This document shows, one piece after another, positions 1 through 62,580 of a stretch of DNA of 62,580 nucleotides. Position numbers and translations under genes: made by a program. The DNA is taken from assembly GCA_018712545.1 (NCBI GenBank), contig DVGV01000020.1:1-62580 (forward strand), written 5' to 3'. The number at the start of each line of letters is the position of its first letter. The stretch's first letter is position 1. Below the pieces are notes generated by a model that saw nothing but the letters and a program-made list of their open reading frames with translations, had not been told where the DNA came from and made no database searches. This DNA comes from Candidatus Coprenecus merdigallinarum (lineage in GTDB: Bacteria; Bacteroidota; Bacteroidia; Bacteroidales; UBA932).

Positions 1-439
1 CATTATATGCCTGAAGTCAAAATCTTAGAATTTTTAAATTTGTTTACATATGTTAATTACATTATCATACATCCCGATATATATTGTTGTAAACAGGAAT
101 TGCAGCTTTGCACATTTTGCAACAACATGCAGATTACTATGCAATAAAAAATCTTTATGCTTGTGTTTCTTCCCTATTAAATTGCATTATATCAATGCTT
201 TACTATTAATTATTTATATTTACGCATAGGCATTTGCCCGCACAGTTACCTTTTCTAGGGCAAAATTAGTGATATAATTGTTGTTTTTTAAACAATATTC
301 TTTTAATAACAAACCACTTATGTACTATTACCTATAGATGTGCATTACTTTTATAATATTTTAACATCACATTGATAGTCAGCTGGTACTTTAAATAGCT
401 GCTCTTGAGTTTACATTTGTCCGTAGCGCTGATTGTTAT
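1..439. other. AT-rich leader region upstream of the XRE gene
   Basis: No coding region is visible here; the stretch is strongly AT-rich compared with the genes that follow. It contains scattered half-sites GTTTACA (42-48, 409-415) and TGTAAAC (88-94; a further one at 442-448 overlaps the promoter). They form two inverted pairs and may be operator sites for the downstream XRE regulator, which is inference. I see no tRNA, terminator or protein-like frame. Confidence 0.5.
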
Positions 440-467
440 TTTGTAAACAAAAAATTATGTACATTTG
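440..467 (+). promoter_or_regulatory. Bacteroidetes-type promoter of the XRE gene
   Basis: TTTG at 440-443 and TACATTTG at 460-467, 16 bases apart, match the Bacteroidetes -33/-7 pattern. The ATG follows 21 bases later. The TGTAAAC half-site at 442-448 overlaps the -33 box, so a repressor bound there would block it. Confidence 0.7.
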
Positions 468-488
468 TGAAGAATTAAATTTACAAAA

Positions 489-911
489 ATGAATAACCGT
501 TTACAGCAATTTTTAGACCTCGAGAATCTCCGTCCTGCCCAGTTCGCAGACATTATGGGTATTCAACGGTCAAGTGTCACTCATATTCTGTCGGGACGCA
601 ACAAGCCGGGATTTGACTTCATTCAGAAATTCCTGCTCAAATTTCCATCCGTCAATCCTGATTGGTTCCTGCTTGGCCGCGGCAAACCCCTGCGGGAGCA
701 GAACACATCCGCACCTGCTCCCCGGACCATCGAGGCCTCCCCGGAACTGTTTGCCTCTCCCCTCGAGGTGGAGCTGAGCGGAAACCCTGATTCAGGCAAC
801 GATGTTCAGATGCCCGAAGAAAACGGCATCGGCGCTCCGTCACGCGATGTACGGCGCATCACCCTGTTCTATTCCGACGGAACATTTCAGGAATTTTATC
901 CACCGAAATAG
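489..911 (+). CDS. XRE-family helix-turn-helix regulator
   Basis: A 140-residue protein with an N-terminal XRE/Cro-type helix-turn-helix at about residues 8-60; the segment around MGIQRSSVTHILSGRNKP is the typical recognition-helix region. It is followed by a DWFLLGRG-type stretch common in Bacteroidales members of this family. The remaining half is low-complexity and probably a linker plus a short C-terminal strand. It should be a cytoplasmic DNA-binding protein; its targets are unknown. The gene stands alone behind a good promoter and a long AT-rich leader with repeated GTTTACA/TGTAAAC sites, which suggests autoregulation (inference). pyrD downstream has its own -7 box. Confidence 0.85.
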   Translation: MNNRLQQFLDLENLRPAQFADIMGIQRSSVTHILSGRNKPGFDFIQKFLLKFPSVNPDWFLLGRGKPLREQNTSAPAPRTIEASPELFASPLEVELSGNPDSGNDVQMPEENGIGAPSRDVRRITLFYSDGTFQEFYPPK

Positions 912-920
912 TTTTTGGCG

Positions 921-928
921 TATCTTTG
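921..928 (+). promoter_or_regulatory. -7 box of the pyrD promoter
   Basis: TATCTTTG is a perfect TAnnTTTG box 24 bases before the ATG at 953. No good TTTG lies about 19 bases upstream. The box overlaps a possible upstream TTG start (926), which argues for the ATG. Confidence 0.6.
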
Positions 929-952
929 TTCTCAAATCAACTTCAGAGGACC

Positions 953-1993
953 ATGTATAGACTGTTCATACGCCGCATACTCTTCTATTTCTCTCCTGAA
1001 ACGGCCCATCACATCACTTTCCGCCTCCTGCAGTTCCTGCGCTATATTCCACTTTCCCAGAGCCTTATAAGGGCTATTTTCCGCGTCAGGGACAAGGAGG
1101 GAGAACTGCGCCGCGAGGTATTCGGCCTTACTTTCAAGAATCCAGTGGGCCTGGCTGCCGGCCTGGACAAGAACGGGGAGTTCTACAACGACATGGGCAA
1201 CTTCGGCTTCAGTTTCGTAGAGATAGGCTCCCTCACCCCTGAGCCTCAGCCCGGCAATCCCAAACCCCGCTGTTTCAGGCTCATAGAAGACCGGGCCATA
1301 ATCAACCGCATGGGCATCAATAATAAAGGTGTAAAATACGCCGTGGCCCAGCTCCAGAAGCGCGTTCCGAACGTCATAGTAGGCGGAAACATAGCCAAGG
1401 CTTCCAAGACGCCTAATGAGGAGGCCTACAAGGACTATGAGCGCTCCTTCTCCCTGCTTTACGACTACGTGGACTACTTCACCGTAAACGTATCCTGCCC
1501 CAATGTCAAGGACCTCACGGTCCTGCAGGATGTAGGATATCTGTCTGAGATAGTGGACCATCTGCTCACCCTGAGAAGGTATTACGACGACTACCGCCCC
1601 ATCCTGCTCAAGATATCTCCCGACATCCCTTACGAGCATGTGGACCGCATCGTGGACCTGGCCCTGAGTTCCGGCCTCGACGGTATAATCGCCACAAACA
1701 CAACCAATTCCCGTGAAGGGCTCTCCACTGACCCCGAGAAGGTCAAGGCCATAGGCAACGGCGGCCTGAGCGGCCAGCCCCTGTATGAGAAGAGCTTAGC
1801 GATGGTGCGCCACATCCATCAGAAGACCGGCGGCATCCTGCCCATCATCGGCGTGGGCGGCATTATGACCCCGGAGCAGGCCAAGGAGATGTTAGACGCC
1901 GGTGCCTCCCTGATTCAGATATACTCCGGCTTCATCTACAACGGTCCCGGAGCAGTACGCAAGATTCTAAAGTACCTTAAATCCCATAAATAA
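953..1993 (+). CDS. pyrD: Dihydroorotate dehydrogenase, class 2 (quinone-dependent)
   Basis: A 346-residue enzyme that oxidises dihydroorotate to orotate in pyrimidine synthesis and passes electrons to the quinone pool. The N-terminal amphipathic extension (about 1-45, rich in Phe, Arg and Ile) is the membrane/quinone-binding part of class 2 enzymes. The FMN barrel shows NPVGLAAGLDKNG (63-75), NRMGINNKG, ATNTT, GGLSG and IQIYSGF. Oddly, the catalytic-base motif reads NVSCPN with Cys182 where the E. coli class 2 enzyme has Ser (NISSPN); Cys at this place is typical of class 1. ATG 953 is preferred to TTG 926, which overlaps the promoter box. The stop overlaps the cinA start (TAATG), so the two genes form an operon. 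Confidence 0.95.
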   Translation: MYRLFIRRILFYFSPETAHHITFRLLQFLRYIPLSQSLIRAIFRVRDKEGELRREVFGLTFKNPVGLAAGLDKNGEFYNDMGNFGFSFVEIGSLTPEPQPGNPKPRCFRLIEDRAIINRMGINNKGVKYAVAQLQKRVPNVIVGGNIAKASKTPNEEAYKDYERSFSLLYDYVDYFTVNVSCPNVKDLTVLQDVGYLSEIVDHLLTLRRYYDDYRPILLKISPDIPYEHVDRIVDLALSSGLDGIIATNTTNSREGLSTDPEKVKAIGNGGLSGQPLYEKSLAMVRHIHQKTGGILPIIGVGGIMTPEQAKEMLDAGASLIQIYSGFIYNGPGAVRKILKYLKSHK

Positions 1994-3288
1994 TGAAACG
2001 AGCAGCCGTCTGCACCATCGGCGATGAGATTCTCATCGGCCAGATCGTCGACACCAATTCCTCTGCCATAGCCCGCGAGCTCAACGCCATAGGCGTGAAA
2101 GTGCTCCGTATGGTCTCCATCAGCGATGACAACACCGACATAAAGCAGAGCTTGAAGTCCCTGCTGCATGATAACGATATAGTGATAGTTACGGGTGGAC
2201 TCGGCCCCACCAAGGACGATATCACCAAGAAGGCTCTCGGGGAGCTCTCCGGCAGCCGAGGCACCGTATTCCATCAGGGACAGATGGAGGTGATCGAGCG
2301 GATACTGGCCCACCGGGGCATCGAGATATCCGACATCAACCGGGACCAGGCCATGGTGCCCGACACCTGCGAGGTCATGGTCAACCGGAAAGGCACCGCT
2401 CCCGGGATGATTTTCCGTTTCCCGGCAGCACTCTACCCCCATTGTCCCGTGCTCTATTCCCTGCCGGGAGTGCCCTACGAGGCCATAGGCCTGCTGCCTG
2501 CAGTGATGGACGATATCCGAAGTCATTTCGCCCTCGACAGCATACACCATAAGACCATAGTCACCTACGGCATAGCCGAATCCACCCTGGCCAAGATGAT
2601 CGAGCCCTGGGAGGATGCCCTGCCGGAGGACATGCACCTGGCCTATCTGCCCAATCCCCTTACCGGGGTCAAGCTGCGTCTGTCGATATACGGCGGGGAG
2701 CGGGAGGACGAGATACGGCGCATTGAGGCTGAGTTCGCCAAGCTCGGCCCAGTGCTCGGCGACGCTATCTACGGAGAGGGCGAGGACACCCTCCAGTCCG
2801 TTATAGCCCGCAGGATGACTGCCGCAGGAAAGACCTTAGCTGTAGCCGAATCCTGCACCGGAGGCCGGATAGCCTCCCTCATCACACAGATACCCGGAGC
2901 CTCAAGGTTCTTCTACGGCTCAGTCACATCATACGACAACTCGGTGAAAGAAAATATACTGCACGTTCCCACCGGAATAATCGCTTCAAAAGGAGCCGTC
3001 AGCCGCGAATGTGCCGAGGCCATGGCTCTCGGAGTCCGCAAGGCACTCGGGACGGACTACGCCCTCTCGACCACCGGCATCGCCGGCCCGGACGGAGGCA
3101 CACCCGACAAGCCCGTCGGCACGGTCTGGACTGCAGTGGCATATCCGGATACGAAAAATCCGGGCAAGACCGCAGTCCTGTCCCGGATGTTCCGTTTCAA
3201 CAACGACCGAAGCACCAATATCGACCGTTTCGCCGGCAGCACCCTCAATCTGCTGAGGACTGTGCTGCTTTCTGAGCCAGGTGCATGA
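1993..3288 (+). CDS. cinA: CinA-family competence/damage protein (nicotinamide-nucleotide amidase)
   Basis: A 431-residue, two-domain CinA protein. The N-terminal MoCF/COG1058 domain (about 1-170) starts AAVCTIGDEILIGQIVDTNS and carries TGGLGPTKDD. The C-terminal domain (about 265-425) has VAESCTGGRIASLI, a YGSVTSYDN segment and the GIAGPDGGT motif of the PncC-type NMN deamidase. The family cleaves nicotinamide mononucleotide for NAD recycling; the MoCF part has ADP-ribose pyrophosphatase activity in characterised members. The start overlaps the pyrD stop by one base (TAATG), implying translational coupling. The last 44 bases overlap the 3' end of the convergent dipeptidase gene. Confidence 0.93.
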   Translation: MKRAAVCTIGDEILIGQIVDTNSSAIARELNAIGVKVLRMVSISDDNTDIKQSLKSLLHDNDIVIVTGGLGPTKDDITKKALGELSGSRGTVFHQGQMEVIERILAHRGIEISDINRDQAMVPDTCEVMVNRKGTAPGMIFRFPAALYPHCPVLYSLPGVPYEAIGLLPAVMDDIRSHFALDSIHHKTIVTYGIAESTLAKMIEPWEDALPEDMHLAYLPNPLTGVKLRLSIYGGEREDEIRRIEAEFAKLGPVLGDAIYGEGEDTLQSVIARRMTAAGKTLAVAESCTGGRIASLITQIPGASRFFYGSVTSYDNSVKENILHVPTGIIASKGAVSRECAEAMALGVRKALGTDYALSTTGIAGPDGGTPDKPVGTVWTAVAYPDTKNPGKTAVLSRMFRFNNDRSTNIDRFAGSTLNLLRTVLLSEPGA

Positions 3289-4366
3289 CCCGCAGGAAGT
3301 TGCCGCCCATGATGCCGCGTATCTCGGAGCTGCTGTAGCCGCGCTGCCGCAGCTCCGCTGCTATGTTGCCGTACATGGAGATGTCCCTCAGTCCCTCTGG
3401 CGCCACTTCTATCCCGTCGAAGTCCGAGCCGAGGCCCACGTGAGCCGCTCCGGCCACCTCCACGGCATGATCGATGTGGTCCGCGACCCTCCTGACAGAG
3501 GGCGTGGGATAGACTGCCAGCTCGTCCATTATCCTCCAGTAATTGTCCCGGTACTCGATATTGTACAGGTCGGAGCGGTAGAGTTCCTGCCAGTGCTCCC
3601 CTTCTTCGCTGAGTTTCAGAAATTTCTCGTCCTGAGCAAAATCGGAGTCGATGAATTTGGGATAGAAATTGATCTGAATCACTCCGTCGGCGGCACTGAG
3701 GTCCCGCAGCATGGCGTCGGACATATTCCGGGGATGGGCGCACAGGGCCCTGCAGGAGGAATGTGAGGCGACAATCGGGGTCTGGGAATATTTCAGCAGA
3801 TCGTAGAACGTCCCGTCAGAGGCGTGGGAGCAGTCCAGGAGGATGCCCAGACGGTTACATTCGGCCACCACCTCTTTTCCGAAAGCGGAGAGGCCGCCCC
3901 ATTCCGGCTCAAGGGGCATGCACGAGTCGCAGATCTGGTTGTGCCGATTGTGGCAGAGCGTTAGATAACGCACTCCAAACCGATGATAAAGACGCAGATA
4001 TGCCAGATCATGCTGTATCGGAGTGCCGTTCTCCATACCTAAGAATACGGAGATCAGGCCGTGCTTCCTGTTCTCGAAAGCCTCTTCCGGGGAAACGGCA
4101 AATGCCGCGACAGCACTGTTGCTGTCGACGGCATCGTAGCATTTGGATATGAGCCTTATCGCATGGACCGTGGCCTCCGCGTCCGTAAGCTCCGGCGGGG
4201 AATATATCGCAAAGAACATTCCGTCCACCCCGCCTTCCCGGGCCCTCACGAAGTCCACGTGCCCCCTCGGCTGCCGCTTCCCGAGGTCTATCTCCTCGAG
4301 CAGCATCGTCGGAGTGTCGCAGTGCGAGTCCAGCACGAAATCCTTGTCTGAATGTATCCAGGACAT
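3245..4366 (-). CDS. Membrane dipeptidase family protein (peptidase M19)
   Basis: A 373-residue renal-dipeptidase-like metalloenzyme expected to hydrolyse dipeptides, possibly with D-residues. Metal and active-site motifs of family M19 are visible in order: DSHCDTP near residue 14, FLGMENG, DCSHASD, ASHSSCRALCAHPRN and GLGSDFDG. No signal peptide is evident, so it is probably cytoplasmic. The start lies 6 bases after the stop of the SGAS-repeat gene, making it the last gene of the leftward sigma-factor operon. Its 3' end overlaps cinA by 44 bases in convergent orientation. The family call is firm; substrate is unknown. Confidence 0.9.
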   Translation of the reverse strand: MSWIHSDKDFVLDSHCDTPTMLLEEIDLGKRQPRGHVDFVRAREGGVDGMFFAIYSPPELTDAEATVHAIRLISKCYDAVDSNSAVAAFAVSPEEAFENRKHGLISVFLGMENGTPIQHDLAYLRLYHRFGVRYLTLCHNRHNQICDSCMPLEPEWGGLSAFGKEVVAECNRLGILLDCSHASDGTFYDLLKYSQTPIVASHSSCRALCAHPRNMSDAMLRDLSAADGVIQINFYPKFIDSDFAQDEKFLKLSEEGEHWQELYRSDLYNIEYRDNYWRIMDELAVYPTPSVRRVADHIDHAVEVAGAAHVGLGSDFDGIEVAPEGLRDISMYGNIAAELRQRGYSSSEIRGIMGGNFLRVMHLAQKAAQSSAD

Positions 4367-4372
4367 CTTCTC

Positions 4373-5233
4373 CTATCTGCGGTTTCTGACGCTGGATGCT
4401 TTGGACACATCCACGAGATCCATATCCTTAGCATTTACAGTTACACTTGAAGCGCCGCTGGCTTCTACCCTGGCTCTCTTGGCTATAAGAGAGGATGCCT
4501 TGCAGCTGGAGGCTCCGCTTACATCCACGTCCAGATAGTCAGCCGTACCGTTGACATAGAAGTTGGACGCACCTGAAAGACTGATGCGGAGGTTCTTCAT
4601 CCTGACTTCCTCCATATCCACGTCGGAGGCTCCGGAATTATCTACTACGCAGTCAGTGTAATTGCCGCCTATGATGTAGACATTCGAGGCACCGCTGCAT
4701 TCGATGTCGGAGTTATCGATATTGCCTGACAGATCCATTTCAACGTGGGAAGCACCTGATGCCACAATTCTGAGATCACCCACTGTATTGAAAGCCGCTT
4801 TCTTGAGGGATGAGGCTCCGCTGGTGCGGATATCGAGCGACTGAGTGTCAAACCGGTCCAGGATACTCATATTTGCTGCACCGGATAGGCGTACGCTCTC
4901 TATCCCGGGGCAGCTGACCTTGGCGTAGAGCTTCCAGTCCCCGCTGTTGAACTCGCGGCGGATGTCCCTGGGAGCCTTTTCGAGATCGAGGGTAAGAACC
5001 AGTACGCCCGACTGTACTTCGGCCGTCACATATTCCTCCAGTTCTACCGGAAATGTGAGTTCCAGAGCGTGCTTAGAGGCTTTCTCCACGTCCACCTCGA
5101 AGCGGTTTCCGGCCCTGATGCCGTTGAAATTACGGACTTTTACCTCTTTGGTAATCTCGTCATAGGATCTTGCCTGTGCGCATACCGGTACCATCAATGC
5201 CAGTATGGCTGCCATTGTAATTAATCTTTTCAT
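4373..5233 (-). CDS. Exported GIN-domain protein (DUF2807) with SGAS repeats
   Basis: A 286-residue protein with a clear signal peptide (MKRLITMAAILALMVPVCAQA), so it is periplasmic or surface-exposed. The mature part is the GIN/DUF2807 fold: a run of beta-strand repeats in which SGA(S/A)xV recurs roughly every 20 residues (SGAANM, SGASSL, SGASHV, SGASNV, SGASDV, SGASNF, SGASSC, SGASSV). This fits a right-handed beta-helix or stacked solenoid. Its molecular role is not established; proteins of this family often sit with ECF sigma or PspC-type envelope stress genes. Here it follows the membrane protein by 22 bases and precedes the dipeptidase, supporting an envelope-stress function (inference). 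Confidence 0.88.
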   Translation of the reverse strand: MKRLITMAAILALMVPVCAQARSYDEITKEVKVRNFNGIRAGNRFEVDVEKASKHALELTFPVELEEYVTAEVQSGVLVLTLDLEKAPRDIRREFNSGDWKLYAKVSCPGIESVRLSGAANMSILDRFDTQSLDIRTSGASSLKKAAFNTVGDLRIVASGASHVEMDLSGNIDNSDIECSGASNVYIIGGNYTDCVVDNSGASDVDMEEVRMKNLRISLSGASNFYVNGTADYLDVDVSGASSCKASSLIAKRARVEASGASSVTVNAKDMDLVDVSKASSVRNRR

Positions 5234-5255
5234 ATCTGCGTTGATTTAAAATGTT

Positions 5256-5837
5256 TTATTCTGTCTCATTCAGCCCCCTAATGGTTCCTACCACATGATC
5301 CAGGGCTGCTATCTGCCTTGCCGAGTACTCCTGCAGAATCTCTCTCTGCCGCTGTATATCAACTTCTTCCAGCTGGTCGATCAGGGGCACGGGCTCCCGG
5401 ACTATATCGTCCACCACAGCCATGGCCTCCTCCGCCCAGTCCTCCGGCATATAGGCCGTCAGGACTGCGACCTCGACGGTAATATCGGCCACCGTGCGGC
5501 AGTACTGCTGATAGATGTACCCGGGAGACAATGTATCCTGTTCCTCTGAAAATGACTTCTCTTCCGCTGTCTGCACCCGGGGTTCTTCTTCCCGGATGTA
5601 CGGATTCATCAGGGCCCGTACGCCGAAAATAAGGGCCAGGGAGGCCACAAGGGGGAAGGCAATGACCTTCCACAGGGGTTTCCTGCGGCGCTTGAGGTTC
5701 GAGCGGAAGTGTATGCGGTTGTGGCTGGAGTACTCCCAGCGCTGCTCAAAGCGGGACTCGTCTCCTTCGGGGATGAGTTCGTCTGATTCCTTGATGGAAC
5801 CGCTGTTCTGTCTGAAGTATTGCTGTAAGTTATCCAT
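5256..5837 (-). CDS. Single-pass membrane protein, possible anti-sigma factor
   Basis: A 193-residue protein that I do not recognise by family. Residues 1-54 are polar and end in a basic stretch (KRRRKPLWK). One membrane helix follows at about 55-75 (VIAFPLVASLALIFGVRAL). The rest is an acidic, helical extracytoplasmic domain. The topology (cytoplasmic N-terminus, one helix, outer sensor part) and its place 7 bases after an ECF sigma-factor gene are what an anti-sigma factor would show. No zinc-binding HxxxCxxC motif is present, so this is inferred from context only. Confidence 0.75.
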   Translation of the reverse strand: MDNLQQYFRQNSGSIKESDELIPEGDESRFEQRWEYSSHNRIHFRSNLKRRRKPLWKVIAFPLVASLALIFGVRALMNPYIREEEPRVQTAEEKSFSEEQDTLSPGYIYQQYCRTVADITVEVAVLTAYMPEDWAEEAMAVVDDIVREPVPLIDQLEEVDIQRQREILQEYSARQIAALDHVVGTIRGLNETE

Positions 5838-5844
5838 TGTCCTG

Positions 5845-6360
5845 TTATTTTTCGTTTTTAATCATTTCCACCAGTTTGCGCTTGCCCCTGAGATACTGCG
5901 ACCTCACCGTGCTTTCCTCCACCCCCAGTATCTGCGCAGTCTCTGAGTAATCGTACCCCTCGAAGAGCAGCAGGGAGAGCACCGCCCTGTATCCGTCGGG
6001 CATCAGAAGCATCTGCCGCTTTATCCTCCCTATCATTTCCTGCGGGCTCTGACTCTGCAGGAGGCTGTCCCACTGCTGCGACGAGTCCTCCTCCGGGTCT
6101 TCCTCCGCATATTTCTCAAGCTTCACCTTCAGCCCCCTGCGCATGCGGAGCATGTCTATCGAGGCTCTGGTGCAGGCTTTTGTGAGCCAGGCCGAGGTCT
6201 GTGCCTCGGACAGTTTAGCGGTATTGGTCCTCAGATACTTGATAATAGTGTCCTGGACTATCTCCTCGGCGTCGAAACTGTCGCCGGTTATCCGCAGCGA
6301 CGTGTTGTAGAGCCTCGTCTTGTATCTGTTGTAGAACGCTGTAATCTCTTTAGGTATCAT
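5845..6360 (-). CDS. ECF RNA polymerase sigma factor
   Basis: A 171-residue sigma-70 family protein of ECF type. Region 2 (about 10-80) contains FDAEEIVQDTIIKYL; region 4 (about 115-165) contains YRAVLSLLLFEGYDYSETAQILGVEESTVRSQYLRGKRKL, the usual helix-turn-helix that reads the -35 element. It heads a leftward operon with the membrane protein, the GIN protein and the dipeptidase, separated by 6-22 bases. A possible ECF-type promoter, TGCAACA-N16-CGTTAT on the minus strand at 6381-6409, lies just upstream and would make the operon self-activating. The signal sensed is unknown. Confidence 0.92.
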   Translation of the reverse strand: MIPKEITAFYNRYKTRLYNTSLRITGDSFDAEEIVQDTIIKYLRTNTAKLSEAQTSAWLTKACTRASIDMLRMRRGLKVKLEKYAEEDPEEDSSQQWDSLLQSQSPQEMIGRIKRQMLLMPDGYRAVLSLLLFEGYDYSETAQILGVEESTVRSQYLRGKRKLVEMIKNEK

Positions 6361-6380
6361 CTTTTGTTTTTTCCACTTAT

Positions 6381-6409
6381 ATAACGTATGGGCAGGGCTG
6401 TCTGTTGCA
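6381..6409 (-). promoter_or_regulatory. Candidate ECF-type autoregulatory promoter
   Basis: Read on the minus strand: TGCAACA (6409-6403), 16 bases, CGTTAT (6386-6381), then about 20 bases to the sigma-factor ATG. The AAC...CGT layout resembles ECF-dependent promoters, and no TAnnTTTG box is present. This is pattern matching without data. Confidence 0.35.
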
Positions 6410-6420
6410 TCTGCCGGGCA

Positions 6421-7116
6421 TTATTTTCTCACTATTTTTTCCAGGACCTCTGTAGTCTCCAGTTTCAGATTCCTGTCGTAGGTGTCGTGCCGGACCATAC
6501 CGACGCCGCGGGCATACCAGGTGCGGGCAGTGGTGATACGGTTGCGCATCATCCCCTTCTCGACCTTGTGCTCGGAAACTATCACGCACGGGAATGTTCC
6601 GGCCGGGGTGGTCAGGGTGTCAGTACCGAGGACCCGGCGCTCCGTCACGGTGACGTTCATCGTCATGCCCAGGGCCCTGACCTTGCCGGAAGCACTCTGC
6701 AGGGTATCGCCGGGCGTCAGGACGGAAGGCAACAGGGTCAGGCCGCCCTCCGCGGTGATCCGGGCATTTTTCCAGAGTATTCCTTTGAGAACGGAGACCA
6801 GGCTGGCGGCAATATCGAGGGTCACGTCCCCGTCCCGGCTTATCAGGGCCGTCATCACGGCCGGAGTCTCCATATTCTCCAGTCCCTTGCCGTCCACTGT
6901 CCGGATAAAGGAGGAATAAATCACTGTGAAAGAAGAGTCTACGGAATCGAAAGCTGTCTCAAGAATACTCATGATATGGTTCCACTTGACCGAGCCGTCC
7001 TCTGCATAATACCTGGTATAAACCAGCTCCGTGCCCTCATCCGTACAGAACCATGCCTGCGCCAGGAGGCATACAGGGCAGAAGATGAGGAGGATGGACA
7101 GAAGGAGGTATCTCAT
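6421..7116 (-). CDS. Exported DUF3108/TapB-like protein
   Basis: A 231-residue protein with a hydrophobic signal peptide (MRYLLLSILLIFCPVCLLAQ). The mature part begins FCTDEGTELVYTRYY and has alternating strands ending in a TWYARGVGMVRHDTYD motif, as in DUF3108/TapB-type periplasmic proteins, which adopt a lipocalin-like barrel. Function is unknown. I chose the ATG at 7116 because a longer frame from 7224 would run through the upstream TAnnTTTG box and put 36 odd residues before the signal peptide. It is 60 bases upstream of the sigma-factor gene, probably a separate unit. Confidence 0.75.
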   Translation of the reverse strand: MRYLLLSILLIFCPVCLLAQAWFCTDEGTELVYTRYYAEDGSVKWNHIMSILETAFDSVDSSFTVIYSSFIRTVDGKGLENMETPAVMTALISRDGDVTLDIAASLVSVLKGILWKNARITAEGGLTLLPSVLTPGDTLQSASGKVRALGMTMNVTVTERRVLGTDTLTTPAGTFPCVIVSEHKVEKGMMRNRITTARTWYARGVGMVRHDTYDRNLKLETTEVLEKIVRK

Positions 7117-7135
7117 ATAATACAATAATATCTTA

Positions 7136-7143
7136 CAAACATA
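7136..7143 (-). promoter_or_regulatory. -7 box of the DUF3108-like gene
   Basis: Minus strand TATGTTTG, a perfect TAnnTTTG box, 19 bases before the ATG at 7116. No clear TTTG -33 box. Confidence 0.5.
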
Positions 7144-7198
7144 CGGAAAAATGAAAAATTTTGCTAATTTGGCTCCGCAAATACGCGAGCAGAACACT

Positions 7199-8023
7199 AT
7201 GACAAGACCTACAGTAGCCCTCATCTACGACTTCGACGGCACCCTCTCCCCTGCCAACATGCAGGAATTCGGACTGATACAGACTTTCGGCAAGGACCCC
7301 GCCCTCTTCTGGAGCAGAAGCAACCAGCTCTCGCAGGACAACGATGCCAGCGAGATACTCTGCTACATGAAGACCATGATCGACGAGGCCCGCGCCTCGG
7401 GAGTCCACCTGACCAGGGAGAGTTTCCGCCGTTTCGGCTCCATGGTGAAACTCTACCCGGGAGTCAGGGAATGGTTCGGGAAAATCAATGAGTACGGCCG
7501 CTCCAAAGGTCTCCACATAGAGCACTACATCAACTCCTCCGGCCTGACCGAGATGATCGAGGGCACGGAGATATACCCCGAGTTCAAGAATGTCTACGCC
7601 TGCTCCTTCCTCTACGAGGACGGAGAGGCGGTCTGGCCCGCAGTGGCCGTGGACTACACGGCCAAGACCCAGTTCCTGTTCAAGATCAACAAGGGCGTGA
7701 TGAGCATCCGCGACCACACCCTTGTCAACAGATACCTGCCTGAGAAAGAGCGGCCTGTCCCCTTCTCACGCATGATCTACTTCGGAGACGGAGCCACTGA
7801 CATCCCCTGCATGAAACTGGTCAAGCAGTTCGGAGGCCACTCCATAGCCGTGTATAACCCTGACGGGCACGAGCGCGAGAAGTCCGAGCGCCTGCTCAGC
7901 GAACAGCGGGTACACTTCGTATGCCCTGCGGACTATTCCGAAGGAAAGCGGATCTACCGGGTGGTAACCGCCATCATAGACAAGATAAAGGCTGATCTGG
8001 AAATAGAGGCCCTAAAGGGCTGA
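7199..8023 (+). CDS. HAD-superfamily phosphatase
   Basis: A 274-residue haloacid-dehalogenase-type hydrolase. Motif I is IYDFDGTLS (nucleophile Asp11, acid/base Asp13), motif II is around INSSG, and motif IV is FGDGATDIPCM, which coordinates magnesium. The large insert between motifs I and II is a helical cap. Substrate cannot be read from sequence. ATG 7199 is preferred to the ATG at 7151, because the extra 16 residues overlap a near-consensus promoter stretch (7165-7171) and the HAD core begins immediately after 7199. The 3' end overlaps the convergent DUF4954 gene by 12 bases. Confidence 0.88.
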   Translation: MTRPTVALIYDFDGTLSPANMQEFGLIQTFGKDPALFWSRSNQLSQDNDASEILCYMKTMIDEARASGVHLTRESFRRFGSMVKLYPGVREWFGKINEYGRSKGLHIEHYINSSGLTEMIEGTEIYPEFKNVYACSFLYEDGEAVWPAVAVDYTAKTQFLFKINKGVMSIRDHTLVNRYLPEKERPVPFSRMIYFGDGATDIPCMKLVKQFGGHSIAVYNPDGHEREKSERLLSEQRVHFVCPADYSEGKRIYRVVTAIIDKIKADLEIEALKG

Positions 8024-9994
8024 GACGACTTCCTCGGCTATCCTGGCTACCCTCTGCCTGGTCTCCCGCACGGCGGCCACCTGAGAATCAGAGTCAAATT
8101 CTCCCCTGACATTCCGGAAATCCGCCAGAATCTCCTCCCTGGCAGAGCCGTCCAGGCCGAAGCCGGTCATCACCCCGTCGCCGAACTCCTTGGAGGCGTC
8201 CCTCTCTATATCGGCGAAAAGCGACTCGGAAGCGGCCCTCCACTGACGCAGCAGGTCTATCAGTTTCTTGCGGCTGATCTTCCTGGGGTCCACATTGAAG
8301 ACAGTCTGAATGTGGGCATAGACCCATCTCCATTCATAGAGCTGATAATTGGAGGCGATGGCCGAGAGCCTGGATTCCACCGCTTCCGGCGTGCTGAGCG
8401 AGCCGGAGGCTATCTCCTCCACAATCTGGTCTATCTCCGCTTTCGGCGCCAGCAGTCCGGCCACGTCCACCCAGCGTCCCTCACCTACGGGAGATACGGG
8501 AGAAAGGGCTGCCGCTATAGCCTCGTCGGAGGTCAGCCGGCGGCCGCGGAGTGTCAGGGCCACTTGCAGACCGATATAGTACTTGAGGGCATTCTCATAG
8601 CGTTCCACCCCTGAAGTAAGGGACGAACCGGCTATCGTGCAGCCTCCGTAGCTGGAGGGAGTCCCGGAGAAACGCTCCTCGGAGAGCATGCGGACCAGCT
8701 GGTCCCTGCCTGCTAGCATTGCTCCTGCCGTATAGGGGGAAAATGCCTCGAAACGGATATTGTCTATGCGTCCGGAGGGGCCGCGGCGGTCCCTCGCGGG
8801 CCATTTGCGGATATCGCGGAACAGCCCTATGCTGCGCAGGTTCACTCCGGGTACCAGGTATGATCTGCCCTCCGACTCCAGGATATAGGAGAAGGGCATG
8901 TCCGGAGTATCGATCCTGCCGGTATGATGGCCGAGAACCGTGGTGAAAGGGGCTACTCTTACGGGCAGCATCATGTAGGAAGCGGAGCCGCACTTGACAC
9001 CGCGTCCGAAAACGCCCTGATGCACGGGGCCCAGTTTGTACAGGTGGTTGCTGAAATTGGTAGCCGAGCCCGCGTTCATGAAGGAGAACATCGAGCCGAT
9101 AAGGAGGGTCGACTTGTGATGGGATACTGTGAATGGACCGGCCAGTACCGATACGGCCTCTCCGTTCTCACAGTGGGAGTTGGCGAAAAACAGACTATCC
9201 GTGCATGAGAATCCCTTGGCCAGGGTAACACTCTGCCCCACGAAGCATCGTGTCACTACAGCACCGTCCTCCACCACCGAACCGGACTGTATTATGAAGT
9301 CCGTGCAGACCGTTCCGCTGCCGATGAGCACCGGAGCCTCGGCACTGCTGACTACCGTTCCGTCGAAGAGACGGAGGCATCCCTGCAGGACGGCGGCCTC
9401 TCCTATTCTCACGTTCCGGATGATGCCTACATTCTCTATCCTGGCCCCGGAGCCGATAAAGCCGCGCTCCGACGCCGCTGCCCGGGCACGGAGATCCGCC
9501 ATGGCGTGCAGCCTCTGTGTCAGTTCCGGACGGTGCCTGTACATGGCCGACAGATAGGCCGTCTGGGCGGAGAGTCCCTCATAGATGGCCACCTCGCGTC
9601 CTCCGGTCTCCGGAAGCACATTGACCCGGGTGCCCACGCCGAAGGACGGAACGCCCTCCATGTATATTTTCCCCACATCACAGATATAGACGCGGGGGCC
9701 TATGTCGTAGTTGGCTATATAGCCGTGAATGTGGGTGATGAGCGCGTCATCATCCACATTCACGTTGAAAAGGGTCGCATCGTAGATACCGCTGTGTATG
9801 GACAGGCCGCCCGGGAGAGCGATGCTGCCGGAGAATGCTCCGAGACGGACCACTCCGTAGAAATTGACCCTGACTATGCTTTCCGGAGTAAAGCGATCCG
9901 ATACATAGACATGCTGCCAGTCCTCGGCCCAGCATCCCTGGGTCCTGAGGGCGGATATCTCCACGGAGGTCAGCTGGCGGTAACCGGAGTCCAT
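8012..9994 (-). CDS. DUF4954 family protein, predicted left-handed beta-helix
   Basis: A 660-residue protein matching, as I recognise it, the Bacteroidales DUF4954 family. The central half (about 75-400) is rich in short hexapeptide-like strands (for example GSGARIENVGIIRNVRIGEA, GTVCTDFIIQSGSVVEDGAVV), pointing to a left-handed beta-helix like that of nucleotide-sugar acyl- and nucleotidyltransferases. The C-terminal third is helical. No signal peptide is seen, so it is cytoplasmic. It lies 1 base after the SLBB export gene and is surely co-transcribed with it, so a role in making or modifying an exported polysaccharide is plausible (inference). Confidence 0.8.
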   Translation of the reverse strand: MDSGYRQLTSVEISALRTQGCWAEDWQHVYVSDRFTPESIVRVNFYGVVRLGAFSGSIALPGGLSIHSGIYDATLFNVNVDDDALITHIHGYIANYDIGPRVYICDVGKIYMEGVPSFGVGTRVNVLPETGGREVAIYEGLSAQTAYLSAMYRHRPELTQRLHAMADLRARAAASERGFIGSGARIENVGIIRNVRIGEAAVLQGCLRLFDGTVVSSAEAPVLIGSGTVCTDFIIQSGSVVEDGAVVTRCFVGQSVTLAKGFSCTDSLFFANSHCENGEAVSVLAGPFTVSHHKSTLLIGSMFSFMNAGSATNFSNHLYKLGPVHQGVFGRGVKCGSASYMMLPVRVAPFTTVLGHHTGRIDTPDMPFSYILESEGRSYLVPGVNLRSIGLFRDIRKWPARDRRGPSGRIDNIRFEAFSPYTAGAMLAGRDQLVRMLSEERFSGTPSSYGGCTIAGSSLTSGVERYENALKYYIGLQVALTLRGRRLTSDEAIAAALSPVSPVGEGRWVDVAGLLAPKAEIDQIVEEIASGSLSTPEAVESRLSAIASNYQLYEWRWVYAHIQTVFNVDPRKISRKKLIDLLRQWRAASESLFADIERDASKEFGDGVMTGFGLDGSAREEILADFRNVRGEFDSDSQVAAVRETRQRVARIAEEVVSAL

Positions 9995-9995
9995 A

Positions 9996-12338
9996 CTATT
10001 TATTAAGCAGATTGACCATCGTCACAACCATTGTGGCGACAGATGCTGTCGAAGATGCAAGCGAGGCTATCTCTCCGGCACTCAGTCTGCGTCTCTCCAG
10101 CCTCTCTTTCTGAGGCACTATAATCTCACAGCCCGGCATCGGCTTGTATAAAGGGCTCTTGGTATTGGCGGCAGTACCGTTCATGTGGACTATATACCGT
10201 CTGCTCCTCATAGCCCCTTTCACAAAACCTCCAGCCATATTGATATAGTCCTTCACGCTCATATCCGGGCTGTAAGCCACTACATTGGGATAAAGCACCG
10301 CGCCGGAGATCTTTACGACACTGTTGAGCTTGGGAATGATAATCCGGTCACCTGTCTGCAGAACGATGTCATCATACGAGCCGGGGTTCTCAATCGCCTC
10401 CTTGACATTTATACCTATTTTGTACCTCTGGTTCCTGCTGGGGAACTCCACCATGGACGAGTCCACGCCTTCCTCCCTAAGCACCAGTCTTGCTGCCCTC
10501 ATGGCTCTCTCATACTCCTCATCGGACATCAGTCTCATCACACTGGCACCAAAGAGATAGGCATCGTTGGTAATGCCTCCTGAACGCTTTACCACATCAC
10601 TCAGTCTTACGACGTTGTTCTCAATCACATAATAACCGGGGAAAACGACCTCACCTGATATGGTCACGCCCTGCTGGCTCTTGTAATTAGGTGTAGGTCT
10701 GACAGAAATCTCATCGAACGGAGCCAATGCAAAATCTAAGGCGTCGGGATCTTCCTGCAGATTGAAATTATAGATGACGGCTACCGTGTCGCTCTTGTAG
10801 TCCTTATCAGTATCCATATTTCTCCTTGCCACATCCACGTTTATCCTGGAAGCGCCGATTGCAAATCCGCCGGAGAGCAGAATTGCATCGCCGAGAGTCA
10901 TTCCCTCCCTGAATGTCAGGGTGGAGGGCTTGTTCAGGAAGCCTGTGGTAGTCACAGTAGTAGGCGCCTCCATATCCAGAGTGGAGAAAATAATGACATT
11001 GTCCTCATTGCACAGAGGCACATCCTCTGCTCCGTCCATCACGTCCTGCAGACTGAAGTACAGCGCCGTCGGTTCCCTCCGCTCATTGAGCCTCTCGATA
11101 TAGCCTCTATCCATAAAGGCCTCCTCGCGCAGTCCGCCTGCGAACTGAATGAGCTCACGTACTGTCGAGACACCATCGGTAAGAGCGTATGAACCGGGAT
11201 ACCAGACAGGTCCCTGTATGTTTACGACGTTCTTGTTCCTGGCGATATTCGAGCTGACAGAGACCACATCACCGTCCTTAAGTATAAATTTGTCAAACTC
11301 GTCAGCCATCACGTTGAACGTCTCGGTTCTCTCACCGAAGACTCTCCTCACCTGTACCAGCTGCGTGTTGGCGTTGTCGGCGAAACCTGCCGCATAGAAA
11401 AGAACATCAGCCACAGTCTCTCCGTCCTTCATATCGTAAATCATAGGACGCTTTACACTTCCTGATACAGTAACATGTATCGAGTACGGCGCAATCATTA
11501 TCAGGTCATTGTCCTCCAGACGTATGTTCTTGGAGAAATCGCCGTTGACAATAAAATCATATACATCAAGGGTCTCTACCAGTTCATTGTTCCTGTACAC
11601 CCTGATGTCACGGACAGAACCCAGGTCTGTGGGTCCTCCTGCCAGATAAATGGCGGAGAATACTGTCGAGAGGGAAGGAAGTGTATACGTTCCCGGATTC
11701 ACAGCGTCACCTACTACGTTCACCGTGAATGACCTGATTTTTCCGATAGAGAGTCTGAGGAAAGTATTGGGACTGCTTCCTGAGATTCCGGAATAAATTA
11801 TGGAGAATTTCTCTTTCAGCCTCGTCTCGGCATCCTCCACTGTTGTCCCGGCAAGATACACAGGCCCCACATTCGGAATGGTGATGCTGCCCTCGGGGCT
11901 GACGGTATAGGTGTAATTCATATATGTAGCGCCCCAGATATCGATGACTATCTCATCACCGGCAGCCAGCTTGTATTTTGCCGGCGTAGGTATGTTGTAG
12001 CTGGGGACAAAGTTCAGGTTCGGAGACTTGAAGATGTTGTGGCCGTAGATATTGGAATGCTCCGGAACGGCCGCATTGGGAGCTGGCGTACCGATATCGG
12101 CTACCGTCATCTCCTCATTTCTGTTGACAGTAGGAGGAACGGTTGTCATCCCCGTCTCACTGTTTTTTCCTCCGGATGTCTGACTGGAGATCATTGCCTC
12201 TATCTCACTCTCGCTGTACCCGTATGACCTGGCCATAGACTTAGCCATCTCAATCTCCGCCTGGCTCTGTGCATAAGCCGGAAGCATCCAGCACAATGCC
12301 GCCAGAGCGATCATAATTAATCTGTAATTTCTTCTCAT
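9996..12338 (-). CDS. SLBB-domain polysaccharide export protein (Wza-like)
   Basis: A 780-residue protein with a signal peptide (MRRNYRLIMIALAALCWMLPAYAQ). The polysaccharide-export domain follows at about 115-210 (YKLAAGDEIVIDIWGATY, GSITIPNVGPVYLAG), then several SLBB repeats, each with a (V/I)xGxVxxPGxY pattern (VVGDAVNPGTY, VSGSVKRPMIY, IQGPVWYPGSY, ISGEVVFPGYY, ISGAVLYPNVV). A hydrophobic helix near the end (IASLASSTASVATMVVTMVNLL) resembles the helix by which Wza crosses the outer membrane. It probably forms the outer-membrane pore for a surface polysaccharide. No glycosyltransferases or Wzc kinase are nearby. An in-frame TTG at 12362 could add 8 residues; the ATG gives a better signal peptide. 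Confidence 0.9.
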   Translation of the reverse strand: MRRNYRLIMIALAALCWMLPAYAQSQAEIEMAKSMARSYGYSESEIEAMISSQTSGGKNSETGMTTVPPTVNRNEEMTVADIGTPAPNAAVPEHSNIYGHNIFKSPNLNFVPSYNIPTPAKYKLAAGDEIVIDIWGATYMNYTYTVSPEGSITIPNVGPVYLAGTTVEDAETRLKEKFSIIYSGISGSSPNTFLRLSIGKIRSFTVNVVGDAVNPGTYTLPSLSTVFSAIYLAGGPTDLGSVRDIRVYRNNELVETLDVYDFIVNGDFSKNIRLEDNDLIMIAPYSIHVTVSGSVKRPMIYDMKDGETVADVLFYAAGFADNANTQLVQVRRVFGERTETFNVMADEFDKFILKDGDVVSVSSNIARNKNVVNIQGPVWYPGSYALTDGVSTVRELIQFAGGLREEAFMDRGYIERLNERREPTALYFSLQDVMDGAEDVPLCNEDNVIIFSTLDMEAPTTVTTTGFLNKPSTLTFREGMTLGDAILLSGGFAIGASRINVDVARRNMDTDKDYKSDTVAVIYNFNLQEDPDALDFALAPFDEISVRPTPNYKSQQGVTISGEVVFPGYYVIENNVVRLSDVVKRSGGITNDAYLFGASVMRLMSDEEYERAMRAARLVLREEGVDSSMVEFPSRNQRYKIGINVKEAIENPGSYDDIVLQTGDRIIIPKLNSVVKISGAVLYPNVVAYSPDMSVKDYINMAGGFVKGAMRSRRYIVHMNGTAANTKSPLYKPMPGCEIIVPQKERLERRRLSAGEIASLASSTASVATMVVTMVNLLNK

Positions 12339-12385
12339 ACTTCTTTGTTCAAGTTTGTTCAAGGACTGTAACTCTTAAAATTTTA

Positions 12386-12416
12386 CAAAAATAGCCATCT
12401 TTTAATATTATACAAA
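12386..12416 (-). promoter_or_regulatory. Two-box promoter of the SLBB export operon
   Basis: Minus strand TTTG (12416-12413), 19 bases, TATTTTTG (12393-12386): an ideal Bacteroidetes promoter. It leaves a leader of about 40 bases before the ATG at 12338. Confidence 0.8.
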
Positions 12417-12444
12417 AAAATATCTCCACCTACCCTTTTTACAC

Positions 12445-12452
12445 TATATTTG
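12445..12452 (+). promoter_or_regulatory. -7 box of the VanZ gene
   Basis: TATATTTG ends only 4 bases before the ATG at 12457, so the mRNA is probably leaderless. No TTTG -33 box is evident. Confidence 0.55.
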
Positions 12453-12456
12453 CAAT

Positions 12457-12882
12457 ATGGTCAGAGGTGCTAAAATATTAACCAAAACACTGTACATCAT
12501 CTATATCGGGATGGTACTGTTTTTATGTCTATACAAATTCAGCTCTACCGGCATCGATCTTGGAAAATATTTTTTGGGAATAAGGCTTGACAGGTACGTC
12601 CATTTCCTCATGTTCCTGCCCTACCCTCCCGTCACTTGGCTTACATTCAGATTCTCAAGCCGTTTTCGGTTTCTAAGCAGATACGCCATAGCCTTGACAC
12701 TGGTGTCGGGACTGATTTTCGCCGGCATGACTGAGCTGCTCCAAAGCTGGCTCACTCCTACAAGGCAGGGAGACATCCTGGATTTTGCAGCAGACTCAGC
12801 GGCTATCATCTCAGGCACGGCCGCAGTTGCCTTTGCCGGCCAGCCTTTCGTCAGACTCATTGATACACTTTTCAAGAAATAA
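12457..12882 (+). CDS. VanZ-like membrane protein
   Basis: A 141-residue protein with four predicted membrane helices (about 8-26, 47-63, 73-92, 112-130). The short polar loops include DKYVHF-like text (LDRYVHFLMFLPYP) and TELLQSWLTPTRQGDILDFAADSAA, the hallmark end of VanZ-family proteins. Their function is poorly known; the namesake gives low-level teicoplanin resistance. It starts a rightward set with the DUF3575-like protein (4 bases later) and the amidase-like protein, all cell-envelope related. Confidence 0.85.
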   Translation: MVRGAKILTKTLYIIYIGMVLFLCLYKFSSTGIDLGKYFLGIRLDRYVHFLMFLPYPPVTWLTFRFSSRFRFLSRYAIALTLVSGLIFAGMTELLQSWLTPTRQGDILDFAADSAAIISGTAAVAFAGQPFVRLIDTLFKK

Positions 12883-12886
12883 GAGC

Positions 12887-13534
12887 ATGAGCATTCACAA
12901 CCGCCATATCTACGCACTTCTGCTGACCGTCACACTGTTCTTCTCATCTTTACCGGCTTATACGGAGGACAGGGACAGCATACGCACGGCACGGCAGGAA
13001 CGTCTTTTCGGAGGCGAACCGGTCAAGACAGCCGTAAAACTGAACGCCGCCATAGCCGCAGGCATCATCAACCCCTCCGTGGAATTCCGCACACACGAGA
13101 ACATTACCGTTGCCCTTGAAGGCGTCGGGGTATTCTACCCAAAGGGGTTCGGCAAGCTCATCGACGGACCGGCCGTAATCGCCATGACTTTCGTGGAAGG
13201 GCGGTACTACCCGGTACAGTCTTTCAGAGGCTTTTTCGCAGGTCCCAACCTGGGTTTCTCAGCCTGGACACTGAGCAAGGGCATACATCCTATGTACTGG
13301 GGCTCGTATTCCGACAGCTACCAGGTAGGATACAACTTTATGGCAGGCGTCACCGCCGGCTATGCCTTTACCCTTACGAAACACTGGGGAATAGAAGTCT
13401 CCTTAGGAGGAGGCTACCAGTGCGGTAAATATGAAGGGCACAACTCCTCGGACGGATCAATGTACATAGGCTGGAACGGTTCAGGCGAATGGCTGCTTTA
13501 CAAAGCTGCTGTCAACATTATATATAAATGGTAA
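12887..13534 (+). CDS. DUF3575-like outer-membrane beta-barrel protein
   Basis: A 215-residue protein with a signal peptide (about 1-25, HIYALLLTVTLFFSSLPAYT) and a mature part starting KTAVKLNAAIAAGIINPSVEFRTHENITVALEGVG, the pattern of DUF3575 proteins, which are small 8-stranded outer-membrane barrels. Strands end in aromatic residues and the C-terminus is VNIIYKW, a typical outer-membrane targeting end. The ATG at 12887 sits 4 bases after the VanZ stop; longer frames reading back into VanZ have no support. The gene overlaps the next start by 7 bases. Confidence 0.8.
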   Translation: MSIHNRHIYALLLTVTLFFSSLPAYTEDRDSIRTARQERLFGGEPVKTAVKLNAAIAAGIINPSVEFRTHENITVALEGVGVFYPKGFGKLIDGPAVIAMTFVEGRYYPVQSFRGFFAGPNLGFSAWTLSKGIHPMYWGSYSDSYQVGYNFMAGVTAGYAFTLTKHWGIEVSLGGGYQCGKYEGHNSSDGSMYIGWNGSGEWLLYKAAVNIIYKW

Positions 13535-16500
13535 GATTTCGCACATACACATACGCGGCTGCGCTGTTCCTTGCGTCTGCCGTATTTTTCAACGCAGACG
13601 CACAGGTCAGCGTCAGGTCCATGGCCACGGCGGTGGATTCAATAAACCGCTACATGTCCCGCCGGGCCTCGGTTCAAGGAGGAATCTCAGTAGACACCGT
13701 TTTCGTCCACAGCGAACGTCAGGAGGTCAATATAAGATTCGGAAAATCCATAGCTGACTACCCGCTCAGGGACAATGACATCGCATTCATCGAGGACATC
13801 ATCCGCCGCTATCTTCCGGAGCATCTGCAGGGACACAGCATCTCTCTTACTGTCAGAGGAGACAAGCTGGAACGGCTCTCCAGCGGCTTCTATTCCGGCA
13901 GGACACGGGCTGATATATCGAAGACTGCCGCTTCCGGCAAGAGATGGGTTATACCCGTCACGCATTATCCAGCGCCGGACAGGGGCCTGGCGGGACGCAA
14001 CATTGCCCTCTGGGCCGGACACGGTTATTACTATTCCGGCACGGAAGACCGCTGGAAATGGCAGAGAGCCCCGTTCTTCTCCACGATAGAGGACCTTCTG
14101 CCGCACAGCTACCTGACGGGATTCCTGGCGCCTATGCTCGAAAACGCAGGAGCCGGCGTCATAATGCCCAGGGAGAGAGATTCACGCCGCACCGAGATAG
14201 TCATCGACAACGGCGATCCGTTCTATACTGAGAGAAACGGCGGCTCAGAGGCCTGGACAGACGCCCCGGGCACTGGATTCGCGCTTCCCTCCGGACCGCT
14301 TATGCCCGGGGACAATCCTTTCCGCGCCGGCACCGCCCGCATGGTGAAATGCAACACCCGCAGCTCATCCAGCGCATCATACCTGCCAAGGTTTCCCGAA
14401 ACCGGAGACTACGCTGTATATGTCTCATACAAGACCGTTGAGAAGAGCTCTCCCGCCCTCTATACCGTCCGTCATTCCGGTGGTGACACAAGGTTTGTCG
14501 TAGACCAGAGCTTTGGGGGAGGCACATGGGTCTATCTGGGTACATTCAGGTTCTCTCAAGGCGAGACAGGCCAGGGAGTCATCGTACAGAACTCCGCTCC
14601 CGACAGTCCCGGAGAAGGCGTAGTCACGACCGATGCCGTGAAGTTCGGCGGAGGCATGGGGAATGTCCTCAGGGGCGAAGAGACCAGCGGTTTCCCAAGA
14701 TATGCCGAGGCCGGCCGCTACTGGATGCAGTGGAGCGGATTTCCGGAAGAAGTATACAGTCTCAACGAAGGGGAGGACGACTACAGGGACGATTTCATGT
14801 CCCGCGGCGAATGGGTCAACTCCCTTATCCGGGACTTTCATATCCCCATAGACTTGGCTCTGGCCCTGCACACAGACGCAGGATCGGTGCTCAAGGACTC
14901 AATTGTCGGAACTCTGGCCATATACAAGGAAGAATCAGAGGGGAGCCGCAGGTATTCCGACGGCACCCCGAGAATTACAGCCAGGGAGCTTTCCGACATC
15001 GTACAGACCTCAATAGTAGAGGACATACGCGCCATCTACAGGCCCGACTGGACACGGAGAGCGATATGGGACAGGTCCTACATGGAAGCCAGGGTTCCGG
15101 ACGTTCCTACTGTCCTTATCGAGCTGCTGTCCCATCAGAACTTCGCAGACATGGAATGCGCCCTGGATCCGGAATTCCAGTTCATCGTTTCACGCGCTAT
15201 ATATAAAGGTATCCTTAAATACCTGTCCTACGTCTACGGCACCGGGTACACAGTCCAGCCTCTGCCCGTCAAGGATTTCAGCGCACTGATACAGAATGAA
15301 GACGAGAAGGGTGCCGAAGTAAGACTGCGCTGGGTACCAGAACAGGATCCGACGGAGCCTACTGCCATACCGGACTCATATATAGTCTACAGGAGAACCG
15401 TCGATCCTGCCGGAGAGGAAAATCAGATTCCGGGATTCGACAAGGGCGTCCTTGTAACCGGAACCGAATATACTGACAGGATTGAGCCCGGCAGGCTCTA
15501 CAGCTACAAAATAGTCGCAGTCAACCGCGGCGGTCTCTCTTTCCCCTCAGAGATATTGTCCGCCGGATATATTCCGGGGAGCAAGGAAGTCTTGGTAGTC
15601 AATGGCTTCACATCTGTGTCAGCTCCTGCATCCCTGCCCGCTGCCGACTCTTCCACCGCCGGATTTGACTTCAAGGTCAGTCACGGCATACCGTATGTCA
15701 GCGGCGTCTCATACATAGGCGAGCAATATGAATTCAACCGCAGGCTGGAATGGATTCACGATGACAGGCCCGGCTTCGGTGCCTCGTTCATGGACTACGG
15801 CCCCGGCGTTGTCGCCGGCAACACCTTTGACTTTCCACTCGTACACGGACTTGCGCTCATGCGCGCCGGCATCAGCCTCTCTTCCTCGTCCTCAAGCTAT
15901 TTCCTCACCATGGACTCTCATCCGGGGAGCCTTCTGAAATACTCGGCCCTGGACATTCTCTATGGAAAGGAAAGCGGAGAACTGCTGACAAAGAACCTCA
16001 GGGATATACTTGCACCTTACCTTGAAGCCGGAGGAGCACTTCTTATCTCCGGTTCGAATATCGGGAAGACAGCCCATTATCATGACACCCATTACCCTCT
16101 TACCTCGACTCTGCTGGACGCCGCATCGGATCTGCGTGGCGCCGCATACCATCTTGCCGGACTTCGGGACAGCCTCCGCAATATTCAGGGCAGCGGAGAG
16201 ATGACGGCAGACATCGAGGATATGATGGCCACGATATCGGAACTTTATAACGATGCCAGGAAAAATCTCTCCAAGGGCATTGACGGACTGCTGAGAGAAA
16301 GCGACCCCGCATATATCGCGGACGGCATAGCGTCCGACCTTTTGGGTTACGGATGGAGCAACGGCATGGCCACTTCCACGGGAAATGTCAGGACTGTACC
16401 GAACAAGGGCGGAATATCCTCCGACAGCACCATCCGGGTCCAGTTCAACATCTCTCCCAACCCGTTCACATACTGCGTAGAATCCGCCGACGCCATCCTG

Positions 16501-16680
16501 CCCTCCGATGACCGCGCATTCACCTTCATGCGCTACGAAGGATCCAACACCTCCGCCGCAGTCGCCTATGACGGCCAGTACCGCTGCGTAAGCCTTGGAT
16601 TCCCTATAGAAGCACTAACCTCGCAGCAGCAGGTCGACGGCCTGATGTGCGAGGTTATGAGATTTCTGCTGCGGTACTGA
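13528..16680 (+). CDS. Large exported amidase-like protein with golvesin-type insert and FN3 domain
   Basis: A 1050-residue exported protein (signal peptide 1-25). Residues 140-225 and 400-570 look like two parts of one N-acetylmuramoyl-L-alanine amidase (Amidase_3) fold: ALWAGHGYYY with His164, LALALHTDAG with His447 and VPTVLIELLSHQNFADME with Glu531 fit zinc ligands and the catalytic Glu. Between them (about 260-375) is a golvesin C-terminal/xanthan-lyase-type beta-sandwich (VSYKTVEKSSPALYTVRHSG, GTWVYLGTFRF). An FN3-like domain follows (590-690) and then an unrecognised 350-residue C-terminal part. Relatives are often labelled xanthan lyase, which I think is misleading. A peptidoglycan or surface-glycan hydrolase is likely. 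The start overlaps the previous stop by 7 bases. Confidence 0.75.
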   Translation: MVRFRTYTYAAALFLASAVFFNADAQVSVRSMATAVDSINRYMSRRASVQGGISVDTVFVHSERQEVNIRFGKSIADYPLRDNDIAFIEDIIRRYLPEHLQGHSISLTVRGDKLERLSSGFYSGRTRADISKTAASGKRWVIPVTHYPAPDRGLAGRNIALWAGHGYYYSGTEDRWKWQRAPFFSTIEDLLPHSYLTGFLAPMLENAGAGVIMPRERDSRRTEIVIDNGDPFYTERNGGSEAWTDAPGTGFALPSGPLMPGDNPFRAGTARMVKCNTRSSSSASYLPRFPETGDYAVYVSYKTVEKSSPALYTVRHSGGDTRFVVDQSFGGGTWVYLGTFRFSQGETGQGVIVQNSAPDSPGEGVVTTDAVKFGGGMGNVLRGEETSGFPRYAEAGRYWMQWSGFPEEVYSLNEGEDDYRDDFMSRGEWVNSLIRDFHIPIDLALALHTDAGSVLKDSIVGTLAIYKEESEGSRRYSDGTPRITARELSDIVQTSIVEDIRAIYRPDWTRRAIWDRSYMEARVPDVPTVLIELLSHQNFADMECALDPEFQFIVSRAIYKGILKYLSYVYGTGYTVQPLPVKDFSALIQNEDEKGAEVRLRWVPEQDPTEPTAIPDSYIVYRRTVDPAGEENQIPGFDKGVLVTGTEYTDRIEPGRLYSYKIVAVNRGGLSFPSEILSAGYIPGSKEVLVVNGFTSVSAPASLPAADSSTAGFDFKVSHGIPYVSGVSYIGEQYEFNRRLEWIHDDRPGFGASFMDYGPGVVAGNTFDFPLVHGLALMRAGISLSSSSSSYFLTMDSHPGSLLKYSALDILYGKESGELLTKNLRDILAPYLEAGGALLISGSNIGKTAHYHDTHYPLTSTLLDAASDLRGAAYHLAGLRDSLRNIQGSGEMTADIEDMMATISELYNDARKNLSKGIDGLLRESDPAYIADGIASDLLGYGWSNGMATSTGNVRTVPNKGGISSDSTIRVQFNISPNPFTYCVESADAILPSDDRAFTFMRYEGSNTSAAVAYDGQYRCVSLGFPIEALTSQQQVDGLMCEVMRFLLRY

Positions 16681-16694
16681 CCGCCAACCTGAGG

Positions 16695-18746
16695 CTAGAG
16701 CACCTCTATGCTCCTGCGGATGAACTCCGAGAGGTCCTTTCCCTTCAGCATATTGTTGGCCAGCAGTGCAAGGTCTACGACCTGATGCAGGAGGATATTG
16801 TCCTTGGCAAAGTCCTTCATGGCTTCCTTACGCTGACTGCGCACCTCGTCCAGCTCTTTCTCGAGCTCCTTCTTAGCGTCCTTATCCGCCGTAGGTATAT
16901 CTTCGTCTTTCTTATCCTTCATGGCGGCATCCAGCTTGTCGATGCCGGCCTGCAGTCCGCTCTTACGGGAGTCGAAGGCAGCACACTGTTCTGAGAGCTT
17001 TCCGGCCTTGGACTCCAGGATACGCTTGATAAGAGGATGCTGCACATTGACATCGATGGTGTAGGACTCGGGCATCTCGCCGTAGAAGTTCATGCCTCCG
17101 CCAAGTGCCGACATGTCGCGGTAACGGCGCATGAACTCGGACTGGGTAATCAGGATAGGAGCACCGTTCTCGCCCAGATTCTCAGGCTTTACGAAATAGT
17201 GATTGCCCTCCGGCAGGACGGACTCAAACATATCTGATAGGTCTGTCTTCTCTGACTCGGACATCTCAGGCTCCTTCATATCCTCCTTGCGGATAAGCCT
17301 GTCTATAGAATCGGCATCCACACGTGCGAACGTAGAGTCGGGAATTTTAGTCTCCAGCATATTGACGAAGTGAGCATCGAGCTGGCAGTCGAAGAGCAGG
17401 ACATCGTAGCCTTTGTTCCTGGCAGTCTCGATGTACTGGTACTGGGCCACCGGATCCGTAGCGTAGAGGTAGACGACTTTCTTGTCCTTGTCGGTCTGCG
17501 CTGCCTCGATTGCCTTGCGGTAGTCATCGTAGGCGAAGAACTTGCCGTCCGTATTCTTCATCAGGGCAAACTTGAGGGCCCTGTCGCAGAACTTCTCGTC
17601 GGTCAGCATACCGTACTCGATGAAGAGCTTGAGGTTGTCCCATTTCTCCTCGTATTCCTTACGCTCGTTCTTGAAGATGTCCTCCAGGCGGTCAGCCACC
17701 TTCTTGGTAATGTAGCCGGATATCTTCTTCACATTGGAATCCGACTGCAGGTAGCTTCTGGACACGTTCAGAGGGATGTCCGGGGAGTCAATTACGCCGT
17801 GCAGCAGGGTCAGGAAGTCCGGGACAATGTTTTCCACCGAATCGGTCACGAAAACCTGGTTGCAGTAAAGCTGGATCTTGTTCTTGGTCACGTCCAGACG
17901 GTCCTTTATCTTGGGGAAATACAGTATACCGGTCAGATTGAAGGGATAGTCCACATTCAGATGGATGTAGAACAGAGGCTCCTCCAGCATCGGATACAGC
18001 TCCCGGTAGAATTTCATGTAATCCTCTTTCTTCAGGTCCGACGGCTTTTTGTTCCAGATCGGGTCCGTATCATTGATGATCTTGTCCTTGTCCGTATCCA
18101 CATACTTGCCGTCCTTCCACTCCTGCTCCTTGCCGAAAGCAATCGGCACTGCCATGAAACGACAGTACTTCTTCAGCAATTCCTCCACTTTCGATGCTCC
18201 TGCGAACTCCTTGGAGTCATCGTCCAGATACAGGGTTATCTCCGTTCCGCGGTCTGTACGGCTGCCTTCCGACATTGCGAACTCAGGATTGCCCTCACAC
18301 TCCCATCTCACAGGCTTCGCTCCCTCCTTCCATGAAAGGGAGTCTATGACCACCTTTCTGGACACCATGAAAGCCGAGTAAAAGCCCAGACCGAAATGGC
18401 CTATGATATTGCCTGCCGCATCCTTATACTTTTCGAGAAACTCTCCGGCACCGGAAAATGCTATCTGGTTAATGAACTTGTCCACCTCCTCGGCCGTCAT
18501 TCCTATACCGCGGTCCGTGATGGTCAGGGTATTCTTCTTATCGTCTGCGCAGACATGTACAGTCAGGTCTCCCAGTTCTCCCTTCAGTTCACCTGTGCCC
18601 GCCAGGGCTTTCACCTTTTGTGTGGCATCCACCGCATTGGCTACTATCTCACGCAGGAAAATCTCGTGATCGGAATAGAGAAATTTCTTGATAACGGGGA
18701 AAATGTTCTCAGTCGTTACCCCTATCTTACCTTTTTGTTGTGTCAT
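16695..18746 (-). CDS. htpG: Molecular chaperone HtpG (Hsp90)
   Basis: A 683-residue bacterial Hsp90. The N-terminal GHKL ATPase shows IFLREIVANAVDA (the ATP-binding Glu/Asn), TDRGIGMT and GHFGLGFYSAFMV. The middle domain carries NVSRSYLQSD with the conserved catalytic Arg. The C-terminal dimerisation domain is complete. Length is normal for Bacteroidales. It is a cytosolic homodimer that remodels clients with ATP. It is convergent with the amidase-like gene (14 bases between stops). No TAnnTTTG box is seen upstream, so a different sigma factor or a heat-shock signal may be used. Confidence 0.97.
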   Translation of the reverse strand: MTQQKGKIGVTTENIFPVIKKFLYSDHEIFLREIVANAVDATQKVKALAGTGELKGELGDLTVHVCADDKKNTLTITDRGIGMTAEEVDKFINQIAFSGAGEFLEKYKDAAGNIIGHFGLGFYSAFMVSRKVVIDSLSWKEGAKPVRWECEGNPEFAMSEGSRTDRGTEITLYLDDDSKEFAGASKVEELLKKYCRFMAVPIAFGKEQEWKDGKYVDTDKDKIINDTDPIWNKKPSDLKKEDYMKFYRELYPMLEEPLFYIHLNVDYPFNLTGILYFPKIKDRLDVTKNKIQLYCNQVFVTDSVENIVPDFLTLLHGVIDSPDIPLNVSRSYLQSDSNVKKISGYITKKVADRLEDIFKNERKEYEEKWDNLKLFIEYGMLTDEKFCDRALKFALMKNTDGKFFAYDDYRKAIEAAQTDKDKKVVYLYATDPVAQYQYIETARNKGYDVLLFDCQLDAHFVNMLETKIPDSTFARVDADSIDRLIRKEDMKEPEMSESEKTDLSDMFESVLPEGNHYFVKPENLGENGAPILITQSEFMRRYRDMSALGGGMNFYGEMPESYTIDVNVQHPLIKRILESKAGKLSEQCAAFDSRKSGLQAGIDKLDAAMKDKKDEDIPTADKDAKKELEKELDEVRSQRKEAMKDFAKDNILLHQVVDLALLANNMLKGKDLSEFIRRSIEVL

Positions 18747-18914
18747 ATGTTTTTATATTTGAATATTTTCTGTATGCCGACGTACGCAAAAGGCATACCA
18801 GCCGTTGTGCCCTGACAAATTGGCACAGACTATTGTAACCGGCATCCGGGCTGTTTTTATAAAATTTCATTTTTTTATAAAATATTTTCAGGGCAGGTTT
18901 TATACAAAACTGGT
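18747..18914. other. htpG upstream region
   Basis: Noncoding. It contains an inverted repeat TGTGCC-N10-GGCACA (18806-18827), about 60 bases before the htpG start, that may be an operator. There are also two copies of TTTTTATAAAAT-like sequence near 18855-18885. No standard promoter for htpG is visible. Confidence 0.4.
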
Positions 18915-18945
18915 TTTGTTATTAATATCATGAGACTTACCTTTG
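18915..18945 (+). promoter_or_regulatory. Two-box promoter of a small RNA gene
   Basis: TTTG (18915-18918), 19 bases, TACCTTTG (18938-18945): a perfect Bacteroidetes promoter. The expected transcription start, about 4-7 bases downstream, falls at the first base of the 5' stem arm of the RNA-like element. Confidence 0.75.
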
Positions 18946-18951
18946 CTACTG

Positions 18952-19064
18952 CATCCGCATCCCACGTGCCGGTCGAGTTGATTTGAGGATTGTGCGAACG
19001 GGGTTCAACGGGACGACCCCAGTGCGGTGGAAATCTAGTGAAACAGAGGGATACGGATGTTTTT
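18952..19064 (+). ncRNA. Candidate small structured RNA, 6S-like / Bacteroidales-1-like
   Basis: About 110 bases, transcribed from the two-box promoter just upstream. The 5' end (18952-18963, CATCCGCATCCC) pairs with the 3' end (19048-19059, GGGATACGGATG) at 11 of 12 positions. Inside are GATTT/AAATC (18980-18984 with 19031-19035) and a GGGGT/ACCCC hairpin (19000-19004 with 19016-19020), separated by large internal loops. The 3' arm is followed at once by a T run, then a TTGAAAAATTTTTCAA palindrome and eight T. A closing stem, a central bubble and an apical hairpin recall 6S RNA; the Rfam family Bacteroidales-1 is the first to compare. The SRP RNA core (GGAAGG...AGCAG) is absent. Identity is inferred; that it is an RNA gene is better supported. 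Confidence 0.6.
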
Positions 19065-19084
19065 GAAAAATTTTTCAACTTTTT

Positions 19085-19115
19085 TTTGGTGAATGAAAAA
19101 AATGCTCTATATTTG
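19085..19115 (+). promoter_or_regulatory. Two-box promoter of tRNA-Val
   Basis: TTTG (19085-19088), 19 bases, TATATTTG (19108-19115): consensus in both boxes and spacing. The mature tRNA begins 16 bases later. Confidence 0.8.
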
Positions 19116-19131
19116 CACCCGCTAAGGCAAA

Positions 19132-19206
19132 GGGAGCATAGCTCAGTTGGTTTAGAGCGTCTGCCTTACAAGCAGAGGGTCGGGGGTTCGACTCCCTCTG
19201 CTCCCA
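19132..19206 (+). tRNA. tRNA-Val (anticodon TAC)
   Basis: A 75-base cloverleaf. The acceptor stem GGGAGCA (19132-19138) pairs with TGCTCCC (19199-19205), with discriminator A at 19206. The D arm is AGCTCAGTTGGTTTAGAGC; the anticodon stem TCTGC/GCAGA encloses loop CTTACAA with anticodon TAC, which reads GTA and related Val codons. The T arm contains GGTTCGACTCC. The CCA end is not encoded. It is a single gene with its own promoter and terminator. Confidence 0.97.
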
Positions 19207-19211
19207 CTGAA

Positions 19212-19245
19212 AAAGAAGCAGTTACAGAGATGTGACTGCTTCTTT
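19212..19245. terminator. Bidirectional terminator between tRNA-Val and yeiH-like gene
   Basis: An 11-bp perfect stem AAAGAAGCAGT / ACTGCTTCTTT, extended by TACA/TGTG to 15 pairs with a GAGA tetraloop. T-rich flanks occur on both strands, so it can stop the tRNA transcript and the leftward exporter transcript. Confidence 0.85.
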
Positions 19246-19257
19246 CATTTTATCCTT

Positions 19258-19280
19258 AGGCCTGCCTTAGAGGCAGGCCT
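19258..19280. repeat. Perfect 10-bp hairpin at the 3' end of the yeiH-like gene
   Basis: AGGCCTGCCT, 3-base loop, AGGCAGGCCT, directly after the stop of the leftward gene. It lacks a T run, so it may stabilise the mRNA end or act with the next hairpin. Confidence 0.6.
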
Positions 19281-19281
19281 C

Positions 19282-20523
19282 CTAAAGCATGGGCTTCAGG
19301 AGGCCGAACATCAGAAGGGCTACCAGGAGGGTTACGACGATGTTGAAGCCCTGGGCGATAAGGAAGGCATAGAGGGGACGGCGGTTCTCCTTGCCGAAGA
19401 TATCCTTGAAGCGGGTTTCAAGCCCGATGCATACGAAGGCTATGCTGAAGAGGGTATTCTGGAAGCCTTTGGTGACTGTTCCTACGGTCCTGGCTGTGGC
19501 CTCGTCCATGCAGAAGCTGAATACTATGGACGCCAGTATGAAGCCTACCACGAACTTGGGGAAACGGTCCCAGATGACCTTGGCCGTGACCTTTTCCTGC
19601 TGGCCGGAGGGCGTGCCCCGGTAGGACCACAGCAGGGAGATAATGAAGGCTGCGACTCCGAGCAGAACATTCTGCGAGGACTTGACGATAACGGCGGTTT
19701 TGGCCGCGGTCTCTCCTATCAGCGTTCCGGAGGCAGCTACGGCCCCGGTGGTGTCGATTGTACCGCCAAGCCACGCTCCCGCCACTTCTTCATTGAGCCC
19801 CATCACCCTCGAGAGCCAGGGCAGCAGGTACATCATCGGAATAGCGATAATCAGCACCAGCGAGATAACGTATGAGAGCTTCTTATTGTCCCCCTTGATG
19901 ACCCCGCAGGTGGCTATGGCCGCCGACACGCCGCAGATGGACACAGCCGAGGAGAGCATTGTCCCCATCTCGGGATCTATCTTCATCCTCCGGCAGAGCC
20001 AGAATGCGAAGTACCACACCGTGAAGACCACTATCAGCGACTGGGCCAGCCCGTATGCCCCCGACTCGAGGACTTCCTTGAACAGAATGGTGGAACCGAG
20101 GCAGATGATACCTATCTTTATATAGAACTCGCTCTGTATGGCGGCCTTCATCCACTGCGGCACGCCTATGGTATTGCTTATCAGCAGGCCGAGGATGACC
20201 GAGAAAAATACCGGTTCCAGTCCCAGTTCTTTGAAGAACGGCACGGCGGCCAGCAACTGCGCTCCGAAAGTCAGGAGGAATATCACCAGCAGTGAAAGGA
20301 ATATCCCCCTGAGCGGACGGCGCAGGGCTGCGGAGGTCGCGTATGTGAGAATCAGGATGAACACGAACATGTACAGGGCTGAGAGCCAGCTGTCGGCGGT
20401 GCCTATGGTCTTGGGCATTTGCGGCATCGAGGAGGGGAATGCGGCCGCGAGGGCGAGGATGACGGCCCCGGCGATGACGATAATCCAGTCCTCAGATGTG
20501 AATTGTCTGAGCCATTTTTTCAT
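19282..20523 (-). CDS. YeiH-family putative sulfate exporter
   Basis: A 413-residue integral membrane protein with about 10-11 helices, of the YeiH/UPF0324 family. Family stretches include IGLLISNTIGVP-like ILGLLISNTIGVPQWM, IGIICLGSTILF, SSAVSICGVSAAIATCGVI and AGAWLGGTIDTTGAVAASG. Members are predicted anion (sulfate or taurine-derived sulfite) exporters, but direct evidence is thin. ATG 20523 is preferred to the in-frame ATG at 20547, which lies inside a -7 box. Adjacent to, and divergent from, pncB. Confidence 0.88.
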   Translation of the reverse strand: MKKWLRQFTSEDWIIVIAGAVILALAAAFPSSMPQMPKTIGTADSWLSALYMFVFILILTYATSAALRRPLRGIFLSLLVIFLLTFGAQLLAAVPFFKELGLEPVFFSVILGLLISNTIGVPQWMKAAIQSEFYIKIGIICLGSTILFKEVLESGAYGLAQSLIVVFTVWYFAFWLCRRMKIDPEMGTMLSSAVSICGVSAAIATCGVIKGDNKKLSYVISLVLIIAIPMMYLLPWLSRVMGLNEEVAGAWLGGTIDTTGAVAASGTLIGETAAKTAVIVKSSQNVLLGVAAFIISLLWSYRGTPSGQQEKVTAKVIWDRFPKFVVGFILASIVFSFCMDEATARTVGTVTKGFQNTLFSIAFVCIGLETRFKDIFGKENRRPLYAFLIAQGFNIVVTLLVALLMFGLLKPML

Positions 20524-20544
20524 ATCTGTCGAATCTTGAGGCGG

Positions 20545-20552
20545 CAAAGATA
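20545..20552 (-). promoter_or_regulatory. -7 box of the yeiH-like gene
   Basis: Minus strand TATCTTTG, 21 bases before the ATG at 20523. No TTTG at the standard distance. Confidence 0.55.
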
Positions 20553-20574
20553 ACCAAACTTGGATAAATCATCG

Positions 20575-20582
20575 TATCTTTG
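20575..20582 (+). promoter_or_regulatory. -7 box of pncB
   Basis: TATCTTTG, 26 bases before the ATG at 20609. It is divergent from the exporter box 22 bases away. Confidence 0.55.
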
Positions 20583-20608
20583 TTCTCCAAAGTGTGAAAA
20601 ACAGCGCT

Positions 20609-21817
20609 ATGAGACAGATAATAACCCACTTCACCGACGATGACCTGTACAAGTTCACGATGTGCTGCGCGGTCATTGACAATTTCCCCAGAGCCCAGGT
20701 AAAATATTCATTCACAGACCGGGACGACACTGTCTACCCTGCCGGCTTCGCAGACGAGCTTTCCAGACAGATTGCCGCCCTGGAGGATGTCGTCATCACT
20801 CAGGAGGAAATAGACTTCATGAAGCGCAGGTGCAGCTACATCCCGGGATGGTTCTACAACTATCTGAAGGGCTACCGTTTCGACCGCCGGTGGGTGCAGG
20901 TGAGGCAGGATGAGGCCGGACACCTCGAGATAGATATCGAAGGCAGCTGGGCCGACACCATCCTGCTGGAAGTGAAGATTCTGGCTATCATATCTGAACT
21001 CTTCTACATCTTCACCGGAGAGTGCCGCAAATTCGACTACAGCGCATATTATGACAAGACATACCGCAAGGCGGAGCGGCTCCTGGGGGCAGGCTGCGTA
21101 TACAGTGACTTCGGTACCCGCCGCAGGGCCTCATTCGAGGCTGAGGACACGGTAGTCAGGGCAATGAAGGACTGCGCGGGAAGCCGTCAGTGGCCCGGGC
21201 GCTTCGTAGGCACTAGCAATGTCTACTTAGCTATGAAATACGACCTCATACCGGTCGGTACCATGGCCCACGAATTCATATGCGCCATCGGCGGCATGTA
21301 CGGCCCTCAGATGGCCAACCACATAGCCATGGACTGCTGGAGGAACACTTTCCGGGGAGCCCTCGGCACCTTCCTCTACGACAGCTTCGGCTGGGATATT
21401 TTCAGCCTGAACTTTTCGGAGGACTTCGCCAACCTGTTCAAGGGGTTGAGAGTGGACAGCGGGGACAACCGCGAGCAGCTCATGCGCATCGTGGACAAAT
21501 ACCGCTCCCTCGGCATCGATCCCCGCACCAAGCAGGTGATATTCAGCAATGCCCTGGACGTAGACCACGCCCTCGAAATCCAGAGTTACGCCACGGACTA
21601 CTGCCAGCCGTCGTTCGGCATCGGCACCCACTTCACCAATGACTTCGACGGTGTCCGCCCCATGAACATCGTCATCAAGCTCATCGCCGCCAAGATTACC
21701 GAGTCCTGGTCCTTCTACAACGACACCTGCAAGCTCAGCGAGGACACCGGCAAGCACACCGGCCGCCCAGAAGTCGTGAAGCGCTTCATGCAGGCCCTGA
21801 ACTTCAAGCAGCAATAG
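20609..21817 (+). CDS. pncB: Nicotinate phosphoribosyltransferase
   Basis: A 402-residue enzyme that makes nicotinate mononucleotide from nicotinate and PRPP with ATP in NAD salvage. Typical text: ITHFTDDDLYKFTMCCAVIDNFP at the N-terminus, DFGTRRRASFEAEDTVVRAM, FVGTSNVYLAMKYDLIPVGTMAHEF (the catalytic-His region), GTFLYDSFGWDIFSLNF, LRVDSGDNREQLMRIVDKY and FGIGTHFTNDF. Length fits the proteobacterial/Bacteroidetes PncB type. The ATG at 20609 is used; an in-frame GTG at 20594 would add five residues. NMN recycling by CinA in the same window touches the same pathway. Confidence 0.96.
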   Translation: MRQIITHFTDDDLYKFTMCCAVIDNFPRAQVKYSFTDRDDTVYPAGFADELSRQIAALEDVVITQEEIDFMKRRCSYIPGWFYNYLKGYRFDRRWVQVRQDEAGHLEIDIEGSWADTILLEVKILAIISELFYIFTGECRKFDYSAYYDKTYRKAERLLGAGCVYSDFGTRRRASFEAEDTVVRAMKDCAGSRQWPGRFVGTSNVYLAMKYDLIPVGTMAHEFICAIGGMYGPQMANHIAMDCWRNTFRGALGTFLYDSFGWDIFSLNFSEDFANLFKGLRVDSGDNREQLMRIVDKYRSLGIDPRTKQVIFSNALDVDHALEIQSYATDYCQPSFGIGTHFTNDFDGVRPMNIVIKLIAAKITESWSFYNDTCKLSEDTGKHTGRPEVVKRFMQALNFKQQ

Positions 21818-21831
21818 GAAAGCACCGGTGT

Positions 21832-23196
21832 CTATACCAGCGAAACTAAGAATTGCTGCAGGATATAGACCGCAATGCCGGCGAAGTAGCCGAGAAGGGC
21901 GAGCAGGCTGACGTGCTTGAAATACCAGATGATATTGATGTTCTCGAGGCCCATAGCCACGACACCTGCGGAGGAGCCGATGATAATGATGCTTCCGCCG
22001 GTACCGGCGCAGTATGCAAGCATGTGCCAGAACGTTCCGTCCACGAGGAAATTGGAGAGATAGGCGGGGTCAGCGGATGCAGCTAAGGCAGCGGCGTCGG
22101 GAATGGGGAACATACCCATGCTGGCCGCCACGAGAGCCGAGTTGTCGACCACGGATGAGAGCAGACCGATGATGGTGCTGATGGCATATGCGTTGTGGAC
22201 ACCCTCATTGAGTCCCTCGGCCATGGTGCTGAGCACACCGGCAGTACCGAGAGCGGATACGGACATCAGGATACCGAGAAGGTAGAGCACCGTAGGCATA
22301 TCGAGCTGCTTGATGATCTTGGACACCCTGTTCTTCAGCGACTCGGCGACCTCTTTCTTCTTCTTGTACATCATATCGGTATATATCCACATAATGGCCA
22401 ACGCGAACATCACGCCCACATATGGAGGAAGTCCCACAACACTCTTGAAGACAGGGACTAAAATCAGAAGTACCACACCCAGTATCAAGATAGTGCGGCT
22501 CTCGCGTCCGGAGATGAAAGCAGGTCTGAAAGCCGCCTCCTCGTTGGTCTGCTGTTCCACTATCACACCTTTCAGGAACCTGGTGGCGACGGCCACCGGG
22601 ATATACAGGCAGATGAGACAGGGAACGATAAGGGACTTCATCAGATCGAGCGAGGTCACATTGCCCTTCATCCACAGCAGGATAGTCGACACGTCTCCGA
22701 TAGGCGACCAGGCACCGCCGCAGTTGGCGGCTATAACGATGATGGAAGCGAAGAGCCAGCGTTCCTTATAGTTGGTAATCATTCTCCGCAGGAGCATCAC
22801 CATGACGATAGTCGTGGTCATGTTGTCCAGCACGGAGGACATCAGGAAAGTGATGGTGGCCAGCAGCCACAGCAGACGGGTCTTCTTCCGGGTAGTGATA
22901 TGCTTGGTGATGACTTCGAAACCGCCGTGGGTATCGATGATGTCCACGATGGTCATGGCACCGATAAGGAAGACCAGTATCTCACAAGTGCTGCCTAATG
23001 CACCCAGCAGGTCCGAGGATATCCTGGCATGGTCCAGGGACGGGTCGATGGATGTCGAGAAGAGGCTGAGAAGGCTCCACATCAGGCAGCAGAGGAGGAG
23101 CGCAACGGATGATTTATTGATGTTGATCCTGTTCTCCATGGCTATAAGCACGTATGCCAGGACAAAGACCACAACCAATATAACTGCAAGATTCAT
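21832..23196 (-). CDS. nhaD: NhaD-type sodium:proton antiporter
   Basis: A 454-residue membrane protein with about 12 helices from the ArsB/NhaD ion-transporter superfamily. Signature stretches include FLIGAMTIVDIIDTHGGFEVI, SSVLDNMTTTIVMVMLLRR, IVIAANCGGAWSPIGDVSTILLW, SSVVDNSALVAASMGM and AYCAGTGGSIIIIGSSAGVVAMG. It should exchange Na+ (or Li+) for protons across the inner membrane. It lies 33 bases after folC on the same strand and lacks its own clear promoter, so it may be co-transcribed. Convergent with pncB, 14 bases between stops. Confidence 0.92.
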   Translation of the reverse strand: MNLAVILVVVFVLAYVLIAMENRININKSSVALLLCCLMWSLLSLFSTSIDPSLDHARISSDLLGALGSTCEILVFLIGAMTIVDIIDTHGGFEVITKHITTRKKTRLLWLLATITFLMSSVLDNMTTTIVMVMLLRRMITNYKERWLFASIIVIAANCGGAWSPIGDVSTILLWMKGNVTSLDLMKSLIVPCLICLYIPVAVATRFLKGVIVEQQTNEEAAFRPAFISGRESRTILILGVVLLILVPVFKSVVGLPPYVGVMFALAIMWIYTDMMYKKKKEVAESLKNRVSKIIKQLDMPTVLYLLGILMSVSALGTAGVLSTMAEGLNEGVHNAYAISTIIGLLSSVVDNSALVAASMGMFPIPDAAALAASADPAYLSNFLVDGTFWHMLAYCAGTGGSIIIIGSSAGVVAMGLENINIIWYFKHVSLLALLGYFAGIAVYILQQFLVSLV

Positions 23197-23229
23197 ATCG
23201 TTTTTAACTTTTTAGTTTTATACTTATAA

Positions 23230-24609
23230 CTATTTTGTTTCAAGACTGTTCTGCAGCGGAGCATCCGATTTCCGCAAAAAACGCGCCATTGCCTCCGCCA
23301 CCACATAACTGCTTCCCCCTATGAACACTATGTCAGAAGTGCCCGCCTCCCTCATTGCCATATCCACAGCCTCCTCCACGCTCTCTACCGCAACGGAATC
23401 CACAGCACCTGCATCCGCCTTGCCCCTCTCCCTGCGGGAAGCATCCACCAGTTCCCTCAGCTTACCGGCCGGCATGGCCCTGCTGCCCTGAGCCTGAGTG
23501 AAGATGTACTTAGCCTCGAGAGGCAGAAGTCCACGGACCGCCTCCACATCCTTGTCCCCGGCCATACCGTACACCATTATTATATGTCTGCCGGCGGCCT
23601 CGGCCTCCAGCTGCCGCATTGTCTCCGACAGAGCCTGGACATTGTGCCCTATGTCGCATATCACCTCAGGGTTCATAGAAAGCCTCTCCCACCTGCCCCG
23701 GAGACCGCTGACTGCCGCTGCATGCTCCAGAGCGTAGAGCACAATCTCCGTGGAAGCGGCGTCCCATACTCCCAATACATGAAGAGCGGTCATCACAGTC
23801 CTGATATTCCGTACCTGACAGGAAGAGCGCAGGTCCGCCCGGGAGGCAATATACTGCGGATCCGTTTCTTCCCCGCACAGTTCACCGGAGCGGTACAGCC
23901 TGGCTCCGAGTGAAGAAGCGGTTTCCGCGGCCACTGCCTCCGCCTCAGGGGGCAGCTCTCCGATGACCACCGGCACTCCGGGCTTTATGATTCCGGCCTT
24001 CTCGCGGGCGATCTTCTCTATTGTATCTCCGAGGATATCCTTGTGGTCCAGACCGATGGAGGTGATAATGCTGAGCTCCGGCACGATGATGTTGGTCGAG
24101 TCCAGCCTTCCCCCCAGCCCCGTCTCGATAACGGCAATATCCACCCTTTCACGGGCAAAAAAGTCGAAGGCCATGGCTGTGGTAATCTCGAAGAACGAGG
24201 GCTCGCGCTCCTCGATAAATCTCCTGCAGCGGGACATGAAATCCACCACGTCCTCCTGCCCTATCTCCCTGTTGTGACGTCTGTCGAGTCCCTTCTCAGA
24301 ACTGACGACCCGTATTCTTTCCCTGAAATCCACCAGATGCGGCGAGGTGTACAGCCCCACCCTGCTTCCGGGATACCTGAAAGCCAGGGCTGAAGCCAGC
24401 ATGTGGGCCACGGATCCCTTGCCGTTGGTACCGGCTATGTGTATGGTCCGCAGTGACTTGTGGGGATTTCCGAGGAAGCGGACGAAATCAGTCATACATT
24501 CCAGGCCGGGATGATATCCCGAAACCCCTACCCGCTGAAACGAGGGGGCTATGCTGTAGAGCATCCGGACACATTCCCGGTACCGGTTCTGTAGACTTGG
24601 GTCGGTCAT
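23230..24609 (-). CDS. folC: Folylpolyglutamate synthase / dihydrofolate synthase
   Basis: A 459-residue Mur-ligase-like enzyme adding glutamate to dihydropteroate and folates. The P-loop is IHIAGTNGKGSVAHML near residue 57; further motifs are YTSPHLVDFRERI (folate-binding), FFEITTAMAFDFFA, IETGLGGRLDSTN, ITSIGLDHKDILG and the C-terminal DIGHN. Length is normal. The gene is divergent from purL across 95 bases. The upstream minus-strand box CATTTTTG (24652-24645) is one base off consensus. Confidence 0.93.
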   Translation of the reverse strand: MTDPSLQNRYRECVRMLYSIAPSFQRVGVSGYHPGLECMTDFVRFLGNPHKSLRTIHIAGTNGKGSVAHMLASALAFRYPGSRVGLYTSPHLVDFRERIRVVSSEKGLDRRHNREIGQEDVVDFMSRCRRFIEEREPSFFEITTAMAFDFFARERVDIAVIETGLGGRLDSTNIIVPELSIITSIGLDHKDILGDTIEKIAREKAGIIKPGVPVVIGELPPEAEAVAAETASSLGARLYRSGELCGEETDPQYIASRADLRSSCQVRNIRTVMTALHVLGVWDAASTEIVLYALEHAAAVSGLRGRWERLSMNPEVICDIGHNVQALSETMRQLEAEAAGRHIIMVYGMAGDKDVEAVRGLLPLEAKYIFTQAQGSRAMPAGKLRELVDASRRERGKADAGAVDSVAVESVEEAVDMAMREAGTSDIVFIGGSSYVVAEAMARFLRKSDAPLQNSLETK

Positions 24610-24675
24610 CGGTAATTTTTAAAAATTTTGAGCGCAAAAATGGGAAATATTCTCAAGAATTAGCAAAATAATCTC

Positions 24676-24683
24676 TATTTTTG
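24676..24683 (+). promoter_or_regulatory. -7 box of purL
   Basis: TATTTTTG, 21 bases before the ATG at 24705; no TTTG at the standard distance. No purine riboswitch-like structure is visible in the short leader. Confidence 0.5.
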
Positions 24684-24704
24684 AACCCCAAATTCTAGAA
24701 TATC

Positions 24705-27700
24705 ATGGTATACTTTTTCCGCTCCCCCGAGGGGCAAATCATAGCAGTCGACTCTAAGACAGCATTTTCTGCTGAAACAGCGGACACCCTCAAATGGCTT
24801 TTCTCCGGCGCGGAGCTCCTACAGGACCCGTCAGTGACCGGCACATTCATCGGCCCCAGGCGCGAGATGATTACGCCCTGGAGCACCGCAGCAGTGGAAA
24901 TCACTCAGAACATGAACATTACCGGCATCGCCAGAATCGAGGAGTTCTTCCCTGTGCCCGAGGGCCGCTACGCCTCCGACACCGAGATACCCCACGACAA
25001 GATGCTACAGAGGATATACCACGGACTGGACGGCGACATCTTCGTCATCGACCGTCAGCCCGAGCCCATCCGCCACATCACTGATTTCGAAGCATATAAC
25101 AAGGAAGAGGGTCTGGCTCTCTCCGAGGACGAGATTCAGTATCTCAAGGACCTCTCCGCCAAGCTCGGCAGACCTCTGACCGACAGCGAGGTATTCGGAT
25201 TCTCCCAGGTCAATTCGGAACACTGCCGCCACAAGATATTCAACGGCACCTTCGTCATCGACGGAGTGGAGATGGAAAGCTCCCTCTTCAAGCTGATAAA
25301 GAAGACCTCGGCGGTCAATCCCGGCCGCATCGTCTCCGCATACAAGGACAACTGCGCCTTCATCGAAGGCCCCAAGCTCAGGCTCTTCCACCCCGCTGCG
25401 GCCGCCAAGCCCAGCTTCTTCAAGGAAGAGGAGGTCAAGACCGTCATCTCGCTGAAGGCCGAGACCCACAACTTCCCCACCACCGTTGAGCCGTTCAACG
25501 GGGCGGCCACCGGTAGCGGCGGAGAGATACGCGACCGTATCGGAGGCGGCAAGGGCTCCTTCCCCATCGCCGGCACCGCCGTCTACATGACCTCCTACCC
25601 CCGCATCGACAGCGGCCGCGAATGGGAGGCCCGTCCTCCCCGCAAGTGGTTGTACCAGACCCCCGCGGAGATTCTCATCAAGGCCTCCAACGGAGCCTCC
25701 GACTTCGGCAACAAGTTCGGCCAGCCCCTCATCTGCGGCTCCCTCCAGACCCTAGAGCACACCGAGCAGGATCCCGACGGCTCCGAGCGCAAGTACGGCT
25801 ATGACAAGGTCGTGATGCTCGCCGGAGGAGTGGGCTACGCCAAGAAGGCCGACGCCGCCAAGGACCGTCCCTCGAAGGGAGACGACATCATCCTCATGGG
25901 AGGTGACAACTACCGCATCGGCATGGGCGGAGGAGCTGTATCCTCCGTCGCCACAGGAGAATATGCCAATTCCATAGAGCTCAACGCCATACAGAGGGCC
26001 AACCCCGAAATGCAAAAGAGGGTCTACAACGCCATCCGCGCGGTGGCCGAGAAGGACCACAACTCCATCATCTCGATACACGACCACGGCGCCGGCGGAC
26101 ACCTGAACTGCCTCTCCGAGCTGGTAGAGGAAGTCGGCGGCGACATCGACATCTCCAGGCTGCCCGTAGGCGACCCCACCCTCTCGGACAAGGAAATCAT
26201 CGGCAATGAGAGCCAGGAGCGCATGGGACTGGTGATGAAGAAATCCGACACCGAAGAGCTGCGCAGGATAGCTGAAAGGGAAAGAGCACCGTTCTACGTC
26301 ATAGGCGAGGTCAGCGGCAAGGGCAATTTCACCCTCCGCGACAGCAAGACCGGGAATGCCCCCATCGACCTGGAGCTCAACGATATGTTCGGTTCTACTC
26401 CCAAGACCGTGATGCACGGCTCCTCTCCCAAAGGAGGCGCCGACGGTCACGGAGGCTTCGCCCCGCTCAGGCAGACTCCCGCCGGAATGTCTCCCGAAGC
26501 CCTCACCGAGGCCATCCGCAAGGTGCTGATGCTCGAGTCTGTGGCCTGCAAGGACTGGCTGACCAACAAGGTGGACCGCTCAGTCACAGGACTCATAGCC
26601 TGCCAGCAGTGCTGCGGTGAGCTTCAGCTGCCGCTCAATGACCTGGGAGTCACCGCCATCGGCTACGACGACCCCGAGGGCATCGCCGTATCCATCGGAC
26701 ATGCTCCCGCCGCCGCCATGATCGACCCGGCCGCAGGTTCCCGCCTGGCCATAGCCGAGGCCCTGACCAACATCATCTGGACTCCCATCCGCGACAATAT
26801 CTACGGCATCTCCCTCAGCGCCAACTGGATGTGGCCATGCCGCAACGAGGGCGAGGACGCCCGCCTCTACCGCGCCGTCAAGGGAGCCAGCGACTTTGCC
26901 ATCGCCATTGGCGTCAACATCCCTACCGGCAAGGATTCCATGTCCATGACCCAGAAATATCCCGACGGAGAGAAAGTCCTCTCGCCCGGAACCCTGATTA
27001 TCTCCGCCACCGGCCAGAGCAAGGACGTGGCCGCCACCCTGCATCCCGTCATGTCCCGCGAGGAGGACACCACCCTGCTCTACATTCCGTTCGTACACAT
27101 AGATAAAGGTGATGCCTGCTTCCCCCTGGGAGGCTCCGCCTACGCCTCCACCATAGGACAGGTGGGCGCAGGAGCTCCCGACATCACCGACCCCGAATAT
27201 TTCAAGACCTGCTTCAACCGCCTCCAGGACGCCATGTTCAACTCCATGAGCAACCCCGTCATAGCCGGACACGACATCTCCGCCGGAGGTCTTATAACCA
27301 CCCTCTTAGAGATGTGCTTCTCCAATATGGAGGGAGGCGCCGACATCGACCTCAGCGCCCTGGAATCCTCCGACCTCCTCCTCTCCGAGGTGCCGGGAGT
27401 CGTACTTCAAGTGAAGAATGCCGGCATGGACGAATTCCTCCGCAACCTCGGCCCCGTCAAGGCCTGGACCATCGGCCGTCCCGTACAGAAGGGACGTACC
27501 CTGAAAGTGGTCTACGGCTCCGACAGCAGGACATTGTCCCTGGACATCGACGCCATGCGCGAAAGCTGGTACCGCACCTCATGGCTGCTGGACAGCCTCC
27601 AGACTCCCAAGGAACTTGCCGCCGAGCGTTATGCCAACTACGGCCGCCAGCCCCTGGAATTTGCCTTCCCCAAGCACTTCGACGGACACTACACCACTCC

Positions 27701-28460
27701 CGCCGAGCGCCGCATCAAGGCCGCCATCATCCGTGAGACCGGCTCCAACGGCGACCGCGAGATGGCATGGGCCCTGTACATGGCCGGATTTGCAGTCAAG
27801 GACGTGCACGTGACCGACCTCGTATCGGGACGCGAGACCCTCGAGGACGTACAGATGATAGTCTTCGTGGGCGGTTTCTCCAACGCCGACACCCTCGGAT
27901 CGGCCAAGGGATGGGCCGCCGCCCTGCTCTACAACGAGAAGGCCCGCACCGCCATCGAGCGCTTCTACGCCCGAAAGGACACCCTCAGCCTCGGAATCTG
28001 CAACGGCTGTCAGCTGATGGCCGAGATGGGCCTGATCACTCCCGAGCACAAGGAACTCTCGCCCAAGATGAAGCACAACACCTCGCACAAATTCGAATCC
28101 TCCTTCGTAGGCGTACATATCGAGAACTCGCCCTCCATCCTCCTGTCCTCCCTGCAGGGCTCCAGGCTCGGCATCTGGGTGGCTCACGGAGAGGGCCGCT
28201 TCTCCTTCCCCAGACCTCTGGAGGAATACAACATCGCCCTGAGATACAACTACGACGCCTATCCCGGCAACCCCAACGGCTCCCCCGCCGCAGTGGCCGG
28301 AGTATGCTCCCCCGACGGCCGCCACCTGGCCATGATGCCCCACCCCGAGCGCTGCCTAAGACCCTGGAACTGGGCATATTATCCTGACCGAAAAGGCGAT
28401 GAGGTCACCCCCTGGCTCGAAATGTTCATAAACGGCAGAATATGGCTCGAAAGACTATAA
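24705..28460 (+). CDS. purL: Phosphoribosylformylglycinamidine synthase, large single-chain type
   Basis: A 1251-residue FGAM synthase that converts FGAR, glutamine and ATP to FGAM in purine synthesis. Order: N-terminal PurS-like part (about 1-150), linker and two AIRS-type halves ([70 protein letters not shown]), then a class I glutaminase (about 1000-1251) with Cys1099 in [10 protein letters not shown] and the MMPHPERC His/Glu. This is the long proteobacterial form rather than the split PurS/L/Q form. Its last 19 bases overlap the phoH start. Confidence 0.96.
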
Positions 28461-29836
28461 GACAGATGGAGAACCGGTTCCGCGGGCTGGACAGCCACCC
28501 TCCCCGCCCCCCGAAACTCTTCGTGCTGGACACCAATGTGATCCTCCACGACAGCAGGTGCATCTTCAACTTCCAGGACAATGACATCTACATCCCGGTG
28601 AGTGTCATCGAGGAACTGGACAAGTTCAAGAAGGGGGACGACAACCTCGGGTTCAACGCCAGGGCCTTCGTACGCGCCCTGGACAAAATATCGGACAACA
28701 CCCTCTTCGACCGGGGCATCAGCCTCGGCAAGGACCGCGGCCACATCAAGATAGAGATGGGCCACGGCTATACAGGCCAGATACGCGACTCGCTCATCGA
28801 CGACATCCCCGACCACCGTATCATCGCCACCGCCGTCTGGCTCAGGGACAACAATCCCGACCGCAAGGTAATCCTGGTGACCAAGGACCTGAACATGAGG
28901 CTCAAGGCCAAGGCTCTCGGCCTCATGGCCCAGGACTATCTCTCCGACAAGGTGCAGGAGGAACGGGTCGTCAAGACCGAGAAGGAGGTGCTCACGGTCC
29001 GCAACATGAAGGATGATTTCATCCGGAAGATAAATGAATCGCCGGAAGGAGTCCCCTTCGCCCAGGTCGGCATCCGCCGCAGACCGGCGCCCAACCAGTA
29101 CTACAAGATATACGACAGTTCCAAAAGCCTTACCCTGGCCCGCTACGACGACCGGGACAAGACCATCGTCAGAGTACGGCCGCAGACCGCCTACGGCATC
29201 ACTCCCCGCAACGACGAGCAGACCTTAGCTATGGACGCGGTCATGAATCCGGACATCAAGCTGATAGCCCTCACAGGCAGGGCCGGTACCGGAAAGACCC
29301 TCATAGCCCTGGCCGGAGCCCTTGCGCAGTCCGGCAACTACGGGCAGATACTCCTCTCCCGCCCCGTTATCCCGCTCAAGAACCAGGAACTCGGCTTCCT
29401 GCCCGGCTCGGTGAACGACAAGATAGGCCCTTACATGCTGCCCCTGTTCGACAACCTGGACGTCATCAAGAGCTGCTTCTCGTCCACCAGTAAGGAAGTC
29501 GCCAAGATCGAGGATATGCTCCGTCGCGAGAAACTGATAATCAACCCTCTGGCCTATATCCGCGGCCGCAGCCTCGGCAACGTCTTCTTCATCGTGGACG
29601 AGTCCCAGAACCTCACTCCGCACGAGGTCAAGACCATCATCACCCGTGCCGGAGAAGGCACTAAGATAGTCTTCACCGGAGACATCTACCAGATAGACCA
29701 GCCCTATCTGGACTTCTACTCCAACGGCCTTACCCACCTTTGCGACAAGTTCTTCGGCCAGAGTGTCTTCGCACACATCAATATGGTGCGGGGCGAGCGC
29801 AGCCAACTCTCGGAGCTTGCCGGCAAATTGCTGTAA
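28442..29836 (+). CDS. PIN-domain PhoH family ATPase
   Basis: A 464-residue cytoplasmic protein. The N-terminal PIN nuclease-like domain (about 24-170) has [12 protein letters not shown] with acidic Asp30, [11 protein letters not shown] and later acidic residues. The C-terminal PhoH ATPase (about 240-464) has the Walker A GRAGTGKT (Lys285), [18 protein letters not shown], Walker [15 protein letters not shown] and [12 protein letters not shown]. PhoH2-type PIN-PhoH proteins are RNA helicase/ribonucleases, usually linked to toxin-antitoxin or RNA turnover. The ATG overlaps purL by 19 bases; a second ATG at 28466 is possible. Confidence 0.92.
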
Positions 29837-29880
29837 TTCTTGCCAGAACGGCCGGAATTATGGCACACATCTATTGGTCC

Positions 29881-30039
29881 TCAGGCTGTTATAAGATTTG
29901 TAGAAGCATGCCACCCGCGGCCTGTTAGCGGGAGGGACCCGCCCTGAGTATCATCGAGTTACGAAGTAACGAGCTGATACTCACGGTGGGAGGGATAGCG
30001 CCGTAGGCGCGTACTTCTACAAATCTTATAACAGCCTGA
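29881..30039. repeat. 159-bp palindromic structured element with perfect 26-bp inverted ends
   Basis: The ends 29881-29906 and 30014-30039 are perfect 26-base inverted repeats (outer TCAGGCTGTTATAAG, inner TTTGTAGAAG). The 107-base GC-rich core holds three hairpins: CCCGC/GCGGG (914-918 with 928-932 of 29xxx), TGAGTATCA/TGATACTCA (29945-29953 with 29975-29983) topped by GTTAC-GAA-GTAAC (29958-29970), and GCGCC-GTA-GGCGC (29998-30010). GGGAGGGA occurs twice, before the second and third hairpins. Folded, it is a cloverleaf on a long stem. No frame and no TAnnTTTG box is inside. It resembles a MITE, a REP-type element or a structured RNA. It lies between phoH and the ppdK promoter. Confidence 0.85.
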
Positions 30040-30106
30040 TGACAGATACAATATTCATCCTCCTAAATATTTTTAACTGTCTGATAGGGAATTTGTGAAA
30101 AATCGT
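30040..30106. other. Short noncoding stretch between the palindrome and the ppdK promoter
   Basis: AT-rich, no hairpin or frame. TTTG at 30092-30095 is only 11 bases before the ppdK -7 box. The 44 bases between the phoH stop and the palindrome (29837-29880) likewise show nothing but a weak CCGGC-rich patch. Confidence 0.4.
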
Positions 30107-30114
30107 TATTTTTG
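30107..30114 (+). promoter_or_regulatory. -7 box of ppdK
   Basis: TATTTTTG, leaving a leader of about 50 bases before the ATG at 30169. Confidence 0.5.
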
Positions 30115-30168
30115 CGACTTAATAGTTTACGGTCTTTGACTCAAACCAATATTTTATTTTTTATATCT

Positions 30169-32886
30169 ATGTCAAACAAAAGAGTTTATTTCTTTGGAGG
30201 AAAAGAGGCCGAAGGAAACGGTTCTATGAGAAACCTCTTGGGCGGTAAAGGCGCGAACCTCGCCGAAATGTGCACGCTCGGAATGCCCGTACCCGCGGGA
30301 TTCACCATCACCACCGAATGCTGCACGGAGTATTACAATCTGGGATGCAAGTATCCCGCAGAACTCGAAAAGGAAGTCAATGACGCTCTCTCACGCGCAG
30401 AAAGCATGATGGGCCGCAAGTTCGGGGACAAGGACAATCCTCTCCTCGTATCCTGCCGCTCCGGCGCACGCTCATCCATGCCCGGCATGATGGAGACCGT
30501 ACTCAACATAGGTCTTTGCTCCGCGACCATACCCGGTATGATCGCCAAGACCGGCAATCCCCGATTCGTCTACGACGCATACCGCCGTCTGATCATGATG
30601 TACTCGGACGTGGTAATGGAAAAGGCCGAGGGCATCGAGCCCGCAGAGGGTCAGGGCATCAGGGTCCAGCTCGACAGGATGCTGGGCGACCTGAAGGCCA
30701 AAAAAGGCTACAAGAGCGACACAGACCTGACCGAGGAAGACCTCAAGCAGCTCTGCGCCGACTTTAAGGTACGTGTAAAACAGGTACTTGGAAAAGAGTT
30801 CCCCGACAACGCATACGAGCAGCTCTGGGGCGGTATCGGAGCCGTGTTCAAATCCTGGAACGGCAAGCGTGCCATCGCCTACCGCCGCATCGAGGGCATA
30901 CCCGATGACTGGGGAACAGCCGTGAACGTACAGGCCATGGTATTCGGCAACATGGGAGACAACTCCGCTACAGGCGTGGCCTTCTCCCGTAACCCCGCTA
31001 CAGGTGAGAACAAGTTCTACGGAGAGTGGCTCATCAACGCCCAGGGCGAGGATGTCGTAGCCGGTATCCGCACCCCCAACCCCCTGAATGAGGCCACCAA
31101 GAACGAGCACAACCGCCATCTGGCATCCCTTGAGACAGCCATGCCTGATGTTTACAAGGAACTGGACGAGATACAGAATCATCTCGAGAACCACTTCCAC
31201 GACATGCAGGACATCGAGTTCACCATCCAGGACGGCAAGCTCTGGATGCTCCAGTGCCGCGTCGGCAAGAGGACAGGTCTGGCAGCCCTCAATATGGCCA
31301 TGGACATGCTCCATGAGGGACTTATCGATGAAAAGACAGCCGTCATGAGAGTGGCCCCCGCCCAGCTCGACGAGCTCCTCCACCCTATCCTGAACCCCGC
31401 TGCAGAGAAGAAGGCCACCGTCATCGCCCAGGGTCTGCCCGCAGGTCCCGGCGGCTCGGTCGGTAAAATCGTCTTCACAGCCGAGGATGCCGTAGCCGCT
31501 GCAGAGCGCAAGGAGAAAGTGATTCTCGTCCGTGAGGAGACCAATCCCGAGGACGTGGAGGGCATGCGTGCCGCCGACGGTCTGCTCACAGCCCGCGGAG
31601 GTATGACCTCGCATGCGGCTCTGGTAGCCCGCGGATGGGGCAAGTGCTGCATCGTAGGCTGCGATGCCCTGCATATTGACCTCGAGGCCAAGACACTCAC
31701 CATCAACGGCAAGACCTACCGTGAAGGAGATGTATTCTCGCTCAACGGATCCAAGGGCTTCGTTTACGACGTAGCTGTGGAGACCATGGACGCATCGGAG
31801 AATCCCCGTTTCGTAGAATACATGACCCTCGTAGACAAATACCGCCGGCTCGGTGTGCGCACCAACGCCGACACTCCCGAGGACGCAGCCCGCGCCCTTT
31901 CCTTCGGAGCCGAGGGCATCGGCCTCTTCAGGATCGAGCACATGTTCTACGGAGCCAACTCCGAGGAGCCTCTGTCCAAGCTGCGCAAGATGATTCTCTC
32001 CACTACCGAAGAAGAGAGAATAGCCGCACTGGCAGAACTCGAGCCTTACATCAAGCAGGCAGTCAAGGCCACCATGAAGGTAATGGACGGCAAGCCGGTA
32101 ACTTTCCGTCTGCTCGATCCCCCTCTCCATGAATTCGTTCCCCAGACTCCCGACAAGGAGGCTGAGCTGGCCAAGGAGCTTGGAGTATCAGTCAGCGACA
32201 TACAGAAGCGCGGAGAGAGCCTGCACGAGGTCAATCCCATGATGGGACACCGCGGAGTGCGTCTGGGCATCACCTACCCCGAGATCAGCGAGACCCAGTT
32301 CCGTGCCATCTTCGAGGCCACTGCCGAGCTCATCAAGGAGGGCCTCAACCCCAGACCCGAAATCATGATACCCGTAACCATCATCGTACGCGAGCTGGAC
32401 TTCGAGAAGAAGATCTGCGACCGCGTACACGACGAGGTGGAGAAAGCTACAGGCGTGACCATCAACTATCTCTACGGTACCATGATCGAGATACCCAGGG
32501 CAGCCCTGCTGGCCAACTTCATGGCTAAGACCGCCCAGTTCTTCTCATTCGGAACCAACGACCTGACCCAGATGACCTTCGGATTCTCCCGCGATGACAT
32601 CGGAGCCTTCATGGGCGACTATCTGGAGAACAAGCTCCTCGATGCGGATCCGTTCCAGACCATCGACGTGGAGTCTGTCGGCAAACTTCTCGAAATAGGT
32701 GTACATGGCGGCCGCAGCACCAACCCCAACCTCAAGGTAGGTATCTGCGGAGAGCACGGCGGAGACCCCGCTTCAGTGGAATTCTGCCACAAGATCGGCA
32801 TGAACTACGTTTCCTGCTCGCCTTTCAGAGTTCCCATCGCCCGTCTCGCAGCGGCGCAGGCAGCCATCAAGAACGGAGAGAAATAG
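30169..32886 (+). CDS. ppdK: Pyruvate, phosphate dikinase
   Basis: A 905-residue enzyme interconverting pyruvate, ATP and phosphate with PEP, AMP and pyrophosphate; in fermentative Bacteroidales it serves glycolysis/gluconeogenesis. The N-terminal ATP-grasp domain (GGKGANLAEMCTLGMPVPAGFTITTECC, SCRSGARSSMPGMMETVLNIG) is followed by the phosphohistidine domain with His482 in GGMTSHAALVARGWGK. The C-terminal PEP-binding barrel has HRGVRLGITYPEI, SFGTNDLTQMTFGFSRDD and GICGEHGGDP. Length is standard. ATG 30169 starts the conserved N-terminus; an upstream frame from 30112 overlaps the -7 box. A strong terminator follows. Confidence 0.97.
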   Translation: MSNKRVYFFGGKEAEGNGSMRNLLGGKGANLAEMCTLGMPVPAGFTITTECCTEYYNLGCKYPAELEKEVNDALSRAESMMGRKFGDKDNPLLVSCRSGARSSMPGMMETVLNIGLCSATIPGMIAKTGNPRFVYDAYRRLIMMYSDVVMEKAEGIEPAEGQGIRVQLDRMLGDLKAKKGYKSDTDLTEEDLKQLCADFKVRVKQVLGKEFPDNAYEQLWGGIGAVFKSWNGKRAIAYRRIEGIPDDWGTAVNVQAMVFGNMGDNSATGVAFSRNPATGENKFYGEWLINAQGEDVVAGIRTPNPLNEATKNEHNRHLASLETAMPDVYKELDEIQNHLENHFHDMQDIEFTIQDGKLWMLQCRVGKRTGLAALNMAMDMLHEGLIDEKTAVMRVAPAQLDELLHPILNPAAEKKATVIAQGLPAGPGGSVGKIVFTAEDAVAAAERKEKVILVREETNPEDVEGMRAADGLLTARGGMTSHAALVARGWGKCCIVGCDALHIDLEAKTLTINGKTYREGDVFSLNGSKGFVYDVAVETMDASENPRFVEYMTLVDKYRRLGVRTNADTPEDAARALSFGAEGIGLFRIEHMFYGANSEEPLSKLRKMILSTTEEERIAALAELEPYIKQAVKATMKVMDGKPVTFRLLDPPLHEFVPQTPDKEAELAKELGVSVSDIQKRGESLHEVNPMMGHRGVRLGITYPEISETQFRAIFEATAELIKEGLNPRPEIMIPVTIIVRELDFEKKICDRVHDEVEKATGVTINYLYGTMIEIPRAALLANFMAKTAQFFSFGTNDLTQMTFGFSRDDIGAFMGDYLENKLLDADPFQTIDVESVGKLLEIGVHGGRSTNPNLKVGICGEHGGDPASVEFCHKIGMNYVSCSPFRVPIARLAAAQAAIKNGEK

Positions 32887-32909
32887 GACTTCGGCCCAAC
32901 AATAACAGG

Positions 32910-32947
32910 ACAGGGAGAATACCTTATGGCGTTCTCCCTGTTTTTTT
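32910..32947 (+). terminator. Intrinsic terminator of ppdK, overlapping the hydE 3' end
   Basis: A perfect 10-bp stem ACAGGGAGAA (32910-32919) / TTCTCCCTGT (32932-32941) runs straight into seven T (32941-32947). The right arm and T tract are also hydE codons for its last residues; the hydE stop lies in the loop. Confidence 0.9.
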
Positions 32948-33982
32948 GCCGTAATGCCTGGAGTCACCCCACTCTCCGTAACCTATCGGGATATTCATCT
33001 CCGCCAGTCTCCGCTCGGTTCTGGAAGACGAGACCGCGGCATCCTCCCCCACTCCCGGCTTGTTCTGGTAAATCTGATATTCTTCCCTCACCTCAGAAAG
33101 AGTCAGATTGGGCATAAGTACGTTAGCTCCTGCCATTATTGCCTTTTCCCTGCCGTACGGATCTATGGCCTGCATGGCAGTAGTTGCCGCAATATTGATA
33201 TCAGGCATCAACAGACGAAGGAGCGCCACCATCGTCACCGATAACTGAAGTCTCCTCTCCTGCGGAACAAGAAGCCGGCGGTACTGATACAGAGGCGTCA
33301 TGGAGTGTTCCAGATATGGTCCCATACCGCACATATCTATGTCCATGTCCTTAAAGAACATCAGGTCATCTGCCAGATCCGCGGCACTCTGAAAGGGAAG
33401 GCCGATCATTACTCCTGTCCCTACCTGATAGCCGCACGAACGGAGATCCCTCAATGCCCGCACCCTGACATCATAGCTGTGGTCTGCGTCCGACGGATGT
33501 ATTTTCCCGTACAGATCCCTTCCCGACGCCTCGATCCGCAGCAGATAACGGTGTGCCCCGGCATCTAGCCATTCCCTGTAAACCTCCTGAGGCTGCTCAC
33601 CGAGCGAGAGGGTGATACCCAGGGGGTAACGCCGCTTTATCTCTTTCAGCAACGATGTTATCATGTCTATGAATGCCCTGTCCTGACGCTCTCCCCCTTG
33701 AATCACCATTGATGCATATCCCTCCCTGAAAGCGAAGTCTGCAGCCTGCAGGACGTCTTCCGATGATATCATATACCGTCCTGCAGCGCGGTTATCCCGC
33801 CTGATACCGCAGTACAGACAGTTCTTGCGGCAAATATTCGATATCTCCACCAGACCGCGGAGATAGACCTTGTCTCCTACTGTGGACAGCTTTACACGGT
33901 ACGCCTCGTCATAGAGCGTCTGGAGACGGTCCTGATCCGTCTCCTCAAGCCATGAAATCAGAGTTTTACGATCCAGATTCAT
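32924..33982 (-). CDS. hydE: [FeFe]-hydrogenase H-cluster radical SAM maturase HydE
   Basis: A 352-residue radical SAM enzyme that helps build the dithiomethylamine part of the H-cluster. The SAM cluster motif is ISNICRKNCLYCGIRRDN (Cys51, Cys55, Cys58). Further HydE text: VIQGGERQD, TLSLGEQPQEVYREWLDAGAHRYLLRIEAS, GYQVGTGVMIGLPFQS and DIDMCGMGPYLEHSMTPL. The start overlaps the hydF stop by 4 bases, so the two are translationally coupled. Its last codons (GKKTGRTP) lie within the ppdK terminator. HydG, the third maturase, is not in this window. Confidence 0.95.
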   Translation of the reverse strand: MNLDRKTLISWLEETDQDRLQTLYDEAYRVKLSTVGDKVYLRGLVEISNICRKNCLYCGIRRDNRAAGRYMISSEDVLQAADFAFREGYASMVIQGGERQDRAFIDMITSLLKEIKRRYPLGITLSLGEQPQEVYREWLDAGAHRYLLRIEASGRDLYGKIHPSDADHSYDVRVRALRDLRSCGYQVGTGVMIGLPFQSAADLADDLMFFKDMDIDMCGMGPYLEHSMTPLYQYRRLLVPQERRLQLSVTMVALLRLLMPDINIAATTAMQAIDPYGREKAIMAGANVLMPNLTLSEVREEYQIYQNKPGVGEDAAVSSSRTERRLAEMNIPIGYGEWGDSRHYGKKTGRTP

Positions 33983-35190
33983 TTCAGCAGCGGCCTAAGG
34001 GCCCTTTCATAGATACCTTTCATATAGGATATGGCCATTCCATAGTTAGATACCGGTACGCCGCTCTCTATCGCGGGCAGCAGCCTGGAATAGAGCTGCC
34101 TGCGGGAAATCATGCATCCGCCGCACTGCAGCACCAACGCATAATCCGTAATCCGCCCGGGGATGCTGTCCAGTCCTCCCACCACCTCGAAACTCAGCCT
34201 CCTGCCAGTATACTTGCGCATCATGGCCGGAATCTTCACCCGGCCTATATCGTCACAGGATGCATGATGAGAGCATGACTCGAGAATGAGCACCTTGTCC
34301 CCGTCCTTGAGACTGTCCAGCACGGGAGTACCTTCACAATATTGCGCGAAGCATCCCTTGCTTCGGGCAAGAAGCATGCTGAAACTGGTCAGGGGCACAT
34401 ATTCCGGCACTGCAGCGGCCACCTCCGAGAAAGCCTGGCTGTCCGTCACCACAAGGTCGAAACCCGTCGTTTCCTCTCCGTCAGGGAACAGGTCCTTGAG
34501 AGCAGAGGGCTGCACCACAGTCACCACCGCCCCGACATCCAGAAGAGAGCGTATTGCATTGACTTGAGGCAGAATAAGTCTGCCGGTAGGAGCTCCACCG
34601 TCAATCGGACAGACAAGAAGCACCCGCTGACCGCAGGATACCAGCCCCTCAAACATCGGCCTCTCCGACATCATCGAGGATTCTGTGCAAGCCTTCACTG
34701 CGTCAGCTATCCTCTGCACCATCCCTTCCAGTGCCCCGGCTGCGGCCACTGCCGAAAACTCCAGACACTGTACGCCAGGATATTTCATCCTGAGCCGCTC
34801 GCCAAGTTCCGGGTCCAACGGCGACAGATCCGACTTGCCGTGAACCAGGACCACCGGGAGACTGAACCTGGCGAACTGCTCCATCATTCTCTCCTCCTCT
34901 TCCCCAAAATCCCCGCCGGTAAAAACCAGCAGCGCCACATCTATGCGGCTCACTGCCTCCACCGTACGGGCCACCCGCTTTCCGCCCAGCTCACCGCTGT
35001 CATCGATGCCTGCGGTGTCGATAAACACGCAGGGTCCTATACCGTATATCTCCATCCGCTTGTGCACCGGATCCGTCGTCGTCCCGGGCCTGTCGGAAAC
35101 TATCGCCACATCCTGTCCGGCCACTGCGTTTATCAAGGAGGACTTGCCGGTATTTCTCCTCCCGAATATTCCTATATTTACTGTACCCAT
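33979..35190 (-). CDS. hydF: [FeFe]-hydrogenase maturation GTPase HydF
   Basis: A 403-residue scaffold GTPase that carries the H-cluster precursor to apo-hydrogenase. The G domain starts MGTVNIGIFGRRNTGKSSL (P-loop Lys16), with DRPGTTTDPV (switch), FIDTAGIDD (G3) and LVHGKSD (G4-like). The C-terminal part has the iron-sulfur ligands CSHHASCDD and QCGGCM expected of HydF. ATG 35190 is used; upstream in-frame starts overlap the -7 box. It is first in the hydF-hydE operon and divergent from the DUF6913 gene. Confidence 0.95.
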   Translation of the reverse strand: MGTVNIGIFGRRNTGKSSLINAVAGQDVAIVSDRPGTTTDPVHKRMEIYGIGPCVFIDTAGIDDSGELGGKRVARTVEAVSRIDVALLVFTGGDFGEEEERMMEQFARFSLPVVLVHGKSDLSPLDPELGERLRMKYPGVQCLEFSAVAAAGALEGMVQRIADAVKACTESSMMSERPMFEGLVSCGQRVLLVCPIDGGAPTGRLILPQVNAIRSLLDVGAVVTVVQPSALKDLFPDGEETTGFDLVVTDSQAFSEVAAAVPEYVPLTSFSMLLARSKGCFAQYCEGTPVLDSLKDGDKVLILESCSHHASCDDIGRVKIPAMMRKYTGRRLSFEVVGGLDSIPGRITDYALVLQCGGCMISRRQLYSRLLPAIESGVPVSNYGMAISYMKGIYERALRPLLK

Positions 35191-35214
35191 ACAAACTTCG
35201 GTTAATACTGAAAG

Positions 35215-35222
35215 CAAAAATA
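35215..35222 (-). promoter_or_regulatory. -7 box of hydF-hydE
   Basis: Minus strand TATTTTTG, 24 bases before the hydF ATG. No standard -33 box. Confidence 0.5.
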
Positions 35223-35243
35223 TATCATTTTAATCTTTATTGC

Positions 35244-35251
35244 TATCTTTG
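35244..35251 (+). promoter_or_regulatory. -7 box of the DUF6913 gene, probably leaderless
   Basis: TATCTTTG ends 4 bases before the ATG at 35256. The transcript probably starts at or next to the start codon. Confidence 0.55.
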
Positions 35252-35255
35252 GCGG

Positions 35256-35810
35256 ATGATTAATTGCTTTGTAACACGGATGGTACAGAAGCGGGTACTG
35301 AGAAAGACCGTATGCTCCCACAGGGGCAGATACATTCCTCTTTCCTCCGCCCGGCGCATAGCGTATGTGGTGAATGCCGCGGAACCAGGTGCCGCAGAGG
35401 CAGTTAACTACCTGCACAAGATATTTTCCAAGAACAGCATAGAACATCTTGCCGTCTGCATGGACCTGCGCAAGGAGCCGCAGGACACAGAGGCGTTCAC
35501 ATCTGTTCCAGATATTCTCATGATCGTCAGGGAGAATGTCAACTGGTACGGACTCCCGCAGGAAGACACCATGTCGGCAATCATGCGGCAGCCGTTCGAC
35601 ATCCTCATCGACCTGACCTGCAGAGAAGAGCTTTTTACTGCCGACTATCTGCTCAGGAAAGCCTCTGCCTCCTTTCGAATCGGCACATCCGGCAGACCTT
35701 CAGGAATATATGACATGACTGTCACAGGCGACGGACAGGACTACCCGGCAGACAGACTGGCAAAGGACATTATTCATTATCTAACATCAATACACACTTA
35801 CGCAAAATGA
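35256..35810 (+). CDS. DUF6913 family protein
   Basis: A 184-residue cytoplasmic protein of a small family found in Bacteroidetes (DUF6913, from memory). Visible features: a basic N-terminus, a Rossmann-like pattern (ARRIAYVVNAAEPGAAEAVNYLHKIF), MRQPFDILIDLTCREELFTADYLLRKASASFRIG and a short tail. Function is unknown. It overlaps the next gene by 4 bases (ATGA), so it is coupled to the DUF368 membrane protein; the pair shares one terminator. Confidence 0.75.
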   Translation: MINCFVTRMVQKRVLRKTVCSHRGRYIPLSSARRIAYVVNAAEPGAAEAVNYLHKIFSKNSIEHLAVCMDLRKEPQDTEAFTSVPDILMIVRENVNWYGLPQEDTMSAIMRQPFDILIDLTCREELFTADYLLRKASASFRIGTSGRPSGIYDMTVTGDGQDYPADRLAKDIIHYLTSIHTYAK

Positions 35811-36715
35811 GAACATTTTCATCCTACGCAATGATCACCCTCAAAGGCATCGGCATGGGCGCGGCAGACGTAATCCCAGGAGTCTCCGGCGGTACCATCG
35901 CCTTCCTGACAGGCATCTACGAGGAGCTGCTCAACTCTATCAAATCCGTCAACACACAGGCCCTCAAGCTGCTTTTCACAGGGAAAATCAGACAGTTCTG
36001 GAAACACATCAACGGAACGTTCCTCATCTCCCTGATTCTCGGCATCGCCATCAGTTTCTTCTCCCTGGCCAAGCTCATGCAGTACCTCATGGCCAACGAG
36101 CCCATCCCGCTGTGGTCATTCTTCTTCGGCCTCATCATTGCATCCGCCATATTGATTCTCAAGGATATCGATCTGACCAAGCTGAAAAATGTCATAGCCG
36201 TGCTCCTGGGAGCAGCCGCAGGAGCCGCCATCTGCCTTGTCTCCCCCACCGAGACTCCGAACCAGCTGTGGTTCATATTCCTCTGCGGAGCCATCGCCAT
36301 CTGCGCCATGATTCTGCCAGGCATCTCCGGCAGCTTCATCCTCCTGCTTCTAGGTAAATACGAATACATGCTCAAGGCCCTGACGGACCTGAACATAGGA
36401 CTGATTCTAGTCTTCGTAGCAGGAGCCGCAATAGGCATCGTTTCCTTCTCACACTTCCTCTCCTGGCTGCTGAAGAAATATCATGTGACCACCATCTCTG
36501 CCCTGGCCGGCATCATGATAGGTTCCCTGGTCAAGGTATGGCCCTGGCAGCTGCAGATAGGCGAGGTGTCCCGTCCGGTAATGCCGTTCCAGCCTGATCT
36601 GGAGCCTCTTTTCTCAGGTCACATAGGCCTGGCCGTCACGTTCACGATCATCGGCGCCGCACTTGTTCTCGTCCTCGAGCTGGCTGCCTCCCGGCGAGCC
36701 AGACTCCGGTCATAA
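35807..36715 (+). CDS. DUF368 membrane protein
   Basis: A 302-residue integral membrane protein with about 8 helices. The family signature GMGAADVIPGVSGGTIAFLTGIYEELL is at residues 15-41 and is echoed in the second half by CAMILPGISGSFILLLLGKYEYML, an internal duplication typical of DUF368. DUF368/PopT-type proteins have been implicated in undecaprenyl phosphate recycling across the membrane (family knowledge; specificity here is inferred). The last 68 bases overlap the convergent DMT transporter. Confidence 0.88.
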   Translation: MRTFSSYAMITLKGIGMGAADVIPGVSGGTIAFLTGIYEELLNSIKSVNTQALKLLFTGKIRQFWKHINGTFLISLILGIAISFFSLAKLMQYLMANEPIPLWSFFFGLIIASAILILKDIDLTKLKNVIAVLLGAAAGAAICLVSPTETPNQLWFIFLCGAIAICAMILPGISGSFILLLLGKYEYMLKALTDLNIGLILVFVAGAAIGIVSFSHFLSWLLKKYHVTTISALAGIMIGSLVKVWPWQLQIGEVSRPVMPFQPDLEPLFSGHIGLAVTFTIIGAALVLVLELAASRRARLRS

Positions 36716-37556
36716 TGCACAGAGCCCCTGTCACCGCGACAGGGGTTATTTTTTCCCCAAGGACTATGGCAGAGGTTATGCAGGTGATTACGGGATTGAG
36801 ATAGAGATAACTGGAAGATTTGACCACACCTATGTGCTTCAGCACCACATTCCATGTCATGAAGCAGACCAGGGAGGCCATGACGGCAAGGAACAGGAGG
36901 TTGAGCCAGACGGACACTCCTGAACTGAAAAGAAGTCCGGGGTCAGGACGGTTGAATATAAAGGTGGGCAGGATAGTGACCAGACCGTAGAAGAACACCT
37001 TCCGGGTGATGAACGGAGTGTCGTACCGGTTCTCCAGCTTGCGGATAAATATGCTGTAGAATCCCCATGACAAGGCTGCGGCAAGGGTGAGCAGGTCTCC
37101 GGCAGGGGATATTCTCAGGTTCGTGGCTCCGTCGAAAACGACCAGGGCCACACCGGCCAAGGCCACTGCGGAGCCGAGATAGACCATGCGGCTTATTTTC
37201 TCGTCCCTGAAAAACATTCTTGTCAATACGGTGGTGAGAATAGGCGTTCCGCACAGGAGAAAAGAGACATTGGAGGCCTGAGTGATGCCGAGGGCAGTAT
37301 TTTCCGTCAGGAAATAGAGAGAACCGCCGAAAAGTCCGGCACAGGCCAGCATCAGCTCATCCTTAAAGCTGTCGGCAAAAATCCGTTTATGGGAGATTAT
37401 CCAGATTCCTGCATATGCAATGAGAAATCTGTAGAAAAATATCTCATTGGGAGACAGTCCGTTGTTAATGAGTATCTTCGTTGAAACAAACGTAGCGCCC
37501 CATATCGCGACCGTCATCACGGCCAAAAAATGATAAAAACCTTTACCGGCACCCAT
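36648..37556 (-). CDS. EamA/DMT-superfamily transporter
   Basis: A 302-residue inner-membrane protein with ten predicted helices arranged as two EamA repeats. Typical text: TVAIWGATFVSTKILINNGLSPNEIFFYRFLIAY in the first, LTLAAALSWGFYSIFIRKL and SSSYLYLNPVITCITSAIVLGEKITPVAVTGALCIMTGVWLAG in the second. The substrate (a metabolite or amino acid) cannot be told. Its final 68 bases overlap DUF368, and the terminator of that operon is embedded in the codons for TPVAVTGAL. Confidence 0.9.
   Translation of the reverse strand: MGAGKGFYHFLAVMTVAIWGATFVSTKILINNGLSPNEIFFYRFLIAYAGIWIISHKRIFADSFKDELMLACAGLFGGSLYFLTENTALGITQASNVSFLLCGTPILTTVLTRMFFRDEKISRMVYLGSAVALAGVALVVFDGATNLRISPAGDLLTLAAALSWGFYSIFIRKLENRYDTPFITRKVFFYGLVTILPTFIFNRPDPGLLFSSGVSVWLNLLFLAVMASLVCFMTWNVVLKHIGVVKSSSYLYLNPVITCITSAIVLGEKITPVAVTGALCIMTGVWLAGRQPARGREQVRRR
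36725..36754 (+). terminator. Intrinsic terminator of the DUF6913-DUF368 operon
   Basis: Stem CCCCTGTC (36725-36732) / GACAGGGG (36738-36745), 5-base loop, then TTATTTTTT. It lies within the coding part of the convergent transporter gene. Confidence 0.85.
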
Positions 37557-37581
37557 ACATTTAATTATATAGAAAATTTGC

Positions 37582-37589
37582 TAACTTTG
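37582..37589 (+). promoter_or_regulatory. -7 box upstream of the TamB-like gene
   Basis: TAACTTTG matches TAnnTTTG. It lies 75 bases before the first ATG in frame (37665). Confidence 0.45.
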
Positions 37590-37664
37590 TAAATTAAGTA
37601 TGCAAAGTTAAATCTAAAGTCAGGAAGTACTATCAGAACCTTTAGAAAAATATTAAGCGGCCTG

Positions 37665-40600
37665 ATGATCCTCATCTGTATCGTGCCTCTGGCCGGCTAT
37701 GTTGCCCTGCAGTTCCCTTCACTGCAGAACCGCATCGCCAAGCGGCTCGTTTCATCAATGGAACAGCGCATAGACGGCAGAATAGAGATGGACCGGGTCG
37801 CCATAGTACTCATAAACAAGGTAATGGTGTACGGGATATCCATAACGGGAGAGTACGGCGACACACTTGCAGCAGTCGACAAACTCTCAGTATCCCTATC
37901 CCCTTCCGAGCTTCTCCGCGGACGTATCAGCATCGACCGCCTCTTCCTTGAGAACGGCTGCTTCAATCTCTCCAAGGAAGAGAAAGGCAACAACATCAAC
38001 CGCATTTTCAGGACCGTCCCCAAACCGGACTCTCTCAGCACTCCCTTCAGGTTTCCGGACATGACCGTCGCCGAAGTCATTCTCCGCAACATGTCATTCT
38101 CGCTGACCGACAGGGCTGCGGACACAGCATCCCGCGACCCCCGCTGCATGAATTTCTCGAATCTGGAGATAAATAATATAAATGCCAGAATCAACAGAGT
38201 GGAGATAGTCGACAACACCATATCATGCAGGATAAGACGCCTGAGCGGTACTGACCGCTGCGGATACAGTCTGAGATCACTCAGCGGCAATTTCTTCCTG
38301 GGACCCGAGGAATCCAGGCTGGACAACCTTCACCTGACCGACAACTGGTCTGAAATCAGAGCGGAATACCTCTCCTTCGGTTACGACAGCGGCAAGGACC
38401 TCAATGACTTCGTCAACAAAATAAACCTCAGGGCCCTGTTCCGCAACAGCACCCTGGACTTCCGCAGTATCGGGGTCTTCGCTCCCGGACTGAGGGACAG
38501 CGACCTGAAAGTGGGTCTGAGCGGCGAAGTGAGCGGACCCGTCGCACAGCTCAGCACCCACGACCTGGAAGTCTTTTCCGGCAAGAACACATCCGCAAGA
38601 CTCAGTGCTGTCATAACAGGACTGCCGGACATCTACGATACGCATTTCAATGTTACGATAAAGCGTATCTCAACCACTTCCGGGGAACTTTCCGGCATCA
38701 TATCCAAGTTCAGCCACAAGGAGAACGGAATCGGAAGGATAATCCCTGATACTGAAGTGGCGCTTACCGGCATAGCTTACGGGAAGCTGTCCAATCTTTA
38801 CAGTATCGGCAGTCTTAGCTCCGGCATCGGCTCAATAAGCTACGATGCAGAACTAAAAGGCAGGGAACACCATCTCGGGGACAGCCTTTCCGCAAACCTC
38901 TGGGTTGATACACTCAGCCTCGGCAGCATCCTCAACAGCGACAGGATAGGAGACGTCTCCCTTAACACCAGAATCCTAGCCCGCCTGCCTGTATCCGGAA
39001 ACAGCCGGCTGGCGGCCAGACTCGAGAACATGGACATCAGCAGCATGGTCGTCAACGGCTACAGATACAACGGCATCAGCATGACCGGAGAATACATCGA
39101 CAGCACCGCCAATCTCAGGCTGATCAGCCGTGACCGGGCATTTCCTACCATATTCCAGGGGATTGTAGATTTTAACAATAGAAGGAAATATGGCGTCAGC
39201 CGCATCAGACTGTACATGGACACACCCGAGGCAGATCTCATGGATATGAATCTGGTCAAGACCGGCACTATGGCATCCGCAGGAGTCACAGCCATGGCCG
39301 ACCTGAGGTTTACAGGACACAATGTTCTAGGAAAGATCATGCTGGAAGACATCTCCTACGCCAACGACAACGGCCGATACCACCTTGACTCCATCTCCGT
39401 CCGCTCCGTTCTGTCCGAGACCAGGCACAGAGTGACACTCCGCTCGCCTGTCCTGCACGCCGGTTATCTGAGCACAGACTCTCCGACCAGACTTGCGGAC
39501 CGACTGATGCTCGCCCTCTGCTGCCCGGCATTGGACAGCCTGCTCTCCATAGATACTGCCATGACGGCAACAGAGAACGGATACTACGACTTCCATCTGC
39601 GTACTTTCGACCTTTCCAAGATATGCGATATCCTTAAGCCCGGACTGCATATTGCAGACAGCACTACCGTCGACCTTACCCTGAACAGGGACAACATTCT
39701 GGACTTCAAAGTCCAGTCCTCCAAGATTGCTATGCGGAAGCCCAATGGCAACGGGCTGATATTCAACGATCTGCTTCTAAAAGCAGGAAACAGCGGTCCG
39801 CAGGCCTCGGGCATCCTTTCAGCAGACCGGATAAGGATCGGCGGCATGACAATGGACAAAGCCAGGGTCTCCCTGGAAGAAAACGGAGACAGCCTGGTGC
39901 TTAGAGCCGGATACAACAACGCAGACACCACATACATGGACATCTCCGCCGCCATCTCCGCATGGAAAGACTCAGAGGGAGCGATGCTTGCAGACATATC
40001 GATAGACAGTTCCAGCCTTAATATCAGGAACCACATATGGACCCTCGCCCCTGCCTCCGTCCTCGTAAGACCAAGGAACTATTCCGTCAGCGGCTTCAGG
40101 CTGTACAGCGGAGACGACGCTGTAAGTATTGAGGGATCAATCTCGGAAGACCCGGAGAGCGTTCTTGCCGTCAACATGAACAATATGGACCTGGACCTTC
40201 TGAACTCATTCACACCCAAGAATCTGAACATACAGGGCAAGATTTCAGGAGAGATGGAGCTGTTCAACTTCTTCACTACCATGGGCGCGACAATGAGCAT
40301 AGAAGGCACCGACCTCAGCATCGGGAAAGAGAAAGTGGGCAGACTCACTGTCATGAGCCGCAGAGACCTTGCAAGAAACAGGTTCAATGTACTGGTCAAC
40401 AACTATATCGGCAACAGCAACCCCATCAATCTCAGCGGTTATTTCGTTCCCGGACAGAAATTCCTGAGCCTCCGGCTTTCCCTTTCCCGGTTCCAGCTCA
40501 GAACCGTCAATCCGTTCATCTCAGGCATAGCGGATATTGCCGGAGGATGTCTCAGCGGCGACATAGACATCTCCGGCATGACAGACAGACTCAGCATAAA

Positions 40601-42152
40601 CAGCACCAACACCGGCATCGACTCACTCAAGATCACAGCCGCATACAACAAAGTACCCTACATCATAAACGGTCCGATAGACCTCAGCAGACACCGCATA
40701 GACCTGAAAAGCCTCACAATAGAAGACCCGCACGGTTCGAAAGCTGTTCTGAACGGCAGCATGTCCCACGACTTTTTCAAAGATCTATACCTGGACGCAG
40801 ACCTGAGATTCAACGACTTTCAGGTACTCAACACCCAGGAGCGGGACAACAGCAAGTTCTACGGAAGCGCCTATGCTTCGGGCATGGTCGGCATATCCGG
40901 ATTTACAGACGACCTGCAGGTGAACGCCCAGGTGACCACCGGAGACAACACATCCCTGCACATCCCGATGTCGTCCTCATCCTCTGCGTCCACCTCAGAC
41001 CTGATATCATTCACGGATTTCAGACATCCCGGGAACGGCTCCGGCACGCAGGAGGACGAAATGGAAGAGGAGACCGGCAAAAGACACACCCGCAGCAATA
41101 TCGAGGTCAAGGCGACAGCGGGCATCACACAGGGCACAGAGCTCTTCATTGAGATGAACAAACAGCTCGGCGATGTCCTCCGGTGCAGCGGCAACGGCAA
41201 CGTATCCCTGACTCTCAACCCCTCCCGCAACCTCTTCGACGTCCGCGGCGACTACACCATATCCGAAGGCGACTATCATTTCGTACTGTCAATCCAGTCC
41301 AAGGACTTCATCATCGACGAAGGAGGCTCCATATCCTTCAACGGAGATTTCCGCAACACCATGCTCAACGTCGGCGCCACCTACCGCACCAAAGCATCCA
41401 TCTCCACCCTCATCGCCGACACCACATCCGTAGGCAACCGCCGCAACGTAGACTGCGGCATCCAGCTTCAGGGCCCTCTTACCAACCCGGAGCTGACCTT
41501 CTCGATCGACATCCCCGACCTGGACCCCATCACCAAAGGCAGGGTCGAGAGTGCGCTGAGTACCCCGGACAAGATACAGAAGCAGTTCATGGCCCTGCTG
41601 ATATCCGGCAGCTTCGTCCCCGACGAGCAGTCCGGCATCATCAACAACTCCACCATCCTGTACTCCAACGCCAGCGAGATACTCTCAAACCAGTTCAACA
41701 ACATATTCAGACAGCTGGACATCCCCCTTGACCTGGGACTCAACTACCAGCCCGGCAGCACCAACGGAAGCTGGGGCATGTTCGACGTGGCCATATCCTA
41801 CCAAGCCTTCAACAACAGACTGATAATAAACGGGAACGTAGGCAACCGCGAGACCTCATCCAACTGGGCCGGAGACTTCGACGCCGAGATCAAGGTCGAC
41901 CGTCAGGGCAAGCTGCGCATCACCCTATTCACCCGTTCCGTGGACTCATATTCCAACTACCTCGACAACACCCAGCGCAGCGGTTTCGGTATCACGTACC
42001 AGGACGAATTCGACACCTTCGGAGACTTCTGGAGAAACATCTTCTACTCCCGCAAGCGCAAGGAGCAGTACGAGCTGGAGCAGCTCCGGCAGGCTGAGGA
42101 AGAACTCAGGAAAGAGGCTGAGGAAGCACAACTTTTACAACCTTCCCGATGA
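37665..42152 (+). CDS. TamB-like translocation and assembly module protein
   Basis: A protein of at least 1495 residues with one N-terminal membrane helix (MILICIVPLAGYVAL) and a very long chain of short amphipathic strands, ending in the TamB/DUF490 domain (about 1150-1470: GNVSLTLNPSRNLFDVRGDYTISEGDYHF, QFMALLISGSFVPDE, LGLNYQPGSTNGSW). TamB/AsmA-like proteins form a hydrophobic groove spanning the periplasm for lipid transport or barrel assembly. The start is uncertain: in frame upstream lies a basic stretch (RTFRKILSGL), which suits a membrane anchor, but no ATG, GTG or TTG precedes it. The 3' end overlaps mtaB by 47 bases. No TamA neighbour is seen. Confidence 0.88.
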   Translation: MILICIVPLAGYVALQFPSLQNRIAKRLVSSMEQRIDGRIEMDRVAIVLINKVMVYGISITGEYGDTLAAVDKLSVSLSPSELLRGRISIDRLFLENGCFNLSKEEKGNNINRIFRTVPKPDSLSTPFRFPDMTVAEVILRNMSFSLTDRAADTASRDPRCMNFSNLEINNINARINRVEIVDNTISCRIRRLSGTDRCGYSLRSLSGNFFLGPEESRLDNLHLTDNWSEIRAEYLSFGYDSGKDLNDFVNKINLRALFRNSTLDFRSIGVFAPGLRDSDLKVGLSGEVSGPVAQLSTHDLEVFSGKNTSARLSAVITGLPDIYDTHFNVTIKRISTTSGELSGIISKFSHKENGIGRIIPDTEVALTGIAYGKLSNLYSIGSLSSGIGSISYDAELKGREHHLGDSLSANLWVDTLSLGSILNSDRIGDVSLNTRILARLPVSGNSRLAARLENMDISSMVVNGYRYNGISMTGEYIDSTANLRLISRDRAFPTIFQGIVDFNNRRKYGVSRIRLYMDTPEADLMDMNLVKTGTMASAGVTAMADLRFTGHNVLGKIMLEDISYANDNGRYHLDSISVRSVLSETRHRVTLRSPVLHAGYLSTDSPTRLADRLMLALCCPALDSLLSIDTAMTATENGYYDFHLRTFDLSKICDILKPGLHIADSTTVDLTLNRDNILDFKVQSSKIAMRKPNGNGLIFNDLLLKAGNSGPQASGILSADRIRIGGMTMDKARVSLEENGDSLVLRAGYNNADTTYMDISAAISAWKDSEGAMLADISIDSSSLNIRNHIWTLAPASVLVRPRNYSVSGFRLYSGDDAVSIEGSISEDPESVLAVNMNNMDLDLLNSFTPKNLNIQGKISGEMELFNFFTTMGATMSIEGTDLSIGKEKVGRLTVMSRRDLARNRFNVLVNNYIGNSNPINLSGYFVPGQKFLSLRLSLSRFQLRTVNPFISGIADIAGGCLSGDIDISGMTDRLSINSTNTGIDSLKITAAYNKVPYIINGPIDLSRHRIDLKSLTIEDPHGSKAVLNGSMSHDFFKDLYLDADLRFNDFQVLNTQERDNSKFYGSAYASGMVGISGFTDDLQVNAQVTTGDNTSLHIPMSSSSSASTSDLISFTDFRHPGNGSGTQEDEMEEETGKRHTRSNIEVKATAGITQGTELFIEMNKQLGDVLRCSGNGNVSLTLNPSRNLFDVRGDYTISEGDYHFVLSIQSKDFIIDEGGSISFNGDFRNTMLNVGATYRTKASISTLIADTTSVGNRRNVDCGIQLQGPLTNPELTFSIDIPDLDPITKGRVESALSTPDKIQKQFMALLISGSFVPDEQSGIINNSTILYSNASEILSNQFNNIFRQLDIPLDLGLNYQPGSTNGSWGMFDVAISYQAFNNRLIINGNVGNRETSSNWAGDFDAEIKVDRQGKLRITLFTRSVDSYSNYLDNTQRSGFGITYQDEFDTFGDFWRNIFYSRKRKEQYELEQLRQAEEELRKEAEEAQLLQPSR

Positions 42153-43380
42153 GAGACTTGTCATAGGGCCTCTCCACCTTGATATAATTGCGGGTATAGC
42201 CCACCATCATCCCGTGCCTGGAGGTGCTCTCGAACAGCACTTCCTCTTCCCGTCCTGCGTTCTGCCTGCAGAAATCCGAATACAGGCGGGCACACATCTC
42301 CTCGAGCACCTGCACCCTGGCTGTCTTCACGTACTCGGGCACCTGGTCAGGCATGACGGCAGCCGGAGTTCCGGCCCTGCGGGAGTACGGAAATACATGG
42401 ATGTAGGCCGGATGAATCTCCTCCAGAAAATCACAGGTGCAGCGGAAATCCTCCTCAGTCTCCCCCGGGAAACCCACTATGACGTCAATCCCGAAAAATA
42501 CATGGTCCATCCTCCTGCGGATCAGCTCTATCTTACTGCGGAAGTCCGCAGTCCGGTATCGGCGGCCCATCCTCGCCAGTATCCGGTCACATCCCGACTG
42601 GAGCGGAATATGAAAATGCGGGAGGAACTTGGTGCCGGATGCAATCCACTCCACTATCTCCGGAGTCAGCAGATTGGGCTCGATCGAGGATATGCGGTAA
42701 CGCATGATGCCCTCCACCGCGTTCAGGCCACGCAGCAGCTCCAGGAAGCTCTCCCCTGTCTTGCGGCCGAAATCTCCGGTATTGACTCCAGTAAGGACTA
42801 CCTCCACGATGCCGGAGGCGGCTATCTCCCGGGCCTGCTCCAGCAGCAGGGCCGAAGGAAGGCTCCGACTGCCTCCGCGTGCGTACGGTACGGTGCAGTA
42901 GGAGCATTTGTAGTCACAGCCGTCCTGGATCTTCAGAAAAGAACGGGTCCTCTCTCCTGTGGAATATGCAGGAAAAATATTGTTCACGTCATCTATAGGG
43001 CAGATATCCACCTTCTGCGGAGCCGCCGCATGTCCTCCTGAGGCCAACAGCCGCTCCACCTCGTCCACCACCAGCCCTTTGCTCCGGGCTCCGAGCACGA
43101 TATCGACCCCGTCCAAAGCCGCTATCTCATTTCCTTTCAACTGCGCATAACAGCCCACAACGGCTATCAGGGCCCTGGGCGAGCGCCTGTGCAGACGCCG
43201 GATAAGATTGCGGCCTTTCTTGTCGCTGTGCTCCGTCACCGAACAGGTATTGACCACGTATATGTCAGCCTCCGAGGTGGAAGGCACCACCTCATAGCCC
43301 CTCAGGGCAAATTCCCGGGCTATCGTGGAGCTCTCGGCATAGTTCAGCTTGCAGCCGAGGGTGTGTACGGCCACTCTCAT
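42106..43380 (-). CDS. mtaB: tRNA A37 methylthiotransferase MtaB
   Basis: A 424-residue radical SAM methylthiotransferase that turns t6A37 into ms2t6A37 in tRNAs reading ANN codons. The N-terminal UPF0004 cluster cysteines are Cys10, Cys46 and Cys77; the SAM motif is GCDYKCSYCTVPYARG (Cys155, Cys159, Cys162). A TRAM-like end (GYTRNYIKVERPYDKSLIGKVVKV) binds RNA. Text such as VAVHTLGCKLNYAES and the order of motifs fit MtaB rather than MiaB or RimO. The ATG overlaps the folB stop by 4 bases. Its 3' end overlaps the TamB-like gene by 47 bases. Confidence 0.94.
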   Translation of the reverse strand: MRVAVHTLGCKLNYAESSTIAREFALRGYEVVPSTSEADIYVVNTCSVTEHSDKKGRNLIRRLHRRSPRALIAVVGCYAQLKGNEIAALDGVDIVLGARSKGLVVDEVERLLASGGHAAAPQKVDICPIDDVNNIFPAYSTGERTRSFLKIQDGCDYKCSYCTVPYARGGSRSLPSALLLEQAREIAASGIVEVVLTGVNTGDFGRKTGESFLELLRGLNAVEGIMRYRISSIEPNLLTPEIVEWIASGTKFLPHFHIPLQSGCDRILARMGRRYRTADFRSKIELIRRRMDHVFFGIDVIVGFPGETEEDFRCTCDFLEEIHPAYIHVFPYSRRAGTPAAVMPDQVPEYVKTARVQVLEEMCARLYSDFCRQNAGREEEVLFESTSRHGMMVGYTRNYIKVERPYDKSLIGKVVKVVLPQPLS

Positions 43381-43736
43381 ACGTCCTGCAGCTCAAGGGT
43401 TACCTTCGATGCTCCCACCTCCCCTCCGAGAGGAGGATTGAGCTTGGCAATCGAGATCCTGGCCCTCTCCACTGCCGGGAAGGCCGCACGGAACCGGCGC
43501 AGGATACGGCCGCAGACGTGCTCCAGCAGATTGGAGGAGACGGCCATTTCCTCCTTGACTATATCGAAGATAATCTGATAGTTGAGTGTATCCTCCAGGG
43601 CGTCGCTCTCAGAGGCTGCCCGGGTATCGGTCCAGGCCTCGAAGTCCACTACAAAGTGGTTGCCGATGACCTTCTCCTCATGAAAGCATCCGTGGTGGGC
43701 GAAAAAACGCATTCCGCAAAGTTCTATTTTTCCCAT
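43377..43736 (-). CDS. folB: Dihydroneopterin aldolase
   Basis: A 119-residue enzyme cleaving dihydroneopterin to hydroxymethyl-dihydropterin in folate synthesis. Family text: IELCGMRFFAHHGCFHEEKVIGNHFVVDFE with the substrate-binding region, DALEDTLNYQIIFDIVKEEM (the NY motif), LLEHVCGRI with the pterin-binding Glu, and RISIAKLNPPLGG with the catalytic Lys. It forms octamers in characterised cases. It sits between the RsmI-like gene (4 bases) and mtaB (4-base overlap), a tight leftward operon. Confidence 0.94.
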   Translation of the reverse strand: MGKIELCGMRFFAHHGCFHEEKVIGNHFVVDFEAWTDTRAASESDALEDTLNYQIIFDIVKEEMAVSSNLLEHVCGRILRRFRAAFPAVERARISIAKLNPPLGGEVGASKVTLELQDV

Positions 43737-43740
43737 ATTT

Positions 43741-44445
43741 TCAGGCGTAGATTAGAAAAACTGCCGGCCGTTTGGAAATAATCAGGCCCTCCCTGCGCCA
43801 CTGGGCAACGGTGCGGGTCCGTATCATCTGGTCCGGAAGGGTGATGCCGGCGGCAACGCATACCCTCGTGGACGGATCGCAGACTGAGAGGATGTCCTGA
43901 AAGAGGGCATCACTCCGGTAAGGGGTCTCGATGATTATCTGGGTCTCGGAGTTCCGGCGGGAACGGGCCTCCAGCTCCTTCAGCCTCCTGCGGCGGGCAT
44001 CGGTCTTGGCCGGGATATAGCCCGCAAAGGCAAAGCACTGCCCGTTCATGCCGGAGGCCATCAGGGCCATCATCAGGGACGAGGGACCGGAGAAAGGCAC
44101 CACCTCCACCCCGGCCTTGTGAGCCAGGGCCACCAGGGCGGCACCGGGATCCGCCACTGCAGGCAGACCGGCCTCGGATATCAGGGCCATGTCCTCACCG
44201 TCGGCGAAGGCTGCAGCGACCTGCTCTATGTCCTCAGGAGTGGAATGCTCGTTGATCTCGTAGAAGGTAAGAGAGTCAATCCTGCCCCTGAAGCCTATCC
44301 TGGACAGATACCGGCGGGCCGTGCGTATGTCCTCCACCGCAAAGCGGGTGACATGGGCTATCTGCCCGAAAACATAAGGAGGAATGACCTCCTCGGGAGA
44401 GTTGTCCCCCAGAGGGGCGGGAACGAGATAAAGTCTGCAATTCAT
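43741..44445 (-). CDS. RsmI-like SAM-dependent methyltransferase (tetrapyrrole methylase fold)
   Basis: A 234-residue protein of the tetrapyrrole/RsmI methylase family. Conserved parts: LYLVPAPLGD at the N-terminus, FAVEDIRTARRYLSRIG, DMALISEAGLPAVADPGAALVALAH (the P-loop-like SEAGxPxxxDPG), VVPFSGPSSLMMALMASGMNGQCFAFAGYIP and IIIETPYR. RsmI makes 2'-O-methyl C1402 in 16S rRNA; this shorter Bacteroidetes form may be the RsmI paralogue, so the exact target is uncertain. First gene of the operon with folB and mtaB; divergent from the MBL gene with only 40 bases between start codons. Confidence 0.85.
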   Translation of the reverse strand: MNCRLYLVPAPLGDNSPEEVIPPYVFGQIAHVTRFAVEDIRTARRYLSRIGFRGRIDSLTFYEINEHSTPEDIEQVAAAFADGEDMALISEAGLPAVADPGAALVALAHKAGVEVVPFSGPSSLMMALMASGMNGQCFAFAGYIPAKTDARRRRLKELEARSRRNSETQIIIETPYRSDALFQDILSVCDPSTRVCVAAGITLPDQMIRTRTVAQWRREGLIISKRPAVFLIYA

Positions 44446-44451
44446 ATTTTA

Positions 44452-44459
44452 CAAAATTA
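44452..44459 (-). promoter_or_regulatory. -7 box of the RsmI-like gene, probably leaderless
   Basis: Minus strand TAATTTTG ends 6 bases before the ATG at 44445. The divergent box at 44472 is 12 bases away. Confidence 0.5.
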
Positions 44460-44471
44460 CACAAATTTCCC

Positions 44472-44479
44472 TATCTTTG
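44472..44479 (+). promoter_or_regulatory. -7 box of the MBL gene, probably leaderless
   Basis: TATCTTTG ends 6 bases before the ATG at 44486. It overlaps a possible TTG start at 44477, which is therefore rejected. Confidence 0.55.
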
Positions 44480-44485
44480 GGGCCG

Positions 44486-45265
44486 ATGAGCGCTAAAGTC
44501 CGCAATAAAATAGAATTTCTAGGGACAGGCACCTCCCAGGGCATGCCCATCATCGGCTGCTCCTGCCCCGTCTGCCGCTCGGACGACTTCCACGACAAGC
44601 GGCTGAGAACCTCCGCATACATCGAATACGGGGGTCTGAGACTGGTGGTGGACGCCGGCCCGGACTTCCGGCAGCAGATCCTGCGCAGCGGTATCCGGGA
44701 GCTGGACGCCGTGCTGCTCACCCACATGCACAAGGACCACACCGGCGGACTGGATGACGTACGGGCCTTCAACTACTTCATGCACCGGGCCTTCCCCATC
44801 TACGCCGAGCCCATCGTCCAGGAATCTCTCAAACGGGAATACGCCTACGCCTTCGGCGACCACCGCTACCCCGGAGTTCCGGACTTCGTCCTGCACACCA
44901 TCGGAGAGGAACCATTCAGCATCGGTGGAGTGGAGATAGTCCCCGTGCGGGCCATGCACTACAAGCTGCCCATACTGGGATTCCGATTCGGCCGCCTTGG
45001 CTATCTGACCGACGCCAACTACATCTCCGAAGAGTCCATAGAGCGCTTCCGGGGAGTGGACATCTTCGTAGTCAGCTGTATCCGAAGGACCCCGCACATC
45101 TCCCATTTTTCCCTGGACGAGGCCCTGGAGGTCTGCCGCAGGGTCGGTGCCCGCAGAAATTTCCTGACCCACCTGTCACATCAGCTGGAGAGATACGAGG
45201 ATCTGTGCAGAACATTACCGGAATGGGTAGAACCGGCCTATGACGGTCTATCCCTTAGCTTTTAA
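44486..45265 (+). CDS. Metallo-beta-lactamase-fold hydrolase (PhnP-like)
   Basis: A 259-residue MBL-fold enzyme. The metal motif is LLTHMHKDHTGGLDD (His80, His82, Asp84, His85); further ligands are in PVRAMHYKLP, GYLTDANYIS and THLSHQLE. GTGTSQGMPIIGCSCPVC near the N-terminus with its Cys pairs is characteristic of the PhnP/lipoyl-octanoyltransferase-type group, which includes cyclic phosphodiesterases. Substrate unknown. The ATG is only 6 bases after the promoter box. Confidence 0.88.
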   Translation: MSAKVRNKIEFLGTGTSQGMPIIGCSCPVCRSDDFHDKRLRTSAYIEYGGLRLVVDAGPDFRQQILRSGIRELDAVLLTHMHKDHTGGLDDVRAFNYFMHRAFPIYAEPIVQESLKREYAYAFGDHRYPGVPDFVLHTIGEEPFSIGGVEIVPVRAMHYKLPILGFRFGRLGYLTDANYISEESIERFRGVDIFVVSCIRRTPHISHFSLDEALEVCRRVGARRNFLTHLSHQLERYEDLCRTLPEWVEPAYDGLSLSF

Positions 45266-45275
45266 AAGGGTTTTA

Positions 45276-45307
45276 TTTGCTTTTTCAAATTATTTGCCTT
45301 ATCTTTA
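45276..45307 (+). promoter_or_regulatory. Two-box promoter of the MaoC gene
   Basis: TTTG (45276-45279), 20 bases, TATCTTTA (45300-45307), one base off the -7 consensus. The ATG is 26 bases later. Confidence 0.6.
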
Positions 45308-45333
45308 TAGGGTTAATCCAAAATCCACATGTT

Positions 45334-45753
45334 ATGATCAAAGAACACGACACCTATGACTACAACACTGTCTTTACTGACAAAGACGCCGAAGTCTATG
45401 CTAAACTGACGGATGACTACAACCCCATCCACATAGACCGTGAATATGCCACCGGTACCGAGTTCGGCAAGCCGGTTGCTCAGGGAGTTCTTATCCTCTG
45501 TGCTTTCGCCAAAGTATTCGGAACTATGTGGCCCGCGGACAAGCTGGCTTACTTCATCTCACAGAACGTAACCTACCTCCGCCCCGTCTACATCAACGAG
45601 CCCTATCACATCCGCTTCGAGTGCACCAGCGTGGACCACAAGAGGATGATCGGTACCCTCGTCGGCACAATGAGGGACAAGGACGGCAACAGTGTGGTTA
45701 TTACCGAGGCCCGTATCTTCTCCAGGGAGCATTTCTCGGCTCCTGCAGTCTGA
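45334..45753 (+). CDS. MaoC-like (R)-enoyl-CoA hydratase/dehydratase
   Basis: A 139-residue single hot-dog-fold protein. The hydratase-2 motif is present: LTDDYNPIHIDREYA with the catalytic Asp and His, then FGKPVAQGVLILCAFAKVFG. It probably hydrates or dehydrates an acyl-CoA (or acyl-ACP) as a dimer in the cytoplasm; the exact substrate is open. I start it at ATG 45334, since a longer frame from 45277 would read through the promoter. It is monocistronic and ends in a strong bidirectional terminator. Confidence 0.88.
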   Translation: MIKEHDTYDYNTVFTDKDAEVYAKLTDDYNPIHIDREYATGTEFGKPVAQGVLILCAFAKVFGTMWPADKLAYFISQNVTYLRPVYINEPYHIRFECTSVDHKRMIGTLVGTMRDKDGNSVVITEARIFSREHFSAPAV

Positions 45754-45768
45754 CGTCATGTGGAAATT

Positions 45769-45809
45769 AAAAAGCCTCCGTACTTCCTTCACGAGTACGG
45801 AGGCTTTTT
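45769..45809. terminator. Bidirectional terminator between maoC-like and DUF5723 genes
   Basis: A perfect 16-bp stem AAAAAGCCTCCGTACT (45769-45784) / AGTACGGAGGCTTTTT (45794-45809) with a 9-base loop. The A and T runs make it work in both directions; it ends next to the stop of the leftward gene. Confidence 0.93.
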
Positions 45810-45810
45810 A

Positions 45811-47229
45811 TTAGTATCTGCTGTTTGTTCCGCCGAGGGATATCGTAAGACCGAAGTTGACGTCCAGCATCACCTTGCGGGACGGTACGGGCAGCTTGAG
45901 ACCGTCAAGTTTAAGAGCCGTGTAGTTCAGCGGTGTATAGTCGCTGCCGACAAATATTCCGACACCCTTCCTGGGCACGAATGTAATCAGCCATCCGAAT
46001 GTCGAATGGGTCCTGAGGAGGGAGTAGGACAATGCGATGTCGAAACAGCGGACAGGAGCATAGTTCCAGGCAAGGGTCAGTTCGTTCTGAGTACGGAAAC
46101 GTCCGAAACGGGCCGAATACAGCAGGCCGACATTCATCTTGTCCTCGAGGAACGAATAGTCCACACCGGCATGCAGGGTCGCGGCCAGTGCTCCGCTCTG
46201 CGCCTTGCTCACTTCCTGCTCCTTGAAAGAAGCCATCATCAGGTCCTCCGTCAGGCTCTTCAGCTGAGAGTCGAAGTCCGTATCTGCACCGATGTCCTCA
46301 AAGCCCTCAAAGCGCACGTCCCCGTCAGCTGTAAGCACGCGGGACTTGTTCTTTCCATAGGAGATAAACCCTAGGTCAGTGACGGACACGGAGAACCGCA
46401 GACCGTCCACGGGGGTACCTTCTGATATCGTATACTCCGCACCCAGGTCGAACGACATTCCGAAACCGCCGAGGCCGAGAGTTGACGCGTCGAAGTTCAC
46501 TCCGTCCACATAGCCTTCCTCATTGAACCTGGGGACAAGTCCGCCTCCGAGAATCGATGCGGAGCCCAGAGCGGACACCTGCCAGCTCTGGGAGCTGAGA
46601 TTCATATCCATCCGGTCTATCTTCATCTGGATATCGGCCACACTGGCAAGCAGGTTGACCTTACCTCCTACCCTCAGGCCTCTGACATAGTCGTCCAGAC
46701 CGCGGGAATAACCCACGGACACACGGCCGAAAGCCTGGGCTCCCAGAGCCAGATTCCGTATGGAATAGGACTGCGGATCCGCCGCCATGCCGTCTTTCAT
46801 GAACCTGAAGAGCTCCTTCGGCACGGAGCCGTCCACATTGACATCCACGCCCAGCGAGACAGTCCAGAAGGCGTCCTTGCCGGTAAACCATCCGGCATCG
46901 ACTATATTGTAGCCGAAATTGAGATTGACGTCGCTGTAGTCATTAAGTCCTGACAGGAATGCCTCTGAGCTTACCTGCTCATTGAGGAAAAGGCCTGTCT
47001 TGCCGTTAGACAGCGGAAAGAGGAATGATTCCGGGCCGAAATTGGTGCCCATGTTTATATTGAAACCGCTCAGCAGCGGTACGCCGACATAGCCCTGGTC
47101 AGGGGCAAACGCGGGATTGAGATAGTGGTTCTGCGTAGAGTTCCTGACAAAGTAGCTCGTCCTGGTCTGCGCACCGGCGACTGCCGCTGCCAGAAACGCC
47201 GTCATGGCGACAATAAGTGTCTTTTTCAT
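45811..47229 (-). CDS. DUF5723 family outer-membrane protein
   Basis: A 472-residue exported protein (signal peptide MKKTLIVAMTAFLAAAVAGAQ). The mature chain alternates aromatic and polar residues as in beta-barrels, with NHYLNPAFAPDQGYVGVPLLSGFNINMG near the start and ending VMLDVNFGLTISLGGTNSRY. I assign it to DUF5723, a Bacteroidetes family related to PorP/SprF-like barrels. Function is unknown. It lies 6 bases after a lipoprotein gene, so the two are probably partners in the outer membrane. Confidence 0.78.
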   Translation of the reverse strand: MKKTLIVAMTAFLAAAVAGAQTRTSYFVRNSTQNHYLNPAFAPDQGYVGVPLLSGFNINMGTNFGPESFLFPLSNGKTGLFLNEQVSSEAFLSGLNDYSDVNLNFGYNIVDAGWFTGKDAFWTVSLGVDVNVDGSVPKELFRFMKDGMAADPQSYSIRNLALGAQAFGRVSVGYSRGLDDYVRGLRVGGKVNLLASVADIQMKIDRMDMNLSSQSWQVSALGSASILGGGLVPRFNEEGYVDGVNFDASTLGLGGFGMSFDLGAEYTISEGTPVDGLRFSVSVTDLGFISYGKNKSRVLTADGDVRFEGFEDIGADTDFDSQLKSLTEDLMMASFKEQEVSKAQSGALAATLHAGVDYSFLEDKMNVGLLYSARFGRFRTQNELTLAWNYAPVRCFDIALSYSLLRTHSTFGWLITFVPRKGVGIFVGSDYTPLNYTALKLDGLKLPVPSRKVMLDVNFGLTISLGGTNSRY

Positions 47230-47235
47230 CTTCCG

Positions 47236-48978
47236 TCAGTCTTTATTGTTCAAATCCAGTGTAATACCGCCGGGCACACCCAGCACAAGGTCAGCTCTTA
47301 TGGACGAGCTGTCCGATAGAGGCAGTCCTGGTTCCTGTCCGGGAAGCAGGCTGTACTTCAGGACTACGGCATATATATCCTCGGCGATGTCAGTTCTGCT
47401 GACAGTGATGTCCAGAGGTGTCATCCGGGGCTCCAGGCCGGAATCCGTGCTCCCGATCAGCTGACTCACAGCCGGAATATCCAGCATGTTGAGCGATGCA
47501 TCGAGGAAGCATACCGACAGCTCGACGTCAACGGGGATGGTGCTGTAAACCTCCCCGCTGAGGTTCATGTCGGCAGAGCGGACAATAGTTGACATTATCT
47601 CCGGCATATCCTTGAGAGTATCGCAGAGAGATATGTACAGCCCGTCTCCGAAGGAGAAAGGTATGTTGAAGTCAAAGCTGCCTGTAATCTGATAGTCCCT
47701 GCCGCAGTCTACCGTCACATCAGCACCGCTGTCCGTCCCGGCTCCCACATTTACGTTCACGGCATCGGGAATCCGCCTGAGAAGTCCCTTGACATCAGCC
47801 TGAAGCCACTCGTAGCCTGACGGGAGGTCTGAAGGCAGCTCATTTGATATCCAATAAGACGATGTCTGCTCCTGATCCGCGCTGGACGATGCGCGCACGG
47901 GCATCCCCACATGCAGTCCGTCGCCGTTTCCACCGGCGAATACGGGCGTGAGGCCGGCGCTGATGTTTACAGGAACCGTCGAGTTGGTGGTGATGGATGC
48001 GCTGATTGCCGGAGCATAGAAGTCGAGATTGACGTCATCGCCCTTGAGAATATCAGGGATATCGTCGATTTCTATGGTCTCGGTGACCGGATCGACAGTC
48101 ACATCTACCCTGCCCTCAAAGGATATGGGATAGAGCTGTCCGTCCGCATCTCCCGCATGGACATTCAGACTGGCCGTCAACTCCGCTCCCGATACTGCCG
48201 GCACCTCCTCGGCGTTCACATAAAGCACGAAGCGGCGTACCGCAAAATCATCACTGAAAGTGAACGGCTGCTCCTGCCCTTCGACGTAGTCAAATTCTAT
48301 GGAAGCAAGTCTGATCGGCTGGAAGTCCACAGACCCGTCACTTCTGACAGAGCCGGTATAGGTAATGACATTGCCTTGAATCATTGAGGACTCCTCAAAA
48401 ACATACCGGTCCGGAACCTCTATCTGAACCTCGGCCCTCAGGGATGGGGGCAGCGGACTGCCGCAGCTGAGCCTGACATCGGGTATGATATACGCATTTT
48501 CCAGATTTATCCGGTATATCCTTACAAGTCCCTTCTCTCTGGCCTCCTCAAAACTGAACTCATAGGTAAATGACTCGTTCATCCCGAGGTCCAGCTCAAG
48601 CTCCCCGCTGCCGGGATCAGCTCCTCCGAACTCGGGAAATGTCAGTGACACATCCGACAGATAATGGGACAGCCCCTCGACTGTCAGCTGATCTGTGAAA
48701 TCGCTCAATGCCACCGTCTGACCGAATGTCTCGGAGAATTCAATATAGTAGTTGCCGTTTCCGTCAACCTTGATGACATCGCTCTCCGAAAGATTCATAA
48801 AATCTCCCAGAGTCATCTCCTTAGTAGAACCTAGAGGCAGGCTCAGGGCCTCGCCTCCGAGAGTGACGTTCTTGTCCAGACCGTCACCGCTCAAGTCCAT
48901 CTCCGTCGTACAGGACGACAGAGATGCCGCCGTAACGGCTGCAGCCGTCACAACTTTCATCAATCTTAATAACCTCAT
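47236..48978 (-). CDS. Unrecognised lipoprotein of 580 residues
   Basis: I do not recognise the family. The N-terminus is a lipoprotein signal (VVTAAAVTAASLSSC, lipidated Cys about residue 22), so the protein is membrane-anchored. The acidic mature chain has many beta strands in Ig-like repeats (for example VTVDPVTETIEIDDIP, PVNISAGLTPVFAG, IPVDVELSVCFLDASLNMLDIP) and no enzyme motif. It is paired with the DUF5723 barrel, 6 bases apart. Start may instead be the ATG at 48960; both give a usable signal. HMA gene lies 22 bases upstream on the same strand. Confidence 0.75.
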   Translation of the reverse strand: MRLLRLMKVVTAAAVTAASLSSCTTEMDLSGDGLDKNVTLGGEALSLPLGSTKEMTLGDFMNLSESDVIKVDGNGNYYIEFSETFGQTVALSDFTDQLTVEGLSHYLSDVSLTFPEFGGADPGSGELELDLGMNESFTYEFSFEEAREKGLVRIYRINLENAYIIPDVRLSCGSPLPPSLRAEVQIEVPDRYVFEESSMIQGNVITYTGSVRSDGSVDFQPIRLASIEFDYVEGQEQPFTFSDDFAVRRFVLYVNAEEVPAVSGAELTASLNVHAGDADGQLYPISFEGRVDVTVDPVTETIEIDDIPDILKGDDVNLDFYAPAISASITTNSTVPVNISAGLTPVFAGGNGDGLHVGMPVRASSSADQEQTSSYWISNELPSDLPSGYEWLQADVKGLLRRIPDAVNVNVGAGTDSGADVTVDCGRDYQITGSFDFNIPFSFGDGLYISLCDTLKDMPEIMSTIVRSADMNLSGEVYSTIPVDVELSVCFLDASLNMLDIPAVSQLIGSTDSGLEPRMTPLDITVSRTDIAEDIYAVVLKYSLLPGQEPGLPLSDSSSIRADLVLGVPGGITLDLNNKD

Positions 48979-49000
48979 TGTATTAACTTAAATATTCCTG

Positions 49001-49213
49001 TTAGTCTTCCAGAATGTAATCGCCCGCCTTGTCCGATATGACTGCCTGAAGTTCTTCCTTGGTGTACACCTTGTCTGTGAACTCAATCTCCGCCTGTGCG
49101 GGTTCCAGGGTTACGGAAGCCTTGATTCCCTGAACTGAGTCCAGGGCTTTCTGAACATGCATGACGCAGTGACTGCAGGCCATGCCTTTAATTTTATAAA
49201 CAGCTTTAGTCAC
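49001..49213 (-). CDS. Heavy-metal-associated (HMA) domain protein, copper-chaperone-like
   Basis: A 70-residue protein forming one HMA ferredoxin-like domain. The metal site is KGMACSHCVMHVQKAL (Cys13, Cys16), as in CopZ/Atx1-type copper chaperones and P-type ATPase N-domains. It is free-standing and cytoplasmic; no CopA ATPase is nearby, so its partner is unknown. It has its own -7 box. Confidence 0.9.
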   Translation of the reverse strand: MTKAVYKIKGMACSHCVMHVQKALDSVQGIKASVTLEPAQAEIEFTDKVYTKEELQAVISDKAGDYILED

Positions 49214-49242
49214 AGTTATATTACTTTAAAATATTCCGGGCG

Positions 49243-49250
49243 CAAATATA
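49243..49250 (-). promoter_or_regulatory. -7 box of the HMA gene
   Basis: Minus strand TATATTTG, 29 bases before the ATG. A second overlapping-type box, TATTTTTG, is at 49260-49253. Confidence 0.5.
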
Positions 49251-49260
49251 GCCAAAAATA

Positions 49261-52200
49261 TCAAACCTGCACCACACCTTCCTCTCCATACCAGAGATAC
49301 CCCTCCACATCCGCGTAGCCCATACCGCGCAGCAGGTCCATATAGCCGGTGACCTGTCTGACATGCTCCCGCTCCCTCATACGTCCGAACTTATAGTCAA
49401 CCACCACCGCCTTTCCGCCTGAGCCGAACATAATCCTGTCCGGACGGTAGCTGTCCCCTCCTGGAGCCAGGATAGGAGCCTCGGTCATAAGGGAATAGGT
49501 ACCGTCAAACCAGTGACGGTCCCGGACCCCCCGCACCATCTCCGACAGACGGCCGAGCACACCGTCCCCGTCTTTCCGCGGAAGAATGCCCTCATCCACC
49601 GCACGGCACACGGCCTTTCCAAGGTCAGCCTCCGTCTCCACCTCCGCGAGAATCCTGTGCAGCACTATACCCCGCATCCGGACTCCATCCTTGTGGAAGA
49701 ACTCCTCCGAGGGCATGGACAGCCGCAGTCTGTCCCCGATGGCCACTGACGGCACGTCCCCCATCTCCAGATTCTCAACACCCTCCGTTCCTCCTTTTTT
49801 ATACTCGGGAGAAGTCCAGTCTCCCAGCTCGTAGACATTGTCCCTGAGCTCCGACGACAGATGAGAGTAGAGAATATGGGACACGGACGACGGGGAGACA
49901 CCGCCTGATGCTGTATGCCGTACGACAGCGAATATCAGCAGCTCCTGCACCGCCCGGGTAAACGCCACATAGGCCACGTTGACGGCATCTACGGCACTGT
50001 AGAGCATCTCCCTCCTGTAGTCATCGGCGAAGACCGTCTGTTCCAGACTGCTGCGGCACTCCAGAGGATAGACCGGCAGCATATCGAACGGAGGAACGGA
50101 AGAGCCGCACCATATATACTTGGCCGAATTGCCCCTGGAAGCGAATGGAATCTGCAGGTAGGGAATGATGACTGCCTTGAATTCAAGCCCTTTGGACTTG
50201 TGTATAGTAATCACGCGCAAGGCATCACGGCCCTCCGGAGCCGAGACGGAGCGGTCCGTGCCCTCGGAGTCCCACCAGCGGAGAAAACCCGTGACATCGG
50301 ACCCCTCGGTACCCACGTATTCCAGAACGCAGTCCAGAAAAGCGTTGACAAATGCGGATCCGCCGTCCTCCTGGACACCGGAACGGTTACGGAGCAAGTT
50401 CTCGCAGATATTGTAGAGGGACTTATCCGATGCGGTGTCCCTGCCGGAGGCTATCTCTCTGAGACTGTCTACCGTACGGCGCACCGCGGCCGAGGAGGAT
50501 ATCCTCAGGGAATCCTCTGTCATGATACTGTACCCCGCCGCTATCAGCAGATCCGAGATTGCGGCGCCCTCGGCCCTGGTGCGGACCAGAAAGGCTATGT
50601 CGCCCGGACGGTAACCATGTTCCAGAAGAGTACGGACAGCCTCGAGTATCCCCTCCAGGTATGCGTCCTCCTCCATAACAGAATTATTGCCCTCGGTAAA
50701 TGTGACCTTTATGTGACCTGACGGACGGCTGCTTCCCTCAGGGACAGCCTGGACGGCATCGGAGTAGATGCGGCCTATGAGCTCATCACCGGTCAAGGAC
50801 CCCATGGCTCCGAAGAAGGAATTATTGAAGGAGACCACCTCCGCGGAGCTGCGCCAGTTGTAGGCCAGGGTCTCCTGACGGACCTTGCGCGGATCGAAAC
50901 GCGAGGCTATCTCCGTATCCAGAAGACTCCAGTCAGAACCCCGCCAGCGGTAGATACTCTGCTTTACATCGCCTACTATGAGGCACGGATGACCGGCGTC
51001 CACGCTGTCACGGAGCAAGGGCTCGAAGTTATCCCACTGCATGCGGGATGTGTCCTGAAACTCGTCCAGCAGATAGTTGTCCAGCCGCGAGCCCACGCGC
51101 TCATATATAAAAGGAGTGTCACTGCCGTCGATGATGTCCGACAGGAAACGGGGAGTGTCGGAGAGCAGGACCAGGTTATTGCGGCGACAGTGGTCGCGGA
51201 CCTGAGTCTCTATGTCGCTCAGGATGCCGGCGACAGAGAGATTGCGAAGAATCTCCAGCGCGGTGTAATATTTCTCGAACTCTTTCAGGCGCCCGGGGCT
51301 GGAAGCCCTTCGGACCAGGTCAGTCAGACCTGCCTGACAGGCGGCAGTTATATCCGGTATTCTGGCCCTGGCCGATGAGGCGCACCACTTCCCGGGGTCC
51401 ACGTCCGCCATGCCGGCGAATGTATCCGAAGGGACTTCATAACGGCCGTCACGCAATTTGGCGAAATAATTCATGAACGAGCGGGAGCCTCCCTTGAAAT
51501 CCGACGGCACCAGGTCATAACGGGACATTATAGCTGACGCCTCGTCAGCCATCCTGCAGCTCTCCTCGCGGAAATCCTTGACCACCTTGCGCATGACCTC
51601 CGCGCACTCTGCTATGGACGCCCTGTCCGCCAGCTCTATACCAGCCCCGCGGACGGCCAGCTTGAACGGTTCCTTGAAAAGCTCCGAGCCAAGACGCAGC
51701 AGCTGCGGCACGCTGTTCCAGTCCCGTCCGCTCTCCACAGCCTCCACTGACAGGTCTATGAGCCACTTGAGCAGCTCCTCGTTGTCATCAATCGAGTTCA
51801 TAAGTCCGTCCACAGCAATGTTCAGTATGCTGTCATCGTTGATCTCCACATTGTAGGACGAGAAATGCCCTGTCTCCATGGCGAAAGCCCGCAGCACCTG
51901 CTGGAAGAAACGGTCTATAGTACTGATATTGAACAGTGAATAATCATTCAGAATGGCCGGAAGCAGGGCCGCCGCATGAGATCGGACAGCCTTTTCCACA
52001 GCCCCGGCAGTGCAGCCGCCGGCCTTCATGCCCGCAAATCTTCCCGTCTCCGCGAGTTCTTCCATAAACGGAGATTTCTCCCCTGAGGCTATCCGGTGCA
52101 GCTCCTCGAGAATCCTCTGCTTCATCTCTCCGGTGGCCTTGTTCGTGAATGTCACCGCCAGAATAGACTTGTAGCGGTCAATACCGCCGCTGAAAAGCAT

Positions 52201-52269
52201 CCGCAGATACTCCCCGGTAAGCTTATGGGTCTTGCCCGACCCGGCCGACGCCTTGCATATCTCCAGCAT
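49261..52269 (-). CDS. AddA-like UvrD helicase-nuclease
   Basis: A 1002-residue protein: UvrD/Rep-type helicase fused to a C-terminal PD-(D/E)XK nuclease. Walker A is KASAGSGKTHKLT (Lys13) at the very N-terminus; Walker B is LLDEFQDTS (Asp402, Glu403); later motifs include YRWRGSDW, RVITIHKSKGLEFKAVIIP and VNVAYVAFTRAVQELL. The nuclease motif VVVDYKFGR has Asp958 and Lys960. With the next gene upstream it forms an AddAB-type complex that resects double-strand breaks for recombination and degrades foreign linear DNA. It lies 15 bases after the AddB-like gene. Confidence 0.9.
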   Translation of the reverse strand: MLEICKASAGSGKTHKLTGEYLRMLFSGGIDRYKSILAVTFTNKATGEMKQRILEELHRIASGEKSPFMEELAETGRFAGMKAGGCTAGAVEKAVRSHAAALLPAILNDYSLFNISTIDRFFQQVLRAFAMETGHFSSYNVEINDDSILNIAVDGLMNSIDDNEELLKWLIDLSVEAVESGRDWNSVPQLLRLGSELFKEPFKLAVRGAGIELADRASIAECAEVMRKVVKDFREESCRMADEASAIMSRYDLVPSDFKGGSRSFMNYFAKLRDGRYEVPSDTFAGMADVDPGKWCASSARARIPDITAACQAGLTDLVRRASSPGRLKEFEKYYTALEILRNLSVAGILSDIETQVRDHCRRNNLVLLSDTPRFLSDIIDGSDTPFIYERVGSRLDNYLLDEFQDTSRMQWDNFEPLLRDSVDAGHPCLIVGDVKQSIYRWRGSDWSLLDTEIASRFDPRKVRQETLAYNWRSSAEVVSFNNSFFGAMGSLTGDELIGRIYSDAVQAVPEGSSRPSGHIKVTFTEGNNSVMEEDAYLEGILEAVRTLLEHGYRPGDIAFLVRTRAEGAAISDLLIAAGYSIMTEDSLRISSSAAVRRTVDSLREIASGRDTASDKSLYNICENLLRNRSGVQEDGGSAFVNAFLDCVLEYVGTEGSDVTGFLRWWDSEGTDRSVSAPEGRDALRVITIHKSKGLEFKAVIIPYLQIPFASRGNSAKYIWCGSSVPPFDMLPVYPLECRSSLEQTVFADDYRREMLYSAVDAVNVAYVAFTRAVQELLIFAVVRHTASGGVSPSSVSHILYSHLSSELRDNVYELGDWTSPEYKKGGTEGVENLEMGDVPSVAIGDRLRLSMPSEEFFHKDGVRMRGIVLHRILAEVETEADLGKAVCRAVDEGILPRKDGDGVLGRLSEMVRGVRDRHWFDGTYSLMTEAPILAPGGDSYRPDRIMFGSGGKAVVVDYKFGRMREREHVRQVTGYMDLLRGMGYADVEGYLWYGEEGVVQV

Positions 52270-52284
52270 ATTCTATAATTTTAT

Positions 52285-55110
52285 CTATCTGTTGCACAAC
52301 GCAGTAAAAGGACAATACCCGCAGGCCGCCCCGTCCTCACAGGCAGTGAACGGCACTTCGGGATCCAGAATCCGGTCCATCAGCCCCCCCAGTTCCTGCG
52401 TGAACTCCTCATACTCGGACTTCATGGCCACGCGCCACGACTGGCCGCCGGTATACAGACTCCGCGTGTAGTATATCTCCAGCCGCACATTATCCACATC
52501 CTCCGTCACGGGGCTTTTCTCCCGGTTCCTGAGAATCAGCAGGTACAGCAGCAGTTGGAAGAAATGGCTGCCCGCGGCACGGGTGTCGCTCCGGAAGAGA
52601 TCAGCAATCTCCCGGCAGTTGAAATGGTCTCCGCCTGTCTTGTAGTCGACGATCCTCAACTGCCCGCCGACACGGTCTATGCGGTCGAAAATACCCTGAA
52701 TCCGCACCCGGTTTCCTCCTAGAGTAACGAAGGGCGCTGAATACCGCTCCTCCAGATCCACAACAGTGTCCACTCCGTCTCCAGCAGCACGGGCCGCGTC
52801 CACCTCCAGGGTCCGGGAGGCAAGCCTGGCCACCAATGCTCCTGCGATGCGGTTGCGTCCATTAATATCCTTGAGGCCCAACTCATCATGGAAGCCTTCC
52901 TCCACCAGGGAGGCTATATATCCCGAATCTGCTGACAGCCTCCTGAGCTCATCCCGGTCCACCTGCCTGTTCCTGAACGGCCCGTACAGCCGCTTCATAA
53001 CAAAATGGTAGAGGGTCCCGAAGGCGGCGTTGTCCACTCCTTCGGACAGATCCTCAGGTTCTTCGAGTCCCAGGATATACTGATAATAGAAACGCATGGG
53101 GCAGCCCAGCCACATCTGGAGTGAGGAATTGGAATAGGTCATCTCCCGCAGCCGCTTAAGGTGCTCCCCGGTCTTTGGCACCGGGGCGACCTCCTGCAGG
53201 CTGTTGCCTGTGACTGTAAACGAGACGGTGCGGCGCCTTATTGGATAGCGGTAATGGTATTCCAGCTGCTTGATGTAACGGCTCTCCTCCCCCGAGCGCA
53301 GCCCTTCGCCGCGGCTGTCGGTCAACAGCCACACCCTGCGGGCCCTGCAGATGCTGCGGTAGAAATGGTAGGCGGATATCGAATCCTGGAACTCATAGGT
53401 CGGCAGGCCGAAGCCCCTGCGCAGATTGTAGGGGATCATAGATGCCGCGGTGTTGCGGGATGGGAAGGTACCCTCGTTGACGGAGAGAACGATAAGGTTC
53501 TCGAAGTCCAGAGCCCTGATCTCCAGAGGTCCCATAATCTGCAGTCCGTCCAGGGGCTCTCCGCTGAAGGGAATGGACACCGAGGCTTCCAGGCGGCGGA
53601 GCAGACGGAAATAGGTGTCCTTGCGCATGTCGATACTCAGGGAGTGCAGCAGGTTAAGACTGCGGCTGTAACCCATCAGGAACTCCCGGTCTATGCTGTC
53701 GGCTCCCTCCGCGACAGAGTCGAGAATGGAGCTCAAGTATTCTGAAACGGATTCGGATGCAGGGACTCCCGGTTCCGACGCATCCCTGAAAATGAGGCCC
53801 AGAAGCGGGATTTCCTCCCTGAGAGACTCTGCGTCAGGATAGATGGTATTCTCCCTTATTATCCTGTCTCTCATAACTTTAACCCGGTCCCTGAGAGCCT
53901 CGGTACCTCCGATGAAGGGATGAGCCAGAAGAGCCAGTACGTCCTTCCAGTAGAAACTGACCTGTCCGTTGCGGAGACGGAGCCGGTCCTGAAGGGCCGC
54001 CAGAGCGGAGACAAATGAGGATACATTGCTGTGAGCCAGGGAATAGCCCATGGTGACATTGACAGGCCTCACCTCCTCCGGCAGGGAGTTGAGCAGGGGG
54101 AACAGCAGCTGTTCGTCCGGCAGGAGCACGGCTGTCGAGAACAGATCCGACGAACCTTCCTCACGGACTATCTGCTTAAGGATATCATGGACATATTTCG
54201 CCTGACCGACGGCCGAAGGGACGGACACCGCTTCTATCAGCGGAGGAGCACTGCACAGCCCCCCGTCCTCCGGCAACGGATGCCGGGACGGATAGCGGGA
54301 GACATTGTCCTCCATGAACAGGGAGGATTTGTTGGCCGGATCCCGCACTGCATCTCCGTAATAGTCCCAGTAGAAATCCCCGCGGCCTATTTTCTGAAGA
54401 GTGTCCATGAGAGTCCTCTCGCAACGGTTGGGAGCATTCAGCCCTACAAAGACGGTCTGTCCCCAGCTCTCCAGGACCCGGATCAGGTCCTGGTCACCGT
54501 CCTTCAGACTTTCCGCCACCGAACGGTAGATCATGCCCTCGTAGGCCTCTCCCCTGCTCTCCAGCCGGGTTCTCAGCCCCGTGTAGATGGCGTACAGGCT
54601 GTCCCACATACCCAGGAACTGCTGCTCCTTGCGTCCTTCGCGGCAGGGTATGACCACACCCCAGAAAGAGGCTATGGCCTCACGCTGCGCCGGGCTCAGA
54701 TAGCTGTAGCGGCTTTCAATCTCCTTGAGGTCACGGATGTTGGTAAAAAGACCTTCGGCATCGGCCATATACTTGTCGATGTCATCGAAGTCGCCCAGAA
54801 TCACCTCTCCGCGGTAGATGAAATCGTCGAAGCTCTCGTCGTAACCGGGTACCTTCTCCCTGTAGACACTGTAGAGCCGGTGGAGAAGAGTGATGCGGTC
54901 AAGCGGACGCAGGCCGGAAAGCTCCGAGAACAGGTCGCTGATATTGGTTATCCGGGGAGCAAATATGGGTCTGTCCGTGCACTCGCCCAGATACCTGCGG
55001 AAGAACAGGGACGAGCGCCGGTTTGGAAATACAAAGCAGTAGCCGCGCATGTCCCCTCCTGTGAGGGAGTAGAACTGCCCGGCCACGCTTCTGAGAAACT
55101 CCTTTCGCAT
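52285..55110 (-). CDS. AddB-like PD-(D/E)XK nuclease
   Basis: A 941-residue partner of the AddA-like helicase. The N-terminal two thirds are a degenerate helicase core typical of AddB (YCFVFPNRRSSLFFRRYLGE; VLLPDEQLLFPLLNSLP), without a working Walker A. The C-terminal nuclease has RIVDYKTGGD (Asp822, Lys824). An iron-sulfur cluster is likely: one Cys upstream (WLGCPMRFYY) and Cys924, Cys930, Cys933, Cys939 at the end (CGYCPFTALC), as in AddB. It is 21 bases after pgi on the same strand, so a gpsA-pgi-addB-addA transcript is possible. Confidence 0.88.
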   Translation of the reverse strand: MRKEFLRSVAGQFYSLTGGDMRGYCFVFPNRRSSLFFRRYLGECTDRPIFAPRITNISDLFSELSGLRPLDRITLLHRLYSVYREKVPGYDESFDDFIYRGEVILGDFDDIDKYMADAEGLFTNIRDLKEIESRYSYLSPAQREAIASFWGVVIPCREGRKEQQFLGMWDSLYAIYTGLRTRLESRGEAYEGMIYRSVAESLKDGDQDLIRVLESWGQTVFVGLNAPNRCERTLMDTLQKIGRGDFYWDYYGDAVRDPANKSSLFMEDNVSRYPSRHPLPEDGGLCSAPPLIEAVSVPSAVGQAKYVHDILKQIVREEGSSDLFSTAVLLPDEQLLFPLLNSLPEEVRPVNVTMGYSLAHSNVSSFVSALAALQDRLRLRNGQVSFYWKDVLALLAHPFIGGTEALRDRVKVMRDRIIRENTIYPDAESLREEIPLLGLIFRDASEPGVPASESVSEYLSSILDSVAEGADSIDREFLMGYSRSLNLLHSLSIDMRKDTYFRLLRRLEASVSIPFSGEPLDGLQIMGPLEIRALDFENLIVLSVNEGTFPSRNTAASMIPYNLRRGFGLPTYEFQDSISAYHFYRSICRARRVWLLTDSRGEGLRSGEESRYIKQLEYHYRYPIRRRTVSFTVTGNSLQEVAPVPKTGEHLKRLREMTYSNSSLQMWLGCPMRFYYQYILGLEEPEDLSEGVDNAAFGTLYHFVMKRLYGPFRNRQVDRDELRRLSADSGYIASLVEEGFHDELGLKDINGRNRIAGALVARLASRTLEVDAARAAGDGVDTVVDLEERYSAPFVTLGGNRVRIQGIFDRIDRVGGQLRIVDYKTGGDHFNCREIADLFRSDTRAAGSHFFQLLLYLLILRNREKSPVTEDVDNVRLEIYYTRSLYTGGQSWRVAMKSEYEEFTQELGGLMDRILDPEVPFTACEDGAACGYCPFTALCNR

Positions 55111-55130
55111 GTGCGGAGTCCTGCCGGTTG

Positions 55131-56432
55131 TTATTCGAGCCGCTTGCGGATGGCCTCGGCCTGAGCCTCATATCCGGGCTTGCCGAGGAGGGCGAACATA
55201 TTCTTCTTGTACGCCTCCACTCCGGGCTGGTCAAAAGGATTGACTCCGAGGATGTAGGCCGAGATACCGCAGGCCTCCTCGAAGAACATCAGGAGCTCGC
55301 CGAGATTGTACTCGTCGATACGGTCCATCACTACCCTTCCCTGAGGTACGCCTCCGTCGATATGGGCCAGACGGGTGCCTGCCTCGGCCATCCTGTTGCA
55401 GTGCTCGAGGTGCATGCCGGTAAGGAAGTTGAGTCCGTCCAGGTTCTGGGGATCGTTGGTGATCACCAGCTCACGGCCTGCGTGCTCTACCGAGATCACG
55501 GTCTCGAAGAGCATCCTCTCGCCGTCCTGGATGTACTGGCCCATCGAGTGAAGGTCTGTGGTGAAATTCACAGAAGCAGGGAAGATGCCCTTGCCCTCCT
55601 TGCCCTCCGACTCGCCGAAAAGCTGCTTCCACCATTCGCCGACGTACTGGAGCTTGGGGTTGAAATTGACCAGAATCTCCACCTTCTTGCCGGCATCGTA
55701 GTGCTCGTTGCGGGCTGCGGCGTAGATGAGGGCGGGATTCTCCTCACTGCGCTCCGAGCAGCGGCGGGCCATGGCGGCGGCCCCCTTGAGCAGGGCGCGG
55801 ATATCGTAGCCGGCCAGAGCTATAGGCAGAAGACCGACAGGGGTCAGGACGGAGAAACGGCCTCCTACATTGTCGGGAATCACGAAGGTACGGTAGCCCT
55901 CCTGGTCCGAGAGGCTCTTCAGGGCGCCGCGGGCCTTGTCGGTGACTGCCACGATACGGGAAGCCGCCTCTGACTTGCCGTAGCGCTCCTCGATGTGTTC
56001 CTTGATGACACGGAAGGCCACTGCGGGCTCGGTGGTGGTGCCGGACTTGGAGATTACCACAGCCGCCACGGACTTGTCCTGAATGTAGTCCAGCAGCTCG
56101 GCGTGATACTCCTCAGAAAGATTGAAGCCTGCAAAAACAACCTGGATGCCCTTCTGATTTAGAGCAAAAGAGTGCGACAGGGCCTCGAGGGCGGCCTTTG
56201 CTCCGAGATAGGAGCCGCCGATACCGATGACCACCGCCACCTGCACGCCCTTGTCCTTCCACTCCCCGGCGATGTCCTCGCAGCCTTTCACGATGGGCTC
56301 AGGAGTGTCCGAGGGCAGGTCGAGCCATCCTAAGAAATCATTGCCTCTGCCTTGTCTTCCCTGAAGCGTGTCGAAGGCGGTCATGGCCTTCGCGATATAT
56401 TCCTTCGAGGGTTTGAAATTTACATTTACCAT
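55131..56432 (-). CDS. pgi: Glucose-6-phosphate isomerase
   Basis: A 433-residue glycolytic enzyme interconverting glucose-6-phosphate and fructose-6-phosphate. SIS-domain motifs: VAVVIGIGGSYLGAKAALEAL, VVISKSGTTTEPAVAFRV (phosphate-binding), GGRFSVLTPVGLLP, and a C-terminal GGVPQGRVVMDRIDEYNLGEL plus NPFDQPGVEAYK with the catalytic Lys. The size matches the short bacterial form. ATG 56432 is preferred to the ATG at 56519, which reads back into gpsA codons. It is 31 bases after gpsA. Confidence 0.96.
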   Translation of the reverse strand: MVNVNFKPSKEYIAKAMTAFDTLQGRQGRGNDFLGWLDLPSDTPEPIVKGCEDIAGEWKDKGVQVAVVIGIGGSYLGAKAALEALSHSFALNQKGIQVVFAGFNLSEEYHAELLDYIQDKSVAAVVISKSGTTTEPAVAFRVIKEHIEERYGKSEAASRIVAVTDKARGALKSLSDQEGYRTFVIPDNVGGRFSVLTPVGLLPIALAGYDIRALLKGAAAMARRCSERSEENPALIYAAARNEHYDAGKKVEILVNFNPKLQYVGEWWKQLFGESEGKEGKGIFPASVNFTTDLHSMGQYIQDGERMLFETVISVEHAGRELVITNDPQNLDGLNFLTGMHLEHCNRMAEAGTRLAHIDGGVPQGRVVMDRIDEYNLGELLMFFEEACGISAYILGVNPFDQPGVEAYKKNMFALLGKPGYEAQAEAIRKRLE

Positions 56433-56463
56433 AACTGTTGTTTTATAAGTTGATTGTATATTG

Positions 56464-57501
56464 TCACATAAGGAAGTCCTGCAGGCCGCGCACAGCCTCC
56501 GCCGCGTTGCGTCCACCATAGAGGATGGAATAGACGGTATCCGCTATGGGCATGCTGACCTGAAACTTGCGGTTGATCTCGTGTATCGCCCTGGTGGCGT
56601 AATAACCCTCGGCCACCTGGTTCATCTCGAGGATGGCGGTCCGGACCGAGTAGCCCTTGCCGAGCATGCGGCCGAAGTTGCGGTTACGAGAGAAGGGGGA
56701 GTTGCAGGTCACCAGCAGGTCGCCCAGGTAGGCCGACATGGAGGTGTTGCGGCGGACGTCGGGATTGGTCACGTTTATGAACTCTTTCATCTCCCGGAAA
56801 CAGCTGGCTATCAGCACTGCCATGAAGTTGTCACCATAACCGCAGCCGTAGCAGATGCCGGCGGCGATCGCGTAGACGTTCTTCAGGGCCGCTGCGTACT
56901 CGACCCCGTAGATGTCGGTGCAGGCGATCGTATTGACATAGTAGTTGCGGAAAAATCCGCAGAGATACTCGGCCACTTCCAGATACTTGGAGGACAGAGT
57001 GATGTAGGACAGCCGCTCCATGCTCACCTCCTCGGCGTGGCACGGACCGCTGATCACTCCTATCCGGTCGAAAGGCACACCGTAGTCCTGATGGAAATAC
57101 TCGGCTACCGTCAGAAAGCGGTCACCCACAAATCCCTTGACGGCGGAAATCAGCAGCTTGCCGGCATAGGACGCCGTAATCTTGGCAACCTCGCCCATGA
57201 AATATGCCGAAGGAACCGCGAATATAAGTATGTCCGACTCCGAAACCACATAGTTGATATCGTTGGTCATGGTGAAACTGTCGGCGTCAAGTTCCACTGC
57301 AGGCAGATATTTGGAGTGATGGTGATACCGCTCGATATGCTCTATGGCACTGGTGTCGCGCATATACCAGTTAAGCTGCCGGCCGTTGTCGCTCAGCAGC
57401 TTGACCAGAGCCGTAGCCCAGCTTCCTCCGCCTATGACCCCGAAAACCGGATCATCCTTCATCTCCACTTCCCCTGCCTTTTCGTATACTGTATTTTTCA
57501 T
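56464..57501 (-). CDS. gpsA: Glycerol-3-phosphate dehydrogenase [NAD(P)+]
   Basis: A 345-residue enzyme reducing dihydroxyacetone phosphate to sn-glycerol-3-phosphate, the phospholipid backbone. Rossmann motif FGVIGGGSWATALVKLL at about 20-36, then AVPSAYF, ISAVKGF (catalytic Lys), GVISGPCHAEEV, YGVEYAAALKNVYAIAAGICYG and the C-terminal SRNRNFGRMLG with AEGYYATRA. Start 57501 (MKNTVYEK) is used because the longer frame from 57531 begins inside the -7 box; an ATG at 57462 is also possible. Confidence 0.95.
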   Translation of the reverse strand: MKNTVYEKAGEVEMKDDPVFGVIGGGSWATALVKLLSDNGRQLNWYMRDTSAIEHIERYHHHSKYLPAVELDADSFTMTNDINYVVSESDILIFAVPSAYFMGEVAKITASYAGKLLISAVKGFVGDRFLTVAEYFHQDYGVPFDRIGVISGPCHAEEVSMERLSYITLSSKYLEVAEYLCGFFRNYYVNTIACTDIYGVEYAAALKNVYAIAAGICYGCGYGDNFMAVLIASCFREMKEFINVTNPDVRRNTSMSAYLGDLLVTCNSPFSRNRNFGRMLGKGYSVRTAILEMNQVAEGYYATRAIHEINRKFQVSMPIADTVYSILYGGRNAAEAVRGLQDFLM

Positions 57502-57528
57502 GCACTTGATATGTCTAACTCTTTTCTG

Positions 57529-57536
57529 CAAATATA
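57529..57536 (-). promoter_or_regulatory. -7 box of gpsA
   Basis: Minus strand TATATTTG, 27 bases before the ATG at 57501. Confidence 0.55.
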
Positions 57537-57603
57537 CGCAGAAACCGAGAGCAAAGGAAATTTATTTACTTTGCCGAGGTGCCACAGTATATGCGGCGCA
57601 GCC

Positions 57604-58227
57604 TCAATAAAAAAACATATCCCCCTCAACCCGCCCCCATCTGCGGGCCCTGAGATCCCGGGGACGGATGAGGAAATAGTACATCCCGCAATCGTAGAAG
57701 CGCAGCCCCCAGCGGTCATCCTCGTCTATCTGCAGCAGCGACATACAGCCCGGATGAGCCTGACGCACCTCTTCCTGATAAGGCTCGCCCAGTAGGATGT
57801 GGCCGTCGTCCCGCGGAGACTCCGCCCTGGCGAACAGCATCTCCTCCGCCGGTCTGAAAACGCTCTCGTCCGTTCCCTCCCAGCACATCTCATACGGTCG
57901 CAGGCCCTCCTCCCGCTCAGTGTACAGCACCGCCGGAGAATCATGGTAATCCAGGGGAGAGCCGCCATCCCCCAGAAAATAGTCTATCGGTGCGAAGAAG
58001 TACAGCATCCCCTTGTGCGGCAGCAGCCCCTCCGGATCCAGCCCCGCAATATCCGCACACCTGATCTGACACACGAACGTCAGCGGCTCCGGATACCTGC
58101 CGCCGTCCTCATCCTCCACCTCAATACAGGGATAGGCCATCCCTTCCGGCATATCGGGGGCACCCCACCAGTGGCTGCGGCCGGTGAGGTCCTTATCCGT
58201 TGTTCTTGTTGTAATCTGTATCGCCAT
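57604..58227 (-). CDS. DUF1963 family protein
   Basis: A 207-residue cytoplasmic protein of the DUF1963 family, a beta-rich fold of unknown function. Family text: KDLTGRSHWWGAPDMPEGMAYP at the start, PLTFVCQIRCADIAGLDPEGLLPHKGMLYFFAPIDYFLG in the middle and HILLGEPYQEEVRQ near the end, with the LLQID strand closing the domain. It follows the ATPase gene by 12 bases on the same strand and so may share its transcript; no enzymatic residues can be assigned. Confidence 0.85.
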   Translation of the reverse strand: MAIQITTRTTDKDLTGRSHWWGAPDMPEGMAYPCIEVEDEDGGRYPEPLTFVCQIRCADIAGLDPEGLLPHKGMLYFFAPIDYFLGDGGSPLDYHDSPAVLYTEREEGLRPYEMCWEGTDESVFRPAEEMLFARAESPRDDGHILLGEPYQEEVRQAHPGCMSLLQIDEDDRWGLRFYDCGMYYFLIRPRDLRARRWGRVEGDMFFY

Positions 58228-58239
58228 AACTGTTATCCG

Positions 58240-59499
58240 TCAATCCTTAAGACAATTTATCGGCACCACATAGATACCGTCCGGCCTTCTGTATGCAGGA
58301 CCTGTAGCCGTGACTATCATCATAAACGCCGGGGCCTTCTCAACCACTTCCTTTAACCTGAGAAGGTTCCTGACTCCTTCATCTATTAATTTATTTCCGC
58401 CCAATTTAATTTCTACTGCTGCCCAAGAGCCATCCGGAAGATGGATAACGGCATCACATTCCAGGCCATTGCCGTCCCTGTAATGACGCACTTCGCCTTT
58501 CATAACTCCGGAATAAATTACGAGATCCCGGACTACCATATCCTCAAAGAACAGCCCGAACGAATTGAGGTCCTTCATCAAATCATCCGGCGAGACACGA
58601 AGCGCCGCACATGCTATCGAGGTATCAACAAAATGCCGCGTCGGTGTTGAACGCACGGCAGCCTTGCTCCGTATATTTGGATTCCATGCAAGAATGTCCT
58701 CTATGATATACAGGTCCTTCAGTGCATCAAGATAATCATCGTAAGTCTTGGCATCAAATGCACTTCGGTTATTAGAGCGGATAATGTCCTGTATAATCGT
58801 CGCGGCCGGAGCCTGAGTCGATATGTTCCGGGCATAGCTTCTGAGAATCATCCTCAGCACCTCCGGCTTCCTGTTCCGGAACTTCTCGTTATCCGAATTC
58901 TCGAAATTAAACAGCCCTTCATAATAATTGGAAGTTATATCCAGAGCCACATCCTCATCATCCACCAATGACTGAGGCCAGCCGCCCCTGCAGAGCAGAA
59001 AAGCCGTTTTTCTGAGACTATAACCGTTGTTTTCAAAATAGACACTCCGACCTGGATTCATAAAAAGATCACTGATGGAGACCTTACCGTTCGATTCCAG
59101 CGACTCAAACAGACTCATAGGACGCATTTTTATCGGCACAATGCGACCTGCCCCGGAATGATGAACCTTAGTCTTGTCCTCCGGAGTCGAGCTGCCGGTA
59201 AGGATGAACTGGCCGAAACCGGCATTCTCATCCACACAATTCCGCACCTCGTCCCAGATCTGAGGCACAGCCTGCCATTCATCGATAAGCCTGGGCTTCT
59301 CCCCTTCCAGCACAACCCTCGGTTCCATGCGCGCAAGACTGATCTCGCTTTCCGTACTGAGTTTCCTCGCACTTTTTGCAAACCGCATGGCAGTCGTCGT
59401 CTTCCCGCAGAACTTCGGGCCTGCAATAAGCACCGCCCCGGAAGACTTCATTTTCCTCTCTATCTGAGACTCGATTATACGCTTTAAGTACTTGTCCAT
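58240..59499 (-). CDS. AAA-type ATPase with DUF4143 C-terminal domain
   Basis: A 419-residue protein of the AAA_14/DUF4143 group. Walker A is LIAGPKFCGKTTTA (Lys33); Walker B-like LIDEWQAVPQIWDEVRN and sensor QFILTGSS follow. The DUF4143 part (about 215-400) contains DDYLDALKDLYIIEDILAW, STPTRHFVDTSIACAALR, FEDMVVRDLVIYSG and DGNGLECDAVIHLPDGSWAAVEIKLGG, whose D...EIK pattern resembles a PD-(D/E)XK nuclease fold. These ATPases are common in Bacteroidetes and their role is unclear. Two copies of AAAATTCCGCAATTTG sit over and upstream of its promoter. A second member starts at 62220. Confidence 0.88.
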   Translation of the reverse strand: MDKYLKRIIESQIERKMKSSGAVLIAGPKFCGKTTTAMRFAKSARKLSTESEISLARMEPRVVLEGEKPRLIDEWQAVPQIWDEVRNCVDENAGFGQFILTGSSTPEDKTKVHHSGAGRIVPIKMRPMSLFESLESNGKVSISDLFMNPGRSVYFENNGYSLRKTAFLLCRGGWPQSLVDDEDVALDITSNYYEGLFNFENSDNEKFRNRKPEVLRMILRSYARNISTQAPAATIIQDIIRSNNRSAFDAKTYDDYLDALKDLYIIEDILAWNPNIRSKAAVRSTPTRHFVDTSIACAALRVSPDDLMKDLNSFGLFFEDMVVRDLVIYSGVMKGEVRHYRDGNGLECDAVIHLPDGSWAAVEIKLGGNKLIDEGVRNLLRLKEVVEKAPAFMMIVTATGPAYRRPDGIYVVPINCLKD

Positions 59500-59516
59500 G
59501 GCATCTTGATTTTGTG

Positions 59517-59524
59517 CAAAGATA
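59517..59524 (-). promoter_or_regulatory. -7 box of the DUF4143 ATPase gene
   Basis: Minus strand TATCTTTG, 17 bases before the ATG at 59499. Confidence 0.55.
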
Positions 59525-59536
59525 GCAAACGGTTTC

Positions 59537-59604
59537 AAAATTCCGCAATTTGAGGCAAATAAATTCCCGAAAATATTGAAATAAAATTCCGCAATTTGTG
59601 GAAT
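59537..59604. repeat. Tandem operator-like repeats upstream of the DUF4143 ATPase gene
   Basis: AAAATTCCGCAATTTG occurs at 59537-59552 and 59583-59598, 46 bases apart. The second copy belongs to a near-palindrome ATTCCGCAATTTGTGGAAT (59586-59604; 16 of 19 positions symmetric). The first overlaps the expected -33 region of the leftward promoter. It looks like a binding site for a dimeric regulator. Confidence 0.65.
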
Positions 59605-59631
59605 AAACTCAGAAAACTTGACAAAATGACT

Positions 59632-59649
59632 TGAACTGAAAAAAGTTCA
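59632..59649. repeat. Small hairpin before the IS remnant
   Basis: TGAACT-GAAAAA-AGTTCA. It may be part of the lost left end of the insertion sequence or of its leader; no target duplication can be defined. Confidence 0.3.
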
Positions 59650-59679
59650 CAGATTTGAGAGCATAAATCAAACGAGTCA

Positions 59680-60092
59680 ATGAGAGAAAGACACAAGCGA
59701 GACATTGTCCTGAAGACCGACCCTGTGACCAAGGAGAAGTATTGGTCCAACGAGGTCGTCACAGTTTACAAACCGGACGAAGAAGACCGTGTTAATGCAG
59801 TTCTGGACATTCTTAAAGGCGTAACGACGGCGGAGGAAGTCAGAAAAAAGTTTGACATCGCAACTGTCAACAGCGTCTATACATGGATCGGGAAATATGT
59901 AACTCAGGAGAAAGCATTATCTTTGGAGGAACAATCCGAAGAAGATATGGCCAGGAAAAGTAAAGATGACCAGATCCGGGAACTCCGGGCGCAACTCAAG
60001 CAGGCACGAAAGGATGCGGAACTTGAGAAGTTGCGGGCAAAGGCCTATGACACGATGATTAATTTGGCCGAGGAGACGTTCAACATTCCCAT
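59680..60092 (+). mobile_element. IS3-family remnant
   Basis: The part of the region that can be traced to the insertion sequence, from the orfA start to the junction near 60088-60093. The true left end is not identifiable, and the right end with orfB is deleted. Confidence 0.65.
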
Positions 60093-60189
60093 AAGTTGTA
60101 ATCGGTTTCCGATATTGTCTGAAAATACAGTAACCTTCACATCTGCAGGAACGTCTTTCAAGAGCACCAATGTTTTTAGTCCGATGTAA
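59680..60189 (+). pseudogene. Truncated IS3-family transposase OrfA fused to foreign sequence
   Basis: A 169-residue frame. Residues 1-137 match the OrfA (helix-turn-helix plus coiled coil) of IS3-family elements seen in Bacteroidales: RHKRDIVLKTDPVTKEKYWSNEVV, EEVRKKFDIATVNSVYTWIGKYV, then the charged helix EEDMARKSKDDQIRELRAQLKQARKDAELEKLRAKAYDTMINLAEETFNIPI. The normal tail (a basic end after NIPI) and all of OrfB are missing. From about 60090 the frame reads antisense through the ORF6N gene. It is thus an IS fragment and cannot transpose by itself. Confidence 0.8.
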
Positions 60190-60864
60190 TTGTCCACCAC
60201 GAATATGGTTCTCCTGGCCGTTGCATAAATCTGTTGGTAAGCCAAACCGGACTCTACAGGCTGGCCGTTGAGTATTAACCATTCTCTTCTGATGGTAGGA
60301 TGGCTGAAATCCTGCATGACATTTGCAAGTTCCGACTTTGTTACGACATCTCCCAGCGTATCTATTATGCTGGCGACCTTGTCATCAACAGACGATAAGG
60401 ATTTGCGCAAATCAAGCAAGTCCTGTGTGTTCCGGGTTGTCTGCAAAGATAGTTGGAGATATTCCCTCTGCCTCAACAGCGGCTGGTTGTCAACAATGTA
60501 GTCCTTCATCTGCTTGAAGATGCGAATCAAGGCTTTACTTTGCCTGGTTGCCAACTCACCTTTCAAGACAGTCATAAGCATATATATTCCCTGCTCCGTA
60601 AAAGCGTAAGGGCTGTATCTGCGACCGCCCCAACTTGAGGTGGAATTTTTGCACCTCAAGATTTCACACTCTTCATCAGTCAACTGGAACATAAAGTCCT
60701 GTTCGAATTTCTCAATGTTATTCTTCACCTGCCGATTAAAGTTCTTAGTGCTATATCCATAGATTTTGGCCAGATCCATATCCAGCATTACGCGAACACC
60801 TCGGACATAGTAAATAACTCCTTTAAGATATTTCTTCAGCTACAATGTTCTTCTCCATATTCAT
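60090..60864 (-). pseudogene. ORF6N-domain gene, frameshifted at the 5' end and truncated at the 3' end
   Basis: The open part (60788 down to 60045) encodes MLDMDLAKIYGYSTKNFNRQVKNN and a long region with FVVDNYIGLKTLVLLKDVPADVKVTVFSDN, an ORF6N protein; ORF6N is an N-terminal DNA-binding-type domain of phage and mobile-element proteins. Two lesions are seen. In the correct frame the domain extends upstream (GVIYYVRGVRV), but the only ATG (60864, MNMEKNIVAEEIS) is in another frame; deleting one T near 60825-60828 would join them. The last 15 residues are antisense to the IS orfA, so the native C-terminus is lost. Probably inactive. Confidence 0.75.
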
Positions 60865-61053
60865 AAGTTATATATTAATCTGCAGGGAGACAACCACGAC
60901 ATTCATTTGCGTACGCCCATTCTATACCGCAGTCTTTTATTTCCCAATTGTTCGTACTATTGTTCAACTTCTTAATGGATATTCACCAGTTGCTTACACG
61001 CAAAAATACAACATTCGGAACAATGAAGCCAGTCTCGAAACGGTTATAAACGG
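60865..61053. other. Noncoding gap
   Basis: About 190 bases with no convincing gene, promoter or hairpin. A 77-residue frame on the plus strand (60845-61078) has an unnatural composition and no start signal. Confidence 0.4.
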
Positions 61054-61296
61054 CTATACTCTCATACGCAACCGGTAGAGCATCTGCGGGACATGCCGGA
61101 TATCCGTCCCTAGGAACTGCTGTATGTCATCGATCGTCAATCCGCGCTTACCGCTGCCCGCTGCCACATTTCTCCGGATATTGTCTATAAGCCGCACGAT
61201 GTCCTCGTCCTCTCCGACACATACGATTGCCCTGCTGCGGTCAGAACGCTCCACGACTTCTATAAGCCCGTGGCCGTAAGCATCCTTGAGGATCAT
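61054..61296 (-). CDS. Small unknown protein
   Basis: An 80-residue protein I do not recognise, with believable composition: IEVVERSDRSRAIVCVGEDEDIVRLIDNIRRNV followed by GLTIDDIQQFLGTDIRHVPQMLYRLRMRV, two probable helical parts. It begins 8 bases after a TAA (61305-61307) that would be the stop of the upstream gene if that gene is read in the frame that looks native at its end. The two would then be an operon. Confidence 0.5.
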   Translation of the reverse strand: MILKDAYGHGLIEVVERSDRSRAIVCVGEDEDIVRLIDNIRRNVAAGSGKRGLTIDDIQQFLGTDIRHVPQMLYRLRMRV

Positions 61297-62035
61297 AGCC
61301 AGAATTACTGACCGAATCTTCCGTGCACAATTTCAATGATATCGGGGACATCCTCACGATTGCCCGGAAAGTCCTGAACTGAGCCTTATTCCTGCGGACA
61401 GGCCTCACTGGTTCCCCCTCATACCCCACCCGATACTCCCAAGCCTCCAGCGTCTCCATCTCTATGACGCCGGTGCGTACCAGCGATATCCCCTCGAGTG
61501 ACGCGCAGTGCCGGTCGAGGAACTGCCGCAGCGGCTCGGTCCACACCAGAACCGCATGAGGCCGGAGCTCACGCAGCGCGTCCTCGAATGCCGGGAGGTC
61601 CTGCATGAATACCGGTTCCCACCGCTCGTAGGAAAAGTCCTCGACCGGCCCGGGGAGGTAGTGCTGTATCCAGTTGTAGAAGGCCACTCTCTCCCAGAAG
61701 GATGCACGCGACTCCGGCCCGAGGTAGGACTTTTTCCCGAGCATCCGGTGGGTGAATGAGTCGTACGCCGGATAGTGCCCGCCTTCGAGATAGGAATCAA
61801 TCTCGATGACATTGCTGTTGGACAGCCGGTAATAATCCCTGTCGCTCATCCGCTCATACTCAGGGCAGACGGTGTCGTAGTCCGCCACACGGCCTTCCGT
61901 GACGCACTCTTTGAAATACCGGCACTTGTCGTACCAGCAGTAGTGGTACGCCCCGAGCACCAGGGTCCTGAGTCCCATGAACCCATCCTGATAATCCTTG
62001 CCGACTCTCGGCTTGAAAAAATACCGGTGTTCCAT
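61241..62035 (-). CDS. Unknown protein, possibly uracil-DNA-glycosylase-like; 3' end probably frameshifted
   Basis: As it stands, 264 residues from ATG 62035. Blocks LRTLVLGAYHYC (about 22-33), SFWERVAFYNWIQHYLPGP and LRPHAVLVWTEPLRQFLDRH have the spacing and look of the uracil-DNA glycosylase superfamily (G-x-Y-H, N-containing strand, P-x-x-V-V), but catalytic residues cannot be assigned, so the link is weak. Three Cys in KCRYFKEC...VC may bind a metal. After about residue 222 the frame turns odd (FRTFRAIVRMSP); another frame gives DFPGNREDVPDIIEIVHGRFGQ ending at TAA 61305-61307, a more natural end. The ATG is 7 bases from the -7 box. Confidence 0.6.
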   Translation of the reverse strand: MEHRYFFKPRVGKDYQDGFMGLRTLVLGAYHYCWYDKCRYFKECVTEGRVADYDTVCPEYERMSDRDYYRLSNSNVIEIDSYLEGGHYPAYDSFTHRMLGKKSYLGPESRASFWERVAFYNWIQHYLPGPVEDFSYERWEPVFMQDLPAFEDALRELRPHAVLVWTEPLRQFLDRHCASLEGISLVRTGVIEMETLEAWEYRVGYEGEPVRPVRRNKAQFRTFRAIVRMSPISLKLCTEDSVSNSGYDPQGCLRPRAYRSRGAF

Positions 62036-62042
62036 AATATTG

Positions 62043-62050
62043 CAAAGATA
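62043..62050 (-). promoter_or_regulatory. -7 box of the unknown gene, probably leaderless
   Basis: Minus strand TATCTTTG, 7 bases before the ATG at 62035. Confidence 0.55.
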
Positions 62051-62142
62051 GACATCAGATTCAAGAGGTACAAATGATGCCCTCCGCGCATACTGCAATA
62101 TATGGATTTTCGCGCAAGGCATATTCGGCCGTGATGCGGCAG

Positions 62143-62191
62143 ATTTTGAGATTAGTGCTATTTTCAGCTAAACACATTTTGAGATTAGTGC
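62143..62191 (+). repeat. Tandem repeats upstream of the second DUF4143-type ATPase
   Basis: ATTTTGAGATTAGTGC at 62143-62158 and 62176-62191, 33 bases apart (about three helical turns), followed by TAT or CAT. The second copy includes the TTTG -33 box. This is the same layout as at the first ATPase gene but a different sequence. Confidence 0.7.
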
Positions 62192-62208
62192 CATGCGCAT
62201 TATCTTTG
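62178..62208 (+). promoter_or_regulatory. Two-box promoter of the second ATPase gene
   Basis: TTTG (62178-62181), 19 bases, TATCTTTG (62201-62208): ideal Bacteroidetes promoter, 11 bases before the ATG at 62220. The -33 box lies inside a tandem repeat. Confidence 0.8.
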
Positions 62209-62219
62209 CACCTTAATAA

Positions 62220-62580
62220 ATGTCAATCTTTGATATGATATTCAAAAGAAAAATTTACGATGAACTTCTGCGATGGAAGCGGACAGATGAAGGCCGGACA
62301 GCCATACTGATACAGGGTGCGAGACGCGTCGGGAAATCCACTATCGCTGAAGAATTTGCGGCAAAAGAATACGACACCCATATATTAGTGGATTTTGCCG
62401 CATGTTCTTCCGAAATCCGCGACTTGTTCAATGATGTATCCGACCTCAACCGCATCTTTATGAGACTGCAACTGGAGTACGGTATAGAACTGAAAGAACG
62501 CAAGTCCGCCATTATCCTCGATGAAGTCCAGCTCGCTCCTAAAGCAAGGCAGGCAATCAAGTATCTTGTAAAAGACGGAA
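62220..62580 (+). CDS. AAA-type ATPase (AAA_14, probably DUF4143-type), partial
   Basis: The first 120 residues of a gene that runs off the window. It starts MSIFDMIFKRKIYDELLRWK, then Walker A LIQGARRVGKSTIAEEFA (Lys39) and Walker B SAIILDEVQLAPKARQAIKYL (Asp101, Glu102), as in the DUF4143 ATPases of Bacteroidetes. A start at ATG 62235 is also possible. The group is the same as the gene at 58240-59499, though the sequences are clearly different. The C-terminal domain cannot be seen, so the DUF4143 part is inferred. Confidence 0.85.
   Translation, partial: MSIFDMIFKRKIYDELLRWKRTDEGRTAILIQGARRVGKSTIAEEFAAKEYDTHILVDFAACSSEIRDLFNDVSDLNRIFMRLQLEYGIELKERKSAIILDEVQLAPKARQAIKYLVKDG

Follow-up and report, generated by a model that had tools for sequence, protein, structure and literature searches.

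A palindrome between phoH and ppdK of Candidatus Coprenecus as a probable member of a mobile palindromic repeat family of Bacteroidales

Position and structure of the element

The palindrome between phoH and ppdK of Candidatus Coprenecus merdigallinarum is probably (we put the probability at about 0.7) a copy of a family of non-autonomous mobile palindromic repeats present in Candidatus Coprenecus, a genus of the Bacteroidales placed in the Rikenellaceae by the NCBI taxonomy, and in related Bacteroidales. Support for mobility comes from relatives with empty sites, from arms that travel with the core in the genome G068 and from two genera in which the element is inserted in frame in rmlB. The family is apparently an undescribed, small, non-coding element of gut Bacteroidales, and we found no prior description of it among the open-licence papers searched. 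Throughout, the window is the whole stretch of 62,580 nucleotides that was analysed; G000 is the label of its own genome, other G numbers are genomes of relatives and L numbers are loci.

The element is a palindrome of 159 bases (29881-30039) with perfect inverted arms of 26 bp around a core of 107 bp (Table 1). Folding of 29870-30050 (181 bases) gives -98 kcal/mol, compared with a mean of -52.7 for shuffled sequences (z -10.2, 0/200 shuffles). Upstream lies phoH (PF02562), which ends at 29836, and downstream lies ppdK, the gene of pyruvate phosphate dikinase (PF01326, PF02896), with its likely ATG at 30169. A scan of 29800-30200 for terminator-like and promoter-like sites returned one of each, the former where phoH ends (29821-29833) and the latter on the minus strand (30148-30175), both near the number expected by chance. 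It found no T run at the element and, for sigma-70-type promoters, the kind within its reach, no promoter-like site within the window copy. The first-pass annotation of this DNA had described perfect 26-base inverted ends, a duplicated inner motif and a place between these two genes with neither a terminator T run nor an internal promoter, all of which our analysis confirmed; of its three hairpins the second and third were recovered, while for the first an H-type pseudoknot is the better description. Covariance model R1 matched the element at 29885-30035 with 176.5 bits and detected no second copy inside the window.

Table 1. Features of the element in the window.
Feature	Coordinates	Strand	Evidence or remark
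Left arm, 26 bp	29881..29906	+	26/26 complementary to 30014-30039
Conserved core, 107 bp	29907..30013	+	Up to 98% identity with cores that other species have at unrelated sites
H-type pseudoknot	29909..29932	+	Covariation over 16 distinct combinations, 0/10,000 shuffles
Pseudoknot stems	S1 29909-29912/29919-29922; S2 29914-29918/29928-29932	+	S1 has 3/4 pairs in the window's type
First GGGAGGGA	29930..29937	+	Sequence; mostly kept in alignment A1
Hairpin 2, CCCGCC/GGTGGG	29938..29990	+	Nested hairpin tipped C-GAA-G (29962-29966)
Second GGGAGGGA	29988..29995	+	Sequence; overlaps TGGGAGGG (29987-29994), invariant in 30/30 aligned copies
Hairpin 3, GCGCC-GTA-GGCGC	29998..30010	+	Absent from the three type C copies in alignment A1
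Right arm, 26 bp	30014..30039	+	Complementary to left arm; three paired changes when compared with G010 at the orthologous site

A second palindrome was observed directly after phoH in G001, G006 and G010. The one in G010 (L034 1333-1457) has perfect arms of 19 bp and an 87-bp loop with GGTCATTTACGCCCAGTAAACTCC, and the window has just a short stretch (29839-29863) at this place.

Distribution of the family

A BLAST search with a 113-bp core found the element in 12 of the 19 genomes of the genus. A covariance model built from 30 copies extended this to at least 18/19 Candidatus Coprenecus genomes, to at least 72 of 199 genomes and at least 11 of 25 genera of the family, and gave at least ten matches in the window's own genome; all these counts are lower bounds, with up to 15 candidates scored per genome under stricter filters. 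Weaker matches need reading, because the model includes a generic stem. Among 40 matches that were fetched, 34 had at least 18 paired arm bases (L212, L214, L215, L226, L231 and L232 did not), and the GGGAGG core motif was present in nearly all, L231 and L232 being badly bounded there. Some copies are old, since the same site is filled in species whose flanks are just 74-81% identical, and current activity is therefore not implied by the presence of a copy. At L045 and L046 the element is nearly identical in G001 and G017 even though its flanks are 84-90% identical, a likeness suggesting that transfer between species may have occurred.

Conserved core

The core has a recurring layout, in which a pseudoknot is followed by a hairpin, with GGGAGGG after each, and often by a third hairpin. 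The pseudoknot consists of four pairs in S1, one base (L1), five pairs in S2, no gap and a loop (L3) of 3-6 bases. A screen of 100 element entries, some elements being entered twice, matched 37 distinct segments, of which three misplaced ones were dropped (L221, and L241 twice); the 34 that were kept show 16 distinct S1/S2 combinations, and five entries gave no match (L015, L099, L134, L231, L232). S1 was found fully paired as AGCC/GGCT, TGCC/GGCA, AACC/GGTT, AATC/GATT, AGTC/GACT, GGCC/GGCC and CTGC/GCAG, and with one mismatch as TGCC/GGCC and GGCC/GACC, while S2 was found as CCCGC, CCCTC, CCCGT, CCCAT and CCCAC with matching partners. Over the 16 combinations, Watson-Crick pairs fill 61/64 cells of S1 and 80/80 of S2, which was equalled by 0/10,000 shuffles, and G-T pairs fill 0/144. 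To our knowledge, a covarying pseudoknot is unusual in a mobile repeat. Type D copies (L099, L134) have a plain hairpin in the place of the pseudoknot, and they end in GGGGAGGA where the A1 copies have TGGGAGGG after the second hairpin.

Alignment A1 comprises 30 of the 35 copies, leaving out L031, L038, L044, L099 and L134 for their asymmetric arms or their shortened or other cores. In the consensus fold, 23 of 34 pairs have changed on both sides, and hairpin 2 has a conserved G-T pair in 25/30 copies. Hairpin tips of the form C-GNA-G are frequent (56/79 for hairpin 2 and 35/73 for hairpin 3, counted over related copies). GNA loops are unusually stable in DNA hairpins, and these tips, together with the near absence of G-T pairs, hint at a fold in DNA, an idea that fits poorly with the conserved G-T pair of hairpin 2. 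A G-quadruplex formed by the four GGG runs was also considered as a possible structure.

Palindromic arms

Perfect arms are present in 26 of the 35 distinct copies, in a screen that itself demanded a paired arm; L014 and L025, whose arms are lost or damaged, and L016, with imperfect arms, are outside the 35. Ungapped comparison of 17 long type A copies gave an outer-arm identity of 0.32 for the 19 pairs from different sites with cores at least 95% identical, against 0.78 for the 20 same-site pairs. Over the outer 13 arm positions, Watson-Crick pairing is 0.91 within a copy and 0.41 between arms of different copies, and G-T pairs occupy 11 of 621 ungapped arm cells. The ungapped numbers of paired and unpaired changes between orthologous arms are 3/0 at phoH, 6/0 at mntP (G000-G017), 7/1 at l10 (G010-G017), 4/0, 4/0 and 3/0 at l13, and 6/2 at l20 (G010-G016), amounting to 33 paired against 3 unpaired over the 7 of 18 comparisons with any paired change, some of which share species; the other 11 comparisons have no paired and 0-2 unpaired changes. 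The first-pass annotation had held that a single copy with neither homologues in relatives nor compensatory changes would speak against both a mobile family and a conserved RNA, and we found several copies, homologues and compensatory changes.

The near-chance identity of outer arms between Coprenecus sites had suggested that the arms derive purely from the site, a view overturned by two observations. In the G068 subfamily, 9 of the 14 copies fetched have the inner 23 bp of the arm in common (0.90), with cores at 0.975, and the Coprenecus arms at nine different sites preserve a weak similarity (0/500 shuffles). Because arms travel with the core in G068 and retain this similarity in Coprenecus, they appear to belong to the moving unit and then to drift fast in a paired way. 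Selection on the core is another possible origin of conserved cores with drifting arms, a point against the reading as a mobile repeat. At L045, ten bases of the right arm, CTCTACAGCT, repeat in reverse complement the end of the neighbouring gene, AGCTGTAGAG, an end that G006 and G007 have without the element; the bases that follow in this arm have no counterpart in these two genomes. Arms may thus extend by copying host flank too, with a possible local contribution at L045.

Core inversion and template switching

Core orientation was compared at nine orthologous sites in a common gene orientation, leaving out the atpE-like site, which is occupied in several genomes (the labels mntP, recD, bcp and atpE are names given by eye). 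The core is reversed between species at five of the nine, mntP (three copies against three), l10, l13, l20 and L038, and is constant at phoH, recD, l45 and bcp. At L038 the asymmetric bases of the inner arms flip together with the core, which speaks for inversion and against a second insertion. In the part of PMC8604942 concerned, template switching between inverted repeats is described as homogenising arms and inverting spacers, those spacers being a few bases long, and in that of PMC8794818 as creating and maintaining hairpins with multibase compensatory changes. The paired arm changes and the core flips both fit polymerase template switching; recombination between the arms would be an alternative cause of the flips.

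We propose that a trans-acting enzyme would recognise the single-stranded core, probably as DNA during replication, and would insert arms and core together, the tolerated sites lying mostly just behind genes. After insertion, template switching at replication would copy one arm onto the other and invert the spacer, with the result that the arm sequence would drift quickly while the palindrome persists. The nine orthologous sites offer a natural experiment in which two processes, the paired change of arms and the inversion of spacers by template switching, can be followed. The family also gives a warning, in that compensatory changes in a long stem, commonly accepted as proof of selection on RNA, can arise from copying at the DNA level.

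Insertion sites and empty sites

The copies sit mostly behind genes: judged by eye from the flanks, with open reading frames listed for three, six sites are convergent, five co-directional and one divergent. Element-free relatives, a comparison that the first-pass annotation had recommended, were found at six sites, namely phoH, mntP, bcp, L021, L045 and L038. At L038, the cleanest of them, G000, G006, G007 and G010 have one common uninterrupted junction. No target duplication is common to both filled copies of this site (G001 alone has CGA on both sides), which weighs against a mobile repeat, and the empty state may itself be a deletion; target duplication was looked at in L038 only, the other element-free sites being too diverged to judge. 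Sites with one arm (G006 at bcp; G000 and G002 at L021) could likewise be deletions rather than pre-insertion states, which leaves the polarity of insertion unproven there. At L021, loss by deletion is shown by G001 and G010, which retain a core scar and one arm.

In-frame insertion in rmlB

In G068, the gene of a dTDP-glucose 4,6-dehydratase (rmlB) contains the element and still reads uninterrupted through 422 residues, and relatives in the PDB skip the insert, as for instance 1g1a, which matches residues 5-122 and 173-422. A different copy occupies the same place of rmlB in G028, which belongs to another genus, and the peptides encoded by the two inserts differ; G048, of the same genus as G028, has a decayed copy at this place. 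Another palindrome is found at this place in G175, and G125 and G115 (L265, L277) have short in-frame hairpins in the same loop. These hairpins resemble REPs of the CGTC type as they are described in the part of PMC3733652 used for the comparison. Among 23 rmlB rows, which come from 19 of the 20 genomes searched, inserts occur in these six genomes, and the stretch at the insert place measures 42 residues in G082 and G195 and 32-35 in the remaining 15 rows. The CGTC label of the G125 and G115 hairpins partly reflects what we take to be the features of this type. That different palindromes have been inserted in frame in one loop of rmlB points to a role of palindromic repeats in protein change beyond Rickettsia as well.

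Candidate movers and alternative explanations

The explanation that survives best beside that of a mobile repeat, and that overlaps it, is REP- or MITE-type DNA moved by a host RAYT or another Y1 HUH transposase; we regard it as unlikely. A RAYT-moved REP had been among the initial proposals, and what speaks for it are PF01797 matches in 15 of the 19 genus genomes (14 above the cut-off), one orthologous RAYT locus, beside an atpE-like gene, with a type C or D element no more than 0.5 kb away, the frequent C-GNA-G tips, and a GTAG overlapping the beginning of S1 in 7 of the 34 pseudoknot segments, although not in the window's type. No tetranucleotide foot (GTAG or CGTC) common to the cores was seen by eye, however, and of 30 RAYT loci scanned for type A motifs the six examined (L088, L099, L100, L101, L107, L114) carry other repeats, so that RAYT as the mover gains weak support. 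Two RAYT genes of the genus precede tandem hairpins of another kind, GAAGGTGCCG...CGGCACCTTC (L107 590-880; L100 2440-2860), with a spacing of 106 bp in G010. The part of PMC6006769 concerned mentions atypical secondary structures next to Bacteroidetes RAYT genes of subclass 2.6, and these might conceivably be linked to the present family.

For the reading as a mobile repeat, it is a point against that no transposase or donor was identified among the genes examined. Close pairs of elements flank hipA-like genes (by eye; L239 and L240 in G016 and G012) or part of rmlB, and the genes between close copies included no recognised transposase or other mobile gene, in an inspection short of a systematic search for a parent element. 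Searches of plasmids and phages with the window element gave no matches.

Somewhat less probable is a structured RNA, either a 3'-UTR or a small RNA, with a selected pseudoknot and hairpins and a long protective stem, as the first-pass annotation had also envisaged. The strong covariation of the core, including a pseudoknot with a one-base L1 and an L3 of 3-6 bases, the consensus pairs changed on both sides, the G-T pair of hairpin 2 and the location of copies behind genes agree with it. A cis-acting RNA is argued against by the core flips, through which one site holds the core in opposite orientations in different species, and by the rarity of G-T pairs in the arms and their absence from the pseudoknot. 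The insertion in a coding gene and the lack of a sigma-70-type promoter-like site inside the window copy are further points against an RNA, as is the search of Rfam, which gave no convincing match: none in 1001 bases of the window and, at ten other loci, only sub-threshold matches to mir-B6 on both strands of one element.

We consider it improbable that the palindrome evolved in place as a bidirectional terminator or a stabiliser of mRNA 3' ends; the position behind genes, convergent pairs included, and the apparent irrelevance of orientation would suit such a role, but no T run was found at the element, nearly identical cores occur at unrelated sites, close relatives differ in presence and absence, and rmlB carries an insertion. 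Least probable of all is insertion of the core into long palindromes that existed before, with the arms as the target, which would explain unrelated arms around nearly identical cores and the two orientations, but is opposed by the G068 copies, which carry the same arms to different sites, and by a survey of six sites, where none of 46 stretches that lack the element or keep one arm had a perfect stem exceeding 7 bp at a loop length of up to 60 (a shorter stretch being measured at phoH of G017). This candidate had already been unsupported on 20 hand-picked stretches; a terminator-like hairpin at the element-free phoH site of G017, with a perfect outer stem of 8 bp by eye, is in its favour and escaped both surveys.

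Comparison with known systems

The family may be read as behaving most like the Rickettsia palindromic elements (RPE). RPE are, in the part of PMC10969869 consulted, short palindromic repeats of about 150 bp in many copies, some of them in frame in protein genes, a trait found here in rmlB of G068 and G028 and, decayed, of G048. They differ in phylum and in encoding a conserved peptide according to the same passage, whereas the rmlB peptides of G068 and G028 are different.

Like REP and REPIN sequences associated with RAYTs, the element is palindromic, multi-copy and mostly extragenic, and Y1 proteins are present in the genus; it differs in having a long pseudoknot core, in the lack of a common GTAG or CGTC foot and in the other repeats found at RAYT loci. 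A REPIN keeps its two end palindromes and has a variable middle, in contrast to the Coprenecus element, in which the middle is conserved and the ends are variable. RepRanger names three Bacteroidota genomes in the passage concerned (PMC12306157). The family compared here is one of Bacteroidales, an order to which, presumably, none of those three genomes belongs.

With bacterial MITEs, the element shares a short non-coding sequence, inverted ends and presence or absence between relatives. The initial proposal of a non-autonomous mobile element is broadly supported by the many copies, the empty sites and the insertion into a coding gene; a textbook MITE is not matched, since the ends are very different between Coprenecus sites (0.32) though shared in the G068 subfamily (0.90), the filled L038 copies have no target duplication in common and no parent element was found. 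Small inversions at chloroplast 3' hairpins resemble the core flips in that a spacer inverts between hairpin arms, and they are not presented as dispersed repeats in the part of PMC3123225 concerned.

A more far-reaching idea, which we hold to be doubtful, is that of a new class of mobile elements with a pseudoknot signal in single-stranded DNA, an enzyme that would build or carry the palindromic arms, template switching that would perfect the arms and flip the cores, and a related half with the GGGAGGG hairpin spread across phyla. An interspersed proteobacterial GGGAGAGGG repeat, for which we know of no name, has a 34-base stretch of the core, AGAGGGAGGGGCCCGCCGCGAAGCGGTGGGAGGG, exact in three Azospirillum plasmid records and 91-97% identical in 12 more, and 33 of these 34 bases are exact in one IMG/VR contig. 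It differs from the Coprenecus element in that a plain hairpin replaces the pseudoknot (in the three Azospirillum records examined), and no long perfect arms were seen in four loci. The Azospirillum-type form is present in 52 IMG/VR stretches (L285-L336), the neighbours of which revealed no mover. In these stretches, GGGAGAGGGAGGGGCCC...GGGAGGGTGAGGG repeats occur up to six times per contig, and the recurrent neighbours resemble, by eye, genes of alphaproteobacterial phages or gene transfer agents (GTA).
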